Part shown: positions 1 to 64,000 of the stretch, piece by piece
Layout: every line of letters starts with the position of its first letter
Numbering within the stretch: position 1 is the first letter of the stretch
DNA from: Candidatus Avelusimicrobium pecoris
Lineage (GTDB): Bacteria; Elusimicrobiota; Elusimicrobia; Elusimicrobiales; Elusimicrobiaceae
Length of the DNA: 64,000 nucleotides
Direction of reading: 5' to 3'
Assembly: GCA_902761975.1 (NCBI GenBank)
Contig: CACWMG010000001.1
Location: 8,340 to 72,339, forward strand
The notes under the pieces: generated by a model
Told to the model about the DNA's origin: nothing
Database searches by the model: none
Seen by the model: the letters and a program-made list of their open reading frames with translations, nothing else
Made by a program: the position numbers and the translations under genes

Positions 1-109
1 TTGTTACACTTTTCACGTGATGTACGAGGGGGGATGTACCCTTCTTTATAACGTTGCATATAAAAGAGATTTAGGCGTTTAAACAGGGCTCTATAAAGGA
101 GAATGTAAC
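1..109 (+). promoter_or_regulatory. 5' leader of the large prepilin gene, incomplete at the window edge
   Basis: No promoter is visible, so transcription probably starts outside the window. The Shine-Dalgarno AAGGAG lies at 96-101. Two pairings could hide it: CTTTATA at 44-50 with TATAAAG at 92-98, and GTTACA at 3-8 with TGTAAC at 104-109 next to the ATG. The segment 45-50 can alternatively pair with TATAAA at 59-64. This resembles the start-codon-masking hairpins of the other prepilin leaders, but the diagnostic core of that RNA is not visible here. Confidence 0.4.
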
Positions 110-1957
110 ATGAAACACACTTGTAGTCATCCTGAACTTGATTCAGGATCTCGTTGTTATCAATATGGTTTTACACTACTGGAAATTATGGTAGTAATTA
201 TCATTATTGCGATATTGGCAATTGTAGCCGTACCGCAATATAAGCGTGCGGTACTTAAAAGCCGCTACAGTGCCTTATTACCGGTAGCGCAACACCTCAA
301 AACAGCCCAAGAGGCATATTATACAGGCAATAATTATTACAGTGATGACTTGCGCAGTTTAGATTTAGATGTACCTGGAACTATTACTACGGCAACAACC
401 GCTACGTATGGGGACAATATGAGAGCGAAGATAAGCACGAACTTAGATGAGGAAGAAGAGTATAGTTATGTATTGGCGAGTAAAGAGGGATTAAATAACA
501 ACTATATTATGTACCAGGAACACAGTAAGAACTATCCTGGGGAGATACATTGTGAAGCGAAGAACGGGGACAGTTATGCACAATGGTTGTGTGAGAAGGG
601 ATTAGCGGGGCAGAAGATAGAGCAAGGGAGTATAACACCTGGGTATACAACGTACGTATTAAGTGGAACCGGGAATGGAACATTTTTAAAAGAATGTATA
701 GAAGAGAAGGAATTGGAAGATAGTAGCTGTGCGTGTGGGAAGCGAACGAGAGCGACAACGGGTTGTGATGAAAAGACAGGGAAATGGATATATGGTGGGT
801 GGAGCAGTTGCCCTGTAAAGCCGGAAGAAGAAAAAGCTTGTAGTGAATTAGGGAAGGGATGGACAAGCGGAACAGCGACCCGGACGAGCCAGTGTGAAGG
901 CGGAAGTTGGACAGAGCCTGAGTGGGATGAAACAGGGTGTACAAAAGAATGTACAGGGGAAGCGCCTACCGATAAGCAATTATGCCAAGAAGAAGGGAAA
1001 TGCGGATGGGAAACAAGAGAGGTAACCTGTAACTATAAAACGGGGGAATGGATAGAGCCGGAGTGGAATACAGAGGGATGTAGTTCAGCCCCGGCGGACC
1101 CGACACGCAATTGCCATGACCAAGACAGTAATACGTGTGGTATCCAAACGAATAGTTATACATGTAGCGCACAGGGTACATGGGAACTTGGGGAGTGGAG
1201 TAACACTTGTATAGACAAACCGGCGGATGAAGTGGCCACGTGCGATAGCGGATACACGGGCAATAAAACGCGTTCGGCCACATGTAAAGCGGATAATACG
1301 GATTGGGAATATACAGGAGCTTATAACATAAATGCTTGTTGTGATAACACACAACAGACACAAACCCAAACTTGTTCTAGCGGGTGTGGTAAACAGACAA
1401 GGACGGCCTCTACTTGTGATAATGGGACATGGACGGGATGGGGTAGTTGGTCAAGTTGCCCGACGAAACCTTCTAACTATACAAGCACTTGTAATAGCGG
1501 ACAAAATGGAAGCAGAACGTACACGTATGTATGTAATTCCGCCGGTACGGAGTGGACAACAAAACTTAAGTCATCTACTTGTACAACGGTTCAGCCCGGT
1601 GGGACCTTCACTAGTGGCAATTCCTGTACTGCTAGTGCCAGTTCTACGGGATGTTCCGATGGATACACATTTACTGATAAATCTAAATGCTACGGCTTCT
1701 CTAGTGGATGTAATAACAATACTTTTAGTGACAAAGCTTATTGTATGGCCTATAATATTGATTCGTGTACCGGAAATACGTTTAAAACAGGATCTTATTG
1801 CGTTCCTGTTATAGAAGGTGCATGTGGAGAAAGTACCTATGAATCGGGGAGTTATTGTTACCAGATGTATACTGGACGTTATTGCGCGGCGGGAACGCCA
1901 ACTGAAACGTCAGGTAAATGTTGGAACGGTAGCGGTGGCAGAGTAAACTGCCCATAG
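110..1957 (+). CDS. Type IV prepilin-like protein with thrombospondin-1-like Cys repeats
   Basis: A 615-residue protein with a class III signal. The predicted prepilin peptidase cut is G20/F21, with the conserved Glu at mature position 5 (E25) and a hydrophobic helix over about residues 21-45. A normal pilin head would end near residue 190. Beyond it lies a Cys-rich extension of about 420 residues: roughly six units between 205 and 491 of the pattern CG-x-x-T/R-R...C...G-x-W...W-S-x-C, as in thrombospondin type 1 repeats, then shorter units around 506-614 with the pattern G-x-T/S-F/Y...Y-C. Ordinary pilins are about 150-200 residues. The likely role is a surface adhesin displayed on or by a type IV pilus-like fibre, with disulfides formed outside the cytoplasm; this is inferred. 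The leader peptide contains a dispersed palindromic repeat (126-151). Base composition appears more AT-rich than in the ribosomal genes. No assembly genes are nearby. Confidence 0.8.
   Translation: MKHTCSHPELDSGSRCYQYGFTLLEIMVVIIIIAILAIVAVPQYKRAVLKSRYSALLPVAQHLKTAQEAYYTGNNYYSDDLRSLDLDVPGTITTATTATYGDNMRAKISTNLDEEEEYSYVLASKEGLNNNYIMYQEHSKNYPGEIHCEAKNGDSYAQWLCEKGLAGQKIEQGSITPGYTTYVLSGTGNGTFLKECIEEKELEDSSCACGKRTRATTGCDEKTGKWIYGGWSSCPVKPEEEKACSELGKGWTSGTATRTSQCEGGSWTEPEWDETGCTKECTGEAPTDKQLCQEEGKCGWETREVTCNYKTGEWIEPEWNTEGCSSAPADPTRNCHDQDSNTCGIQTNSYTCSAQGTWELGEWSNTCIDKPADEVATCDSGYTGNKTRSATCKADNTDWEYTGAYNINACCDNTQQTQTQTCSSGCGKQTRTASTCDNGTWTGWGSWSSCPTKPSNYTSTCNSGQNGSRTYTYVCNSAGTEWTTKLKSSTCTTVQPGGTFTSGNSCTASASSTGCSDGYTFTDKSKCYGFSSGCNNNTFSDKAYCMAYNIDSCTGNTFKTGSYCVPVIEGACGESTYESGSYCYQMYTGRYCAAGTPTETSGKCWNGSGGRVNCP
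126..151 (+). repeat. Palindromic repeat (family 1) inside the prepilin leader
   Basis: A unit of the form GTCATCC-TGAA-CTTGA-TTCA-GGATCT, with arms that pair around a CTTGA loop. It is read in frame as His-Pro-Glu-Leu-Asp-Ser-Gly-Ser within the part of the prepilin removed by the peptidase. Confidence 0.85.
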
Positions 1958-2004
1958 AATAGCTATGAATTTGCCGGAGACTCCTTCGGCATGTCTAAAC
2001 GTCC

Positions 2005-2034
2005 CCCCCGAGGGTTTATCCCTTGGGGGTTTTT
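2005..2034 (+). terminator. Rho-independent terminator of the large prepilin gene
   Basis: A ten-base-pair stem, CCCCCGAGGG (2005-2014) with CCCTTGGGGG (2020-2029), has a five-base loop and is followed by TTTTT. It lies about 48 bases after the stop codon. A smaller hairpin (GCCG...CGGC, about 1973-1990) precedes it. Confidence 0.85.
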
Positions 2035-2053
2035 CTTTGTAAAAACAAAGTAT

Positions 2054-2136
2054 ATCCCTGAACTGGTTTCAGGGTCTTCAACGCTTGTTGTTTTTAACGG
2101 CGTACGTGGAAGATGCCGAAACAAGTTCAGGATAAC
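2054..2136. repeat. Composite family 1 repeat: two inverted units around a spacer
   Basis: A forward unit (2054-2079) and a degenerate inverted unit (about 2109-2136) are separated by the spacer AACGCTTGTTG...AACGGCGTACGTGG. The same layout and spacer wording occur at 9236-9335 and, on the other strand, at 53937-54028. It looks like a short miniature element with inverted ends. It encodes nothing. Confidence 0.7.
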
Positions 2137-2149
2137 GGCAAACGGCAGG

Positions 2150-2330
2150 GCGTGGAAGATGCCGGGACCCCGTATTAAGACATTACGGGGCAGGGTTAGA
2201 GGTAATACCCCGGTTCGGCAATCATGCTTTGTGAATAGCAACATAAGGTGAGATCCCGTATCAAGTACGGGATGACAGCCCTTTTATAGTAACGGCAAGC
2301 GTGGAAGATGCCGAAACAAGTTCGGCAATT
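2150..2330. repeat. Cluster of degenerate family 1 palindromes
   Basis: This contains the phrase GCGTGGAAGATGCCG twice (from about 2154 and 2300), a full unit AGATCCCGTA-TCAAG-TACGGGATGAC at 2251-2276, and a palindrome TGCCGAA-ACAAG-TTCGGCA at 2309-2327. It appears to be nested or decayed copies of the composite repeat. No gene was seen. Confidence 0.65.
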
Positions 2331-2369
2331 ATTTTATGATTAACGGCGTGTGCGGATGAATAAATTTTT

Positions 2370-2398
2370 TTGATTTTTCTTGTTTGATTTGCTATAAT
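2370..2398 (+). promoter_or_regulatory. rrn promoter P1
   Basis: The -35 is TTGATT (2370-2375), the spacer is 17 bases and the -10 is TATAAT (2393-2398). The -10 is preceded by TTTGC, an extended -10 feature shared by most strong promoters in this window. It is the outermost of five promoters for the rRNA operon. Confidence 0.75.
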
Positions 2399-2508
2399 AA
2401 ACATGTAGTTAGTGTGGCAGTAAGAGTGTGCAAAACGCAAACGCGAAAATGCATACACAAATTGAAAATTTGTCAAATAGTTGAAATTCCCCGACGGGAA
2501 AAATAATG

Positions 2509-2537
2509 TTGACAAAAGTTTCTAAAACTGCTATACT
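2509..2537 (+). promoter_or_regulatory. rrn promoter P2
   Basis: The -35 is a perfect TTGACA (2509-2514), the spacer is 17 bases and the -10 is TATACT (2532-2537) with TGC just upstream. A GGAAACAAA/TTTGTTTCC inverted repeat follows at about 2548-2571. Confidence 0.8.
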
Positions 2538-2625
2538 AGTTATATAAGGAAACAAAAACGGATTTGTTTCCGGGTATTTTCAAGAACCCTTTTTCAAATT
2601 TTTGAAAAAGAATAAAAAAGGGTAC

Positions 2626-2655
2626 TTGACTTTTCTGCCCCTTTTTTGCTAAACT
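2626..2655 (+). promoter_or_regulatory. rrn promoter P3
   Basis: The -35 is TTGACT (2626-2631), the spacer is 18 bases and the -10 is TAAACT (2650-2655) with TGC upstream. GTGTAG follows near the expected start, as it also does at P4. Confidence 0.65.
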
Positions 2656-2689
2656 ATTTGTGTAGTTGGAATTGATCTTTTAAAAGCAA

Positions 2690-2935
2690 CAAACATCTTT
2701 AACTAAAGTTTATAAGCAGAAAACTTTCCAGCACCGAAACATCACCTACTAATTATAATAAAGGTTCAAACGATGGATTGAGGCCAGCCGGTCAAGTTAG
2801 TCTTATAAACCTTAATAATACCGTTTGCCTAACCCTTTGGCCCCTAGCGGCCGCGACCCGGTTGAACAATCAGCGGGTATATAATAGGTGAACATTTCCT
2901 AAGCCGTTTTTAGCAGGCCGTAAAGATTTGCAAGA
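2690..2935 (+). other. Structured untranslated leader between rrn promoters P3 and P4
   Basis: No reading frame is credible here. A long helix can form between AAAGGTTCAAACG (2760-2772) and CGTTTGCCTAACCCTTT (2822-2838) with a few bulges, followed by the hairpin CCCG...CGGG (about 2857-2877). It would be transcribed from P1-P3 only. I do not recognise the structure; it may simply be part of the pre-rRNA leader. Confidence 0.35.
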
Positions 2936-2941
2936 AAGTAC

Positions 2942-2970
2942 TTGACAAACTTTTTAAAATATGCTATTAT
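2942..2970 (+). promoter_or_regulatory. rrn promoter P4
   Basis: The -35 is TTGACA (2942-2947), the spacer is 17 bases and the -10 is TATTAT (2965-2970) with TGC upstream. Confidence 0.75.
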
Positions 2971-3025
2971 ATAAGTGTAGTAAGGATGAACAAGCCGCTG
3001 TTTTTAGAAATGCTAAAAATAATGC

Positions 3026-3054
3026 TTGACAAATCCAAAAGATTTTGCTATAAT
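3026..3054 (+). promoter_or_regulatory. rrn promoter P5, nearest to 16S
   Basis: The -35 is TTGACA (3026-3031), the spacer is 17 bases and the -10 is TATAAT (3049-3054) with TTTTGC before it. This is close to full consensus and is probably the strongest of the set. The 16S leader then spans about 285 bases. Confidence 0.85.
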
Positions 3055-3346
3055 ATCTTTGTAGCAAATGAGTGCTACGAAGAAGATGAAGAAAAATTTC
3101 CTTGCTTTTTTCAAAGCAGAAAAAAGCACTGGGGAAATTTCGCTCTGTGAAAATTTGACAGCAATGTGCGAATGGGCGATTTGAAATGACAGCGCCGCAA
3201 GGCAAAACAGTTCAAAAGCTCATAAGTTAAGTTTCATACTTTAAAAATGAAACACCAAGTTAATTCAAACAAGTAAGAGTCAAATGTCAACAGCTCGCTG
3301 TTAAGGATTGTTTGTCTTTAAGCTCTTTGAGTTTAAAGATAAATAA

Positions 3347-4861
<1,515 letters not shown>

Positions 4862-4987
4862 TTCTCTTTCTTTAGAGAGGGAATAGGTCGGTCTTTTAGC
4901 TGGGACCTCACAAGAGGTTAGTTGTTTCAAGTCGGCCACTCGCACATAGATAGAGCTTAGAGCTCTTAGTGAATTTTGAAATATCCT

Positions 4988-5061
4988 GGGCTCGTAGCTC
5001 AGCTGGTTAGAGCGCACGCTTGATAAGCGTGAGGTCGAAGGTTCGATCCCTTCCGGGCCCA
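4988..5061 (+). tRNA. tRNA-Ile (GAT)
   Basis: A 74-base cloverleaf. The acceptor stem GGGCTCG pairs with CGGGCCC, the anticodon GAT sits in the loop of CACGC/GCGTG, and the T loop is GTTCGATCC. The 3' CCA is not encoded. It lies in the 16S-23S spacer, as is usual for bacterial rrn operons. Confidence 0.96.
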
Positions 5062-5076
5062 CGGTAAAACTTATTA

Positions 5077-5152
5077 GGGGCTGTAGCTCAGTTGGGAGAG
5101 CGCCTGCTTTGCAAGCAGGAGGTCGTCGGTTCGATCCCGATCAGCTCCACCA
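5077..5152 (+). tRNA. tRNA-Ala (TGC)
   Basis: A 76-base cloverleaf with an encoded CCA. The acceptor GGGGCTG pairs with CAGCTCC and the anticodon is TGC. It sits 15 bases after tRNA-Ile in the spacer of the rRNA operon. About 315 bases of processing leader then precede 23S, with no gene seen in them. Confidence 0.96.
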
Positions 5153-5466
5153 ATTTAAACCAGATAATCAAAATAGAAAATGTTGCGTCAAATTTGTAGT
5201 TCTTTGAAAATCAGATAACTTATAGTCAATCGTCTCTTGTAAGTCTCCAGTAGCTGGGCGGTTTAATTAGAAACAAGCCGGTGGGTAGCAAAGGGAATGA
5301 AACTATATTTTAGAAAAGCCAAGCGTTTGTATATTAGATATGTGATAATAATATACTTACACTTACACAATTAAGCAACCAATTAACGAGAGTTAATGGT
5401 TATCTATTAGATAAGCAATTATCTAGCATTTATAGGCTATATTTTAAATCTGTAAGATTAAAGAAT

Positions 5467-8479
<3,013 letters not shown>

Positions 8480-8659
8480 ATTCTTTAATCCTATAGATGA
8501 GAATATAAGTGTAAAACTTGTGCTTTTCTAGTTATCTGACGTTGGAAATGATGCGATGACACGCTTAGTAAGCGCCGAGCAGGATTCCAGCGGGAAAGGA
8601 GGAGTTGAGATGTAACAAATCCTTTCTAACCCTTTGTTCTTTTATAATTAAGAGGTCTT

Positions 8660-8790
8660 AATGAGAGTGATATTAATTCCGACAAGGTCACACCCGTTCC
8701 CATTCCGAACACGGCAGTTAAGCTTGTCAGGGTCGATGGTATTGGCGCCCAATTCGGCGCTGAGAGAGTAGATCGGTGTCGCTCTCATTA
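8660..8790 (+). rRNA. rrf: 5S ribosomal RNA
   Basis: This contains the 5S core CCCATTCCGAACACGG and a terminal helix in which CTTAATGAGAG pairs with CTCTCATTAAG. The complementarity continues outside the mature RNA: 8651-8667 with 8782-8798 makes 17 perfect pairs, forming the processing stem. Mature ends are approximate. Confidence 0.9.
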
Positions 8791-8816
8791 AGACCTCTTT
8801 CCTTTTTGTGTAAAAT

Positions 8817-8836
8817 CCCCGCTTTGGCGGGGCTTT
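8817..8836 (+). terminator. Terminator of the rRNA operon
   Basis: CCCCGC-TTTG-GCGGGG (8817-8832) is followed by CTTTT. It lies just after the 5S processing stem. Confidence 0.85.
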
Positions 8837-8896
8837 TACGTTACAATGTATTGTTACACGCACAAATTTTACAAACAAAAGGGTTTTAAAATTTGT

Positions 8897-9183
8897 TATA
8901 ATAAAACCGAAGTAATGCGCTGAAATTAGGCGCGATAATTTGATACTGTTGTTGGATAGCAGGTATCTGCCCGTTTTACGACGGGCGGCCCGCAAGAAGA
9001 AACCAAGAATAGTCGCTATATAGGCACAAAATTGACCGGGGTAGCTCCCTGGTCGGTTTTGTGCCGAGTGTTTGCCGTCTTTGGCGGCAGACCGCGGCTA
9101 TTATATTGGGCACCTCATTCTTCTTGCGGCTTGGTATAAGAGCCGTATTTTTATACCACAAAATGTTTAAAGCGAGAAGAATT
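8897..9183 (+). promoter_or_regulatory. Structured RNA leader of a prepilin gene (copy A of a new motif)
   Basis: The promoter -10 TATAAT (8897-8902) has an extended TG. The leader of about 275 bases then folds as: H1 GATAC/GTATC (8942-8946/8963-8967); H2 GCCCGT/ACGGGC (8969-8974/8981-8986); P1 CCGCAAGAAGAA/TTCTTCTTGCGG (8990-9001/9118-9129); P2 AATAGTCGC/GCGGCTATT (9008-9016/9094-9102); P3 GGCACAAAA/TTTTGTGCC (9023-9031/9057-9065); P4 TGCCG/CGGCA (9073-9077/9085-9089). A further hairpin pairs 9132-9139 with 9151-9158. The 3' strand of P1 can instead pair with GCGAGAAGAA at 9172-9181, directly before the ATG, so closing P1 would free the ribosome site. Copies B and C keep the same plan with different stem sequences. 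Confidence 0.8.
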
Positions 9184-9831
9184 ATGGAAAAAAGAAATAT
9201 AAGTGAGAAAGGTGTTGCAAATAATCAAATAAGTTGTCATTCCAAACTTGATTTGGAATCTTCAATGCTTGCTGTTTTAGAAAACAAAACGATAAACGGC
9301 CTGCGTGGAAGATCCCGTATCAAGTACGGGATGACGTCTTTATTTAATAACGGCGGTTTTACGCTCATGGAGTTGTTAGTCGTGGTACTTATCATTGGCA
9401 TATTGGCGGCGGTGGCCGTCCCCCAATACCAACTGGCGGTAGCCAAGAGCAGATATGCTACGATAAAAAATCTGACTAAAAGTATTGCAGATGCCCAGGA
9501 AATATATTACTTAGCTAACGGACATTATGCCGATTCTTTTGATTCTTTAGACATAGGCCCTAAAGATGGCGGAAATAAAACCTATCGGGGATATAATTGG
9601 GGATCCTGCACCGTGAATGAGGAAAAAACGACTTGTGCTATTGGTACAAAGTTCCTATACCAAATTTGGTTTCAACATTCCTCCCACCCAGGCCTGCGTT
9701 CCTGTATCGCGCAAAGGGATAATTCTTCCTCTCTGCAAGATAAAGTATGCAAGAGTGAAACAAAAAGAAATACTCCCTCCGGAAGTGGGGGCAGTGGCGA
9801 TTGGACTTATCGGGGCTATTCCTATGAATAA
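9184..9831 (+). CDS. Type IV prepilin with a 58-residue, repeat-bearing leader
   Basis: A 215-residue protein. The predicted prepilin peptidase cut is G58/F59 with Glu at mature position 5 (E63), followed by the pilin helix and an AVAVPQYQ turn. The mature part is about 157 residues, typical for PilE or pseudopilins, with C-terminal Cys residues that could form a disulfide loop. The leader is far longer than the usual 6-30 residues because a composite palindromic repeat (9236-9335) is translated inside it. I chose ATG 9184, after the weak site GAGAAG; an upstream GTG at 9061 would lie inside the structured RNA and is unlikely. The target of its secretion system is unknown and no assembly genes are near. 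Confidence 0.85.
   Translation: MEKRNISEKGVANNQISCHSKLDLESSMLAVLENKTINGLRGRSRIKYGMTSLFNNGGFTLMELLVVVLIIGILAAVAVPQYQLAVAKSRYATIKNLTKSIADAQEIYYLANGHYADSFDSLDIGPKDGGNKTYRGYNWGSCTVNEEKTTCAIGTKFLYQIWFQHSSHPGLRSCIAQRDNSSSLQDKVCKSETKRNTPSGSGGSGDWTYRGYSYE
9236..9335. repeat. Composite family 1 repeat inside a prepilin leader
   Basis: The forward unit is GTCATTCC-AAA-CTTGA-TTT-GGAATCTTC (9236-9263). The inverted unit is GGAAGATCCCGTA-TCAAG-TACGGGATGAC (9307-9335). The spacer of about 43 bases is related to those of the other composite copies. All 100 bases are read in frame as leader peptide. Confidence 0.85.
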
Positions 9832-9844
9832 TAAATTTTACCGC

Positions 9845-9874
9845 TTGTATGCACAAGCAAGTTTTTGTTATAAT
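9845..9874 (+). promoter_or_regulatory. Possible upstream promoter of rplJ
   Basis: TTGTAT (9845-9850), an 18-base spacer and TATAAT (9869-9874). The -35 overlaps a small hairpin, GCTTG...CAAGC, just after the prepilin stop codon. Confidence 0.5.
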
Positions 9875-9910
9875 ATAAGTAAATTCCGCGGATAATACGG
9901 TGCAACAAAG

Positions 9911-10087
9911 TTGCATTTGGCGGATAAAACTGATATAATAGTATCAGTTGAAGTTACAGATTTTTTACGAGAACCATAACTCCCCCCGACGAGAAATTGA
10001 AAGGATAGGAGTTTGTGGCTGTCGTGTTCTCTGTCTTTTCAGGGGGCAAAAAACAGCCGGTTCCGGTAAGAAAAACAGGCAAATAAA
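9911..10087 (+). promoter_or_regulatory. Promoter and probable L10 leader of the rplJL-rpoBC operon
   Basis: The -35 is TTGCAT (9911-9916), the spacer is 17 bases and the -10 is TATAAT (9934-9939). The leader of about 140 bases can close with CCCCC (about 9983) against GGGGG (about 10042), enclosing GACGAGAA...TTCTC pairing. In many bacteria L10(L12)4 binds such a leader to repress its own operon. That this one does so is inferred from position and foldability, not from a recognised kink-turn. Confidence 0.55.
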
Positions 10088-10609
10088 ATGAACCTGACAA
10101 AAGACCAAAAGAAACAAAAGTCGCAAGACTTAGCTTCTGAAATTACAACCACGGGCACTGTGTTTTTCACAGCCTATCAAGGCTTGAAATTCGTGGATAT
10201 GGCCGAGTTGCGCGCTACCTTAGCGCCCACCGGTGCCAAATTCCGCGTGGAACGCAACGCCATTGTGGAACATGCGATCAGCCAAGCCAAAATTGAAGGC
10301 GCCGACGCGAAGCTCTTCCAAGGGCCGACCGCTATCGCCGTCGGTGGCGATATTGCCGCCGTGGCCAAGGCACTCGTAGATTTTCAGAAGAAGAATGCGG
10401 CTTTGAAGCTGCGTGCTTGCTACAGCGAAGGGGTCTGGTACGACGAGGCACAAGTAAAACAACTTTCTGCCATTGGCACGAAAGAAGAAAACTTGTCCAA
10501 GTTGGCCGGCGCGTTATACAACGCGGTTGCCCAGTCTGCGCAAGTGCTGCAAGCTCCGATCCGGGATTTTGCCTACGTTATCAAAGCTTTGGAAGACAAG
10601 CAGAAATAA
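10088..10609 (+). CDS. rplJ: 50S ribosomal protein L10
   Basis: A 173-residue L10, the base of the ribosomal stalk that carries L7/L12 dimers and binds the 23S GTPase-associated region. The N-terminal half shows the typical FxxYxGLK and LR..L......KV.RN pattern (here about residues 21-60), and the C-terminal helix for L12 binding ends the protein. Length is normal. Unusually, rplK, rplA, nusG and secE, which often precede rplJ, are absent; a prepilin gene takes their place. Confidence 0.95.
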   Translation: MNLTKDQKKQKSQDLASEITTTGTVFFTAYQGLKFVDMAELRATLAPTGAKFRVERNAIVEHAISQAKIEGADAKLFQGPTAIAVGGDIAAVAKALVDFQKKNAALKLRACYSEGVWYDEAQVKQLSAIGTKEENLSKLAGALYNAVAQSAQVLQAPIRDFAYVIKALEDKQK

Positions 10610-10763
10610 CGCGTCAGGTTTTCAGTTGGCCTACGTAGCCAACTGAAAATCGGTAAAATCTAAACCCGCCACGTGCGGTAGTAGCCCCGCAAGGGATAAA
10701 GGTACGGGCTTAACAAGGTTAAGCAGAAGGCCGCTACTCTAGAAATAAAAAGGAATAAATAAA
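10610..10763 (+). promoter_or_regulatory. Structured rplJ-rplL intergenic region
   Basis: A 154-base gap with a perfect 12-pair hairpin, TTTTCAGTTGGC with GCCAACTGAAAA (about 10619-10649), lacking a T-run. A second fold contains GCTTAAC-AAG-GTTAAGC (about 10707-10724) flanked by AGTAG and CTACT arms. It may be a processing or attenuation site adjusting the L10 to L12 ratio; this is inferred. Confidence 0.45.
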
Positions 10764-11150
10764 ATGGCTAAAATGACCAAAGATGAATTAGTAAACGCGA
10801 TTGCGGAATTAACCGTATTGGAACTTTCCGAACTCGTGAAAGCAATTGAAGAAAAATTCGGCGTAAAAGCTGCTGCCCCGGCCGTAGCTGTTGCCGCTGC
10901 CCCCGCTGCTGCTGGTGCCGCTGCCGCTGAAGAAAAAGACGAATTCAACGTCATGTTGACCGCTGTTGACGCTGCCAAGAAAATTGCCGTCATCAAAGTA
11001 GTGCGCGAAATCACCGGCTTGGGCCTCAAAGAAGCCAAAGACCTCGTGGAAGGCGCCCCCAAAGCTGTAAAAGAAAACGTTGCCAAAGCCGAAGCTGAAG
11101 AAATGAAGAAAAAATTGACCGAAGCCGGCGGTACCGTAGAACTCAAATAA
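10764..11150 (+). CDS. rplL: 50S ribosomal protein L7/L12
   Basis: A 128-residue acidic stalk protein that recruits translation GTPases. The N-terminal dimerisation domain (about 1-35) is followed by an Ala-rich hinge (about 38-56) and the C-terminal domain with [16 protein letters not shown] and the conserved LVEGAPK stretch. Length is normal. The stop codon is followed by the 11-pair hairpin at 11168-11192. Confidence 0.97.
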
Positions 11151-11167
11151 GTCAACTGACTCATTTA

Positions 11168-11192
11168 ATCCCATCCCCTGCGGGGGATGGGA
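11168..11192 (+). terminator. rplL-rpoB attenuator-like hairpin
   Basis: ATCCCATCCCC-TGC-GGGGATGGGAT is a perfect 11-pair hairpin with no T-run. In E. coli the rplL-rpoB gap holds a partial terminator and an RNase III site; a similar role in lowering rpoBC expression is likely but inferred. Confidence 0.5.
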
Positions 11193-11265
11193 TTACGTAC
11201 CCTAAAGGTACTGGTGATAAACGAAGTGCGTTGCGTTTTCACCCAACCACAGCAGGAAGATAGAG

Positions 11266-14200
11266 ATGATTGAAAAACAAACTAATTTTGGCAAGATTAC
11301 TACCAAACTTCCGTTACCCGATTTGCTGGACATGCAAAAGGATTCCTTTAAGGATTTCTTACAATTAGATGTAGCTCCGTCCAAACGCGAACTGAAAGGT
11401 TTGCAAGCCTCGTTTGAAGATGTATTCCCTGTAGAAGCGCCCGACGGAAGCATGCGCTTAGAATTTGTTAAATACGATTTAGGTACCCCCCGCTACGCCA
11501 CCCCGGCCGAAGCCACCGTGCGCGATAGCACTTTTGATGCGCCGCTCAAAGCGACGTTCCTTTTGTACGTCAAACAGAAAAACGGGAACATGAAAAACGC
11601 TTCCGAACAGGAAGTAACCCTTTGTAACTTACCTTTAATGACCGACGCCGGCTGCTTTGTGTTCAACGGGGCAGAACGTGTGGTGGTTAGCCAGATGCAC
11701 CGTTCCCCGGGTATCATTTTTGAAGAAGACGAAGAGAAAAAACAGTCCACCTTTGGTAAACGCCTATACGTGGCGCGCATTATTCCGTACCGCGGCGCGT
11801 GGGTGGAATTTTCCTTTGACCTTAACAACACCCTCTGGGTGCGCATTGACCGCAAGAAAAAAGTAGCCATTTCTACGTTCCTTCGCGCGTGTGGACTGGA
11901 AACCAACGCACAAATCATCCAAACGTTCTATAAATGCGAAGATGTGGAAGTAAAGGCCTCGTCTATGGATAACGTCATTGGCCGCTACGCTGCCGACGAT
12001 ATTTACGACCCGGCCACCGGCGAAGTGCTTTGGAACTTAGAGGACAAAGCCGCCTTGCCGATTGACGATAAACTCTTCCGCACGCTCGTTGAAAAGAAAG
12101 TAAAAACCATTAAAGTTATTTCCGGTAAGCCCCGCCAAGAAGACCCCGCTATTTTGGCCTCCTTGGAGCGCAAAGATTCCGCCCACACCGCTCAAGAAGC
12201 GCAGGCCGAAATCTACAAAAAAATGCGCGGGCAAGACTTTGTGGTACAAGCCCAAGCGGAAAATTTCTTAAATAATTTAATTTTTGATAACCTGCGCCGC
12301 TATGATTTAAGCTTTGTGGGCCGTTATAAAATTAACAAAAAGTTTGCCAATATGTTTGATTTAATTAGCAAACTAAAATGCAAAAAATACACCACCCCCA
12401 AAGAAAACCGCCGCACGCTAAGCACCGAAGACGTAGTAGTAACCGTTAAGTACTTACTCGCTTTGAACGCCGGCGAAGATGCCCAAAAGATGTACGGGCC
12501 GGAATTTGTGTTTAAGACCGACGATATTGACCACTTGGGCAACCGCCGTGTGCGCGGTATCGGCGAACTGTTGGAAAACCAAATCCGCATTGGTTTAAGC
12601 CAAATGGCCAAAACCGCTCGCGACCGCATGAACCGCGAACTGACCACGCCCACCCCACGCGCTTTAATCAACGCGCAACCGGTGCAAGCGATCATCCGCA
12701 AGTTCTTCGGTACGTCTCAACTTTCCCAGTTTATGGACCAAATCAACCCCTTGGGTGAACTTACGCACAAACGCCGTCTGTCCGCCTTGGGTCCCGGTGG
12801 TTTAAACCGCAAACGCGCCGGGTTTGAAGTGCGCGACGTACACTATACGCACTACGGCCGCGTCTGCCCGATTGAAACCCCCGAAGGTCCAAACATCGGG
12901 TTAATTACTTCTTTGGCGTGCTACTCCAAGGTGAACAAATACGGGCTCATTGAAACCCCGTACCGCAAAGTAGTGAACGGCAAAGTAACCGATACGATTG
13001 AAGAATTAACCGCCGACGCAGAAGACGATAAATTTGTAGCCCAGGCCAACACGCCTACCACCAAAGACGGTAAAATTGATACCGAAGCGGTGGCTTGCCG
13101 TGTCCGCGCCGACTATCCTATGATTGCCCCCAAAGAAGTGGACTATATGGACGTGTCCCCCTTGCAGGTAATCAGTGTGTCTGCTGCTCTTATTCCGTTC
13201 TTGGAACACGACGACGCCAACCGTGCGCTGATGGGTTGTAACATGCAACGCCAGGGCGTTCCGTTGTTAATGCCCGAAGCCCCCTATGTGGGTACCGGTA
13301 TTGAGCACGAAGTAGCGCGTGACTCGGGTACGTCTGTAGTAGCTAAACGCCCGGGCCGTGTGCAATTTGCCGACGCTTCCAAAATTGTAGTGGAAGCCAA
13401 AGACGGTACGTGCGACGTATATGAGCTTTTAAAATATAAACGCTCCAACCAAGATACGTGTATCAACCAACACCCCATTGTAAAAACCGGTGACGACGTA
13501 AAAGCCCGCCAAGTAATTGCCGACGGTCCGGCTATGGACAACGGTTATTTGGCCTTAGGGCGCAATATGCTCGTAGGTTTTATGTGCTGGGAAGGATATA
13601 ACTACGAAGACGCTATCTTGGTTTCCAGCCGTTTAATTAAAGAAGACGTATTTACCTCTGTGCACTTGCACGAATTTACGGTAGATGCGCGTAACACCAA
13701 ACTGGGTGCCGAAGAAATCACCCGCGATATTCCTAACATTGGTACGGATGCTTTGTCCCACTTGGATAACGACGGTATTATCTTCCCCGCTACGGTGGTA
13801 GAACCCGGCGACATTTTAGTAGGTAAAGTAACCCCCAAAGGGGAACAACAATTAACCCCCGAAGAACGCCTCTTAAAGGTAATCTTCGGTAAAAAGGCTG
13901 ACGACGTGGTGGACGCTTCCTTGCGCGTACCGCCCGGCACCAGCGGCAAAGTAATTGGTACCCGCGTATTTGTACGCAAAGAAAAATTAACCAAAGAAGA
14001 AGAAAAGAAACGGGCCGCCGCGCTGTTGGATGAACGCGATCATACGATAGCAATGCTCAAAGAACAACGCAAAACTGCTATTGCCAACGCCCGCGAAACC
14101 ATCAAAAATGCCGCTTCTCTAAAGAAAGAAGAAGAACGCTTAAACGCGCTTTATAAACTTTTAGAGAAAAAAGCCGAAGAACACTACAGCCGCGAAAGCG

Positions 14201-15126
14201 AATTTTCTAAACAAGGCGACGAATTGGCCGTTACGGTCAACAAATCCGTGAAAGTGTATATCGCTTCCAAACGCAAATTGCACGTGGGGGACAAAATGTC
14301 TGGCCGCCACGGGAACAAAGGCGTTGTAGCCCGCATCTTGCCGGAAGAAGATATGCCGTTCTTGCCCGATGGCACCCCGTTAGATATTGTGCTCTCGCCG
14401 CTGGGTATTCCTTCTCGTATGAACGTAGGGCAGCTCTTGGAGACCATGCTGGGTTGGGCGGCGCATTACTTGCATTACAATGCCGCTACCCCGGTGTTTG
14501 ACGGACCGAGCGAAGAAGAAGTAGTGAACGAAGTTCGCAAAGCCAAAGAGAAAATTTTGGACGATAAGGGCCTGAAAGGCAAAGAGCGCGAAGAATATGC
14601 CGCTAAATACTTGCCCGACGATTACTGCCGCATTACGCTTTACGACGGCAGAACCGGTGAGCCCTTTGAAGAAAAAGTAACCATTGGTTACATGTATATG
14701 ATGAAACTCATCCACTTGGTGGAAGACAAAGTACACTCCCGCTCCACCGGGCCTTACAGCTTAATTACGCGCCAGCCGTTAGGCGGTAAAGCGCAATTCG
14801 GCGGTCAGCGCTTCGGGGAAATGGAAGTGTGGGCCATGGAAGGGTACGGTGCTACCTACACCCTCCAAGAGTTCTTAACCGTCAAGTCCGACGATTACGA
14901 CGGCCGCACCAAGATGTATGAGTCTATCGTAAAGGGCAAAGCCCCCACCGCGCCCGGTGTGCCGGAATCCTTTAAGGTACTCATTAAAGAATTGCAGGCC
15001 CTGGGGCTGAGTGTAGATTTACTCAAAAAGCACGACAACGGCAAATCCACCGTTGTTGAAGCGGAAGAAAAACCGCAACAACCTGCCGCTGAAGTTTCCG
15101 CGGCTGAGACCGAGGAAACCAAATAA
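11266..15126 (+). CDS. rpoB: DNA-directed RNA polymerase subunit beta
   Basis: A 1286-residue beta subunit. The rifampicin pocket [11 protein letters not shown] begins near residue 483. D491, H501 and S506 match E. coli D516, H526 and S531, all wild type, while I493 replaces N518. Downstream are the hallmark [19 protein letters not shown] and the [12 protein letters not shown] active-site region. The last 25 residues are an Ala/Glu-rich tail not found in E. coli. A coiled stretch of charged residues around 903-975 is a lineage insert. ATG 11266 follows AGGAAGATAGAG. rpoC starts 14 bases after the stop codon. Confidence 0.98.
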
Positions 15127-15140
15127 GCGGGAGAGAAACT

Positions 15141-18100
15141 ATGCAAACGAAAAAAGTAAAAAAGAACAACGAACTTAACTTTTTTGACTTTGATGCCATC
15201 CGTTTAGGCATCGCTAGCCCGGAACAAATCAGTGCCTGGTCTTTTGGGGAAGTGAAAAAACCTGAGACCATTAACTACCGCACCTTAAAACCGGAGCGCG
15301 ACGGCTTATTCTGCGAACGCATTTTCGGGCCGACCAAAGACTTTGAATGTGCCTGCGGAAAATACCGCTGGCCCAAATACCGCGGCATTAAGTGCGACCG
15401 CTGCGGTGTGGAAGTGACCGAATCTAAAGTACGCCGCGAACGCATGGGGCATATTGAACTGGCTGTGCCGGTAGCCCATGTGTGGTTCTTGCGTAAAAAT
15501 CCGTCCCGCATTGGTATTTTGTTAGACCAACGCACCAGCGATTTGGAACGTGTGGTTTATTATGCCGCTTATGTGGTATTGGAAGATTGTGTAGATAGCG
15601 TAACCGGACGCACGGATTTTAAGAAAGGCACCCTCCTTTCCGACGCCCAAGTGCGCGAAGCCCGCAAAAAACACGGTGCCCGCCTCAAAGTAGGCATTGG
15701 GGCCCCGGCTATTAAAACGCTTTTGGAAGGGATTGATTTTGACAAAGAAATCCCCGCGTTGCATGAACAACTTAAAAACACGCAAAGCGAATTAGAGCGC
15801 ACCAAACTTATCCGCCGTGTAAAAACGATGGAAGAGTTTAAGGAAAGCGGCAACCGCCCGGAATGGATGATTTTAAGCGTATTGCCTGTCATCCCGCCGG
15901 ACTTGCGCCCCTTGGTACCGCTGGATGGCGGACGCTTTGCCGCGTCGGACCTCAACGATTTGTACCGTCGCATTATTAACCGCAACAACCGCTTAAAACA
16001 CATTGAATCCTTGCGCGCCCCTGAGGTAATGATTTACAACGAAAAACGCCTCTTGCAAGAAGCAGTGGATGCGCTGATTGAAAACGGTGCCCGCGGGAAA
16101 GTATTTATCGGGCCCGGTGGCCGTCCGCTTAAATCTTTGTCGGACAGCATTAAAGGCAAACACGGGCGTTTCCGCCAAAACCTGCTAGGTAAACGTGTGG
16201 ACTATTCCGGCCGTTCTGTCATTGTAGTAGGGCCGAACTTGAAAATCCACCAATGCGGTCTGCCCAAACTGATGGCCTTGGAACTGTTTAAACCCTTTAT
16301 CATTGGCGAGCTTATGAAACGGGACGGCACGACGTTAAAATCGGCCAAAAAGATGTTGGAAAAAGTGCGCCCGGAAATTTGGGATATTTTGGAAAAAGTA
16401 ACCCAAGCGCACCCCGTTATGCTCAACCGTGCTCCTACCTTGCACCGCTTAGGTATTCAAGCATTTGAACCCGTACTCATTGAAGGTAAAGCAATTCAGC
16501 TTCACCCGCTCACCTGTGCGGCTTTCAACGCTGACTTCGACGGTGACCAGATGGCTGTGCACGTACCGCTATCCTTAGAATCGCAAATGGAAGCGCGCAC
16601 GCTCATGTTGGCTTCCAACAACATTTTGTCCCCGGCTTCCGGTAAACCGATTGCGGCCCCGTCCCACGATATGGTACTAGGGGTGAACTGGATTACCACC
16701 ATTAAAGACGGCGACATTGGCGAAGGCGGTATTTACGGTTCTAAAGAAGAAGCCTTAGTGGCCTTGGAATATGGCAAACTTTCTTACCACGCCAAAATTA
16801 AAGTGCGCGGCATGAACGCCATTCCGGAAATGGACGCCAAAGGCAAACCGGTAACTGACCCGGCGCAGTGGAAAGATTTTACCTCGGTAGGGCGCATTAT
16901 TTTCAACCAAGCCATGCCGAAAGGTTGGGAATTTATCAATAAAACGATTGGTAAAAAAGAGCTGGGCGCGTTAGTAGATGAATGCTACAAGAGCAAAAAA
17001 TACGGCCGCGCCGCTGCCGTGCAACTTTTAGACAACATTATGAAGATGGGGTATCACTATGCTACCTTGTCCGGGTTGTCTATCTCTATTGCCGATATGA
17101 CCATTCCTTCCGCCAAGAAGGACATGATTGAAAAAGCGAAAAAAGAAGTGGCCAAAATCCAAGCCCAGGCCGAGGCCGGTATCATTACCGAAGGCGAACG
17201 CTATAATAAAGTCATTGATATTTGGACCCGCGTCACTGACGACGTTGCCAACGAACTTTTCAAAGAAATGAAAAAGTTTGAAGAATCCAAATATGACCCC
17301 ACCAACAAAGAACACAGCGGGCAACGCTTTAACTCCGTCTATTTGATGGCGGACTCCGGCGCCCGCGGTTCGCGCCAACAGGTGCGTCAGCTAGCCGGTA
17401 TGCGCGGTCTAATGGCTAAACCGCAGAAAAAACTGACCGGCGGACAGGGTGAAATTATTGAAAACCCCATTACCGCTAACTTCCGTGAAGGGCTGTCCGT
17501 GTTAGAGTACTTTATTTCTACGCACGGTGGACGTAAAGGTCTTTCCGATACCGCTTTGAAAACGGCCGACGCCGGTTACTTAACCCGCCGCTTGGTGGAC
17601 GTAGCCCACAACGTCGTAATTACCGAACAGGACTGCGGTACGCACAACGGGATTGTCGTAAAATCCCTCATGAGCGGGGAAGAAATGGTGGAACCGTTAG
17701 ACGAACGTATTTTAGGCCGCACCAGCTTAGAAGATGTGGTAGTTAAAGTACAAAAAGCGGACGGTAAAGAAGAAGAAAAAACCATCATTAAAGAAGGCGA
17801 TTTAATTACCTTAGAGCAAGCCAAAGAAGTCAAGAAATATGGCGTAGAATCGGTGCGGATCCGCTCCGTGCTGACCTGCGAAGCCCCTTACGGGGTGTGT
17901 GCCAAATGTTACGGGCTTTCCTTGGCTACCGCTTCTAACAGTAACCCTGGGGACTCGGTCGGTATTATTGCCGCCCAGTCCATTGGCGAACCGGGTACGC
18001 AGCTTACGCTCCGTACGTTCCACATCGGTGGTACGGCCTCGCGCGTACTTTCGCGCAGCCAGGCCGTTGCCGAAACCGACGGGAAAGTAACGTTTAAAGA

Positions 18101-19328
18101 TATCAAAACGATTACCAACCAGTTTGACAACCAAATCTGTATTTCCAGAAACGGGTCTATCTTTGTGACCGCTGGAAATGGTACAATAAAAGAGTACAAG
18201 ATTCAGTACGGTGCCAATATCTTAACCCAAGATAAAGCCACCGTGAAAAAAGGTTCTTTACTTGCCGAGTGGGACCCGCACTCCATCCCGGTACTCGCGG
18301 AAACGAAAGGGACCGTGAAACTTACGGACGTGATTGAAGGTATCACCCTGCAAGAAGAACGCAACAAAGTAACAGGCGTTATTGAACGCAAAATTACGGC
18401 GAGCCGCGGCGGTAAAAATAACCCGCGTATCAGCATTACCAGCAAAGGGGCGGGCAAGGCACTGAACTTGCCGCTACCGATTGACACCATTTTGATGGTG
18501 GAAGACGGCGAAGAAGTCAACCCCGGTGATGTGCTTGCCAAGATCGGGCGCGAGGCCGGTGGTACGAAAGATATTACCGGTGGTTTGCCCCGTATTGCGG
18601 AGTTGTTTGAAGCCCGCAGACCCCATAACCCGGCTATCATTTCCGAGTTTGAAGGGATTGTCAGCTTGGAAACTTCGCCCAAAGGTTTGATTGAAGTAGT
18701 CGTGCGGAACGAAGAAACCAACCAGGTTAAGCAGTACAGCATTCCGCAAGGCAAACACTTAGTAGTATATGAAGGCGACCACGTAGGCGTAGGCGAAGCC
18801 CTTACCGACGGCGCCATTGACCCCCACGACGTGCTGCGCGTGAAGGGCGAAAAAGAAGCACAAGAGTTCCTCTTAAACGCCATCCAAGAAGTGTACCGCT
18901 TGCAGGGCGTAACCATCAACGACCGCCATATTGAGGTTATTGTGCGGCAGATGTTAGGGAACGTGAAAATTCTGGATGCGGGAGATACCCACTTCCTTAA
19001 AGGAGAAGTTGTCAGCCGCGGCCGCTGGCTGCGTGAAAACGCTAAAATGAAAGCCGAGGGCAAACGCTTGGCTGATGCGGAAACCATCCTTTTAGGTATT
19101 AGTAAGGCGTCTATCGCTTCCGAATCGTTTATTTCCGCGGCTTCGTTCCAAGAAACCACCAAGGTTTTGACGGACGCCGCTATTGAAGGCAAGATTGACG
19201 AATTGCAAGGCCTCAAAGAAAACGTAATCGTAGGTCATTTAATCCCCGCCGGTACGGGTATTTCCGCGCGGCAAATGGCCAAAGAGTTTAACCAAAAACG
19301 CAAAGAAACTAAAATAGGAGAGAAGTAA
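15141..19328 (+). CDS. rpoC: DNA-directed RNA polymerase subunit beta'
   Basis: A 1395-residue beta' subunit. The catalytic magnesium motif NADFDGD is at residues 463-469. The N-terminal zinc-binding cluster CACGKY...CDRCG and the second cluster [11 protein letters not shown] are intact. The bridge helix and trigger loop region follow, including [13 protein letters not shown] near residue 950. The stop codon overlaps the rpsL start codon by one base, so RNA polymerase and the str ribosomal genes are one transcription unit here. Confidence 0.98.
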
Positions 19329-19708
19329 TGCCAACAGTAAACCAATTAGTAAAATACGGCCGGGCAAAAGAACAAAACAGAACTAAATCGCCCGCGTTGC
19401 AAGCCTGCCCCCAACGGCGCGGTGTTTGCACCCGTGTTTACACCACCACCCCTAAAAAACCGAACTCTGCTCTACGCAAAGTAGCCCGTGTGAAGCTGAC
19501 TTCCAAAATGGAAGTAACCGCTTACATCCCGGGTGTGGGGCACAACTTGCAGGAACACTCCATCGTGCTCGTGCGCGGTGGCCGTGTGAAAGACTTGCCG
19601 GGTGTGCGTTATCACATCATCCGCGGCGCGTTAGACGCTGCCGGTGTAGAAAACAGAAAGCAGGGCCGCTCGCTTTACGGCGTAAAACGCCCCAAAGCTG
19701 GTAAATAA
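19328..19708 (+). CDS. rpsL: 30S ribosomal protein S12
   Basis: A 126-residue S12, part of the decoding centre. It shows the conserved [15 protein letters not shown] segment and the [13 protein letters not shown] loop, both sites of streptomycin resistance changes; the residues here are the susceptible type. Length is normal. It begins on the last base of the rpoC stop codon. Confidence 0.98.
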
Positions 19709-19732
19709 TTTTTAGGAGTGAGATAAAAGAAT

Positions 19733-20212
19733 ATGCCGAGAAAAGGTTTAAGACCCAGAGACAGAAGACCGCAACCCGCGCCGGATTATAAATATAATTC
19801 CGTGCTCGTGGCCCGGTTTATTAACAAATTAAATTTTGAAGGCAAAACCGCCACCGCCGCCAAAATCTTGGACGACGCCATGGATATTATTGCCGAAAAA
19901 ACCAAAGAAAACGCCTTAGACGTTTTCACCAAATGTATTGAAAACGTACGCCCCTTGGTGGAAGTAAAAGCCCGCCGCGTGGGGGGTGCTAACTACCAAG
20001 TACCTACCGAGGTAAAACCCTTGCGCAGCACTACGCTGGCCATGCGCTGGCTGATTGGTGCCGCCCAAAGCCGCAAAGGCCGCCCCATGGCTGAAAAATT
20101 AGCCGAAGAAATCATCTTGGGCGCCAAGAAAGAAGGTACCGCGTTTAAAAAACGTGAAGATGTGCACCGCATGGCCGAGGCCAACCGCGCGTTTGCCCAT
20201 TTTAAATGGTAA
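19733..20212 (+). CDS. rpsG: 30S ribosomal protein S7
   Basis: A 159-residue S7 that organises the head of the 30S subunit and contacts tRNA at the E site. It starts with [12 protein letters not shown] and contains the [20 protein letters not shown] segment with the conserved beta hairpin. Length is normal. A site reading AGGAGTGAG precedes the ATG. In E. coli it is the autoregulator of the str operon. Confidence 0.97.
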
Positions 20213-20229
20213 GCTAGGAACTCAAATCT

Positions 20230-22332
20230 ATGGCTGAATTTAAAACCTATCCGTTAGATAAAATCCGCAATATCGGTATTATCGCGCACATTGACGCGGG
20301 TAAGACCACCACTTCCGAACGTATTTTGTATTATACCGGTAAAGTGCACAAAATCGGCGAAACGCACGACGGTGCGTCCGTAACCGACTGGATGGAACAG
20401 GAACGTGAACGCGGTATTACCATTACCTCCGCGGCCATTTACTGCGTGTGGAAAGATTGCCAATTAAACATTATTGACACTCCCGGACACGTGGACTTTA
20501 CGGCCGAAGTAGAACGCTCCTTGCGCGTGTTAGACGGCGCTGTATGCTGCTTTGACGGTGTACAGGGCGTAGAACCGCAATCCGAAACCGTGTGGCGCCA
20601 GGCCGATAAATACCACGTACCGCGAATTGCCTACATTAACAAAATGGATCGCATTGGCGCGGACTTTATCCGCTCGGCCAACTCCATTAAAGAAAAATTG
20701 GGCGGTAACGCCTGCCCGATCCAGTTGCCTATCGGCGCCGAAGACAAGTTTGTCGGCGTGATTGACCTGGTAAAAATGAAAGGCATTATTTGGGACGGCG
20801 ACCACAACGGGGCCACGTTTAACGAAGTGGACATCCCGGCTGAATCGGTGGAGCTGGCCAACCAATACCGCAACGAAATGTTGGAAAAACTGGCGGACTT
20901 TGATGAAAACATCATGGAACGCTACTTAAACGGCGAAACCAATTTTACCGTAGAAGAAATTAAAAAAGCTATCCGCAAAGGTACACTAACGGGTAAATTC
21001 TTCCCTGTTATTTGCGGTTCTTCTTACAAAAACAAAGGCGTACAGCCCTTGTTGGATTGTGTGAACGACTATCTACCCTCTCCTGTAGATGTGCCGGCCG
21101 TCAAAGGCACCAACCCCAACACCGGTGCTGAAGAATTCCGCAAACCGTCCAACAGCGAACCGTTCTGCGGGCTGATCTTCAAAGTACAGACCGACCCCTT
21201 TGTAGGGAAACTGAGCTTCTTCCGTATTTATTCCGGTACGATTAAAGCCGGGGACGCGGTTTACTTCCCGGGCAAAAACGCTACCGAACGCTTTGGCCGT
21301 ATGATGCGTATGATGGCCGATAAACGCGAAGAAGTAAAAGAACTTTCCGCCGGGGAAATTGCCGCTACCGTGGCTATTAAAAACTCCCGCGTGGGGCAGA
21401 CTATCTGCTCGCCGGATCACCCGATTGTGCTGGAAAGCATTACCTTCCCGGAACCGGTAATTTCCATTGCCGTAGAGCCGAAATCTAAAGCCGACGAAGA
21501 AAAAATGTCCAACGCCTTGGCGCGCCTCGCGGAAGAAGACCAAACCTTCCGCGTCCGCACCGACGAAGAAACCGGCCAAACCGTTATCAGCGGTATGGGC
21601 GAACTTCACTTGGATATTATCGTTGACCGTATGAAACGCGAATTTAACGTCCAAGCCAATGTAGGCGCGCCGCAAGTAGCCTACCGCGAAACCATCACCA
21701 AGACCGTGGAACAAGAAACCAAGTTCGTACGTCAGTCCGGTGGTCGCGGGCAATATGGGCACGTATTCTTGCGCTTAGAGCCGCAGGAAAAAGGCAAGGG
21801 CTTTGAGTTTGTCAACGAAATCACCCAGGGCCGTATTCCTAAAGAATATATCCCGGCGATTGAAAAAGGTTGCCGCGAAGCCTTGGACAGCGGTGCCTTG
21901 GCCGGGTATCCCTTGGTGGACCTCAAAGTAGCCGTATTTGACGGTTCGTTCCACGAGGTAGACTCCTCCGAAATGGCCTTCAAAATTGCCGCCTCTATGG
22001 CTCTCAAAGATGGGGCTAAAAAAGCCAACCCCGTCATCTTGGAACCGATTATGAAAGTGGAAGTAGTCGCTCCGGAAGCCAACCTCGGGGATATTATCGG
22101 GGATTTGAGCAGCCGCCGCGGCCAAATCGGCGAGATGGGTGTACGCGGTAACGTACGCTACGTGCGTGCCGAAGTACCGCTGGCTGAAATGTTCGGGTAT
22201 GCCACCAACGTGCGCTCCTTGTCTCAAGGCCGCGCCTCGTTTACGATGGAACCGAGCCACTACGCGGAAGTGCCTGCCAACGTCGCTAAAGCGATTGTGG
22301 AAAAACGCACCGCCGCTAAAGCAGCCGCGTAA
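20230..22332 (+). CDS. fusA: Elongation factor G
   Basis: A 700-residue translocase GTPase. G1 AHIDAGKTT is at residues 19-27, G3 DTPGH at 83-87 and G4 NKMD at 137-140. The domain IV and V motifs, including GGRGQYGHV and GYPLVDLKV, are present. Length is normal. It ends the rplJ-to-fusA unit; tuf, which often follows, is absent, and a terminator lies 28 bases on. Confidence 0.98.
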
Positions 22333-22360
22333 GCAAAATAGTTTCAAAGTAGTAGAATTA

Positions 22361-22386
22361 GACCCCCGAAAACGGGGGTCTTTTTA
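22361..22386. terminator. Terminator after fusA
   Basis: GACCCCCG-AAAA-CGGGGGTC (22361-22380) is followed by TTTTTAA. On the other strand the convergent prepilin gene ends 31 bases away and the hairpin could serve it as well. Confidence 0.9.
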
Positions 22387-22411
22387 ATGGGTTTATTTTT
22401 TCTTTGTAAAT

Positions 22412-23047
22412 TTATTCAGCTCTGTATTCCCACCCTTGATTGATTAAAGACTTGCAAATTTCCCGTCCGTTATCCGTATACCCTGTACAAACTTTTTCCG
22501 GGGTTTCGTTGCCGCAAACGTGGGGATAGTCTTTCCATAAATCATAAATACACTTTTCCTCTGAGCAGTTCCCATCACAACGGCATGCATATTGTCCACA
22601 ACCATCATCAAAAGCATAATAAAAGTTTTTTGTATAAAAGAATAAGTTGTATTTCCAAATGCCTCCTGTTAAATCAACATCCCACAAATTATGATTGGTG
22701 TAGTAACTTTCCCCAGTATCTCCTTGTTCCAACCATAACATGTTGAAGTTCTTTTCCACAATATTCATATTAGACAATGCCTCTGCTAGTCTGCTCTTCT
22801 CCACTGCCTTTTGATACTGTGGCACCGCCACCGCCGCCAATATGCCGATAATTAGCACCACGACCAACAGCTCAATGAGGGTAAAACCGCAAGCCGTTTT
22901 CTTCCCCCCTAGTGTGGGGGAAGTGGCACACAGTGCCAATGGGGGGTTATCCAATAAGGTTTCCTTATTTACAACCCCCTTACCCCCTTTCAGGGTACTT
23001 TCCCCACAAGGGGGACAGGTTACAATATTTACTCGTTTTTTCATCAT
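22412..23047 (-). CDS. Type IV prepilin with a 54-residue, repeat-bearing leader
   Basis: A 211-residue protein with predicted cut G54/F55 and the GFTLIELL helix start. The mature part (about 157 residues) has many Cys (a run such as CGQYACRCDGNCSEEKC), suggesting several disulfides outside the membrane. The leader is unusually long because a GC-rich family 2 repeat (22903-23016) is translated within it. Two adjacent ATGs (23047 and 23044) follow TAAGGAGAAAA; either may be used. The 5' leader is copy B of the structured RNA motif. The gene stands alone, convergent with fusA. Confidence 0.85.
   Translation of the reverse strand: MMKKRVNIVTCPPCGESTLKGGKGVVNKETLLDNPPLALCATSPTLGGKKTACGFTLIELLVVVLIIGILAAVAVPQYQKAVEKSRLAEALSNMNIVEKNFNMLWLEQGDTGESYYTNHNLWDVDLTGGIWKYNLFFYTKNFYYAFDDGCGQYACRCDGNCSEEKCIYDLWKDYPHVCGNETPEKVCTGYTDNGREICKSLINQGWEYRAE
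22903..23016. repeat. Family 2 GC-rich repeat inside a prepilin leader
   Basis: Hairpin ends built from CCCCC/GGGGG tracts flank a central ACCCCC...AATAAGG core. It aligns, on the minus strand, with 52566-52682: both share GTCCCCCTTG-Y-GGGGAAA, then GGGGGTT, AATAAG-R-AAACCT and TTCCCCC...GGGGGG. Confidence 0.75.
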
Positions 23048-23330
23048 TTTGTTTTCTCCTTATTTTCTGTTTAAGGAGCCAACAAAAACGGTTGTTCCCT
23101 TGAGCCAGAGCAAGTGCCTCAAAAAAACAGCCGTAGTCTACCGTATAAAACGATATACATTGGACGCAAAACAACAGGATTCGAAGGCCTGTTGTTCTGT
23201 GTCTGTATAGGCCGTTTTCGGACTTGCTCTGGGGTGTTTTCACACCGCCACCGTATGCTGTATACGGTTCCAAAAACAGAAAAAAATTTTTAATTTTTAC
23301 GTCTTTAAGAGTATAGCAAATTTGCGGAAG
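23048..23330 (-). promoter_or_regulatory. Structured RNA leader of a prepilin gene (copy B)
   Basis: The promoter -10 TATACT (plus-strand 23310-23315) has TGC upstream. Pairings in plus coordinates: H1 23251-23256/23262-23267; H2 23233-23237/23242-23246 with a GAAA loop in the RNA; P1 23105-23115/23222-23232, 11 perfect pairs, directly abutting H2; P2 23124-23132/23210-23218, nine pairs with one G-U; P3 23163-23178/23188-23203, 16 positions with one G-U and one mismatch; P4 23143-23147/23154-23158. Between P1 and the gene, CTCCTTA and TAAGGAG (23072-23078/23056-23062) form a perfect hairpin that hides the Shine-Dalgarno site. Confidence 0.8.
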
Positions 23331-23407
23331 TTGAGAAAAGTAAAATCAATTTGTTATTCCCGACAAAGAAACGCGGGAATAACGGTTAATAGACAACGAC
23401 CAAAAAC

Positions 23408-23944
23408 CTAAATCACTTCTTGGGTGGGGATGTTTTTCAGGGCCGGGGTGTTTTCCCGGATGCCCTTGAGTGCTTTCACCGCTGTTACGTGCAAGGCAAG
23501 CAAGATTTTTTTATTCTTCTTTTCCAGTGCCTCTTTAATGCCCGCTAGCGTTTGCCCGGTAGCAAAAATATCGTCAATGTAAATATAGTGGGAGTACTTG
23601 GCTAATAGGTCGCCGTCAATTTCCATATCATAATCATCATATTCGTTGGTAATATGGAATACATAAGGCTTGTTGGGGATTTTCCCTTTTTTGCGCGCCA
23701 ACAACAGCGGCAAACCCAGTTTATAGGCCACCGGCGCCCCAAACAAAAATCCGCGCGCTTGTGGCGTGATAATGGCCGCTGTTTTAAGTGTAGCGGCCGG
23801 GATATTCTCCGTTACCAGGGCGCAGAGCTTATCAATGGCGGCCCGGAAACAGTCCGGGTCATCTAGCAGGCCGTTAATGTCAATAAAATTAACGCCCCGG
23901 ATGGGGAAATCCTTTACAATCGTTAAGCCGTAATTGGGTTTCAT
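23408..23944 (-). CDS. apt: Adenine phosphoribosyltransferase
   Basis: A 178-residue purine salvage enzyme that makes AMP from adenine and PRPP. The N-terminus has the APRT signature VKDFPIRGVNFIDI and LLDD; RGFLFGAPVA and ARKKGKIP are also typical. The PRPP-binding loop reads YIDDIFATGQT near residues 126-136, close to the usual VDDxLATGGT. Length is normal. It has its own promoter (plus-strand ATTATA, 23971-23976) and is divergent from the S10 operon. Confidence 0.9.
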   Translation of the reverse strand: MKPNYGLTIVKDFPIRGVNFIDINGLLDDPDCFRAAIDKLCALVTENIPAATLKTAAIITPQARGFLFGAPVAYKLGLPLLLARKKGKIPNKPYVFHITNEYDDYDMEIDGDLLAKYSHYIYIDDIFATGQTLAGIKEALEKKNKKILLALHVTAVKALKGIRENTPALKNIPTQEVI

Positions 23945-24035
23945 AAGTACCTTTACAAATCAACCCAATTATTATACAATATAAACAAGGAAAAAAGTGA
24001 TCTTTTATGTGCAAGGGTGAACGCACTAAAAAAGA

Positions 24036-24182
24036 TTCACAAATAACCAAATAATTTGGTATAATAATACTAAGTTATTTTTAAGGCAGTAATTTCCTAA
24101 CCCGTCCGACGGAGAAAAGGACAGGTGTGGGATTTTCTGCCGATAAATAATTTGTAGAAAATACTTAAGGAAAAAATTAAAA
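24036..24182 (+). promoter_or_regulatory. S10 operon promoter and leader
   Basis: TTCACA (24036-24041), an 18-base spacer and TATAAT (24060-24065). The leader of about 115 bases has inverted segments (GGCAGTAATTTCC... with ...GGGATTTTCTGCC) and ends AAGGAAAAAATTAAAA before the ATG. Autogenous control by L4 is known in some bacteria; no L4 target is recognised here. Confidence 0.6.
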
Positions 24183-24527
24183 ATGGCAGAAAAAACAGCT
24201 AAAAAAGCCAATGTAATTGGCCAAGAAAGAATCCGCATTAAACTGCGTTCTTATGACCACCGCATGTTAGATGCTTCCGTTACGCGCATTGTAGAAACCG
24301 CGCAAAAAACGGGTGCTATTGTGGCTGGTCCTGTGCTCTTGCCGGTTCGGATTAAAAAGTACACCGTACTTCGCTCCCCGCATACCGATAAGAAAAGCCG
24401 CGAACAGTTTGAAATGCGCATTCATAAACGCTTGATTGACTTAAAAAGCCCCACCTCTAAAACCGTGGACGAACTAATGAAATTAGATTTGCCCGCCGGT
24501 GTAGATGTGGCCATTAAAAGTAACTAA
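24183..24527 (+). CDS. rpsJ: 30S ribosomal protein S10
   Basis: A 114-residue S10 (also NusE in antitermination) and first gene of the S10 operon. The conserved [17 protein letters not shown] and [18 protein letters not shown] segments are clear. There is an N-terminal extension of about 14 Lys/Ala residues relative to E. coli. Confidence 0.97.
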
Positions 24528-24544
24528 GGAAACTGTAAACACGT

Positions 24545-25336
24545 ATGACAGAAGAAAATAAACAAGCTGCTGGTGCCCAAGAGGCAACACCTGTTGCTGA
24601 ACCGGCCAAAGCAGAAACTGTCAAAGAAGCTCCGGCTACGTTTCGTTTCGTAATCGGCGAGAAAGTGGGCATGACCCAGCTCTTTGATGAAAAAGGCAAC
24701 CTGCATGGTGTATCCGTTGTAAAAGCGGGCGATTGCAAAGTTGTGCGTGTCAGAACCCAAGAAAAAGACGGCTACAACGCCGTTTGTGTGGGTTTTGGCG
24801 AAGTGAAAGAAAACAAACTGAATAAACCTGAATTAGGCTACTTCAAAAAAGCCAATGTGGCCCCGGTAAGACACATGAAGGAATGCCGTGTCGCCGACGT
24901 GGCTGGCTTTGAAATTGGCCAAGTCATTTCACTTGAAAAAATCTTTAAACCTGGCGATTATGTAGACGTGCAGGGCAAAATTAAAGGCCACGGCTTTGCC
25001 GGCGGTATGAAACGCCACGGCTTTGCCGGCCAACCGGATTCGCACGGTCAGTCTGACCGCAGCCGCGCTCCGGGGTCTTTAGGTTCTCGCCGCTCTTTGG
25101 GTAAAGTAATTTCCGGTCAACGCATGGCCGGCCATTATGGTACCACCACCCATACAGTAGCCAAGATTGAAGTTATTAAGGTAGATAACGAAAACGGACT
25201 TTTATTCTTAAAAGGTTCCGTTCCGGGGGCCCGCGGGTCTATCGTTTCCGTCTTAGAAACTTCCAAATACAAAAAACACTATGTAGCGCCGCAGCAGAAC
25301 AAGATCTCTGCTTCTAAGGCCGCTAACAAGAAGTAA
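24545..25336 (+). CDS. rplC: 50S ribosomal protein L3 with an acidic N-terminal extension
   Basis: A 263-residue L3 that organises the 23S 3' domain near the peptidyl-transferase centre. The canonical start GEKVGMTQLFDE begins at residue 38. The 37 residues before it are Ala/Glu-rich, and the usual length is 205-220. The central RHGFAGQPDSHGQSDRSR loop is conserved. The start is supported by the short gap to rpsJ and by AGGAAAC upstream. Confidence 0.96.
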   Translation: MTEENKQAAGAQEATPVAEPAKAETVKEAPATFRFVIGEKVGMTQLFDEKGNLHGVSVVKAGDCKVVRVRTQEKDGYNAVCVGFGEVKENKLNKPELGYFKKANVAPVRHMKECRVADVAGFEIGQVISLEKIFKPGDYVDVQGKIKGHGFAGGMKRHGFAGQPDSHGQSDRSRAPGSLGSRRSLGKVISGQRMAGHYGTTTHTVAKIEVIKVDNENGLLFLKGSVPGARGSIVSVLETSKYKKHYVAPQQNKISASKAANKK

Positions 25337-25348
25337 GGACTTGGACCT

Positions 25349-25981
25349 ATGGAAACAAAAGTTTTAGATTTGAAAGGAAAAGAAAAAGGGACGATTTCCC
25401 TGCCGGAATCTTTGTTCGGCGTGAAAGCCAACCCCACTTTCTTGCACGAAGTCATTACCGCCTTCTTGGCTAACCAAAGAAGCGGTACGGCGGACGTGAA
25501 AACCCGCGCGGAAGTATCCGGCACGGGTAAAAAACCGTGGAAACAGAAAGGTACCGGCCGTGCCCGTCAAGGGTCTTTGCGTGCCGTACAATTCCGCCAC
25601 GGGGGTGTTGCGTGGGGTCCTACTCCGCACTCCTACCGCCAGGACTTACCGGCCGCTAAACGCCGCACTGCGTTAGCGATGGCCTTGTCCACCAAACTCT
25701 CCGAAGGCAACATTGTGGTATTGGAATCGTTGAGCTTCAAAGAGCCCAAAACCAAAGCCTTCGCCGAAGTGTTGGAAACCTTGGCCGCCGGGCGCAAACC
25801 GTTGGTGTTGGATAACTTCGCCGACAAAAACGCCCAATTAGCTTGCCGCAACGTAGCAGGCTTGACCCACATGCAAACGCAAGATATTAACGCGTATGAA
25901 GTATTAAACAGCTCCAAAGTGATTTTCACCAAAGACGCTGTGGATACGCTCACCAAAACGTTTGCTAAGGAGGCCAAATAA
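25349..25981 (+). CDS. rplD: 50S ribosomal protein L4
   Basis: A 210-residue L4, which lines the exit tunnel. The tunnel loop region is visible as KPWKQKGTGRARQGS followed by RGG-type VQFRHGGVAWGP. Length is normal. The stop codon overlaps the rplW start codon (TAATG). Confidence 0.97.
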   Translation: METKVLDLKGKEKGTISLPESLFGVKANPTFLHEVITAFLANQRSGTADVKTRAEVSGTGKKPWKQKGTGRARQGSLRAVQFRHGGVAWGPTPHSYRQDLPAAKRRTALAMALSTKLSEGNIVVLESLSFKEPKTKAFAEVLETLAAGRKPLVLDNFADKNAQLACRNVAGLTHMQTQDINAYEVLNSSKVIFTKDAVDTLTKTFAKEAK

Positions 25982-26277
25982 TGTCCGGCGCTTACGATAC
26001 CCTTAAAAAGCCCCTCTTAACTGAAAAGAGTTTAATTGAACGCGATACCCACAACCGCTATGGTTTTATCGTGGGTAAAAACGCGTCCAAAGGCGAAATT
26101 AAAACCGCGGTGGAAAAAATCTTCAACGTAACCGTTGTAAAGATTAACACCATTTCCGTCACGGGTAAGACCCACCGTATGGGTCGCTTTGAAGGCAAAC
26201 GCCCCGATTACAAAAAAGCGTTTGTAACTTTGAAAGAAGGCGATAAAATCGAAGTGGTAGAAGCCACTGCGAAGTAG
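25981..26277 (+). CDS. rplW: 50S ribosomal protein L23
   Basis: A 98-residue L23 at the tunnel exit, docking site for trigger factor and SRP. It contains LLTEKS near the N-terminus and FKKAFVTL-type residues near the C-terminus ([14 protein letters not shown]). Normal length, translationally coupled to rplD. Confidence 0.96.
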
Positions 26278-26297
26278 AGAAGGAGAAACTACGAACT

Positions 26298-27137
26298 ATG
26301 CCTATTAAATCATTTAGACCTTACACCCCCTCTCGCCGCACGATCACGGTGTCGGATTATTCCGATATCACCAAGACCGCGCCCGAGAAACGCTTGACCA
26401 AGGGTCTGCGCAAAACGGGTGGAAGAAACAATACCGGTATGGTCATGGTACGCCACATTGGCGGCGGCCACAAACGGGCTTACCGGCAAATTGATTTTAG
26501 AAGAGAAAAATACGGCGTACCGGCCAAAGTCGTTTCTGTAGAATACGACCCGAACCGCAGCGCGCGCATTTGTCTTTTAAATTACGCCGACGGTGACAAA
26601 CGCTACATCTTGCAACCCGTAGGCGTACAAGTGGGCGATACGCTCATGTCCGGCCCGACGGCTGATATTAAAGTGGGTAACTGCCTGGCTTTGAAATATA
26701 TCCCTGAAGGTACTTTTATCCACGCGATTGAACTAAAAGTCGGTAAAGGGGCGCAACTGGCTCGCAGTGCGGGTTCCCAAGCGCAACTGATGGCTAAAGA
26801 AGCCGGATATGCCCACATTAAAATGCCGTCTGGCGAAATCCGCTTAGTCCCCAGCGATTGCTGTGCGACCATCGGCCAAGTCGGCAACGTAGACCATGGC
26901 AATATCGTTATCGGTAACGCCGGGCGCAACCGCCACTTGGGCAACCGCCCGACCGTACGCGGTAGCGCAATGAACGCGGTAGATCACCCGATGGGTGGTG
27001 GCCGCGGTCATGGTAAAGGCGGCAACATTCCGCGCTCTCCGTGGAACCAACCGTCCCGCGGTTTGAAGACCCGCTCTACCAAGAAAGCGTTTAGCTGGAT
27101 GATTGTCAGCGACAGAAGAAAAAACAAGGTTAAATAA
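26298..27137 (+). CDS. rplB: 50S ribosomal protein L2
   Basis: A 279-residue L2, needed for subunit joining and near the peptidyl-transferase centre. The C-terminal [18 protein letters not shown] stretch includes the conserved active-site-proximal His. Length is normal. It lies two bases before rpsS. Confidence 0.98.
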
Positions 27138-27139
27138 GT

Positions 27140-27424
27140 ATGGGAAGATCAACTAAAAAAGGTCCGTTTGTAGACTTAAACCTGTTGGAAAAAGTTCAAA
27201 AAATGAACCAGTCCAACGAAAAGAAACCTATTAAAACATGGGCAAGAGCGTGCACGATTGTGCCGGAATTTGTGGGCCACACCTTTTTGGTGCACAATGG
27301 CCGCAAGTTTCTTCCCATCTACGTTTCCGAACGTATGGTAGGTTTTAAGCTCGGTGAATTCTCATTCACCCGGTTGTTCAAAGGCCACGGTGGTATTACA
27401 AAGGATTCCACCGCCTTGAAATAA
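27140..27424 (+). CDS. rpsS: 30S ribosomal protein S19
   Basis: A 94-residue S19 of the 30S head. It starts [11 protein letters not shown] and contains [21 protein letters not shown] in shortened form around residues 37-57. Length is normal. Confidence 0.97.
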
Positions 27425-27440
27425 GAGTTGAGGATTTACT

Positions 27441-27800
27441 ATGGAAGCTTGTGCAAAAGCTAAATTTCAACGCTACGGCAGCCGCCGTGTGAACCTGGTG
27501 TTGGACCAAATCCGCGGTAAAAACGTAAAAGCGGCCGAAGAGGTATTGCCCTTTGTCGCTAAACGCACCGCCGAATTGGTAGCCAAAACCTTACACAGTG
27601 CTGCGTCTAACCTGCAAGTCAAAGCTGGTAAAAAGCTGGACTTCAGCCACGTCTATATTAAAGAGGCGTTTGCGAACTTAGGCCCCAGCGGCCACCTTCG
27701 CAGAGTGCAACCCGGCCCGCAAGGCCGCGCGATGCCCTACAAAAAGAGCATGTGCCATTTAACGGTCATTGTGACCGATGAAAAGAAAGGAGGCCGCTAA
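27441..27800 (+). CDS. rplV: 50S ribosomal protein L22
   Basis: A 119-residue L22, whose beta hairpin lines the exit tunnel; the hairpin residues here (about 82-100) read [34 protein letters not shown] near the N-terminus is typical. It lies three bases before rpsC. Confidence 0.96.
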
Positions 27801-27803
27801 TTT

Positions 27804-28532
27804 ATGGGACATAAGATTCATCCCCGGTCTATTCGTTTAGGCTACATCCAAGATTGGCGCTCCCGCTGGTTTGCGCCGAAAAATATGCCGGCGCTCATTT
27901 TAGAAGATGCCCAAATCCGCAAACACATTGACGGCAAATTCGAAATGGCAGCTATCAGCTACGTCGGTATTGAAAGAGCCGGTGCGTTCTTACGCGTGAA
28001 CATTCACACCGCCCGCCCGGGTGTGGTGATTGGTAAAAAAGGTGCCGATATTGAGGCCCTTCGCAAAGAATTAGAAGCCATGACCGGCAGCAAGACGTTT
28101 GTCAACGTCATTGAAATTAAAAACCCGGAAACGGACGCCCAATTGGTAGCGCAAAACATTGCCCAACAATTGGAAAAACGCGCCCACTACGGTGCCGCTA
28201 TGAAGAAAGCCATTGAAAAAGCGCTTTCCGGCCGCGCCCTGGGTATTAAAATTATGGTATCCGGCCGTTTAGGCGGTGCGGAAATTGCCCGTACGGAATG
28301 GAAACGTGAAGGCCGCGTACCGTTGCACACCTTGTGCGCCGATATTGATTACGGTTTCACCGAAGCCAACACCATCAGCGGTAAAATTGGTATTAAAGTG
28401 TGGATTTTCAAACGCACGCACTTCGCCAAATCTCCTAAAGAGATTATGAACGAACTGAAAAAACACCGCGACATGGAATCCGGCGCGACCGAAGGTGCTG
28501 TGGAAGAAGCAGCCCCGGCAGAGGCCAAATAG
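27804..28532 (+). CDS. rpsC: 30S ribosomal protein S3
   Basis: A 242-residue S3, part of the mRNA entry site. It has the KH domain with TARPGVVIGKKGADIE near residue 68 and the C-terminal domain ending IKVWIF. The last 20 residues form an Ala/Glu tail. Slightly longer than the E. coli 233. Confidence 0.97.
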   Translation: MGHKIHPRSIRLGYIQDWRSRWFAPKNMPALILEDAQIRKHIDGKFEMAAISYVGIERAGAFLRVNIHTARPGVVIGKKGADIEALRKELEAMTGSKTFVNVIEIKNPETDAQLVAQNIAQQLEKRAHYGAAMKKAIEKALSGRALGIKIMVSGRLGGAEIARTEWKREGRVPLHTLCADIDYGFTEANTISGKIGIKVWIFKRTHFAKSPKEIMNELKKHRDMESGATEGAVEEAAPAEAK

Positions 28533-28544
28533 AGGTAACGAACT

Positions 28545-28955
28545 ATGTTGATGCCGAAAAGAGTAAAATATCGTAAACCCTTTAGCGCCCCGCGCATTAA
28601 AGGCAACGCCAAACGCGGGACCGAAGTGGTCTTTGGGGAATATGGTTTAAAAGCCTTGGAACCCAAATGGATCACCGCGCGCCAAATTGAAGCGGCCCGT
28701 ATTACCTTGTCTCGTTTCATTAAGAAAAAAGGTAAATTGTGGATCCGCATTTTCCCGGATAAAGCTATCACCAAACACCCCGCCGAAACCCGTATGGGTA
28801 AAGGTAAAGGTGCGCCCGAATACTGGGCTGCCGTGGTAAAACCGGGCCGTATTTTGTTTGAATTGGAAGGTGCCAGCGAAGAAGATACCAAACGCGCTAT
28901 GCGCCTAGCTTCGGACAAACTTCCGATTAAAACCAAATTGGTAACCAGAAGGTAG
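28545..28955 (+). CDS. rplP: 50S ribosomal protein L16
   Basis: A 136-residue L16 near the A site. It starts [11 protein letters not shown], matching the family start, so the first ATG is kept. [21 protein letters not shown]-type residues lie at about 80-102. Length is normal. Confidence 0.97.
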
Positions 28956-28958
28956 TTT

Positions 28959-29165
28959 ATGAAAACCAATCAAAAAGCTGATTTAAAAAAGAAATCTTTA
29001 GCCGAGCTCAATGAAGCCCTCGGCAAAGCGCAAGAAAAGAAATTCAACCTTCTTTTCAAACACAGCACCACGCCACTGGCTAACCCCATGGAACTAAGAG
29101 CTGTAAGACGTGAAATCGCCCTTCTGCAAACCATTATCAACCAGAAGGCCGCTGAAGCGAAATAG
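28959..29165 (+). CDS. rpmC: 50S ribosomal protein L29
   Basis: A 68-residue two-helix protein near the tunnel exit. The KSLAELNEALG and RAVRREIALLQTI segments match the family. Normal length, three bases after rplP. Confidence 0.95.
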   Translation: MKTNQKADLKKKSLAELNEALGKAQEKKFNLLFKHSTTPLANPMELRAVRREIALLQTIINQKAAEAK

Positions 29166-29174
29166 AGGTTTAAT

Positions 29175-29444
29175 ATGGAAAACAAAGAAACCCGCGCTCA
29201 ACGCAAAGTGCTTACCGGTGTAGTAGTGTCCGACAAGATGGACAAAACCCGCACCATTAAAGTGGAACGCTTGGTACATGATGCACGCTATGGCAAAACC
29301 TTAAAACGTGCTTCCAAATTCCACGCGCACGACGAAGCGAACACCAGCAAACTGGGCGACAAAGTAGAAATTATGAGCACCCGCCCTGTTTCTAAAACGA
29401 CCAAATGGCGTGTTTCCAAAATTGTGGAAAAAGCCAGAGCATAG
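29175..29444 (+). CDS. rpsQ: 30S ribosomal protein S17
   Basis: An 89-residue OB-fold protein. RKVLTGVVVSDKMDKTRTI followed by HDEANTSKLGDKVEI and TRPVSKTTKWRV is the standard S17 pattern. Confidence 0.97.
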   Translation: MENKETRAQRKVLTGVVVSDKMDKTRTIKVERLVHDARYGKTLKRASKFHAHDEANTSKLGDKVEIMSTRPVSKTTKWRVSKIVEKARA

Positions 29445-29471
29445 TTTAGTAAACTAGGAGTTACTTAACGT

Positions 29472-29840
29472 ATGATTCAATTAAGAAGCATCCTCAATGT
29501 GGCCGACAACTCCGGCGCCCGTAAAGTACAATGCTTTAAGGTGCGCGGCGGCCACCACCGGGATATTGCAACCCTCGGGGACGTGATTATGTGCTCCGTA
29601 CGGGATGCAATCCCTACTTCCGCCATTAAAAAAGGCGACGTGGTACGCGCCGTTGTAGTGCGTGTAGCCCGTGAAAAAAGACGCAAAGACGGTTCCTATA
29701 TTCGCTTTGATGACAACGCTGTTTGCATCATTAACGATAATGGCGAACCCAAAGGCACCCGTGTATTCGGCCCGATTGCCCGTGAATTAAGAGAAAAGAA
29801 TTTCTTAAAAATCATTTCTCTGGCACCGGAGGTAGTATAG
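29472..29840 (+). CDS. rplN: 50S ribosomal protein L14
   Basis: A 122-residue L14 at the subunit interface. It starts [18 protein letters not shown] and ends SLAPEVV, both hallmarks. It lies two bases before rplX. Confidence 0.98.
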
Positions 29841-29842
29841 GT

Positions 29843-30151
29843 ATGAACGTGAAAACGAAAGATACCGTGCTCATTTTAGCCGGTAAAGACAAAGGCAAAA
29901 AAGGCGAAGTGAAATCCGTCAACCCGACCAAAAATACCGTAGTTGTGGCCGGTGTGAATATGGTTTCCAAACACCAAAAGCCTTCTCAAAATAAGCAAGG
30001 CGGCATCGTGCAGGTAGAAGCCCCCATCCACGCCTCCAACGTGGCGGTGGTCTGCCAAAAATGCAAAAAAGCCATGACGCCTAAAGTGCAAATTACGGCC
30101 GACGGTAAAAAAACCCGTGTCTGCCGCAAATGCAACGAAGCAATTATCTAA
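29843..30151 (+). CDS. rplX: 50S ribosomal protein L24 with a zinc ribbon
   Basis: A 102-residue L24 that starts 50S assembly. A KOW motif is near the N-terminus (DTVLILAGKDKGKKGEV). The C-terminal part has two CxxC pairs (CQKC and CRKC, about 70-95), a zinc ribbon form found in many bacteria but not in E. coli. Confidence 0.96.
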   Translation: MNVKTKDTVLILAGKDKGKKGEVKSVNPTKNTVVVAGVNMVSKHQKPSQNKQGGIVQVEAPIHASNVAVVCQKCKKAMTPKVQITADGKKTRVCRKCNEAII

Positions 30152-30164
30152 TTAGGTACTGAAA

Positions 30165-30758
30165 ATGACTGCTAAAAAAGAAACCAAAGTAACTAAAGCG
30201 CCCGAAGGATACGTTCCGGCCTTGCAAGCGCTGTATAAAGAAAAAGTGCTTCCGGCCTTGCTCAAAGAAATGGGGGTAAAAAGCCCCATGGCCGCGCCGA
30301 AATTGACCAAAATTGTCATTAATATCGGCGTAAAAGAAGCCCGCGAAGATATTAAAGCGATGGAAATTGCCAAGAACGATTTGTCTGCCATCGCCGGACA
30401 AGCCGCGCAAGTGCGCCGGGCTAAAAAGTCCATTTCTAACTTCAAATTGCGTGAAGGCATGCCTATCGGCGTACGTGTTACCTTACGTGGGGCGCGTATG
30501 TACGAGTTTATGGAACGCTTTATTTCCATTGCTTGCCCCCGCATCCGCGACTTCCAGGGCTTCAACCCGAGCTTTGACGGGAGAGGCAACCTGAACTTGG
30601 GGATTAAAGAACACTACATTTTCCCGGAAATTGATGTGGAAAAATCTCCCAAAGCATACGGTATGAACATTACGTTTGTTACCACTGCCGATAACGATAA
30701 AACGGGCCGCCTGCTCATGGATTATATGGGCTTGCCGTTCCGCAAATCGGGTAAATAA
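30165..30758 (+). CDS. rplE: 50S ribosomal protein L5
   Basis: A 197-residue L5 that contacts 5S rRNA and the P-site t[38 protein letters not shown] (about 84-102) and MNITFVTTA near the end are typical. A Lys-rich N-terminal extension of about ten residues makes it slightly long. Confidence 0.97.
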
Positions 30759-30772
30759 GGAGCAAAGAACTT

Positions 30773-30958
30773 ATGGCTACGAAAGCATGGGTTGCAAAAA
30801 TGGCCAAAGACCAAAAATTTGCCGTGCGCTACCACAACAGATGCCAAATCTGTGGTCGTGCCCGCGGATATTACCGCGACTTTGGTCTGTGCCGTATCTG
30901 CCTTAGAAAAATGGCCCACCAGGGACTGATTCCTGGTCTTAAAAAATCCAGTTGGTAA
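30773..30958 (+). CDS. rpsN: 30S ribosomal protein S14, zinc-binding type
   Basis: A 61-residue short form (type Z). Zinc ligands are C24, C27, C40 and C43 (CQIC...CRIC). The ending LKKSSW is typical. No second long-form copy is in the window, and the short form is usual in zinc-replete lineages. Confidence 0.97.
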
Positions 30959-31029
30959 TTTAACAGGAGGAGCTGCCTAAGCGGGCCAACTCTATACGTA
31001 GAAAGTAGTTTGCAAGGGCAACTTAAAAT

Positions 31030-31422
31030 ATGGATCCAATCGCAGATTTCTTAACCAGAATAAGAAACGCTAATATGAAGAAAAAAGAAAAAGTGGATAT
31101 CCCTTTTTCTAAAATCAAAACTGAAATTGCGCGCATCCTCAAAGAAGAAGGATATATCGCCAATTTCAAAGCCGTCCACAACGAAACCAAGGGCGGCGTG
31201 GTACGGGTATTTTTGAAATACACGCCCGAAAATGAATGCGTCATCCAAGGTTTGCGCCGTGTGTCTAAACCGGGTTCCCGCGTTTACAGTGCGTACAATA
31301 ACATCCCGAAAGTACGCGGTGCGTTCGGTATTTCTATCTTGTCCACTTCCAAAGGTCTTATGACGGATGCACAAGCCAAAGAAGCCAAAATTGGCGGCGA
31401 AGTATTGTGCCAGGTATGGTAA
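31030..31422 (+). CDS. rpsH: 30S ribosomal protein S8
   Basis: A 130-residue S8, a primary 16S-binding protein and in E. coli the spc operon repressor. It starts DPIADFLTRIRNAN and ends GGEVLCQVW. It sits 71 bases after rpsN, the largest gap inside the spc cluster; that gap carries AGGAGGAGC and no recognisable gene. Confidence 0.97.
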   Translation: MDPIADFLTRIRNANMKKKEKVDIPFSKIKTEIARILKEEGYIANFKAVHNETKGGVVRVFLKYTPENECVIQGLRRVSKPGSRVYSAYNNIPKVRGAFGISILSTSKGLMTDAQAKEAKIGGEVLCQVW

Positions 31423-31431
31423 GGGGGAATT

Positions 31432-31983
31432 ATGAGCAGAATTGGTAAAAAAGTAATCAACATTCCCGCTAAAACCAAAGTGGAAATTAAAGATAACGTA
31501 ATTACCGCTTCCGGTGCATTAGGCTCTTTGTCCTACACCGTGCCGGCCGGTATTACCCCCAAATTGGACAACGGTACGCTCTCTTTCTCTATTGAAGAAA
31601 AAGACTTCAAAACCTTAAACGCTTTGCACGGTACTACCCGCGCCAACGTGTTTAACATTATTGAAGGCGTGACCAACGGTTTTACCAAAGTGTTGGAAAT
31701 CAACGGCTTAGGTTACCGTGCCAACGTAGCCGGTAAAAAACTCAATTTGGAACTTGGGTTTTCTCACCCGGTCAATTTGGATATTCCCGAAGGCCTCACC
31801 GTTACGGTGGACCCGAAGAGCGGCTTTGTTACCATCAAAGGTAGCAACAAGTTTTTGGTGGGCGATTTTGCCGCCAAAATCCGCCGCATCCGCCCGCCGG
31901 AGCCCTATAAAGGCAGCGGTATTAAATACCAAGGCGAACACATTGTACGCAAAGCCGGTAAGACCGCCGCGGGAGGTAAATAA
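31432..31983 (+). CDS. rplF: 50S ribosomal protein L6
   Basis: A 183-residue L6 near the sarcin-ricin loop. It starts [12 protein letters not shown] and contains [19 protein letters not shown] near the C-terminus, both diagnostic. Length is normal. Confidence 0.97.
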
Positions 31984-31985
31984 TT

Positions 31986-32351
31986 ATGGCTACTAAACAA
32001 GAAAGATATCAATATCGTAAAGACCGCAGCCGTGGGCACCTGCTCAAAAACGGTGCACACCGCCCGCGCTTGTCTGTTTACAGAAGCTTGAAATACATGT
32101 ATGCCCAAATTATTGACGACAACACCCACAGCACGTTAGTGTCTGCGACGACGTTGTCCAAAGAATTTGAAGGCAAATTTGAGACCTCCGCCAAGAGTAT
32201 TGAGGCCGCTAAGGCCCTCGGTGCCGCGATTGCCAAAAAAGCAATTGACAAAGGCATTACGGAAGTAATGTTTGACCGCGGTGGACGTGTCTATCACGGC
32301 AGAATTAAAGCGTTAGCTGATGCTGCCCGCGAAGCAGGATTAAAATTCTAA
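31986..32351 (+). CDS. rplR: 50S ribosomal protein L18
   Basis: A 121-residue 5S-binding protein. [20 protein letters not shown] and the ending [17 protein letters not shown] match the family. Length is normal; it starts two bases after rplF. Confidence 0.97.
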
Positions 32352-32368
32352 GTAGATAGGTGAATTTA

Positions 32369-32941
32369 ATGTCTAACGAAGAAAGAAAAGAAGCGAAAGG
32401 CAAAAGAGCCGAGTTTCAAAAAGCCAAACCCGCGGTAGAAGGGAAAACGACGGTTATTAACGTCGCCCGCACCACCAAAGTAGTAAAAGGTGGTAAACGC
32501 ATGGGTTTCCGTGCCTTAGTTGTAGTAGGCAACGGGCAAGGCAAAGTGGGCGTAGCTATTGGCAAGGCCAACCAAGTACAGGCCGCTATCGCCAAAGCCG
32601 AAACGCATGCGCGCAAGCACATGATTACGTTCCCCATTGTAGGCGATACCATCCCGCACGAAGTAATCGGGAAATTTGGGGCCGCCTCTGTGTGGATGAA
32701 ACCTGCAGCCCCGGGTACCGGTGTAATCGCCGGGTCGGGCGCGCGCCTCTTGTTTGAAGCGGCCGGGATTAAAGACGTGCTTGCCAAAAGTTTGGGCAGC
32801 ACCAACCCGTGCAATTTAGTGTACGCCACCATGGAAGCTTTTAAACAACTTAAAAGCAAAGAAACCGTGAACGTGCTACGCGGCAAAGCTGAAAAAGTAG
32901 AAGTTGCCGCCGAAGTCAAGACGGAAGAAAAGGCCGCCTAG
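32369..32941 (+). CDS. rpsE: 30S ribosomal protein S5
   Basis: A 190-residue S5 at the mRNA entry site. The S5 signature [20 protein letters not shown] is near residue 40. I chose ATG 32369 after AGATAGG rather than the GTG three codons earlier. The C-terminus carries an Ala/Glu/Lys tail. L30 (rpmD), which normally follows, is absent: only 18 bases separate this gene from rplO. Confidence 0.96.
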
Positions 32942-32959
32942 TGTGAAGGAGAATAGAAT

Positions 32960-33415
32960 ATGGTAACTTTAAATAAACTTTTCCCGAAACACGGTTCCCG
33001 CAAAGCCAAACGCCGCTTGGGTATCGGCCCGGGCTCCGGTTTGGGTAACTACTGCACCAAAGGGATGAAAGGGCAAACCTCTCGTTCCGGTAACACCCGC
33101 AAAGAAAGCAAAGAAGGCGGACAGATGCCGCTTATTCGTCATACGCCTAAAAGCGGTTTTTCCAATAAGGATTTTGCCACCCGTTACGATTATGTGAACA
33201 TTGGCTCCTTGGAAAAACTCTTTGCCGCCGGTGCCGAAGTAACCCCGGAAGCTTTGAAAAAAGCCGGTGCTATTCACTGCGCTTGCCGCGTGAAAGTGCT
33301 TGCCAATGGGACTTTAACCAAAGCCCTTAAAGTATCTGCTCATGGCTTTTCTGCCACGGCCAAAGCCGCGATTGAAAAAGCCGGCGGTACTGTAACCGTT
33401 ATTGAGAACAAATAA
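32960..33415 (+). CDS. rplO: 50S ribosomal protein L15
   Basis: A 151-residue L15. GSRKAKRRLGIGPGSGLG and GQMPLIRHTPKSGF-type residues are conserved. The TAA stop overlaps the secY ATG, a coupling seen in many spc operons. Confidence 0.96.
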   Translation: MVTLNKLFPKHGSRKAKRRLGIGPGSGLGNYCTKGMKGQTSRSGNTRKESKEGGQMPLIRHTPKSGFSNKDFATRYDYVNIGSLEKLFAAGAEVTPEALKKAGAIHCACRVKVLANGTLTKALKVSAHGFSATAKAAIEKAGGTVTVIENK

Positions 33416-34752
33416 TGTCCAATAATACAGTTGCAAATATCTTTAACGCCCCCGAACTCAAAAAGCGCCTGCTTTTTGTGATCGGGGCGTTAGCCGTTTT
33501 CCGGATTGCTGCCGCAATCCCGATACCCGGTATTAACACGGACGTACTGCGCCAACTTTTTGCCGCCCACCAAAATGGTATTTTAGGTTTTATGAATATC
33601 TTTTCGGGCGGTGCGTTGGGGCGTTTCTCCATTTTAGCACTGGGTATTATGCCGTACATCAACGCCTCCATTATTATGGGGTTGGTGCGTGGGGCGCATA
33701 TTTTCCCGGCACTGGACCGCATGCATAAAGAAGGCGAAAGCGGACGGCGCAAAGAAAACCAAATTACCCGTATTTTTGCACTGTTTTTAGCCCTTTTGCA
33801 GGGCGGTATGATGACGTTTGCCATTTCCCGTGTGGAAGGGGCAGGCGGCATTCCGGCGGTGGTCAACCCGAACTTTTTGTTCTTTGCCACCACGCTACTC
33901 ACCTTAGCAGCCGGGACCATGTTTGTAATGTGGCTAGGCGAACAAATCACCGAAAAAGGGGTGGGCAACGGTATTTCGCTCATCATCTTTGCCGGGATTG
34001 TGGACCGCTTGCCGGCCGCTATTAACGAAATTGTCAACCGCGTGCAAACCGGGGAAATGGATTTCTTCGTGGCGATGGTTATTTTTGCCGCGGCCGTAGT
34101 GATTACGGCCTTGGTGGTGTGGCTGGAAACCGCCCAACGCCAAATTCCGGTACAATATGCCAAACGCCAAGTCGGTAACCGCATGTACGGTGGCCAAGCC
34201 AGCTATTTGCCGTTAAAAGTAGATCAGAGCGGGGTAATTGCCGTTATCTTTGCCTCGTCTGTCATTTCCTTGCCTTTAACGGTAGCCAGCTTTAACCAAG
34301 AAGCCGAGTGGGCCCAAAAAATCTTGGGGATGTTCAACCACAGCAGTTTCTGGTATATGGGCTTATTTTCTGCGCTGATTATCTTCTTCTGTTATTTCTA
34401 TAACTCTATGACCATTAACCCGGCCGATTTAGCAGATAATATGAAGAAGTGGGGTGGTTTTATCCCGGGGATTCGTCCTGGGGAGCCTACCAAAAATTAC
34501 ATTGAATGGGTCATGAACCGCATTACGTTCTGCGGTGCCATTTTTGTATGTTTGGTGGCGGTACTGCCTGATGCGTTCCGTGCGTACTTTGGGGTAGATT
34601 TCTACTTCGGCGGTACGGCGCTACTAATCGTAGTTGGGGTAGCGTTGGATACGGTCAGCCAAGTGCAAGCGCACCTCTTAGCGCGCAATTATGAACCGCT
34701 GATGAAAGGGTCTAAAAAGATCCGCGGGCGCTGGTTCAACGTAGGACAATAG
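33415..34752 (+). CDS. secY: Preprotein translocase subunit SecY
   Basis: A 445-residue channel of the Sec translocon with about ten membrane helices. The plug and TM2 region (PGINTDVLRQLF, then MNIFSGGALGRFSI) and the C-terminal cytoplasmic loop (about 348-362, NMKKWGGFIPGIRPGEPT) match the family, as does the ending EPLMKGSKKIRGR. It exports and inserts the envelope proteins encoded nearby, including prepilins. Confidence 0.97.
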   Translation: MSNNTVANIFNAPELKKRLLFVIGALAVFRIAAAIPIPGINTDVLRQLFAAHQNGILGFMNIFSGGALGRFSILALGIMPYINASIIMGLVRGAHIFPALDRMHKEGESGRRKENQITRIFALFLALLQGGMMTFAISRVEGAGGIPAVVNPNFLFFATTLLTLAAGTMFVMWLGEQITEKGVGNGISLIIFAGIVDRLPAAINEIVNRVQTGEMDFFVAMVIFAAAVVITALVVWLETAQRQIPVQYAKRQVGNRMYGGQASYLPLKVDQSGVIAVIFASSVISLPLTVASFNQEAEWAQKILGMFNHSSFWYMGLFSALIIFFCYFYNSMTINPADLADNMKKWGGFIPGIRPGEPTKNYIEWVMNRITFCGAIFVCLVAVLPDAFRAYFGVDFYFGGTALLIVVGVALDTVSQVQAHLLARNYEPLMKGSKKIRGRWFNVGQ

Positions 34753-34763
34753 TTTTAATTTTT

Positions 34764-34800
34764 CCTCTTGCGCTTTACGCGCAAGAGGAAAACTATCTTT
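34764..34800 (+). terminator. Terminator after secY
   Basis: CCTCTTGCGC-TTTAC-GCGCAAGAGG (34764-34788), with flanking TTTT and AAAA that extend the stem, is followed by CTATCTTTT. It may be only partly effective, because adk and map follow in the same direction without a clear promoter. Confidence 0.7.
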
Positions 34801-34827
34801 TGACAATTCGTTGTAAAGGGGGCCTCT

Positions 34828-35208
34828 ATGTTACGCTACACAGGAAGTTTCTTAGGTGGCTTGGTGTTGGGCATTGTAGGGACGTTGGTAGCCGTATTTG
34901 TGTTTGAAGTAGGGTTGCCGGACAATGACGACGTAGTATGGTTTGAGCATGAAGGAACATGCCTAACCTATGAGCCGTTAAAAACGCTACGTACCTTAGG
35001 CCCGGATCGTGCCTTAGTGGCCGAAGCTGATGACATCCTACTGGAAGCACCCATTATGCTCCTGGTTGCACAAGATGTTCCCCCGTTTTACGACGAGCAG
35101 ATTATTAAAATACCTAGCGGCCGTTGTGCCAGGCATGTGGGTAATTTTAATTATAAAACCAAGGACGACAATTTTAAAACGGTTCCTGTGGTGATGATTA
35201 AAGAGTAG
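34828..35208 (+). CDS. Unknown membrane-anchored protein between secY and adk
   Basis: A 126-residue protein I do not recognise. One N-terminal membrane helix (about residues 7-27) is followed by an acidic loop and a domain with two Cys (C44 and C99) that would lie outside the cytoplasm if the N-terminus stays in. AAAGGGGG precedes the ATG. The Cys spacing suggests a single disulfide. Its place inside a universally conserved cluster is unusual. Confidence 0.7.
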   Translation: MLRYTGSFLGGLVLGIVGTLVAVFVFEVGLPDNDDVVWFEHEGTCLTYEPLKTLRTLGPDRALVAEADDILLEAPIMLLVAQDVPPFYDEQIIKIPSGRCARHVGNFNYKTKDDNFKTVPVVMIKE

Positions 35209-35215
35209 GTGTTTT

Positions 35216-35842
35216 GTGAATATTGTTTTAATGGGCTGTCCGGGTGCCGGTAAAGGGACCCAGTCAGCTAAACTAAAAGAAACCTGGGGCCTTAAACATA
35301 TTTCCACCGGGGATGTGTTACGGGGCGAGATGGCGGCCGGCACACAAATTGGCAAACAAGTGGCTGCTCTTATTAACCACGGTAACTTGGTGCCGGATGA
35401 GCTGATGATTGCCATGTTGGAAAACATCATTGCTTCCACGGACCAAGGGATTATTTTAGATGGGTTCCCGCGCACGGTAGCGCAAGCGCAGGCACTAGAC
35501 GCTATGATGAGCCGTTTGGGGCGTGAAATCAGTGCTGTAGTAATGATTGATTTACCCGAAGCGGAAGTAGTCAAACGTTTATCCACCCGCCGTCTGTGCA
35601 AAAAATGCGGAAAACCCGCCGCTACCACCACCCAACCCACGTGTGAATGCGGGGGCGAACTCTATGTGCGGGCCGATGATGCGCCCGAGAGCGTAAAACA
35701 CCGCCTGGAAGTATATCGGGCCCAAACCTTGCCGGTTAAAAATTTTTATGCCAATTCCGGTAAGTATGTAGAAATTAACGGCAACCAAACGCCACAGCAA
35801 GTTTTTGAGGACATTTGCAAGGTCCTTAAGAAGGTAAAATGA
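35216..35842 (+). CDS. adk: Adenylate kinase, zinc-lid type
   Basis: A 208-residue enzyme converting ATP plus AMP to two ADP. The P-loop GCPGAGKGT is at residues 7-15, the AMP site GFPRT at 83-87, and the LID carries C128, C131, C143 and C145 as zinc ligands. It starts with GTG. The stop codon overlaps the map ATG by four bases (ATGA). Position between secY and map is classical. Confidence 0.97.
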   Translation: MNIVLMGCPGAGKGTQSAKLKETWGLKHISTGDVLRGEMAAGTQIGKQVAALINHGNLVPDELMIAMLENIIASTDQGIILDGFPRTVAQAQALDAMMSRLGREISAVVMIDLPEAEVVKRLSTRRLCKKCGKPAATTTQPTCECGGELYVRADDAPESVKHRLEVYRAQTLPVKNFYANSGKYVEINGNQTPQQVFEDICKVLKKVK

Positions 35843-36591
35843 TTGAAGTAAAAAGTGAAAGCGAACTAGCGAAAATGCGTGCAGCCGGTAAGGTGACGGC
35901 GGCCGTCCTTAAAAAGATGACCGAAATAGTCAAACCGGGCCTGTCCACATTGGACCTGGACCGCGAAGCCGAAAAAACGATTCGCTCCTTCGGGGCGACG
36001 CCGTTGTTTTTAGGCTACTACGGGTTTCCGGGCAGTATTTGTGCGTCTGTGAACGAAGAAGTCGTGCACGGAATCCCAAAAAAAGATAAAATATTAAAGA
36101 GTGGTGATATTATCAGTATTGATACAGGAGCCCGCCTTGACGGTTTCTGTTCAGATGCCGCAATCACCCTCGCTGTAGGAGAAGTTTCCGATGAAGCCCA
36201 GCGGCTGATGGATGTGACCAAAAAGTCCCTCTATAAAGCCATCGGGCAAGTCAAAGCCGGGCGCCGCCTTGGCGACGTACAACATGCGGTGGAAACTTTT
36301 GCTATGGAACATGGTATGGGTGTAGTGCGCGATTATTGCGGGCACGGTATTGGCCGCAATATGCACGAAGAGCCCAGCATCCCTAATTTTGGCAAACCGG
36401 GCACAGGTCCGGTGTTAGAAGCGGGGATGGTGCTGGCGATTGAACCCATGCTTACTGCGGGAACGTATAAGGTCAGGGAGCTGTCCAACGGGTGGACGGT
36501 GGTAACGCTGGACGGAAGTTTGGCGGCCCACTTTGAACATACCGTGGCTGTGACGGCTAACGGCAGTGAAATTTTCACTGCTTTTGAATAG
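35839..36591 (+). CDS. map: Methionine aminopeptidase, type I
   Basis: A 250-residue enzyme that removes the initiator methionine from nascent proteins. Metal ligands D95, D106, H169, E202 and E233 sit in their usual motifs (SIDTGA, CSDAA, GHGIGR, AIEPM, FEHTV). Length is normal. Confidence 0.97.
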   Translation: MIEVKSESELAKMRAAGKVTAAVLKKMTEIVKPGLSTLDLDREAEKTIRSFGATPLFLGYYGFPGSICASVNEEVVHGIPKKDKILKSGDIISIDTGARLDGFCSDAAITLAVGEVSDEAQRLMDVTKKSLYKAIGQVKAGRRLGDVQHAVETFAMEHGMGVVRDYCGHGIGRNMHEEPSIPNFGKPGTGPVLEAGMVLAIEPMLTAGTYKVRELSNGWTVVTLDGSLAAHFEHTVAVTANGSEIFTAFE

Positions 36592-36648
36592 CTTGCGTGC
36601 GATGGCTCGCGCGCGGATATTCCTAATTTAATCCGAACTCGGAGTTGT

Positions 36649-36861
36649 ATGAGTGATAAAATCGAAATTGAAGGTAAAGTTCTGGAAGCACTGCCCAACG
36701 CAATGTTCAAAATTGAAATCCCGGGCGGTAAAATTATTCTAGGGCATATATCCGGCAAAATGAGAGTTCATCATATAAGAATCCTGCCGGGCGACAAAGT
36801 AAGATTGGAGCTTTCTCCGTACGACTTAACCCGCGGCCGGATCACTTATAGGGAGAAATAA
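36649..36861 (+). CDS. infA: Translation initiation factor IF-1
   Basis: A 70-residue OB-fold factor that occupies the 30S A site. [37 protein letters not shown] and LTRGRITYR are diagnostic. It follows map after a 57-base gap with a GC-rich hairpin; rpmJ follows directly. Confidence 0.97.
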
Positions 36862-36975
36862 ATGAAAGTTAGAGCCAGTGTAAAAAAGATATGTCAAAAA
36901 TGCAAAATCATTAAACGTAACGGCGTGGTCCGTGTGGTTTGCGAAGTTGCAAAACACAAACAACGCCAAGGTTAA
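36862..36975 (+). CDS. rpmJ: 50S ribosomal protein L36
   Basis: A 37-residue protein starting at the base after the infA stop codon (TAAATG). It begins [15 protein letters not shown] and ends KHKQRQG. Zinc ligands C11, C14, C27 and H32 mark the zinc-binding C+ form. Length is typical, and rpsM follows after 20 bases. Confidence 0.97.
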
Positions 36976-36995
36976 TTTAAGGAGTATTAAGAATT

Positions 36996-37370
36996 ATGGC
37001 TAGAGTCGCAGGTATTGATTTACCGAAAAACAAAAGAATTGATGTCGCTTTGGAATACATTTACGGCATCGGCAAAAAGAACGCCAAAGAAGTACTCGCC
37101 AAGTTGCAAGGCCAAATTGACCCGGCAACCCGCGTGAAAGATTTAACCGAACAACAAGCCGGTTTGTTAAACACCATTTTGCAAAAAGAATACAAAGTGG
37201 AAGGCGAACTGCGCCGCGAAGTAGCGCAAAACATTCACCGTGCTATTGAAATCGGATCCTATCGTGGGCAACGCCACCGCCGCAACTTGCCGGTACGCGG
37301 TCAACGCACCAAAACCAACAGCAGAACCCGCCGCGGCAGAAGAAAAACGGTCGGTTCTAAAGTCAAATAA
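36996..37370 (+). CDS. rpsM: 30S ribosomal protein S13
   Basis: A 124-residue S13 that contacts the P-site tRNA and the B1 bridges. [18 protein letters not shown] and [19 protein letters not shown] (from about residue 88) are standard. GGAGTATTAAGA precedes the ATG. Confidence 0.97.
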
Positions 37371-37390
37371 TTTAATATAGGAATTTAACT

Positions 37391-37810
37391 ATGGCAGAAG
37401 AAAAAGAAACTAAAACCGCCGCGGCCGCTCCGGCAGCCAAAGCAAAAAAGAAAAATGCCAAAGCGCCCGTGTTTGGCGTTGTGCACATTTTCTGTTCGTT
37501 TAACAACACCATTGTCACCGTGTCGGACGATAAAGGTAACACCTTAGCCTGGTCCACCGCCGGTTCGCATGGTTTTAAAGGCACCAAAAAATCTACGCCG
37601 TTTGCCGCGCAAATCACCAGCAACACCGCCGCTGAAAAGGCCGTGTCTATGGGCATGCGCGAAGTGGCCGTTAAAGTATGCGGCCCGGGCCAAGGGCGTG
37701 AAACCGCCGTACGCGCCTTAGCGCAAGCCGGGTTAGTCGTATCTTCTATTAAAGACGTAACCCCCATTCCTCATAACGGATGCAGACCGCCCAAAGCACG
37801 GAGAGTATAG
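37391..37810 (+). CDS. rpsK: 30S ribosomal protein S11 with an Ala/Lys N-terminal tail
   Basis: A 139-residue S11 in the 30S platform. [17 protein letters not shown] begins at about residue 34. The first 27 residues are Ala/Glu/Lys-rich. The ending [13 protein letters not shown] is typical. Confidence 0.97.
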
Positions 37811-37814
37811 TTTT

Positions 37815-38444
37815 ATGTCAAGAAATATTGGAGCCAGCTGCAAAAAATGCAGAAAATTAGATTGCAAATTGTTCCTCAAAGGGACCAAATGCTACACCAA
37901 CTGTGTCATTGACAAGTTGGCCGCTGCCACCAAACGCGGGGGTAAAGTACGCAAAGCCAAAGTGTCCGAATACGGCATCCGCTTGCAAGAAAAACAGAAA
38001 GCCCGCTTACAGTCCGGCATGTCGGAAATTCCTTTCCACAATATGTTTGCCTCGGCCGCTAAAGCCGAAGGTCAAACCGGTGAAAATTTCCTGCGCAAAT
38101 TGGAAACCCGCTTAGACAACGTGGTGCGCCGCTTAGGTTTTGCCGTATCTTTAAAAACCGCGCGCCAACTGGTCTTGCACGGCAACGTAACCGTTAACGG
38201 CAAAGCCGTCAACGTGCCGTCTTATCAATTGCGCATTGGTGACAAAGTAACCTTGAACAGCAACATGGTGGAAAACGCCATGGTAAAACAAGGGTTAACC
38301 GAAGCCGAAAAGCACAATCCGCGCCCGAGTTTCTTGGAATATGACGCGGAAAAGCTGACCGGTAAATTGTTAAGATGGCCCGACAGAGAGGAAATGTCCT
38401 ACCCTGTCAATGAGCAGCTGATTGTAGAATATTATTCTAGATAG
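37815..38444 (+). CDS. rpsD: 30S ribosomal protein S4, zinc-binding form
   Basis: A 209-residue S4, a primary 16S-binding protein and usual alpha-operon repressor. N-terminal Cys residues C9, C12, C17, C26 and C30 indicate the zinc form. The S4 RNA-binding domain spans about residues 95-160, with LDNVVRRLGFAVSLKTARQL. Length is normal. Confidence 0.97.
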   Translation: MSRNIGASCKKCRKLDCKLFLKGTKCYTNCVIDKLAAATKRGGKVRKAKVSEYGIRLQEKQKARLQSGMSEIPFHNMFASAAKAEGQTGENFLRKLETRLDNVVRRLGFAVSLKTARQLVLHGNVTVNGKAVNVPSYQLRIGDKVTLNSNMVENAMVKQGLTEAEKHNPRPSFLEYDAEKLTGKLLRWPDREEMSYPVNEQLIVEYYSR

Positions 38445-38458
38445 TTTGGAGGCATTAA

Positions 38459-39454
38459 ATGGCTTTAAACGAATTAGTCCTTCCCCAAAAAATTCAGTTA
38501 GAAGAAAAAACCGCTTCTGACTACTACGGCAAATTTATTGCCGAGCCGTACGAAAGCGGTTATGGTCACACGGTAGGTAACTCGCTACGCCGCATTTTGC
38601 TTTCCGGTATGGAAGGTGCTGCGGTTACCGCGGTACGCATTGCCGGTGCCGTGCACGAATTTAGTGCCGTGCCCAATGTGCGCGAAGATGTGATCAATAT
38701 CTTGCTGAACTTCAAGCACTTACGTGTAAAAATGGAAGGAAAAACCCGTGAGTATTTGCAACTTCACGCCTCTAAACCCGGCGTTGTAACCGCCGCTGAT
38801 ATTGAAGAAGTGGACGGCGTGGAAATTATCAATAAAGACTTGGTCCTGGCTACGTTAGAAGCCGGTGGCAAGCTGGAAATGGAAATTGAAATTTCCCGCG
38901 GCAAGGGCTATATGCCCGGCGAAGAACTCGCCAAAGTGCAACGCCCGGCTGGGTTTATCCCGGTGGATGCGTTATTCTCGCCCATTGTGAAAGTTCACTA
39001 CGACGTACAACCCGCCCGTGTGGGTCAAAAAACGGACTATGACAGCCTGATTTTGGAAATTACGACTGACGGAACGTTAACCCCGGCTCGTGCCTTGCAC
39101 CGTGCTGCGGTGTTACTCTCCGGGTCTTTGCATATTTTCACCATTGAAGGCGAAGATGACGGTGTAAAAACCGTAAGTGATGAAGCCGTAGAAGAAGAGG
39201 CTGCCCCGGCGGCTGCCACTGTTTCTGCCGCGCAGAGCAAACAAGAAGAAGCCTTAAACCAATCCATTGAGTTTATTGAGCTTTCTTCCCGCTCTATCAA
39301 TTGCTTAAAGTCCGAAAACATCCACACCGTACGTGATTTGGTAAAAATGACCGAAGCCGACTTAAATATGATTAAGAACTTTGGTGCCAAATCCATGGAC
39401 GAAATCAAAGCAAAATTAGCCGAGATGAACTTAACACTCGGTATGAAAATTTAA
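38459..39454 (+). CDS. rpoA: DNA-directed RNA polymerase subunit alpha
   Basis: A 331-residue alpha subunit. The N-terminal dimerisation domain contains GYGHTVGNSLRRILLSGM. The C-terminal domain, with LSSRSINCLKSENIHTVRDL, contacts promoter DNA and activators. The linker (about 236-266) is enlarged and rich in Ala and Glu. Confidence 0.98.
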   Translation: MALNELVLPQKIQLEEKTASDYYGKFIAEPYESGYGHTVGNSLRRILLSGMEGAAVTAVRIAGAVHEFSAVPNVREDVINILLNFKHLRVKMEGKTREYLQLHASKPGVVTAADIEEVDGVEIINKDLVLATLEAGGKLEMEIEISRGKGYMPGEELAKVQRPAGFIPVDALFSPIVKVHYDVQPARVGQKTDYDSLILEITTDGTLTPARALHRAAVLLSGSLHIFTIEGEDDGVKTVSDEAVEEEAAPAAATVSAAQSKQEEALNQSIEFIELSSRSINCLKSENIHTVRDLVKMTEADLNMIKNFGAKSMDEIKAKLAEMNLTLGMKI

Positions 39455-39468
39455 GGAGTCTTGGTCGT

Positions 39469-39813
39469 ATGATTAAAAATACCGGATACAGAAAACTGGG
39501 CAAAACGGCTTCGCACCGCAAAGCTATGCTTAACAACATGGCTACCAGCATTATTCTGCACGAAGAAGTAACCACCACCCTTCAAAAAGCCAAAGAAGTG
39601 CGCCGCGTGGTAGAAGGTTTAATTACCTTAGCCAAAGCCAAAAACGTGACTGCCGTTAAAGACACGCTTAAAGACGCTGCTGCCGTGAAAAAAGTGGTAG
39701 AAGTGTTGGCCCCGCGCTATGAAAGCCGCCCCGGCGGTTTCTGCCGCATTTACCGCGCTGGCCTGCGCCAGGGTGATAATGCGCAAGTAGCGATTGTTAA
39801 ACTTGTGGACTAA
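39469..39813 (+). CDS. rplQ: 50S ribosomal protein L17
   Basis: A 114-residue L17. KLGKTASHRKAMLNNMATSI and the ending PGGFCRIYRAGLRQGDNA are typical. It is the last ribosomal gene of the cluster, yet mreB starts three bases after its stop codon with no terminator. Confidence 0.97.
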   Translation: MIKNTGYRKLGKTASHRKAMLNNMATSIILHEEVTTTLQKAKEVRRVVEGLITLAKAKNVTAVKDTLKDAAAVKKVVEVLAPRYESRPGGFCRIYRAGLRQGDNAQVAIVKLVD

Positions 39814-39816
39814 TCT

Positions 39817-40860
39817 ATGGTACTAGACTATCTGGGGGGGCTGTTTTCGTCGGACCTAGGGATGGACCTGGGCACTGCTAACTGTTTGATTTACGTTAAA
39901 GACAAAGGCATTGTGCTTAATGAACCGTCCGTAGTAGCGATGGAAAAAGAAACCGGCGAGGTTAAAGCCGTCGGTAAGCAAGCTAAACAGATGCTTGGCA
40001 GAACGCCTGCCAACATTGTGGCGGTGCGCCCGATGAAAAACGGGGTCATTGCGGACTTTGAAGTCACGCAAGAGATGATCCGCTATTTCATCCGCAAAGT
40101 GCACACCCGCAGCAGCTTGTTGCGCCCCCGGATTGTCATTGGCATCCCCTCGGATATTACCGGGGTGGAACGCCGTGCCGTGGATGATGCTGCCCGTCAA
40201 GCGGGTGCCCGTGAAGTGTATTTAATTGAAGAGCCCATGGCCTCGGCCATGGGGGCTGATTTACCCGTTGCCGAACCGCACGCCAGCATGATTGTAGATA
40301 TTGGCGGCGGTACCACCGAAGTAGCCGTTATTTCGCTCGGTGGGATGGTAGTGGCCAAGTCTATTGACGTAGCGGGCGACGAGCTCACGGAATGCATTGT
40401 CCAGTATTTCCGCAAGAAATATAATTTGATTGTGGGTGAAACCACTGCGGAAGAAGTCAAAATCAATTTGGGTTCCGTTTATCCTTTAAAAGAAGAAAAA
40501 TCCATGGAAGTAAAAGGGCGCGACCAAACCCAAGGGTTGCCGCGTACCTTAACAGTAACGTCGGAAGAAATCCGCCAAGCCCTCATGGAGCCGGTGCGTT
40601 TAATTTTGGACGTCATTAAGAGCACGCTGGAAGAAACCCCGCCCGAACTGGCCGCCGATTTGGTGGACCGGGGGCTCATGGTAGCCGGAGGGGGAAGCTT
40701 ACTTAGAGGCATTACGGAACTGATCCGCAAAGAAACAGATATTCCCGTTCACCGCGCCGCAGACCCGCTTAACTGTGTGGCCATGGGTACAGGGAAATAC
40801 TTAGAACAACTTAGCGACAAAGGGCACCGCTTTTTTGGTTCCCGCCGCAAACCGTTCTAA
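39817..40860 (+). CDS. mreB: Rod shape-determining actin homologue MreB
   Basis: A 347-residue cytoskeletal ATPase that guides peptidoglycan insertion. The phosphate 1 motif DLGTAN is at residues 17-22 and the second phosphate motif reads VDIGGGTTE near 163-171. Length is normal. It follows rplQ by three bases and opens the elongasome gene set. Confidence 0.97.
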
Positions 40861-40878
40861 TCGTTGTTTTACACCAAA

Positions 40879-40915
40879 ACGGGCACAGTTCTACAGGGGA
40901 CGGTGTCCGTTTTTG
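40879..40915 (+). terminator. Possible attenuator between mreB and mreC
   Basis: ACGGGCA (40879-40885) pairs with TGTCCGT (40904-40910), seven pairs with one G-U, followed by TTTTT. It could reduce read-through so that MreB exceeds MreC; this is inferred. Confidence 0.5.
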
Positions 40916-40932
40916 AGTTTAAGGTGGGGCTT

Positions 40933-41784
40933 ATGAATATGCCCAAGCATCCAATTTCGTTTAAAACCTATACCGGCCATTATCGGCGGCGGTATCTACT
41001 GCCGGCCGGGTTTTTGCTGGTATCGTTTTTACTCATGATTTTGCCTTTGCAGGGGTTTGTGGCCTCTGTCAAAGCGGTACTGGCGTATGTGTTTATCCCG
41101 CAAATCCGCTTGGCGCACAGTACCGTACAGTATGCCCAAAATGTATCACAAACCGTGCAGGAGCTGTTGCTTGCCCACCAAGAAAACGAACATCTCAAGC
41201 AAGAAATTCAAACTGCCCAATTACTGGCGGCCCAAGCCAAAGATGTTTTTGCCGAAAATGAACGTATTTCCCAATTGTTAAAAATCACCCCTACGCGCCC
41301 GTGGAAAGGGGTATGGGCCAAAGTAGCGTACCGCGAGCCAACCCAGTGGAACACGGTTATTTTGGATAAAGGCACGGCAGACGGCGTAAAAGAGCGTAGT
41401 GCCGTGGTTACGGTGGTAGACGGCCAAGAAGGGCTAGCGGGGGTGGTGGTGGAAACGACCGAAAACACCGCCAAGGTACTTTTAGTGCGCGACGAAGATT
41501 TTTCCGCAGCCGTGCAATTAGAGCGCGGCGGCGAAGCCGGGCTTTTGGTGGGGGATGGCCCCCGCCCGGTGCAAATAAAATATATTCCGCTTCTTACCCA
41601 CGTGGAAAAAGGGGACAAAGTATATACCTCTTCTTCCAGTAGTGTGTTCCCGGCCGGGATTTTAGTAGGAACGGTGAGCCACGTGCGGGAAGGGGATTCC
41701 TTCCAAACCGCCCTTACGGTGGAAGTAACACCGCAAGTGTCCTCTCCCGCTGTGCGGGAAGTGTTTGTGATTTTGGATAATTAG
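40933..41784 (+). CDS. mreC: Rod shape-determining protein MreC
   Basis: A 283-residue protein with one N-terminal membrane helix (about 23-43), a coiled coil (about 75-115) and two beta domains outside the inner membrane. RSAVVTVVDGQEGLAGVV and YTSSSSSVFPAGILVGTV are family-like. I start it at ATG 40933 after AAGGTGGGG; ATG 40939 is also possible. A TTG start at 40864 would place the attenuator hairpin inside the gene and is less likely. Confidence 0.93.
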   Translation: MNMPKHPISFKTYTGHYRRRYLLPAGFLLVSFLLMILPLQGFVASVKAVLAYVFIPQIRLAHSTVQYAQNVSQTVQELLLAHQENEHLKQEIQTAQLLAAQAKDVFAENERISQLLKITPTRPWKGVWAKVAYREPTQWNTVILDKGTADGVKERSAVVTVVDGQEGLAGVVVETTENTAKVLLVRDEDFSAAVQLERGGEAGLLVGDGPRPVQIKYIPLLTHVEKGDKVYTSSSSSVFPAGILVGTVSHVREGDSFQTALTVEVTPQVSSPAVREVFVILDN

Positions 41785-41785
41785 T

Positions 41786-42280
41786 ATGTTAAATGCGTTA
41801 AAACTTTTCTTTTTATTTGTTTGTGCCACGGTGTTTCACTGGGCGTTTGCCGGGCTATTTGCCCGGGTAGGGTTGAGTGTCAACGTAATTTTAATTTTTG
41901 TAACTGCTTTTTGTGCACTCTTCAAATTGCCGTTTGCTTACAGCGCGGCTTTTATTTGTGGCCTATTTTTAGATTTTTTTAGCACGAAGTTATTTGGGGG
42001 GAATGCATTTACGTTCACCGTATGTGCCTGTATTATTTGCAATATCGCCCCCCGGTTTGATTTTGCCGAACCGTTCCCACAGATGGTGGCTGTATTTGTT
42101 TTAACGTGGTTGGCGGCCCTTTTAAACACGCTGTTAGTGTTTGTGTTTGCTTCGGCCAGTGCGTGGCCCGGGTTACTGAGTACACTGGGGGGCTCGGTGG
42201 TGGATGCGCTCTTTGCGCCGGCTGTATTTTGGCTGGTTAAGCGTGTGCTCGGCACCGGTAGTATAGCCAGGCAGGTATAA
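41786..42280 (+). CDS. mreD: Rod shape-determining protein MreD
   Basis: A 164-residue integral membrane protein with about five helices and little sequence conservation, identified by size, hydrophobicity and position between mreC and mrdA. FVTAFCALFKLPFAYSAAFI and the GLFLDFFS stretch recall the family. Confidence 0.85.
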   Translation: MLNALKLFFLFVCATVFHWAFAGLFARVGLSVNVILIFVTAFCALFKLPFAYSAAFICGLFLDFFSTKLFGGNAFTFTVCACIICNIAPRFDFAEPFPQMVAVFVLTWLAALLNTLLVFVFASASAWPGLLSTLGGSVVDALFAPAVFWLVKRVLGTGSIARQV

Positions 42281-42282
42281 GC

Positions 42283-44079
42283 ATGACGGTGTTTAAAGCA
42301 CATTTTGACGGCCGGTTAAAAACACTCCTTACGGTGGCCTTAGTAGCCGGAGGCGTAATTGCACTACGTCTATTAGATATTCAAGTACTTCGTCATGATA
42401 ATTATGTGCAACTGGCCGAGCGCAACCGCACGCAAATTCTCTATCAAACGGCTCCGCGTGGGCGTGTTTTTACGACGGATGGCATTGCTATAGCTACCAA
42501 TGCTCCTTCTTTTAGCTTATACTATTTAGGCACGGCTCATGCCGATAAAATCTATTTACAACAACTGGCCAAAGACATTGCCCCTTATTTACACCGCACC
42601 ACACAGCAAGTACTTTCTAAATTAGAGGAAAGCGGCAAAACGGGGAAAGCCACACTTCTAGTGGACGGCCTTTCTACCCAGCGTGCCGTTTCTTTGCAGG
42701 AATTACAACAGTATTATCCCGGTATTTATTTATTGGAAGAATCCAAGCGCGATTATCCCTATGGTTCTATGGCCAGTCACTTGCTGGGTTACATTAGCAG
42801 TATGACCGACGCTCAATGGCGCAAGCGCGATCCAAAATTGGGGTACCGCTTAAACGCCAAAATCGGCAAAAACGGCATTGAGCATAAATTTGAACCCCAA
42901 CTCAAAGGCAAAGACGGGGGGGTGTATTTAGAAGTAGATTACCGCGGGCGCGTCAAACGGATTATTCAGGACAAAAAATGGGTGCCCGGCAGTGATGTCT
43001 ATTTGACCTTAAATTTTGCCGTTCAACAAGCGGCCGAAGAAGCCCTTAAAAATTCTAAAACCGGGCGTGGCGCGGCCGTAGCGCTGGACCCGCGCACCGG
43101 GGCGGTACTCGCGTTAGCCAGTGCGCCCGCGTACGACCCTAATGTGTTTGTGCCATATAGTGATCAGGAACTTCCCGCTTCCTCCAAGCGCATTAACGAA
43201 TATAATTTAGCTATCCAGGGGATTTATCCGCCCGCTTCCACCTTTAAAATTATCACAGGGGCGGCCGCGTTAGAGGAAGGGAATATAGATGTTACCCGCA
43301 AAATTAACTGCACCGGGAAATACGATTCCGGCCCGCGTGTATTTAAGTGTTGGGGCACGCATGGCCCGGTGGATTTTTTTGACGGGATGAGTAACTCGTG
43401 TGATGTGTATTTTTATGCCGTAGCGGCGGCCATGGGGCCTGCCCCCATTGAACGCATGGAGCGTAAATTTATGATAGGCCGTCCTACCGGGATTGATCTG
43501 CCGGGTGAGAAAGCCGGCAACTTATACGGTCCCACCCGCCGGGCGCGCAACAAAACCTATTGGTTTGTGGGCGATACGCTCAACTTGTCTATCGGGCAAG
43601 GGGAACTGTTAGTTACTCCCATAAAACTAGCCCAATTTGCGGCCGCCCTAGCTAGCCGCGGCAACGTGTACCGTCCGTATTACGTAGATAAAATTGTCAG
43701 CAATCAAACGGGCAAAGTACAATCAGTGGGACAACCGGAAATTTTGCAGAGAGCCGATTTGCAACCGCAAACGTATGACACCCTTTATAAAGCACTTAAA
43801 CACACGGTGGATGACGGCACGGCCCGCCGGGCCAAAATCAAAGGATTAGATGTATATGCCAAAACCGGTACCGCGCAAAACCCGCACGGGCCGGACCACG
43901 GTTGGTTTATGGCATTTGCCGGACGCCAAGGGGAAGAACCTTCTATTGCGCTGGCAGTTTTTGTAGAATTTGGAGAGGGGGGCAGCTCTGCGGCCGGGCC
44001 GGTGGCCCGCGCCATGCTAGAAGCGTATTTTAATATAAACGCACCCACAGAGCCGGTAGCCCCGCATACCGAGGAATAA
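42283..44079 (+). CDS. mrdA: Penicillin-binding protein 2, elongasome transpeptidase
   Basis: A 598-residue class B PBP. The N-terminal membrane helix (about 17-32) precedes the PBP dimer domain. Transpeptidase motifs are S319-TFK, S370-N-S and K527-TG. The ending is slightly extended by a Pro/Glu-rich tail. It crosslinks new peptidoglycan strands made by RodA, which is encoded three bases downstream. Confidence 0.96.
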   Translation: MTVFKAHFDGRLKTLLTVALVAGGVIALRLLDIQVLRHDNYVQLAERNRTQILYQTAPRGRVFTTDGIAIATNAPSFSLYYLGTAHADKIYLQQLAKDIAPYLHRTTQQVLSKLEESGKTGKATLLVDGLSTQRAVSLQELQQYYPGIYLLEESKRDYPYGSMASHLLGYISSMTDAQWRKRDPKLGYRLNAKIGKNGIEHKFEPQLKGKDGGVYLEVDYRGRVKRIIQDKKWVPGSDVYLTLNFAVQQAAEEALKNSKTGRGAAVALDPRTGAVLALASAPAYDPNVFVPYSDQELPASSKRINEYNLAIQGIYPPASTFKIITGAAALEEGNIDVTRKINCTGKYDSGPRVFKCWGTHGPVDFFDGMSNSCDVYFYAVAAAMGPAPIERMERKFMIGRPTGIDLPGEKAGNLYGPTRRARNKTYWFVGDTLNLSIGQGELLVTPIKLAQFAAALASRGNVYRPYYVDKIVSNQTGKVQSVGQPEILQRADLQPQTYDTLYKALKHTVDDGTARRAKIKGLDVYAKTGTAQNPHGPDHGWFMAFAGRQGEEPSIALAVFVEFGEGGSSAAGPVARAMLEAYFNINAPTEPVAPHTEE

Positions 44080-44081
44080 GT

Positions 44082-45425
44082 ATGGCTGTATTTAAAACCA
44101 TGCGTGAAAACGCCCGCCGCAAAATGGATATGCCCCTGTTTTATGCCATGTTGGGGCTCGTGCTGTTAGGGGCGCTGTGCATTATGTCTGCGGTCAACAG
44201 TCTTTCCTGGTCCAACGCCATTGTACGCACCCATTTAGTGGCCTTGCCGTTGGGGCTAGGGGCGTTTGCCGTGGGACTCAGTTTTAACTATCAAATTTAC
44301 AACGAACAGTGGAAATGGGTGTATGGTTTTATTTTGGCACTGCTGGTGGGAGTGCTGTTGTTTGGGTCGTATCAGCGGGGGAGCCGCTCGTGGTTTGTGT
44401 TGCCGTTTTTTTCTATGCAGCCCTCGGAGATTTGCCGCATTTGTACGTTACTGGTTGTGGCGGCTTTTTTGGATCGGCGCGGGCAACAGCGTATGTATGA
44501 TGTGTCCACACTGGTGTGGTTAGGTTTGCTTTTGTCCCCTATTTTTGGGCTGATTATGATGCAACCGGACTTTTCATCCGTGGTAGTTACGTTGCCCGCC
44601 ATTGTGGTGCTACTGTATTGTGCCGGGGCCAATTTATTTTATTTAGGGCTGGGGGCCTTGTTTGCGTGTGTGGCCGGATTTTTTACCTTGTCTTGGACGT
44701 ACTTGTATTTGCACCCGGAGCTAGCCGAAACGTGGCTAGGCAATGTGTTTTATCAGCTAGCGCATAACGGGTGGTATATGGCGGGATTCTCGCTTTTAGT
44801 AGCGGGGTTAGGTTGGCTAGCCTGGTGGTTTTTTAAACAGTTGCGTTTGGTGTTACCCACCTTATATTTCGTATTGGCTACCTTGGTGGTGCTGGCAGGC
44901 CTATTTGGCGGGATTTTATTGGAAAACCACATGAAACCTCACCAACGCAAACGCGTGGAAACGTTCTTAGCCCCCGAGGCGGACCCGCAAGGTGCCGGCT
45001 ATAACGTATTGCAAGCGCAAATTGCCATGGGTTCCGGGGGTGTGCTGGGCAAGGGGTTATTTTCGGGGACGCAGTCGCGCTTGGGGTTCGTGCCGGAAAA
45101 ACATACGGATTTTATTTTAGCGGTAGCCGGCGAAGAACTTGGTTTGTGGGGGATGCTACTGATGTTGGGGCTGTATATTGCTATTTTGTGGCGCATTGTG
45201 GTTATTGCGTATGAATCTAGCGACCGTTACGGTTATTTTGTGTGCGCGGGAATTTTTGGTATGTTTTTTACGTATATGTTAGTGAACTTTGGGATGCTAC
45301 TGGGCATTGTGCCGGTGGCGGGGATTCCGCTACCATTTATTTCATACGGAGGGTCCAACCTGGTAGCCAGTTTATGGGCGCTAGGGGTGGTGCAGTCCGT
45401 GTGTTCCCACCGCATAGGGGTATAA
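44082..45425 (+). CDS. rodA: Peptidoglycan glycosyltransferase RodA (SEDS)
   Basis: A 447-residue polytopic SEDS protein that polymerises lipid II with PBP2. QPSEICRI, KHTDFILAVAGEELG and the ending IPLPFISYGGSN are hallmarks. It is somewhat longer than the E. coli protein (about 370), with an additional loop around residues 190-260. Confidence 0.96.
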   Translation: MAVFKTMRENARRKMDMPLFYAMLGLVLLGALCIMSAVNSLSWSNAIVRTHLVALPLGLGAFAVGLSFNYQIYNEQWKWVYGFILALLVGVLLFGSYQRGSRSWFVLPFFSMQPSEICRICTLLVVAAFLDRRGQQRMYDVSTLVWLGLLLSPIFGLIMMQPDFSSVVVTLPAIVVLLYCAGANLFYLGLGALFACVAGFFTLSWTYLYLHPELAETWLGNVFYQLAHNGWYMAGFSLLVAGLGWLAWWFFKQLRLVLPTLYFVLATLVVLAGLFGGILLENHMKPHQRKRVETFLAPEADPQGAGYNVLQAQIAMGSGGVLGKGLFSGTQSRLGFVPEKHTDFILAVAGEELGLWGMLLMLGLYIAILWRIVVIAYESSDRYGYFVCAGIFGMFFTYMLVNFGMLLGIVPVAGIPLPFISYGGSNLVASLWALGVVQSVCSHRIGV

Positions 45426-45429
45426 AAAG

Positions 45430-46119
45430 ATGATAAAACCGTCAAAAATTTATAAAATGCGTATAGTGTTCCACTTAGCTGCAGATGCCCCCGGGCGCGC
45501 AGATTTGGTAGGGACGCTACGCCACATGGTTGTAAAAAGTGGGCTTGCCTATGCGCGCGCGAAACAAAACCCTGGTGCGCCGCGTATTTCGTATGGTCCC
45601 AGTGTTAAACGCGGGCAATTTGCCACGCGCGAATATGTGGATATTTATTTGTTTTCGTCTGTAAACGCGCAAAAGGTGCGCGCTAAGTTGGAGGCTGCCA
45701 AACCGCAAGGGATGACCCTTTTGGATGCTACGCGCATTCCGTTTGCCTTAGCCGGTGTACAGCAACTAGCCAGTGTGGTGGCGTATGAAGTAAAAGGAAA
45801 TTTTGCGGCTTACCACCCGCAACAGACGTTTGAAAATTATGTGTCTTGCGCACGGTTGGAAGTAACGCAACAGGCCGAGAACGGGATGACAATAACCCGT
45901 GATATTAAACCGTTTGTACGCAGTGTACAAACCGTGGACCCGGGGCGGATAGAGCTACTGCTAAACCGTGTGGAAGAAAAATGGATGAACCCGCTGGAAG
46001 TGCTCTGCGCGTGGCTGCAGATACCAATGCCTAGCGAAGAAGAAGCGGGGGAACGTTTCACTGTTATTCGGCAAGGGTTGTATTGGCAGGATAGCCAAGG
46101 CAACCTGACGCTAATTTAA
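45430..46119 (+). CDS. Radical-SAM-linked protein (DUF2344 / TIGR03936-like)
   Basis: A 229-residue protein. The family pattern MRI.F....GR.DL..T.RH......L.YA...NP.P.ISYGP appears in the first 60 residues. Members usually lie beside, or are fused to, a radical SAM protein and just upstream of rng, as here; no radical SAM partner is in the window. Function is not established. It may contribute to RNA or ribosome maturation, judged only from the conserved link with RNase G. Confidence 0.8.
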   Translation: MIKPSKIYKMRIVFHLAADAPGRADLVGTLRHMVVKSGLAYARAKQNPGAPRISYGPSVKRGQFATREYVDIYLFSSVNAQKVRAKLEAAKPQGMTLLDATRIPFALAGVQQLASVVAYEVKGNFAAYHPQQTFENYVSCARLEVTQQAENGMTITRDIKPFVRSVQTVDPGRIELLLNRVEEKWMNPLEVLCAWLQIPMPSEEEAGERFTVIRQGLYWQDSQGNLTLI

Positions 46120-46152
46120 AGACGCTGTTGCGTCTAAGAGAGGATTTATTTA

Positions 46153-47613
46153 ATGAAGCAAGTTGCAGTAGAAGAAGAAAAGAAAACCGTAGAAGTGCTT
46201 GTGAACACTTCCTTTGAAGAAACGCGTATTGCTGTATTGGAAAACGAACGCGTCAACGAAATTTTGTGGGAACGCCGCGGTGCTTTAAACATTGTAGGCA
46301 ACATTTACAAAGGCATTGTGGAAAATGTACTGCCCGGTATTTCCAGCGCGTTTTTAAACATTGGGTACGAGAAAAACGCCTACCTCTACATTTCCGACGT
46401 AATCGGCGGGGATAAAAAGAACATTGATAAAGCGCTTAAAAAAGGCCAAGAAGTGATGGTGCAAGTTGTTAAAGATGCCATTAGCACCAAAGGGATGAAG
46501 GTAACCATGGACGTTACCTTGCCCGGCCGCTACTTGGTGCTTACGCCCAACCAAAATTTTGTCGGCCTTTCCAAAAACATTGAAGATGCCGACCTGCGCC
46601 ACAAATTAAACGATATTATCCAATCCCTGGCCGATAAACACCTAAACGGCATGGGGTGTATCGTGCGCACGGAAGCCGAAGAAGCCACCAAAGATGAACT
46701 GGAGCGTGAGATTAAATACTTATACCGCCAATGGCAATCCATTTCCAAAAAGTTTGAAACGGTGCGCGGACCGCATTTACTGCACGAAGATATGGACGCT
46801 GTTCTGCAAGTAGCGCGGGATGTGCTGAACGAAAATGCCAAAGTCTATTTGCTTGATAACCGCAAAGATTATGAGCGCGTGAAAGATTTTGTGGAAAAAA
46901 ACTCTCCCGACTTGGCCGACCGGGTACAGCTCTACAAAGGCAAAACGCCCATTTTTGAGGCCTATAACATTGAGCCCGAAATTGATAACCTGCGCAAAAT
47001 TAAACTGCCCCTTCCCAACGGCGGCAGTATCATTATCCAGGAAGCCGAAAGTTTGTGCGCTATTGATGTGAACACCGGCAAATTTACGGGGAGCAAATCG
47101 CAAGAAGAAACCGTTACCCAAACCAACATTGAGGCCGCGGGCGAAATTGCCCACCAGTTGCGTTTGCGCAATATTGGCGGAATTATTGTCATTGACTTTA
47201 TTGATATGCGCAAAGCCTCCAGCCGCCACCGCGTGGTGGAAGCGTTAGCGCGTGCCGTACAGGGGGACCGCGCCAAAATCCGCATTTTGCCCATCACCAA
47301 ACTGGGGCTTGTGGAAATGACACGCGAGCGCAAACGTGCCAGTACGGGCAGTTTTATTAGCGAAGAATGCCCCCAATGCCACGGCTCGGGCCGCGTATTA
47401 TCGGCCGAGAGTATGCGCATTAAAATCCAGCGTGAGATTTACGACTTGACGAGCGGCCGCCCCGGCGGTAGTTTGCGGGTGGTGTTACACCCGGTCCTGG
47501 CCGAAGCCATCCGCCGGCGTCAGGATGATATTGAAGAAAATATCCACCGGTCACTTAAAATCCAGGCGGACCCACAGTTAGCTTGGGAAGATTACAAAAT
47601 TGTGTTAGAATAA
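46153..47613 (+). CDS. rng: Ribonuclease G (RNase E/G family)
   Basis: A 486-residue endonuclease for rRNA and mRNA processing. The S1-like RNA-binding region is at about 40-120. Catalytic metal ligands are D305 (DVNTG) and D348 (VIDFIDM). The zinc-link Cys pair is C406-PQ-C409. It lacks the long C-terminal degradosome scaffold of RNase E. It follows the preceding gene by 33 bases and is probably cotranscribed with the shape genes. Confidence 0.96.
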   Translation: MKQVAVEEEKKTVEVLVNTSFEETRIAVLENERVNEILWERRGALNIVGNIYKGIVENVLPGISSAFLNIGYEKNAYLYISDVIGGDKKNIDKALKKGQEVMVQVVKDAISTKGMKVTMDVTLPGRYLVLTPNQNFVGLSKNIEDADLRHKLNDIIQSLADKHLNGMGCIVRTEAEEATKDELEREIKYLYRQWQSISKKFETVRGPHLLHEDMDAVLQVARDVLNENAKVYLLDNRKDYERVKDFVEKNSPDLADRVQLYKGKTPIFEAYNIEPEIDNLRKIKLPLPNGGSIIIQEAESLCAIDVNTGKFTGSKSQEETVTQTNIEAAGEIAHQLRLRNIGGIIVIDFIDMRKASSRHRVVEALARAVQGDRAKIRILPITKLGLVEMTRERKRASTGSFISEECPQCHGSGRVLSAESMRIKIQREIYDLTSGRPGGSLRVVLHPVLAEAIRRRQDDIEENIHRSLKIQADPQLAWEDYKIVLE

Positions 47614-47650
47614 GGGTGCGGGGCTACGGCCCCGTACTGCGTAAAGGGGT

Positions 47651-49369
47651 ATGAAACGGATAGGGTCTTGGTTGTTAAGCGGGTTACTGCTCTTAGCGGC
47701 AGTATTTTCCCACGCGCAAGGCAAAGTATATTTTGAACAGGAAGGCCGCCCGGCCGGATCTGTAAGCGCGATAGAGCTTAACGGCATTACGTATGTGGAC
47801 GTACAACGCACGGCGCGCAAATTAGGCGCGCAAGTGGAGTTGTTTGCCACGGCCAAACAGGCCAAAATTACCACCAAAGGCTTTTTTGCTATTTTAACGG
47901 CTTCGTTAAATGAAGTCATTGTGAACGGCAAACACGTTACAATCCCGGGGGAAGTGATGATTCGCGGTGGGCAGTTGATGAGCCCGGTGGATGTGTTTTT
48001 ACTCCCTGCTTTTCAAGTGGCGGTCAACCGCTATATTGATTTTGATAAAAATACATTTATCGTAGAGCGCCGCTTTAATGTGGAACTGACCGACCCTATC
48101 CTAAATGCTACCGAAAATTTACTGGTGTTTGACGCGCAAAAAGACGTGGAATATACCACCAGCCAGCCCAATGCCCACACCGTGCTAGTTACGCTCAAAG
48201 ACACCGTTTTAAAGCGGGATGCTTACAAGCGTTTGCGTACCGATTATATTGCCTCGGCCCAAGTCCGCCAAGTGCGCGGGAATACCGAACTAAAAGTAAT
48301 TTTAGGTAACAAAGCCAAAAATTGGAGTTTTACCCCCGTTGGGGACGGCAAATTGGTTTTCCGTGCCGCCGCCAAACCGGGCGAACCGGTATTGCCGGCC
48401 ACCCCTAAAGTTACTACCCCCAAAACAACGCCTGTGGCGGCCCCGGTCATAAAAGCGGAGCCGGAGCCCCTGTCCATTACCGCCGCGCCGGAAGAAGAGC
48501 CGGTAACAGTGGAAGACCCTTCTGTACTTACCGAAGATGATTTTGAAGAAATGGTATTGGATTCTATGGACGATACGCCCGTTGCCGCCACCCCTATTGC
48601 CCCAAGCGAGCCTTCTTCCCCCCCGGTGGCCACAGCCCCGGTTATTAAAGAAGAACCGCACCCCTTAGCCATTAAAGCGCATAAAAAAATGCGTATTGTG
48701 GTGGACCCGGGCCACGGTGGCAAAGACCCCGGCGCCACGCGCAGTAAATACCGCGAAAAAGACTGGAACTTAGCGGTGGGTAATGAACTGGCCAAGCTAC
48801 TTAAAAAAGGCAATTTTGAAGTAAAATCCACGCGCGAAACGGACGTATTTATTGCCCTTTCGGAGCGTAGCAAAATCGCCAATAATTTCAAGGCGGATTT
48901 ATTTGTATCCATACACGTGAACTCTACTAAAAACTCTCAGGCACACGGTTTCCAGGTGTATTTCCGCTCGGAAAAAGCGACCGATAAAGAAGCCGCCGCC
49001 ACTGCCGCCTTAGAAAACGAAGCCATGCAGTATGAAGAAGTGCATTATAATTTTGTGGATGCGCTCTTGCAATCTTTGGCTAAAAACGAATATATTAACG
49101 AAAGCTCCAAACTGGCGGGATATGTCAAAAATGCCGTGTATAAACAATCCGGCATTGGGATTGCCGTGGACCAAAAAAATTGCATCCGCCAAGCCAATTT
49201 CTACGTGCTTAAAGGGGTGCAAAGCCCCGCTGTTTTAGTGGAAATGGGTTTCATCAGTAGCCCCAAAGACCGCGGTCGTCTGTCGCAAAGTGCGGTGCAA
49301 AAAAAGATGGCGCAAGGGATTTATAACGGCATTGTGAACTATGCCAAAACCGAAGGCTGGCTGAAATAA
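47651..49369 (+). CDS. N-acetylmuramoyl-L-alanine amidase (Amidase_3)
   Basis: A 572-residue exported cell-wall hydrolase. A signal peptide (about 1-23) is followed by a domain resembling copper-amine-oxidase-N or AMIN folds, a Pro/Glu/Thr-rich linker (about 250-345) and the catalytic domain. Zinc ligands are H355 (DPGHGG), E369 and H422 (SIHVN), with catalytic E531 (VEMGF). It cleaves the bond between muramic acid and the stem peptide. Whether it serves division or envelope remodelling is not visible. Confidence 0.93.
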   Translation: MKRIGSWLLSGLLLLAAVFSHAQGKVYFEQEGRPAGSVSAIELNGITYVDVQRTARKLGAQVELFATAKQAKITTKGFFAILTASLNEVIVNGKHVTIPGEVMIRGGQLMSPVDVFLLPAFQVAVNRYIDFDKNTFIVERRFNVELTDPILNATENLLVFDAQKDVEYTTSQPNAHTVLVTLKDTVLKRDAYKRLRTDYIASAQVRQVRGNTELKVILGNKAKNWSFTPVGDGKLVFRAAAKPGEPVLPATPKVTTPKTTPVAAPVIKAEPEPLSITAAPEEEPVTVEDPSVLTEDDFEEMVLDSMDDTPVAATPIAPSEPSSPPVATAPVIKEEPHPLAIKAHKKMRIVVDPGHGGKDPGATRSKYREKDWNLAVGNELAKLLKKGNFEVKSTRETDVFIALSERSKIANNFKADLFVSIHVNSTKNSQAHGFQVYFRSEKATDKEAAATAALENEAMQYEEVHYNFVDALLQSLAKNEYINESSKLAGYVKNAVYKQSGIGIAVDQKNCIRQANFYVLKGVQSPAVLVEMGFISSPKDRGRLSQSAVQKKMAQGIYNGIVNYAKTEGWLK

Positions 49370-49407
49370 TTTTAAAAACTTCCCTGTGAACTTTGTTTTT
49401 AACGCAC

Positions 49408-49465
49408 AAAACCCAGAAACGTCATCCTGAACTTGATTCAGGATCTTGTTGTGTTTCTGGGTTTT
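49408..49465. terminator. Terminator-like inverted repeat with a family 1 palindrome in its loop
   Basis: AAAACCCAGAAAC (49408-49420) and GTTTCTGGGTTTT (49453-49465) pair perfectly over 13 bases. Between them lies a complete family 1 unit, 49421-49446, itself a hairpin. It lies 39 bases after the amidase stop codon and probably acts as its terminator. Confidence 0.75.
49421..49446 (+). repeat. Palindromic repeat (family 1)
   Basis: This unit has the same 26-base sequence as 126-151 and 52512-52537. It sits exactly in the loop of a longer inverted repeat. Confidence 0.85.
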
Positions 49466-49475
49466 GGTGCTTTCT

Positions 49476-49571
49476 GGGCAACCATTTGCCATATTTGGGC
49501 AACTTGAAACCGATTTGCCACTCGCAGTACCTACCAGTACAGCTTCGGGCAACTTACGGTTCCAATTTGCC
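49476..49571. repeat. Three tandem short hairpins with GGGCAA...TTTGCC ends
   Basis: Units at 49476-49490, 49497-49519 and 49547-49571 each begin GGGCAAC and end TTTGCC, with loops of different length and sequence. No reading frame explains them. They are unrelated to families 1 and 2 and I do not recognise them. Confidence 0.55.
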
Positions 49572-49709
49572 TCAAATCTGACAAATCAGCCTACCTTCTA
49601 TTGTACGCGGTGATGTTACCAACGGCAACCGATACCCACGCTCAATTTGCGGCGCAAACTTACCTCAAATTTGCTTCCTGTGTTCCGTTTGTTTTGCTCT
49701 TATTAGTTG

Positions 49710-49734
49710 GTCATCCTGAACTTGATTCAGGATG
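49710..49734 (+). repeat. Palindromic repeat (family 1)
   Basis: GTCATCCTGAACTTGATTCA followed by GGATG; the last bases diverge from the usual GGATCT. Intergenic. Confidence 0.8.
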
Positions 49735-49776
49735 CTGTTTGTCGTTATAGCTCAGTCTTTGCCTGATATTTGTTTT

Positions 49777-49828
49777 CTCCTCCCTGGAGGGGGAGAACGA
49801 GTGCGCTAGCACCGCAGAGAGGGGGAAA
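49777..49828. repeat. Partial family 2 GC-rich repeat
   Basis: CTCCTCCCTGGAGGGGGAG followed by a GTGCGCTAGCAC palindrome and GAGAGGGGGAAA resembles one end of the family 2 element at 52566-52682. The central core is missing. Confidence 0.5.
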
Positions 49829-49869
49829 CCCAGCTGTTGTAGGTCAGGTTTTACCTGACATCAAAAAGT

Positions 49870-49910
49870 GTCATCCCCGATTTTGCTGTGCGCAGCACTC
49901 GGGGATCTTC
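49870..49910. repeat. Long-loop variant of the family 1 palindrome
   Basis: GTCATCCCCGA and TCGGGGATCTTC form the arms. The usual CTTGA loop is replaced by about 18 bases that contain their own palindrome, GCTGTGCGCAGC. Confidence 0.65.
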
Positions 49911-49918
49911 CCCTTATT

Positions 49919-50146
49919 TCAAAACAACTCTTTTTCCGGTATTTTCAGCCCGCGTGCAATTTTGCGGATGTTTAAGAGGGCCAAATTACGTTCCCCCCGT
50001 TCCACGCCGCCCATATAGGTGCGGTCCAACCCAATTTCCAACGCAAAATCTTCTTGCGAATATCCCGCCGCTTTACGTAAAGCGCGCACCCGCGCGCCAA
50101 ATTTTTGCAAGTAGTCCTTATCTTGTTTGGTGTATGTATTTTTCAT
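49919..50146 (-). CDS. XRE-family regulator resembling restriction-modification C proteins
   Basis: A 75-residue helix-turn-helix protein. The recognition region [18 protein letters not shown] (about 40-57) is close to the LDRTYISGIER pattern of controller (C) proteins, which regulate their own gene and a restriction gene. No methyltransferase or nuclease gene is in the window, so it is an orphan. It is divergent from a prepilin gene, 88 bases apart, and that gap holds a C-box-like operator. It probably represses or activates itself and perhaps the prepilin. Confidence 0.75.
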
Positions 50147-50167
50147 ACCTACAACATAGCGTTTTGA

Positions 50168-50211
50168 ATTTTATAAGTACACGGACTATAAGTATCATTT
50201 TATGCTATAAT
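50168..50211. promoter_or_regulatory. C-box-like operator and promoter between regulator and prepilin
   Basis: The direct repeats TATAAGTA (50172-50179 and 50187-50194) read on the minus strand as ACTTATAGTCCGTGTACTTA, the layout known for C-protein boxes (two ACTTATAGTC-like half sites around CGTG). The prepilin -10 TATAAT is at 50206-50211 with TGC upstream, and the operator covers its -35 zone. A minus-strand -10, TATGTT (50152-50157), could serve the regulator. Confidence 0.6.
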
Positions 50212-50234
50212 AAAGGTATCTTAAGGAGGTGCTT

Positions 50235-50810
50235 ATGAATAAAGCGTTTACGCGCTGTCGTCATGCTGAACTTGTTTCAGCATCTAGTCGTTCTATGGAA
50301 GGTTTTACCTTGATAGAGCTGTTAGTAGTCGTGTTAATCATTGGTATATTGGCGGCGGTAGCGGTGCCGCAATATCAAAAAGCCGTAGTAAAAGCTAATT
50401 TAGCAGAATTTCAAGTGGCGGCAAATGCCTATATGAAAGCGATTGCATTGTTTCGTTTGCAAGGGTATGATTATCTAACCGAATGGGCTCCTTTCACAGG
50501 TGAAAATCCGGCGGTTGTGTCTGATATAGAGCTCCCTGCGGTTAAAAAAGAAGGAAGCGAAAGTTGGACGGATTCCGGGAGGTATTGGGTCTCATGTAAT
50601 AAGGACAATTTTTGTTATATTCAGTTTTATGGGAAACAAATAGATCAATTACGTTTGCTGTCTTCGCGAGGTTTACCGTGGGCATTAGAACTAACTCCTC
50701 ATAACAAAAAACAACGCCAAGTTGTATGCCGGTGGTGGGCAGAGCAATATGGCACAGCCCGCATGACGACAGATGCCAAAACGGCTTGTGCAGAGGTCGG
50801 TGTGGAATAA
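50235..50810 (+). CDS. Type IV prepilin with a repeat-bearing leader
   Basis: A 191-residue protein with predicted cut G23/F24 and the FTLIELL helix. The mature part is about 168 residues with a few Cys near the C-terminus (CNKDNFC, and CRWW...CAEV). ATG 50235 follows TAAGGAGG; the GTG at 50229 would overlap that site. The leader contains a family 1 palindrome (50260-50285) read as His-Ala-Glu-Leu-Val-Ser-Ala-Ser. Unlike the other complete prepilin genes here it has a short 5' leader and no structured RNA. Confidence 0.85.
   Translation: MNKAFTRCRHAELVSASSRSMEGFTLIELLVVVLIIGILAAVAVPQYQKAVVKANLAEFQVAANAYMKAIALFRLQGYDYLTEWAPFTGENPAVVSDIELPAVKKEGSESWTDSGRYWVSCNKDNFCYIQFYGKQIDQLRLLSSRGLPWALELTPHNKKQRQVVCRWWAEQYGTARMTTDAKTACAEVGVE
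50260..50285 (+). repeat. Palindromic repeat (family 1) inside a prepilin leader
   Basis: GTCATGC-TGAA-CTTGT-TTCA-GCATCT. The outer arm has changed from CC/GG to GC/GC with pairing kept. Confidence 0.85.
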
Positions 50811-50850
50811 CATTTTGTGTCTTTATCTTCTTAATTGCTACAATAGTTTG

Positions 50851-51384
50851 GTGAAATCTCTCATCAAACTATTTTTTGTTTTTGCCAAAATCGGCCTGTT
50901 CACCTTAGGCGGCGGGTACGCTATGTTGCCGCTTATGGAGCGCGAACTTGTCGGCCCGTACCTTACCAAAGAGGATTTTTTAGATATTACCGCTGTGGCG
51001 CAGTCCGCCCCCGGCATTATGGCTATCAATGTGGCTATCTTAACGGGCTACCGTTTAAAACGCACGCCCGGAGCCTTTTTTGCCGCCTGTGGGGCCGCGC
51101 TCCCGTCGTTTATCATCATCTTGGTAATTGCTCTGTTTTTCCAAAAGTTTGCTCAAAACCCCGTCGTACGCCGCATTTTTCTAGGGGTACGCCCGGCGGT
51201 GGTGGCACTTATTATGGTACCCGTATTTAATTTAGCCAAAACCGCGGGCGTAACGTGTAAAACCGTGTGGGTATGCGTAGCCACGGCACTAGCTGTGTGG
51301 CTACTAAAAATTTCGCCGGTCTACGTTGTGCTTTTAGCCGTTTTGTGCGGCGTACTACTCAGCCACCGGGAGCGCGCCCAATGA
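50851..51384 (+). CDS. Chromate transporter subunit, N-terminal type half
   Basis: A 177-residue membrane protein of the CHR family (chromate ion transporter domain) with about five helices. FAKIGLFTLGGGYAMLPLMERE and TAVAQSAPGIMAINVAILTGY (about 45-65) are diagnostic. I start it at GTG 50851; there is no good ribosome site, and TACAAT at about 50840 could be a -10 giving a near-leaderless message. The next gene encodes the second half (ATGA overlap), so this is the two-gene, short-chain form. Substrate is not certain; CHR proteins may move chromate or other anions. Confidence 0.88.
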   Translation: MKSLIKLFFVFAKIGLFTLGGGYAMLPLMERELVGPYLTKEDFLDITAVAQSAPGIMAINVAILTGYRLKRTPGAFFAACGAALPSFIIILVIALFFQKFAQNPVVRRIFLGVRPAVVALIMVPVFNLAKTAGVTCKTVWVCVATALAVWLLKISPVYVVLLAVLCGVLLSHRERAQ

Positions 51385-51899
51385 TTTATTTACAGCTTTT
51401 TGCCACGTTTTTTAAAATTGGGCTATTTAATTTTGGCGGCGGTTACGCCATGATTTCGTTTTTACAAAACGAAGTAGTGTATAAACAAGCCTGGCTTTCC
51501 ACAGCGCAGTTTACCGATATCGTGGCCATTTCTCAAGTAACGCCCGGCCCGGTGGGCATTAACCTGGCCACTTACACGGGCTACACGGCTAGCGGCAGTA
51601 TGTTAGGCGCGCTAATTGCCACGGTAGCGGTGTGTTTGCCGTCTTTTATTCTGCTTATTTTGGCGGGCAAATTTTTATTTGCCACGCGCACAGCGTACGC
51701 CCCGGCGTGGCGTATATTGCGCTTAGTAGTCGTCGGGCTGATAGCGTCCGCGGCACTTACGTTATGCACGCCTGAAAACTTTGTGGACTACAAAAGCGTA
51801 CTACTTTGCGCGGCCGCCTTTTTAGCGGTGTGGAAATACAAACGGGGGCCGATTGAAGTACTGGTTTTGAGTGCTGTTTTCGGGCTTTTATTATATTAA
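51381..51899 (+). CDS. Chromate transporter subunit, second half
   Basis: A 172-residue CHR-domain membrane protein. FFKIGLFNFGGGYAMISFLQ and AISQVTPGPVGINLATYTGY mirror the first subunit, as in tandem short-chain pairs. The ATG overlaps the stop codon of the first gene, so the two are translated together. Confidence 0.9.
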   Translation: MIYLQLFATFFKIGLFNFGGGYAMISFLQNEVVYKQAWLSTAQFTDIVAISQVTPGPVGINLATYTGYTASGSMLGALIATVAVCLPSFILLILAGKFLFATRTAYAPAWRILRLVVVGLIASAALTLCTPENFVDYKSVLLCAAAFLAVWKYKRGPIEVLVLSAVFGLLLY

Positions 51900-51972
51900 C
51901 CTAACTTTTATAAACTAATTTTTTAGACGGTAAAAAATAATACTTGTTAGTTTAACCTAACTTTTGTATAAT
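51896..51972 (+). promoter_or_regulatory. Promoter with repeated operator-like sequence
   Basis: TTGTTA (51944-51949), a 17-base spacer and TATAAT (51967-51972). TTAACCTAACTTTT occurs twice (51896-51909 and 51952-51965), and the -35 lies within an imperfect palindrome, GTTAGTTTAACCTAAC (51946-51961). A repressor site is likely; the protein is unknown. Confidence 0.6.
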
Positions 51973-51996
51973 AATACTAACAGGAGAAATTAGTTT

Positions 51997-52395
51997 ATGA
52001 AAAAATTAGTACTGATTAGTTTATTATCCGTTCCCGCGCTGTGCGTAGCCAACCAGTTAACGGACCAAATCACCCGTGCTACCGCCCGTGCGCTTGCCCA
52101 AAACAATGTAAAGGTGGAAGTAAAACTTGCTAAACCCGTGCGTATGTCCGACGTTATGTTCCGCCCGGTACGCGGTGGAAAAGATGTTGTCATCCGTGTA
52201 GATTATAAAGAAAAATCTTGCACCGGCCGTTTATCCGCGCAAAGCAAAGACGTCGTTGTTCCGGCGCAGTGTGTCGCCGCAGAAGGGGAATATCTCCTCT
52301 CCAAAATGCGCCTTACCTTTGCGGACGGTAGCCAAGTAGTCAAACAAAAAAAGGCCCTGCAAACCCAAGGTCAAATTGCGCGCATCCGTTTATAA
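51997..52395 (+). CDS. Small exported protein of unknown function
   Basis: A 132-residue protein with a signal peptide (about 1-18, ending CVA). The mature part is basic, predicted mostly beta, with two Cys (C73 and C91) that could form a disulfide. CAGGAG precedes the ATG, and it has its own promoter and terminator, so it is a single-gene unit. I do not recognise a family. Confidence 0.75.
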   Translation: MKKLVLISLLSVPALCVANQLTDQITRATARALAQNNVKVEVKLAKPVRMSDVMFRPVRGGKDVVIRVDYKEKSCTGRLSAQSKDVVVPAQCVAAEGEYLLSKMRLTFADGSQVVKQKKALQTQGQIARIRL

Positions 52396-52448
52396 TTTGA
52401 TGCAACTTTTTTGCGCTTAAGCCACGCAGAAAAGTCTCCTATAAAAAT

Positions 52449-52479
52449 ACGCCCTTTCGCAAAAACGAAAGGGCGTTTA
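52449..52479 (+). terminator. Terminator of the small exported protein gene
   Basis: ACGCCCTTTCG-CAAAAA-CGAAAGGGCGT (52449-52476) has 11 perfect pairs and is followed by TTTAA. Confidence 0.8.
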
Positions 52480-52511
52480 ATCTCCCCCCGTCATAAGCCG
52501 GGGTCATAATT

Positions 52512-52537
52512 GTCATCCTGAACTTGATTCAGGATCT
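52512..52537 (+). repeat. Palindromic repeat (family 1)
   Basis: Identical to the 26-base units at 126-151 and 49421-49446. Intergenic. Confidence 0.85.
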
Positions 52538-52565
52538 CCACCTTATTTTCTGGCAGTTGTTTTTT

Positions 52566-52682
52566 GTCCCCCTTGCGGGGAAAACGTCGGCTTGCCGACA
52601 AAAAGGGGGTTTTAAAATAAGAAAACCTCTTTATACAACCCCCCTACCCGGCTACGCCGTACTTCCCCCGCAAGGGGGGCAG
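52566..52682. repeat. Family 2 GC-rich repeat
   Basis: GTCCCCCTTGCGGGGAAAA opens it and TTCCCCCGCAAGGGGGGC closes it, with a core AATAAGAAAACCT and internal palindromes (GTCGGCTTGCCGAC and CGGCTACGCCG). It is the intergenic counterpart of the copy translated within the prepilin leader at 22903-23016. Internal loops differ while hairpins are kept. Confidence 0.75.
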
Positions 52683-52715
52683 ATAACAACGCAAATCATT
52701 TTTCAGTTGGTATTA

Positions 52716-53381
52716 TCAACTTTTTTGACCATTAGCTCTATTTTCTTGTGTGGTTTGAGGCTGATATGTCAGTTCCACTTCGGCAAAAATAGCGTCTTTA
52801 TTTTCGTTGAGCCATCGGCGGTGGAGCTTATAGTCGGGGCAGTATTGCGCCACCAGGGCCCAATATTCTTGCCCATGGTTCATATACGTTAAATGGCATA
52901 GCTCGTGCACCATTAAATAATCTTGCACGGCTAGCGGCATTTTAACAATACGGTACGAAAAATTGAGATTTTTTTTGCCCGAGCAACTGGCCCACAAAGT
53001 CTGTTGGTCCTTAATAAAAATTTGGTTAAATTCCACCCCCATTTTGTGGGCCCACGCGGTGGTTTTTTGGACGAGTTCTTCTTTGGCTTTGTTGCGTAGC
53101 CACTGGGTAACCAGTTCTGCCGGGTTATCCTGCGCGGTTTGCAAATACACGTGGAACGTATTTCCGTCAAACGCCACGCCGGGCTCCTGGTCGGGGGTAA
53201 GGTACATTTGCGCCGGGAATAAATCCCCATTATAGAGTACTTTATTCTCGTGCAGAGCTTGCGCGGCCGGATCCCCCTCTTTGGTCTCTTTAGCGGGCGA
53301 GCCAAACACTTCCGGCAGGTCCTTTTTCAGGCGCTCTAGGAAAAGTTTTACGTCGCTAATTACGGTTTGTGTATCTGCCAT
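52716..53381 (-). CDS. YgjP-like (DUF45) putative metallopeptidase
   Basis: A 221-residue protein of the YgjP family. H159-ELC-H163 and H169 form the expected zinc site (VHELCHL...NHG), followed by YWALVAQYCPDYKLHRRWL, a family hallmark. The fold resembles SprT-like metalloproteases; substrate is unknown. It is flanked by repeats on both sides and appears to stand alone. Confidence 0.88.
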   Translation of the reverse strand: MADTQTVISDVKLFLERLKKDLPEVFGSPAKETKEGDPAAQALHENKVLYNGDLFPAQMYLTPDQEPGVAFDGNTFHVYLQTAQDNPAELVTQWLRNKAKEELVQKTTAWAHKMGVEFNQIFIKDQQTLWASCSGKKNLNFSYRIVKMPLAVQDYLMVHELCHLTYMNHGQEYWALVAQYCPDYKLHRRWLNENKDAIFAEVELTYQPQTTQENRANGQKS

Positions 53382-53407
53382 GACTATATTATAGCACTTT
53401 CTCTCTT

Positions 53408-53437
53408 GTCATCCCGCAATGTTTTAGTGCGGGATAT
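53408..53437. repeat. Family 1 palindrome variant
   Basis: GTCATCCCGCA...TGCGGGATAT with a loop of about eight bases. It lies between the prepilin end and the YgjP-like gene start. Confidence 0.6.
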
Positions 53438-53461
53438 AGAGAGAAAGCACGCTAGAAACGA

Positions 53462-54064
53462 TTAGTTATAGTAGCAGGTAGTATTTCCGCAAATGCTTTT
53501 ACAAACCTTAGCTCCTACGGCACTTCGTCTCCCATCGCAGAACCATTGTCCGGGGGTAGTGTCTTGGTGCAAATAAGAATAGCAAATTCCTACATCTCCG
53601 TTTTTTTCCCGCGTTCCTTCCACAGCACAAAAATCATTACTATTCATATCCATGATAAAATTTTTACATTTTAAGTCAAAATTGGCAACTTTTGAATCTT
53701 CGCATTCTTCAAAATCAATATCTAAATCAGACCAATAAACCGCGTACTCACCAGTGGATAAAAAATAGTATTCCATTATTTTAGCGGCTTGATGAGCAAT
53801 TAGATTCATTTCTGTAAAGCGTGCTTTAGCCACCGCCACTTGATACTGCGGCACGGCTACCGCGGCCAGTATGCCAATAATCAGCACCACTACCAGCAGT
53901 TCAATCAGCGTGAAACCGCCGTTATTAAATAAAGACGTCATCCCGTACTTGATACGGGATCTTCCACGCTTGTTGTTTATAAACAGCAATAACCTGCGTT
54001 GAAGATCCTGAATCGAGTTCAGGATGACCTGATGATATTTTACAACTCCATTTTCTTTTTTCAT
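53462..54064 (-). CDS. Type IV prepilin with a 50-residue, repeat-bearing leader
   Basis: A 200-residue protein with predicted cut G50/F51, Glu at mature position 5 and the FTLIELLVVV helix. The mature part (about 150 residues) has several Cys near the C-terminus (CKSICGNTTC). The leader is made largely of a composite family 1 repeat (53937-54028). A 57-base block (53913-53969) is identical to one in the prepilin at 9184, ending at the cleavage site. GTAAGGAGAAC precedes the ATG. Its 5' leader is copy C of the structured RNA. Confidence 0.85.
   Translation of the reverse strand: MKKENGVVKYHQVILNSIQDLQRRLLLFINNKRGRSRIKYGMTSLFNNGGFTLIELLVVVLIIGILAAVAVPQYQVAVAKARFTEMNLIAHQAAKIMEYYFLSTGEYAVYWSDLDIDFEECEDSKVANFDLKCKNFIMDMNSNDFCAVEGTREKNGDVGICYSYLHQDTTPGQWFCDGRRSAVGAKVCKSICGNTTCYYN
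53937..54028. repeat. Composite family 1 repeat inside a prepilin leader
   Basis: GTCATCCCGTA-CTTGA-TACGGGATCTTCC (53937-53965) and GAAGATCCTGAA-TCGAG-TTCAGGATGAC (54001-54028) flank a spacer of about 35 bases with ACGCTTGTTGTTTAT, as in the copies at 2054 and 9236. It is read in frame on the minus strand. Confidence 0.85.
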
Positions 54065-54326
54065 GTTATGTTCTCCTTACAATTTGCGGTTTTGTAAGGC
54101 ATAACAAACGGCCGCTATGCCCGGAGTACCTAGAGAGTCCCCAACCATAACAGCCGTAGCCTGCCGCCTTGCGGCGGCAAACACTCGGCACAAAGCAACG
54201 GGGTTATAAGGCCCGTCACTTTGTGCCTAAATATCGGCTGTTTTTGACCTCTAGGTATAGCTTTTTCAAGCTAACTCGTATTCTTCATACGATTCAAAAA
54301 CCATTTCAAATTGTACCTACATTATA
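54065..54326 (-). promoter_or_regulatory. Structured RNA leader of a prepilin gene (copy C)
   Basis: The -10 TATAAT is at plus-strand 54321-54326 with TGC upstream. Pairings in plus coordinates: H1 54277-54281/54287-54291; H2 54258-54263/54268-54273 with a GAAA loop; P1 54127-54135/54249-54257, nine pairs abutting H2; P2 54149-54156/54235-54242; P3 54187-54195/54219-54227; P4 54162-54168/54173-54179 with a GCAA loop in the RNA. Near the gene, 54092-54105 can pair with 54065-54082 (GTTATGCCTTACAA with TTGTAAGG-AGAA-CATAAC), hiding the ribosome site, or TATGCC within it can pair upstream with GGCATA (54098-54103/54116-54121). These two are mutually exclusive. Confidence 0.8.
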
Positions 54327-54400
54327 GCAAAACTTGCAAGCAGTACCCTTAATTTTAAGGTTTTCTTGCGAAAGTTTCCTTTTAATTATACAATGAACTT

Positions 54401-55477
54401 ATGAGTGAAAATTTGAGAAAAACCGCCCTGTGCGGCGCTTGTGAAGCCGCCGGCGGTAAAATGGTAGATTTCCACGGGTGGCTCTTGCCCGTCCAGTTTG
54501 ATAGCATTATTGCCGAACATAAAGCCGTGCGCGAAGCGTGCGGGATGTTTGATGTGTCCCACATGGGGCAAATCCGTATCGTGGGCAAAGAGGCGTTGCA
54601 CCTGCTCCAGTACGTCAGCTGTAACATCATTAAAAGTGATGCTTCCGCCGGTACGTATTTCCATATGCTTACCGAACAGGGTACGATTATTGACGACGCT
54701 ATTTCCTTTTGTTTAGGCCAGGAAGAGTTTTTAGTGGTTGTCAATGCCGCGTGCGTGGACGAAGATTTTGCGTGGCTTACCAAACAAGCCGCCGCGTTTA
54801 ACGTGCAAGTGAAAAACGAAAGCGACCAATGGGGCATGATTGCGCTTCAGGGCCCCACTGCCCTAGGGGTAGCAGACAAAATGTTGCCCGGCGTGTTGGA
54901 CTTGCCGCGCTTTCACATTAAAGAAATTGAACTTTTTGGCGGAAAAGGCTATGTAACCCGCACGGGTTACACCGGCGAGGACGGCGTGGAAATCATGCTC
55001 CCTAACGGCCAAATAGAGGCGTTGTGGAACGCGCTATTAAAACTGGGCGTCAAACCGTGCGGCTTAGGCGCGCGCGACGTGCTACGCCTGGAAGCGGGGT
55101 ACCTCTTAAACGGGGCGGATGCCGACCAAACCAAAACCCCGTACGAAGCCAACTGCGGGTGGGTCGTCAAACTCAGTAAAGATAATTTCATTGGCAAAAA
55201 AGCCCTGGAAGCCAAAAAAGCCGCGGGCTTTAAAACCAAATTAAAAGCGTTTAAATTAAAAACCGCGGGCGTCCCGCGCGAGGGGTGCAAAGTGTTCTAC
55301 CAAGGGGTAGAAACCGGCGTACTGACCAGCGGTACCTATTCCCCCTTATTTAAGGGGATTGCCGTGGGCTACGTAGCCAGTGAAATTGCCGTCGGCGCGG
55401 AAGTGGAAATAGAAATCCACGGGCGCAAAGTGCCGGCCGAAGTCGTCAAAACACCGTTTTATAAAAATAGAGTTTAA
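54401..55477 (+). CDS. gcvT: Aminomethyltransferase, glycine cleavage T protein
   Basis: A 358-residue enzyme that transfers the aminomethyl carbon from lipoyl-GcvH to tetrahydrofolate and releases ammonia. GWLLPVQF, MFDVSHMGQI, DDAISF and RTGYTGEDGVEI are typical. Length is normal. It opens gcvTHPAPB; the gap to gcvH is nine bases. Confidence 0.96.
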   Translation: MSENLRKTALCGACEAAGGKMVDFHGWLLPVQFDSIIAEHKAVREACGMFDVSHMGQIRIVGKEALHLLQYVSCNIIKSDASAGTYFHMLTEQGTIIDDAISFCLGQEEFLVVVNAACVDEDFAWLTKQAAAFNVQVKNESDQWGMIALQGPTALGVADKMLPGVLDLPRFHIKEIELFGGKGYVTRTGYTGEDGVEIMLPNGQIEALWNALLKLGVKPCGLGARDVLRLEAGYLLNGADADQTKTPYEANCGWVVKLSKDNFIGKKALEAKKAAGFKTKLKAFKLKTAGVPREGCKVFYQGVETGVLTSGTYSPLFKGIAVGYVASEIAVGAEVEIEIHGRKVPAEVVKTPFYKNRV

Positions 55478-55486
55478 GGAGTGAAT

Positions 55487-55867
55487 ATGTACAACCAAGA
55501 AAATTGCCGTTTTTTAAAAACCCATGAATGGGCCTTTGTAGAGGGCGAAAATGCCGTCGTCGGTATTTCCAACCACGCCCAAGAAGAAATCAGCGATATT
55601 GTATTTGTGGACTTGCCCAAAGTGGGCCGCACCGTCAAAGCGGGCGAAAACTGCTGTGTAATTGAGTCCGTCAAATCCGCAAGCGAAATTTACGCCCCTG
55701 TCTCGGGCGAAATTGTGGAAGTGAACACGGCGTTAACTAACGACCCTGCCCTCGTCAACCGCGAACCGCACGCCGGCGGCTGGCTGTTTAAAATTAAAAT
55801 GGCCGACCCGGGCGAAGTAAATGCCCTATTGGACTTTGCCGCTTACAGTGCCACTATTGCCAAATAA
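55487..55867 (+). CDS. gcvH: Glycine cleavage system H protein
   Basis: A 126-residue lipoyl carrier. The lipoylated lysine is K63 in ESVKSASE. THEWAFVEG near the N-terminus is typical. ATG 55487 follows AAGGAGTG; the GTG at 55481 falls inside that site. It shuttles the aminomethyl group between the P and T proteins. Confidence 0.97.
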   Translation: MYNQENCRFLKTHEWAFVEGENAVVGISNHAQEEISDIVFVDLPKVGRTVKAGENCCVIESVKSASEIYAPVSGEIVEVNTALTNDPALVNREPHAGGWLFKIKMADPGEVNALLDFAAYSATIAK

Positions 55868-55872
55868 ATACA

Positions 55873-55899
55873 CCCCCGCTTAGGCGGGGGAATTTTTTA
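55873..55899 (+). terminator. Terminator or attenuator between gcvH and gcvPA
   Basis: CCCCCGC-TTAG-GCGGGGG (55873-55890) is followed by AATTTTTTAT. The downstream genes belong to the same pathway, so it probably trims rather than ends transcription. Confidence 0.75.
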
Positions 55900-55912
55900 T
55901 ATAGGACTAGTT

Positions 55913-57217
55913 ATGTTTACCCCTAATACCCCAGAAGACCAACAAGCCATGCTTGCTAAAATCGGCGCCAAAGATATCCAAGAATTACTGGCGCAGATCC
56001 CGGAAAAATTCTTATACCCGGCGTTGGATTTGCCCAAGGCCCTTACCGAGCAAGAACTAACCGCCCACGTACATGAACTGGCCGCGCAAAATAAACCGCT
56101 TAAAAATTTTATCGGCGCGGGAATGTATGAACATTTTATCCCGGCCGCCGTACCGGCACTCTCCTCGCGCGGGGAGTTTTTAACCGCCTACACGCCCTAC
56201 CAGGCCGAGGCCAGCCAAGGCACCTTGCAGACCATTTACGAGTTCCAAAGCTGTATGTGTGCGCTGCTAGAAATGGACGTAGCCACCGCCTCCCATTACG
56301 ACGGTGCCACCGCCATGACCGAGGCCGCCCTGGCCGCGGTACGCATTACGGGGCGCAAGCAAGTGGTAGTGTCCGCACTCTTGCACCCACACTATAAAGA
56401 GGTGTTAAAAACCTATACGCGCCACATGGGTATTACCGTCGTAGAAGCCCCGGTAACGGATAAAGACGTGTTAGACGTTGCCGCCCTAAAAGCGCAATTG
56501 GGGGCCGATACCGCCTGTTTTATTTTGCAAACGCCTAACTTCCACGGCTATTTAGAGGACGCACAAGCGGTTTCTTCCGTCGTACACTCGTCGGGCGCAC
56601 TACTGGTTGCTGTTGTAAATCCCATTTCCCTGGGGGTGGTGCAAACCCCCGGCGCGTACGACGCCGATTTTGCCGTGTGCGAAGGCCAACCGCTGGGCAA
56701 CCCTCTAAGTTTTGGCGGCCCCGGCCTAGGCGTAATGACGGCCAAAAAAGCATACGTACGCCAATTACCCGGCCGCATGGTAGGCATTGCCAAAGATAAA
56801 GACGGACAGCGCGCTTTTGTGCTAACTTTACAAGCACGCGAACAGCACATCCGGCGCGAAAAAGCCGCCTCTAACATTTGCTCTAACGAGGCCCTATGTG
56901 CCCTTAATGCCGTTATTTACTTGACGTTACTAGGGCCGCAAGGGCTTAAAGAAGTAGCCGAACTTAATTTAGAGCGCGCCCATCAATTAGCTAACTTAAT
57001 TAACCAAAAAAGTTTTCACGTGAAAACTTTTTCACCCTTTTTTAATGAGTTTGTAGTCACTTGCCCGGTACCTGCGGCCCAGGTCATCCAAAAATTGGAA
57101 GAAAAAGGCATTGCCGCCGGGTATGACTTAGGGGGTAGTGAGCTCCTGGTCTGTGCTACCGAAATGCGCACCGAGGCCGATTTACAAGCCTATGCTAACG
57201 CGCTAGGGGGGATTTAA
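55913..57217 (+). CDS. gcvPA: Glycine dehydrogenase (decarboxylating) subunit 1
   Basis: A 434-residue subunit of the split P protein. FIGAGMYEHFIPAAV, YTPYQAEASQGTLQ and ASHYDGATAMTEAAL are hallmarks. With subunit 2 it decarboxylates glycine. The gene ends one base before gcvPB starts. Confidence 0.96.
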   Translation: MFTPNTPEDQQAMLAKIGAKDIQELLAQIPEKFLYPALDLPKALTEQELTAHVHELAAQNKPLKNFIGAGMYEHFIPAAVPALSSRGEFLTAYTPYQAEASQGTLQTIYEFQSCMCALLEMDVATASHYDGATAMTEAALAAVRITGRKQVVVSALLHPHYKEVLKTYTRHMGITVVEAPVTDKDVLDVAALKAQLGADTACFILQTPNFHGYLEDAQAVSSVVHSSGALLVAVVNPISLGVVQTPGAYDADFAVCEGQPLGNPLSFGGPGLGVMTAKKAYVRQLPGRMVGIAKDKDGQRAFVLTLQAREQHIRREKAASNICSNEALCALNAVIYLTLLGPQGLKEVAELNLERAHQLANLINQKSFHVKTFSPFFNEFVVTCPVPAAQVIQKLEEKGIAAGYDLGGSELLVCATEMRTEADLQAYANALGGI

Positions 57218-57218
57218 G

Positions 57219-58664
57219 ATGAACGAAATTTTGCAACATAAATTGTCTATTGAAAAGTCAGCCCCCGGCCGGCGTGGGGTACGTTTTGAAAAAACGCAAA
57301 AACCAGCCAGTGCGTATTTGCCGCAAAATCAGTTGCGTAAAACCGCACCGAATTTGCCGCAACTTAGCGAATTTGACACGGTGCGGCATTTTACGGCACT
57401 CTCGCAACAAAACTACTGCTTAGATGCAGAGTTTTACCCGCTAGGGTCTTGCACCATGAAGTATAACCCCAAAGCCTATGACGTGCTAAGCGCACTCCCC
57501 GGCTTTACGGGGGCGCACCCGTTCGCGCCGCAAAGCGCCGTGCAAGGTACCTTAAAATTGGCGTATGAACTGCAAGAACTTTTGAAAAAAATTACCGGGC
57601 TGTCCGCCTTTACGCTTCAGCCGGCGGCCGGGGCACACGGGGAGCTGACGGGCATTTTAACGGCCCGCGCGTATCACGACGCGCACAACGGGCAAAACCG
57701 CACGGAAGTAATCGTGCCCGATACCGCCCACGGAACCAACCCCGCTACGGCGAATATGGCGGGCTATCACGTCGTAAATATCCAGTCTGCCCCTAACGGG
57801 TGTGTGGATAAAGCGGCGTTAAAAGCCGCTCTTAGTGAAAAAACAGCGGTAGTCATGCTGACTGTCCCCAATACCGTCGGGCTGTTTGAGACGGATATTG
57901 AGGAAATTGCCGAAATGGTACACGCGGTAGGGGCACTGCTGTATATGGACGGAGCCAACTTTAATGCCCTAATTGGCCTGGCTAAACCGGCTGATTTTGG
58001 CGTGGATATTATGCACCTTAACTTGCATAAAACCTTTGCCGCTCCGCACGGCGGCGGGGGGCCGGGCAGTGGCCCTGTGGGGGCCGCTAAGCACGTGGCG
58101 CCGTATTTGCCGCACCCGATTGTATCGTGTGAGAACGGGCAATATACCTTGGCCGATCACCGTCCGGAAAGCAAAAACCGCATGAAGGCGTTTTACGGCA
58201 ATATGGCTGTGGTCATCCGTGGATATTGTTATTTGCGCCAGTTTGACGCAACCACACTGAAAGAAATTGCCGAAAATGCCATTTTAAACGCCAACTATGT
58301 GCGTGCGTGTTTAAAGGGCAAATTCAATGCGTTTTTTGACAGAACTTGTATGCACGAGTGCGTGCTCACGCCGCCGGACCCGCATACCACCGGGGTGCAT
58401 ACCAGTGATATTGCCAAACGGTTGCTGGACTACGGTTTTTACGCGCCGACGATTTATTTTCCGCTCATTGTGCCCGAGGCCCTCATGATAGAGCCGACGG
58501 AAACGGAAAACAAAGATATGTTGGACGCGTTTGTAGCCGCTATGGAGCGCATTTACGACGAAATCCAAACGGACCCGCAAGTGGTGAAAGACGCGCCGCA
58601 TAACCAACCCGTCAAACGTATTGACGAGGTGTCGGCGGCCCGACAACCTAATTTAAGGTGGTAA
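57219..58664 (+). CDS. gcvPB: Glycine dehydrogenase (decarboxylating) subunit 2
   Basis: A 481-residue PLP-binding subunit. The PLP lysine is K271 in LNLHKTFAAPHGGGG. FYPLGSCTMKYNP and AHGELTGILTARAYH are family marks. The two-subunit P protein is usual in Gram-positive and several deep-branching lineages. Confidence 0.97.
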   Translation: MNEILQHKLSIEKSAPGRRGVRFEKTQKPASAYLPQNQLRKTAPNLPQLSEFDTVRHFTALSQQNYCLDAEFYPLGSCTMKYNPKAYDVLSALPGFTGAHPFAPQSAVQGTLKLAYELQELLKKITGLSAFTLQPAAGAHGELTGILTARAYHDAHNGQNRTEVIVPDTAHGTNPATANMAGYHVVNIQSAPNGCVDKAALKAALSEKTAVVMLTVPNTVGLFETDIEEIAEMVHAVGALLYMDGANFNALIGLAKPADFGVDIMHLNLHKTFAAPHGGGGPGSGPVGAAKHVAPYLPHPIVSCENGQYTLADHRPESKNRMKAFYGNMAVVIRGYCYLRQFDATTLKEIAENAILNANYVRACLKGKFNAFFDRTCMHECVLTPPDPHTTGVHTSDIAKRLLDYGFYAPTIYFPLIVPEALMIEPTETENKDMLDAFVAAMERIYDEIQTDPQVVKDAPHNQPVKRIDEVSAARQPNLRW

Positions 58665-58670
58665 AATCAA

Positions 58671-58693
58671 GGCCTGCTGACAAGCGCAGGCCC
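58671..58693 (+). terminator. Hairpin between gcvPB and lplA
   Basis: GGCCTGC and GCAGGCC pair around an eight-base loop just before lplA. There is no strong T-run, so it may only be an attenuator. Confidence 0.4.
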
Positions 58694-58702
58694 TATTTGT
58701 TT

Positions 58703-59401
58703 ATGAATTTACTGCTTACAACCCCGCCGCTCAATGTGTTTGAACAAATGGCCCTGGATGACGTGCTTGTACGCGCGCGCGTCCATGCGCGCACGCTACG
58801 GTTTTACAACTGGACGGCCGGGGACGCTGTTACGTTTGGGTATGCCCAATTTATTAGCGAGGTGCGCCGCGGTGTGCAACAAGCACAATTTGCGGGAGCG
58901 CTTTGCCGCCGACCCACCGGGGGCGGGGTGGTGTTTCATTACGACGATTTAACCTTTTCGCTCATTTTCCCTACGCAAGATAAGCCTACGGAAATTTACA
59001 AAAATTTACACAAATCTATTCACGCCGCCCTTACGCTAAGCGGACTATCCACCCAGGTATTTGACCAAAAATTACCGCCGTCCGCTTATGCGCCCAGCCA
59101 ACAGCACAGCGCGAGTGCCTGTTTTGTGCGCCCGGTGGAGAACGATTTGCTACTCGCCAACGGGCAAAAAATGCTCGGCGGTGCTATCCGGCGTTTTGGG
59201 GAGATGGTACTTTATCAAGGCTCGCTCCAGGTGCCTGGGGCCCGTCAAAACCCCGCCTATAAACAGGCCGTTATCCAGGGAGTGCGTAGTTTTTGGGGGG
59301 GCGATTTGACCCTTGCTCCCGCGCAAGAAACTTGGCTACAGGAAGCGCGCCGGTTAGCAAGCGCCCAATATCAAACCTTAACGTGGACGGAGAAATTTTA
59401 A
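58703..59401 (+). CDS. lplA: Lipoate-protein ligase A family protein
   Basis: A 232-residue protein. RRPTGGGVVFHYDDLTFSL and the GQKMLGGAIRRFGEMVLYQGS stretch are the lipoate/octanoyl-site motifs, the latter carrying the conserved lysine. Start ATG 58703. Next to the gcv genes it most likely lipoylates GcvH. It is short for LplA with its C-terminal domain (about 338 in E. coli), so it could instead transfer lipoyl or octanoyl groups. Confidence 0.88.
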   Translation: MNLLLTTPPLNVFEQMALDDVLVRARVHARTLRFYNWTAGDAVTFGYAQFISEVRRGVQQAQFAGALCRRPTGGGVVFHYDDLTFSLIFPTQDKPTEIYKNLHKSIHAALTLSGLSTQVFDQKLPPSAYAPSQQHSASACFVRPVENDLLLANGQKMLGGAIRRFGEMVLYQGSLQVPGARQNPAYKQAVIQGVRSFWGGDLTLAPAQETWLQEARRLASAQYQTLTWTEKF

Positions 59402-60078
59402 TGGCAAAATTTTTTAAATTTTTACTGGCTTGTGTATTACTGCCCATTACGTGTTTGGTGGTGTGGCAAGACGTGCGCATTTTGCTAAGCGTACTGGGGC
59501 ATTTAAGCGCCACGATTTCGTTTGTGCTGGGGGCGGCGGTGTATGCGGGGATTCATTACAAGTATTATAATTTTTCGCGCCTTTATGTATTTATGCACGA
59601 GATGACCCACGCCGTGGCCGCTATTTTGTGCGGGGTGCGCATTAAAGACGTACATGTAGGGCAAGAAAGCGGCTACGTCAAAATGAACCGTACCAATACG
59701 TTTATTGCGCTGGCCCCGTATTTTGTGCCGGGATATGTGGTACTGCTGGCTATGCTCTACTTGTTACTTAGTTTTTTTATGGATTTGACCCCGTACCGCC
59801 ATATCGTACTGTTTTTAGTTGGGTTTTTTATGACGTTTCACTTTATCCAAACGTTTCACACGTTGTGGGAGGCCGATCAGCCCGATTTGCAACTGGCGGG
59901 GGGGAAGTTTTTCTCGTGCGTGAGCATTGTGCTAGCCAATATGTTGGTGCTGGCGGGGGTGCTTAAAATTTTGTTCCCGCAAGATGTATTTTTATGGACT
60001 GCCGTAAAAGAGGTGGCCGCGCAAGTGCGCACAGGGTGGCAAATTATAGTAGACTATATACTGGAGAGAGTTAAATAA
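59401..60078 (+). CDS. Membrane protein with an HEMTH metallopeptidase-like motif
   Basis: A 225-residue integral membrane protein with about five helices. H66-EMT-H70 matches HExxH of site-2-type (M50) metallopeptidases, and ALAPYFVPGY (about 103-112) and EADQPDLQ (about 157-164) could supply the third zinc ligand and helix break. The classical M50 NxxPxxxxDG motif is not clear, so activity is unproven. It starts on the last base of the lplA stop codon, and its stop codon directly precedes the AsmA-like gene. Confidence 0.75.
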   Translation: MAKFFKFLLACVLLPITCLVVWQDVRILLSVLGHLSATISFVLGAAVYAGIHYKYYNFSRLYVFMHEMTHAVAAILCGVRIKDVHVGQESGYVKMNRTNTFIALAPYFVPGYVVLLAMLYLLLSFFMDLTPYRHIVLFLVGFFMTFHFIQTFHTLWEADQPDLQLAGGKFFSCVSIVLANMLVLAGVLKILFPQDVFLWTAVKEVAAQVRTGWQIIVDYILERVK

Positions 60079-62388
60079 ATGTCCCCCGAGAACCGACGCA
60101 AACGCGCCAGAAAGAAGTTATTTGTGCGCAAAACCAAACGTTTTAGCAAAGCCAGTGCCTTAACGGCCACCCGGCTGGTGCTGTTTGCCGTGATGGTGCT
60201 ACTGCTTTTGCTATGCGTAGCTTGGATATTTTTTGTGCGCGCGTTTAACGCCCAACACATTAGCGAGGTCATCACCCAAACCTTACAGCAAAAACTAAAC
60301 CGCCCGGTGATGATTTCTTCCTTACATTTAAAATATTTAAACACGGTGGAATTAAAAGGGTTTTACGTGCTGGATACGTATGGGGAGCCGGGCAAGCCGT
60401 TTTTGGCGGCCGATTCGGTAACCTTGGCGTTTGATATTTTGCCGCTACTGGACGGCAAATTAGTTATCCGTGAAGTGTCTTTAAATGCGCCGCGCTTTAA
60501 TTTAGTGCGCAGTAAAGAAGGCCTTTACAACGTGCCGCGCGTGGAAATGAAGAAAAAAGGGCCCTCCACTTACACCAGCGGTACGGGCCGCAAATTTACG
60601 GTAAGCGTAGAGGACTGGCGCATTAAAGAGGGCGTGTTTAGTTTTAAGGATTTAGTTTCCGGTGCGGCCCATGCACTCTACGGGGTGAACGCCAAATTTG
60701 AAAATTTACGCTTTGATGACCTCTCGCGCTTTGAGCTAAGCATGATGCTACGCAACCAGTGGCAAGAGAAAATTTCCGAAATTGAAATTGACGCCACCGG
60801 GCATATCAACCTGGCTGATTTTAACTGGCGCGAGTTTGCGCTTCGTAGCGTCAAAACGCAAGTGTATTTATTCAAAACCCCCATTGAACTGGAACTGGAC
60901 GCAGATAATATGGTGGAGCCCCATTTTAAACTGACCCTGGCGGCCCCGTCGTTTAGTGCGCAAGATGTGTCTTTATTTGGGGTGGACAAAATGCAATTTG
61001 CGGTGCCCGCTTCTACCATAAAGGCAGAGGGAGCTTTGACGGAAAATTACCGCAAACTTACTTTATCTTCCGTGCAAGCCCAGGCGGGGGATTTGGCCCT
61101 GCGCGCAAGCGGCTGGGCGGATTTTGCCGCTGACCCCTGGACGGCGCAAGTGGATTTTTCCACCCCCTTGTTCACCTTGCCCGGTAAAGAAAATTTAGTG
61201 CCCCTGTTAGGTAAATACAAACTGACGGGGCGTAGCAGTGTAAGCGGGCAGTTGGCGCGGCAAAATGGCAAATTTACCCTGCCGTTACTCAACGTGCAGG
61301 CCGAGGATGTATCGGGCGATTTTTACGGGTTTAAGGCGCGCGGCGTTAGCGGCACGTTTCAGACCAAGCAAAACTTTGCCGATTTGTACGCCCGCACCAC
61401 GGCCGGACAAGTGAAAGTGGACCGCTCCACCTTTGATAAACTGCAATTAAGCGGGTCCTGGCGCAAAGGGAATTTATATGCCAATATCGCGTCGTGTGAG
61501 TTAAACGGCGAGAAACTAAAACTAAATTTAGACGTGCGCAACCTGAAAAATAAAAACCGCAAAATTACCACCCATGTGCATTTTGGCAATTTTGACCCCA
61601 TAGCATTTATTAACGTGGTAACAGATTTTGTAACCGTAATTCACCAAATTAGCGGCGGAGGACCTGGCCGGCCCGAAGTAACCGGCGAGTTGGCGTGGCT
61701 ACGCAACTTCCGCGACCGTCTGCCGGAATTTATGCCCAATTTTGCCGGCACTTTATCCGCGGGGACGTTTTCCTCGGCGGTGCTTTCCGGCAATGATTTT
61801 AGGGCCGAGTTTAATTTGACCGGCCTTACGGCGGGGGCCAAAATGCTCTCCGGCCCCATTAAGCTAAAACTGCAAGAAGGGGTCATCCACCAAATGGAAA
61901 AACTGGCCGCCGAACAAGAAGCCTTAAACGTAACATTTCAGCCCTTTATTATGATGCACCGTATGGAGCGCGCGGGAAGTTTTAGCGTGGGCAAAGTGCT
62001 GCGCGACGTAGAAGTGAAAGAGTTGGGCACCTCGGTCCAGTTTGCCGGGGGCGGTATGCAAATTAACAACGCCTACACGGTGGGGCCCACCATTTCGGCC
62101 GCCGTGAGCGGGTGGACCGATTGGGTGAAAGAAAATTTTGATTTAACCATTTACACCATGTTCACCAACACCTCCAAAACCGGGGTGCTGGCGGAAAACT
62201 TAACCGACGAGTCCGGCAACCCCGCGCTGGCGTTTCGGGTAACGTCCTCTATGACCAAACCCAAACTGGAAATGCTACGCGCCAAAAAAGCCGGCAACAT
62301 CATCCGCGCCGCCCAAGAAAAGGGCGTAGAGACCGATTTTAACGAAGTGACAAAGTTTATCCAAGGAGAATTCCATGCCACGAAATAA
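60079..62388 (+). CDS. AsmA-like envelope protein
   Basis: A 769-residue protein with a basic cytoplasmic N-terminus, one membrane helix (about 32-53) and a long beta-rich periplasmic region. LNRPVMISSLHLKYLNTVELKGFYV-type residues after the anchor (kept short here: about 72-96) and the LPLLDGKLVIREVSLNAPRFN segment match AsmA/TamB-like repeats. Such proteins are thought to bridge the inner and outer membranes and move phospholipids. It ends inside the next gene (14-base overlap). Confidence 0.82.
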   Translation: MSPENRRKRARKKLFVRKTKRFSKASALTATRLVLFAVMVLLLLLCVAWIFFVRAFNAQHISEVITQTLQQKLNRPVMISSLHLKYLNTVELKGFYVLDTYGEPGKPFLAADSVTLAFDILPLLDGKLVIREVSLNAPRFNLVRSKEGLYNVPRVEMKKKGPSTYTSGTGRKFTVSVEDWRIKEGVFSFKDLVSGAAHALYGVNAKFENLRFDDLSRFELSMMLRNQWQEKISEIEIDATGHINLADFNWREFALRSVKTQVYLFKTPIELELDADNMVEPHFKLTLAAPSFSAQDVSLFGVDKMQFAVPASTIKAEGALTENYRKLTLSSVQAQAGDLALRASGWADFAADPWTAQVDFSTPLFTLPGKENLVPLLGKYKLTGRSSVSGQLARQNGKFTLPLLNVQAEDVSGDFYGFKARGVSGTFQTKQNFADLYARTTAGQVKVDRSTFDKLQLSGSWRKGNLYANIASCELNGEKLKLNLDVRNLKNKNRKITTHVHFGNFDPIAFINVVTDFVTVIHQISGGGPGRPEVTGELAWLRNFRDRLPEFMPNFAGTLSAGTFSSAVLSGNDFRAEFNLTGLTAGAKMLSGPIKLKLQEGVIHQMEKLAAEQEALNVTFQPFIMMHRMERAGSFSVGKVLRDVEVKELGTSVQFAGGGMQINNAYTVGPTISAAVSGWTDWVKENFDLTIYTMFTNTSKTGVLAENLTDESGNPALAFRVTSSMTKPKLEMLRAKKAGNIIRAAQEKGVETDFNEVTKFIQGEFHATK

Positions 62389-62950
62389 CTTAGATGTTTT
62401 ATGCCTCTTGCAAGAGCATGGGGCCATTGTAGAGGGCCATTTCCAGATGCCTTCCGGCTTCCACAGCCAGACGTATATTCAAACGTCTTTACTGTTGCAG
62501 CACCCGCACCTGGCGCAGAAAATTGCGGGGGCGCTATCGGAAAAATTTACTAAAAAAGCAGACGTCATTTTAGCGCTTACCCCGTCGGACAGTGTGCTGG
62601 CGCAAGAAGTGGCACGCGTGCGCGGGGCACGGGCTATTTTTGCTTCTAAAGATGAAAACGGCGAAATGATTTTAAAGCATAACTTTACCATTAAACCCGG
62701 CGAAAAAGTGCTGATTGTGGACGACGTAGCCGTATCCGGCCGCAAAATCAACCGCGCGATTGACCTGGTCAACCGTTTGCAAGGCGACGTGATTGGCGTG
62801 GGCGTGATTGTGGACCGCTCCATGGGGTATTTGCCCTTAACTGTGCCGCTACGCGCGCTACTCTCTTACCCTATTCAAACTTTTACGGCCCCGCAATGCC
62901 CGTTGTGTGCGGCTAAAATCCCCTTTACGCACATGGAGGAAATGAAGTGA
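62375..62950 (+). CDS. pyrE: Orotate phosphoribosyltransferase-like protein
   Basis: A 191-residue type I PRTase. GAIVEGHFQMPSGFHSQTYI and QEVARVRGARAIFASK fit orotate PRTase, which makes OMP in pyrimidine synthesis. Two key loops diverge: the PRPP loop reads VLIVDDVAVSGRK instead of the usual DVxTTGGS, and LALTPSDSVLAQEVA replaces the usual SPALGGxxxGxEVA. It may use another substrate or be an OPRT variant. C-terminal CPLCAAK suggests a metal site. Confidence 0.75.
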   Translation: MPRNNLDVLCLLQEHGAIVEGHFQMPSGFHSQTYIQTSLLLQHPHLAQKIAGALSEKFTKKADVILALTPSDSVLAQEVARVRGARAIFASKDENGEMILKHNFTIKPGEKVLIVDDVAVSGRKINRAIDLVNRLQGDVIGVGVIVDRSMGYLPLTVPLRALLSYPIQTFTAPQCPLCAAKIPFTHMEEMK

Positions 62951-64000
62951 TTGAAATTAAACTCAAAGCTAAAGAAGAACGCCGCCTCAATGCCGGGCAT
63001 TGGTGGGTGTTTTCCAACGAGATTGACGGCCTGGACACGTCTATTGAGCCGGGCACGTTGGTGCGTGTGCTGTCCCACGAGGGCAAACAAGTGGGGCATG
63101 GGTATTTTAACCCGCATAGTTTAATTGCGGTGCGTCTGTTGCAAAAAGGCGAAGACGCCCTGCCCGAAGATTTTGTATTTGAAAACTTGGATAACGCGTA
63201 CGCCTACCGCAAAGAAATTGGCGTGCGCAAATACGGGCGCATGTGCTATGGCGAGGCCGATAATATGCCCGGCTTGGTGGTGGACCGGTATGGCGACGTA
63301 TTGGTAGTGGACGTATTGACCGCAGGCATGGAGCGGTTGAAACCCCAAATTACCAAAGCGTTACAAAAGATTTTTAAACCCACCGGCATTTATTACAAAA
63401 ACGATAGTGCTTTCCGTGCGTTGGAAGGGTTAACCAACACGCCGGAAATAGTGGGCGAAGTGCCCGACCAAGTGGAAATAGAAGAAAACGGTGTAAAATA
63501 TATCGTCCCCTTGCGCGGCGGGCAAAAGACCGGTTTTTATTTTGACCAACGTGAAAACCGCGAATTTCTAAAACCCTATTTCAAAGATAAACTGGTGCTT
63601 GATTTATATTCGTATATCGGCTCGTTTGGTATTACAGCCGCCTTGGCCGGCGCTACGCAAGTGTGGGGGTGCGATTCCTCTGCCGCCGCCGTGGAATGCG
63701 CCAAGAAAAACGCCGAACTTAACGGCGTGCAAGACACAGTGGTGTTTCACCGCGACGACGCCGAGCGGCTCCTTTCCGCCCTTAAAAAGGGCGAACTGCC
63801 CGACACGCCCGATATGGTCCTGTTGGACCCGCCTGCCTTTGTCAAAAGCCGCAAAGCGTTGCCGCAAGCGGTGGGGCTGTATGTAAAGCTTGTTAAAATG
63901 GCATTGGAAGGGATGAAAGCCGGCAGCTATTTGGCGTTTTCTACCTGTAGCCACCACATTTCGCGCGAGCTGTTTGTGGATATCATCCGCCAGGGGGCTA
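62947..64000 (+). CDS. rlmI: Class I SAM-dependent rRNA methyltransferase (RlmI-like), cut by window end
   Basis: 351 codons are visible and the gene runs off the window. It starts with GTG, overlapping the pyrE stop codon by four bases (GTGA). An N-terminal PUA domain (about 1-75) is followed by the RlmI middle domain and a Rossmann methyltransferase core: LDLYSYIGSFGITAA at about 218-232, DPPAFVKSRK near 296, and FSTCSHHI near 338. RlmI makes m5C1962 in 23S rRNA in E. coli; the exact target here is inferred. Confidence 0.9.
   Translation, partial: MIEIKLKAKEERRLNAGHWWVFSNEIDGLDTSIEPGTLVRVLSHEGKQVGHGYFNPHSLIAVRLLQKGEDALPEDFVFENLDNAYAYRKEIGVRKYGRMCYGEADNMPGLVVDRYGDVLVVDVLTAGMERLKPQITKALQKIFKPTGIYYKNDSAFRALEGLTNTPEIVGEVPDQVEIEENGVKYIVPLRGGQKTGFYFDQRENREFLKPYFKDKLVLDLYSYIGSFGITAALAGATQVWGCDSSAAAVECAKKNAELNGVQDTVVFHRDDAERLLSALKKGELPDTPDMVLLDPPAFVKSRKALPQAVGLYVKLVKMALEGMKAGSYLAFSTCSHHISRELFVDIIRQGA

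What the first reader, a model, noticed from the sequence alone, without database searches (positions are those of the whole stretch)
54065..54121. Copy C has mutually exclusive start-site hairpins
On the minus strand GTTATGCCTTACAA can pair with TTGTAAGG-AGAA-CATAAC, covering the Shine-Dalgarno GGAG and the bases before the ATG. The same TATGCC can instead pair with GGCATA just upstream, dissolving the masking stem. The two states share six bases.
Basis: seen in the sequence. Interest (0 to 1): 0.7.

Follow-up and report, generated by a model that had tools for sequence, protein, structure and literature searches.

The report
Two-state RNA switch before pilin genes
The hairpins at this pilin gene's start are the output end of a large, previously undescribed RNA switch that gut bacteria of the phylum Elusimicrobiota carry in up to more than a hundred copies per genome, and whose sequence suggests that two copies of the RNA clasp each other.

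Summary
Window 54065-54121 (-) is the 3' end of a ~260-nt structured leader of a prepilin gene; the conserved core is 54104-54304. No Rfam 15 family matches it. Covariance models find it only in gut-associated Elusimicrobiota, 1 to >=128 copies per genome, before pilins, glycosyltransferases, outer-membrane and restriction-modification genes. The core has strong covariation, a 7-11-bp pseudoknot private to each copy (212/212), and one strand (CGGCUGUU) claimed by two near-identical partners: P4 (upstream) or P8 (terminator-like, before a U-tract). Downstream lies a Shine-Dalgarno-masking hairpin. Forcing P8 masks the SD and forcing P4 frees it (44 copies against 1; shuffled leaders 7 against 9); the states are nearly isoenergetic (median 0.5 kcal/mol). 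Its alternative stem is weak in copy C, but that class of pairing is enriched across the family (34 clusters against 15.7 expected). The loop of stem P5 is palindromic in almost every copy, with 22 different palindromes: the signature of intermolecular kissing loops. Best explanation: a riboswitch-like two-state leader, probably dimeric; trigger unknown. Everything here is computational.

The parts
54104..54304 (-). Copy C: conserved core of the leader RNA (P1 to U-tract)
   Evidence: covariance model R1, 171 bits, E = 5.7e-44 in the window; 45 copies in the genome
54316..54326 (-). -10-like TATAAT followed by GTAGG; transcript presumed to start near ACAATTTGA (54306-54314)
   Evidence: sequence; TATAAT- or TATACT-like box at the same place in most G000 copies. 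Inferred, no RNA data
54294..54304 (-). P1 5' strand (AUGGUUUUUGA; family consensus CUGUUUUUGGA)
54276..54292 (-). P2 hairpin
   Evidence: covarying helix, coordinates
54258..54274 (-). P3, variable hairpin
54249..54256 (-). pseudoknot strand PK5 (ACCUAGAG)
   Evidence: pairs with 54128-54135; 7-11 bp in 212 of 212 copies
54235..54247 (-). P1 3' strand (UCAAAAACAG) running into the P4 5' strand (AACAGCCG, 54235-54242)
54187..54227 (-). P5 hairpin with palindromic apical loop UUAUAA (54204-54209), candidate kissing loop
54179..54186 (-). conserved core GAGUGUUU between P5 and P7
   Evidence: alignment A1
54163..54178 (-). P7 hairpin
   Evidence: covarying helix
54149..54156 (-). shared strand CGGCUGUU: pairs with P4 5' strand or with P8 3' strand
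54128..54135 (-). pseudoknot strand PK3 (CUCUAGGU)
54109..54121 (-).
54100..54108 (-). U-rich tract after P8 (UUUGUUAUG): terminator-like
   Evidence: 79% U in the 8 nt after CCG in 229 copies, background 30%
54092..54105 (-). anti-SD arm GUUAUGCCUUACAA (overlaps the U-tract by 6 nt)
54065..54082 (-). SD arm UUGUAAGGAGAACAUAAC; SD AAGGAG at 54073-54078
53462..54064 (-). prepilin gene under the leader (200 aa, Pfam N_methyl)
8946..9150 (+). Copy A of the RNA, P5 loop palindrome AGCU; prepilin ORF 9163-9831 (+) follows
23084..23279 (-). Copy B of the RNA, P5 loop palindrome UUCGAA; prepilin ORF 22412-23047 (-) follows

Best explanation
The hairpins are the output end of a conserved two-state cis-regulatory leader RNA. 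OFF state: P1 and P8 form; P8 ends in a U-tract and may terminate transcription, and the anti-SD arm is free to mask the SD. The conserved core with its palindromic P5 kissing loop is the probable sensing and assembly domain, probably acting as a homodimer. Shown by comparative sequence: the helices, the pseudoknot, the P4/P8 competition, SD masking, palindromic loops. Inferred: which state is ON in the cell, termination, dimerization, and any ligand or trigger (unknown).
For: 95.9% of pair cells standard, 27 of 37 pairs with changes on both sides, covariation score 0.443 against 0.189 shuffled. P4 and P8 base both pair in essentially all copies and share CGGCUGUU. Pseudoknot 7-11 Watson-Crick bp in 212/212, mean 9.67 against 3.18 swapped. 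Forcing P8 or P4: P(SD paired) 0.59 against 0.39, p = 4e-18; 44 copies change in the predicted direction, 1 in the opposite; shuffled leaders 7 and 9; median energy difference 0.5 kcal/mol over 167 copies; own leader better than swapped leader, p = 0.003. P8 3' strand / anti-SD pairing enriched. CCAAAAACAG mimic with at most two mismatches in 50 of 207 leaders against 6.1 shuffled. G-U 312 against A-C 44 at paired positions: the folded molecule is the sense-strand RNA. A sense ORF with SD follows in nearly all copies.
Against: All computational; no transcript, probing or expression data. ViennaRNA forbids pseudoknots, so forcing P4 makes the pseudoknot nest and breaks P1; in reality P1, PK and P4 might coexist. 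In the P4-forced minimum-energy folds, P1-5'/leader pairing and P9 are hardly more frequent than with shuffled leaders (121 against 108 and 62 against 56 of 167). Copy C is biased to the masked state by about 8 kcal/mol, and its P(SD paired) falls only from 0.67 to about 0.40-0.47. Some copies have no clear SD hairpin (35 of 197 no qualifying helix) or no ORF call. The terminator scan did not flag P8, whose loop is longer than it allows.
Confidence: 0.7

Rival explanations
1. Static translational attenuator: the SD hairpin simply lowers initiation (or acts as an RNA thermometer); the upstream RNA serves something else, such as mRNA stability.
For: The SD hairpin is stable and predicted for copy C; masking recurs in the family.
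Against: The P4/P8 duplication, the near-equal energies of the two states and the directional 44:1 effect on the SD are not expected of a static hairpin; coupling is stronger with the copy's own leader.
Confidence: 0.15
2. Ligand-independent transcription attenuator or processive antitermination element: P8 plus the U-tract is the regulated terminator and the SD hairpin is secondary.
For: 79% U in the 8 nt after the P8 stem against 30% background; P8 is 15 bp in consensus; L030 and several f21 copies lack an SD hairpin.
Against: P8 encloses a long pseudoknotted loop, unlike usual terminators, and the pattern scan does not call it; the SD masking is conserved too. May be true in addition to the best explanation.
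Confidence: 0.3
3. Mobile or recombination element acting as folded DNA (attC-like), which explains the copy number; the hairpins near the ATG are incidental.
For: Copy number ranges from 0 to >=128 among relatives; copies are dispersed and precede accessory genes.
Against: Sense orientation before an ORF with SD in nearly all copies; G-U 312 against A-C 44 marks one RNA strand; copies are diverged (about 67-80% identical over long matches); 0 hits in viral contigs for the exact pattern.
Confidence: 0.07
4. The palindromic P5 loop is a site for a dimeric protein (or a DNA site), not an RNA-RNA kissing loop.
For: A palindrome is equally a two-fold symmetric binding site; no structural data.
Against: 22 different palindromes would need many protein specificities; AU-only palindromes are almost always 6 nt (97 of 98) while 4-nt ones contain G-C (52 of 53), as base-pairing energy would require.
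Confidence: 0.2

Closest known systems
Translational and transcriptional riboswitches (aptamer plus expression platform)
   Same: 5' leader, conserved core, pseudoknot, mutually exclusive helices that end in a terminator-like stem and an SD-masking stem; precedes functionally related gene sets
   Different: No match to any Rfam riboswitch; no known ligand; up to >=128 copies per genome; private pseudoknot per copy; palindromic loop
GEMM-I cyclic dinucleotide riboswitches of Geobacter and relatives
   Same: Many copies per genome and target genes that include pilins (from general knowledge; papers on the topic listed, not read)
   Different: Unrelated sequence and architecture (~200 nt core, no Rfam hit)
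OLE, ROOL and GOLLD homo-oligomeric ornate RNAs (Kretsch et al. 2025, PMC12286853)
   Same: Palindrome-to-palindrome covariation in an apical loop (GGCC to GAUC or AGCU in OLE L9.3) is their evidence for symmetric intermolecular kissing loops; the same tetranucleotides occur here among 22 palindromes
   Different: Those are larger RNAs not known as two-state leaders controlling an adjacent SD; no homology by Rfam
HIV-1 dimerization initiation site
   Same: Six-nucleotide palindrome in an apical loop of a 5' leader (PMC7357161)
   Different: Viral genome dimerization; not homologous
EAR / LoaP / RfaH-ops antitermination elements (from memory, not tested)
   Same: Leaders of surface-polysaccharide and pilus genes
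   Different: No Rfam match; the downstream units here are mostly short single genes

Membership tests
Riboswitch (as a mechanism class) | Conserved structured core in a 5' leader | tested here: met
Riboswitch (as a mechanism class) | Expression platform with mutually exclusive structures controlling termination or SD access | tested here: met
   computationally only:
Riboswitch (as a mechanism class) | Direct binding of a ligand | not testable with these tools
   needs binding or probing experiments
Any known Rfam family (including GEMM, OLE, ROOL, GOLLD, T-box) | Covariance-model match above the family's gathering score | tested here: not met
   at gathering thresholds; permissive, only chance-level hits
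Intrinsic terminator / attenuator | G+C-rich stem directly followed by a U-tract | tested here: inconclusive
   stem and U-tract conserved; pattern scan negative because the loop is long
Symmetric kissing-loop RNA dimers | Apical palindrome kept through changes of sequence | tested here: met
   distinct P5 apices: central 6-nt palindrome 59 of 103 (shuffled 7.2, max 16), 4-nt 91 of 103 (28.8, max 40); P7 control 12 and 31 of 175
Symmetric kissing-loop RNA dimers | Dimer observed in solution or structure | not testable with these tools
   needs native gels, mass photometry or cryo-EM
Integron attC-like folded DNA sites | Function as folded DNA, no strong preference for G-U over A-C at paired positions | tested here: not met
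   G-U 312, A-C 44
RNA thermometer | SD masking that melts in a physiological temperature range | not tested
   not tested; the masking stem is stable at 37 C

The most novel reading that the evidence does not exclude
A dimer-gated genetic switch: two leader RNAs with the same palindromic P5 loop kiss, and dimerization (with or without a ligand) sets the P4/P8 choice, so that the palindrome type wires some of the many pilin, glycosyltransferase and restriction-modification genes together and insulates others, while the private pseudoknot keeps each copy folding on itself.
Probability: 0.3. Interest if true: 0.93.

Novelty: new variant of a known kind. Interest (0 to 1): 0.8.

Why it matters
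It appears to be an undescribed RNA class used on a very large scale (45 copies in a 1.24-Mb genome that is 86% complete, >=128 in a relative) to control surface and defence genes in a little-studied phylum of gut bacteria. It combines a two-state expression platform with a very strong comparative signature of RNA homodimerization in a cis-regulatory RNA, so the question whether bacterial leaders regulate as RNA dimers becomes directly testable with one loop-swap experiment.

Tried and rejected
Known RNA families: none. Viral origin: no hit to the exact pattern in IMG/VR. The P5 loop pairing elsewhere in its own leader: no, palindrome repeated in 6 leaders against 5.4 expected. A long-range P0 helix (5' CAAUUU with AAAUUG in the SD-hairpin loop) looked attractive in G000, but from the leaders shown the 3' partner seems lacking in many relatives, so I do not claim it. 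Covariation of the P1 mimic with P1: not testable, P1 is nearly invariant. Counting P1' and P9 in P4-forced minimum-energy folds: hardly above shuffled leaders, so the claim for P9 rests on the strand-swap test and that for P1' only on the enrichment of the mimic. A triple helix of the U-tract with the A-U-rich P1 would also explain the conserved U-tract; not tested.

Full report
What was checked. Taken alone, the alternative stem GGCAUA/UAUGCC is minor: -13.8 against -17.5 kcal/mol locally, and -41.2 against -58.6 when the upstream stem P8, which uses the same GGCAUA, is included.

What it belongs to. The ORF that starts at 54064 is a prepilin (Pfam N_methyl). Its leader recurs in the genome: 34 places by BLAST and 45 by a covariance model built from 26 copies, three of them in the window. 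G000 also has 81 N_methyl motifs, so not every pilin gene carries the RNA. Among 341 genomes of the phylum, 94 have it, in two families, f1 and f21. f21 is probably Endomicrobiaceae, which is an inference. An exact-pattern scan of 84,980 species genomes gave at least 116 stretches; of the 80 listed, nearly all are titled Elusimicrobia, Elusimicrobium, Elusimicrobiales, Elusimicrobiaceae or Elusimicrobiota and the few others only 'uncultured bacterium', and titles that name a source are rumen, gut or faecal. Copy number runs from 0 to at least 128 in a 1.7-Mb genome (G080; only 150 candidates were scored), with separate expansions in G120 (50), G081 (54) and, in f21, G312 (22) and G318 (25). 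It matches no Rfam family, and my literature searches found no description (only the open-licence part of PubMed Central is covered).

What it precedes. Of 236 non-redundant copies, 128 were classed automatically as before pilin genes (an under-count: several of the class 'other' are visibly pilins) and 19 had no ORF call. Representative other genes are glycosyltransferases of families 2, 8 and 9, an outer-membrane beta-barrel, an EcoRI-type methylase, a type III methylase, an HSDR_N protein and a PLD/NgoFVII-like protein: surface and defence genes.

Anatomy. P1 (CUGUUUUUGG/CCAAAAACAG), P2, a variable P3, pseudoknot strand PK5, P4 5' strand, P5, the conserved GAGUGUUU, P7, CGGCUGUU, P8 with PK3 in its loop, the P8 3' strand, a U-tract, and the SD hairpin. 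On 119 copies 95.9% of cells pair, with 618 double-sided changes against 173 in shuffles, and sliding the partners destroys the signal. These rows were aligned with the model, so they lean to it, but the pseudoknot was not in the model and stands on its own: 7-11 Watson-Crick bp in 212 of 212 copies, mean 9.67 against 3.18 when strands are swapped between copies. G-U pairs outnumber A-C mismatches 312 to 44, so the selected molecule is the sense RNA.

The switch. AACAGCCG occurs twice in the consensus, once before P5 and once at the 3' end of P8, and both copies are complementary to CGGCUGUU. P4 and P8 are therefore exclusive in every copy. With P8 forced, the SD is paired with mean probability 0.59; with P4 forced, 0.39. 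In 44 of 167 copies the SD goes from masked to free, in 1 the other way, whereas shuffled 3' leaders give 7 and 9. With leaders swapped between copies the effect drops from 0.20 to 0.13 (p = 0.003), so part of the coupling is copy-specific. Two links are visible. Second, a mimic of the P1 3' strand, CCAAAAACAG, occurs in 50 of 207 leaders against 6.1 expected, typically next to the anti-SD. Median energy difference between the states is 0.5 kcal/mol, i.e. close to bistable. Copy C itself is biased towards masked, by about 8 kcal/mol.

The palindromic loop. The P5 apical loop is palindromic in 198 of 212 copies, with 22 distinct palindromes, among them UAAUUA, UUAUAA, UCAUGA, UUCGAA, UUGCAA, GAUC, AGCU, GGCC, GUAC, CUCGAG and CUGCAG. 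Among 103 distinct apices a central 6-nt palindrome occurs in 59 (shuffled 7.2, maximum 16 of 500 runs) and a 4-nt one in 91 (28.8, maximum 40); the P7 loop of the same RNAs gives 12 and 31 of 175. The palindrome is not repeated elsewhere in the same leader. Adjacent bases of one loop cannot pair with each other, so this is the argument that Kretsch et al. used for symmetric intermolecular kissing loops in OLE and GOLLD (GGCC to GAUC or AGCU, PMC12286853). The trend that AU-only palindromes are 6 nt while the 4-nt ones contain G-C fits base pairing. Dimerization is therefore likely, but it has not been observed.

Verdict. The finding is real, ordinary in its local form (an SD-masking hairpin), and extraordinary in context. 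I rate the two-state leader at 0.7. Transcription termination at the U-tract is possible in addition (0.3). That dimerization gates the switch is the most novel reading (0.3). All of it is comparative and thermodynamic inference; no step has been shown by experiment.

Noticed in passing
window 53462-54064 (-), 22412-23047 (-), 9163-9831 (+); G000 copies: 18 of 30 G000 prepilins under this leader have 30-93 aa between Met and GFTLIE, encoded in frame by palindromic repeats (GTCATCCTGAACTTGATTCAGGATCT type and CCCCCTTGTGGGGAAA type), in a part that prepilin peptidase would remove. It recalls the palindromic elements inserted in Rickettsia genes.
   Followed up: partly
G000 whole genome; G102: 81 N_methyl (prepilin) motifs in a 1.24-Mb genome, >=150 in G080; G102 (single contig, perhaps Elusimicrobium minutum) has 76 but only one degenerate copy of the RNA.
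   Followed up: partly
L030:1527-1686 (+): A short copy of the RNA without SD hairpin; an ORF of 71 aa (MDKNVKQILREL...) starts right after the U-tract. Other small proteins follow copies in L088, L106 and L156.
   Followed up: no
window 50229-50810 (+): A prepilin-like ORF without a copy of the RNA upstream.
   Followed up: no
L217:1268-1687 (-): Two copies of the RNA in tandem, 57 nt apart, before a gene resembling the EcoRI-type methylase.
   Followed up: partly
G000 leaders, e.g. window 54080-54085 and 54306-54314: AAAUUG in the SD-hairpin loop is complementary to CAAUUU near the presumed 5' end of the transcript in most G000 copies; seems lacking in many relatives.
   Followed up: partly
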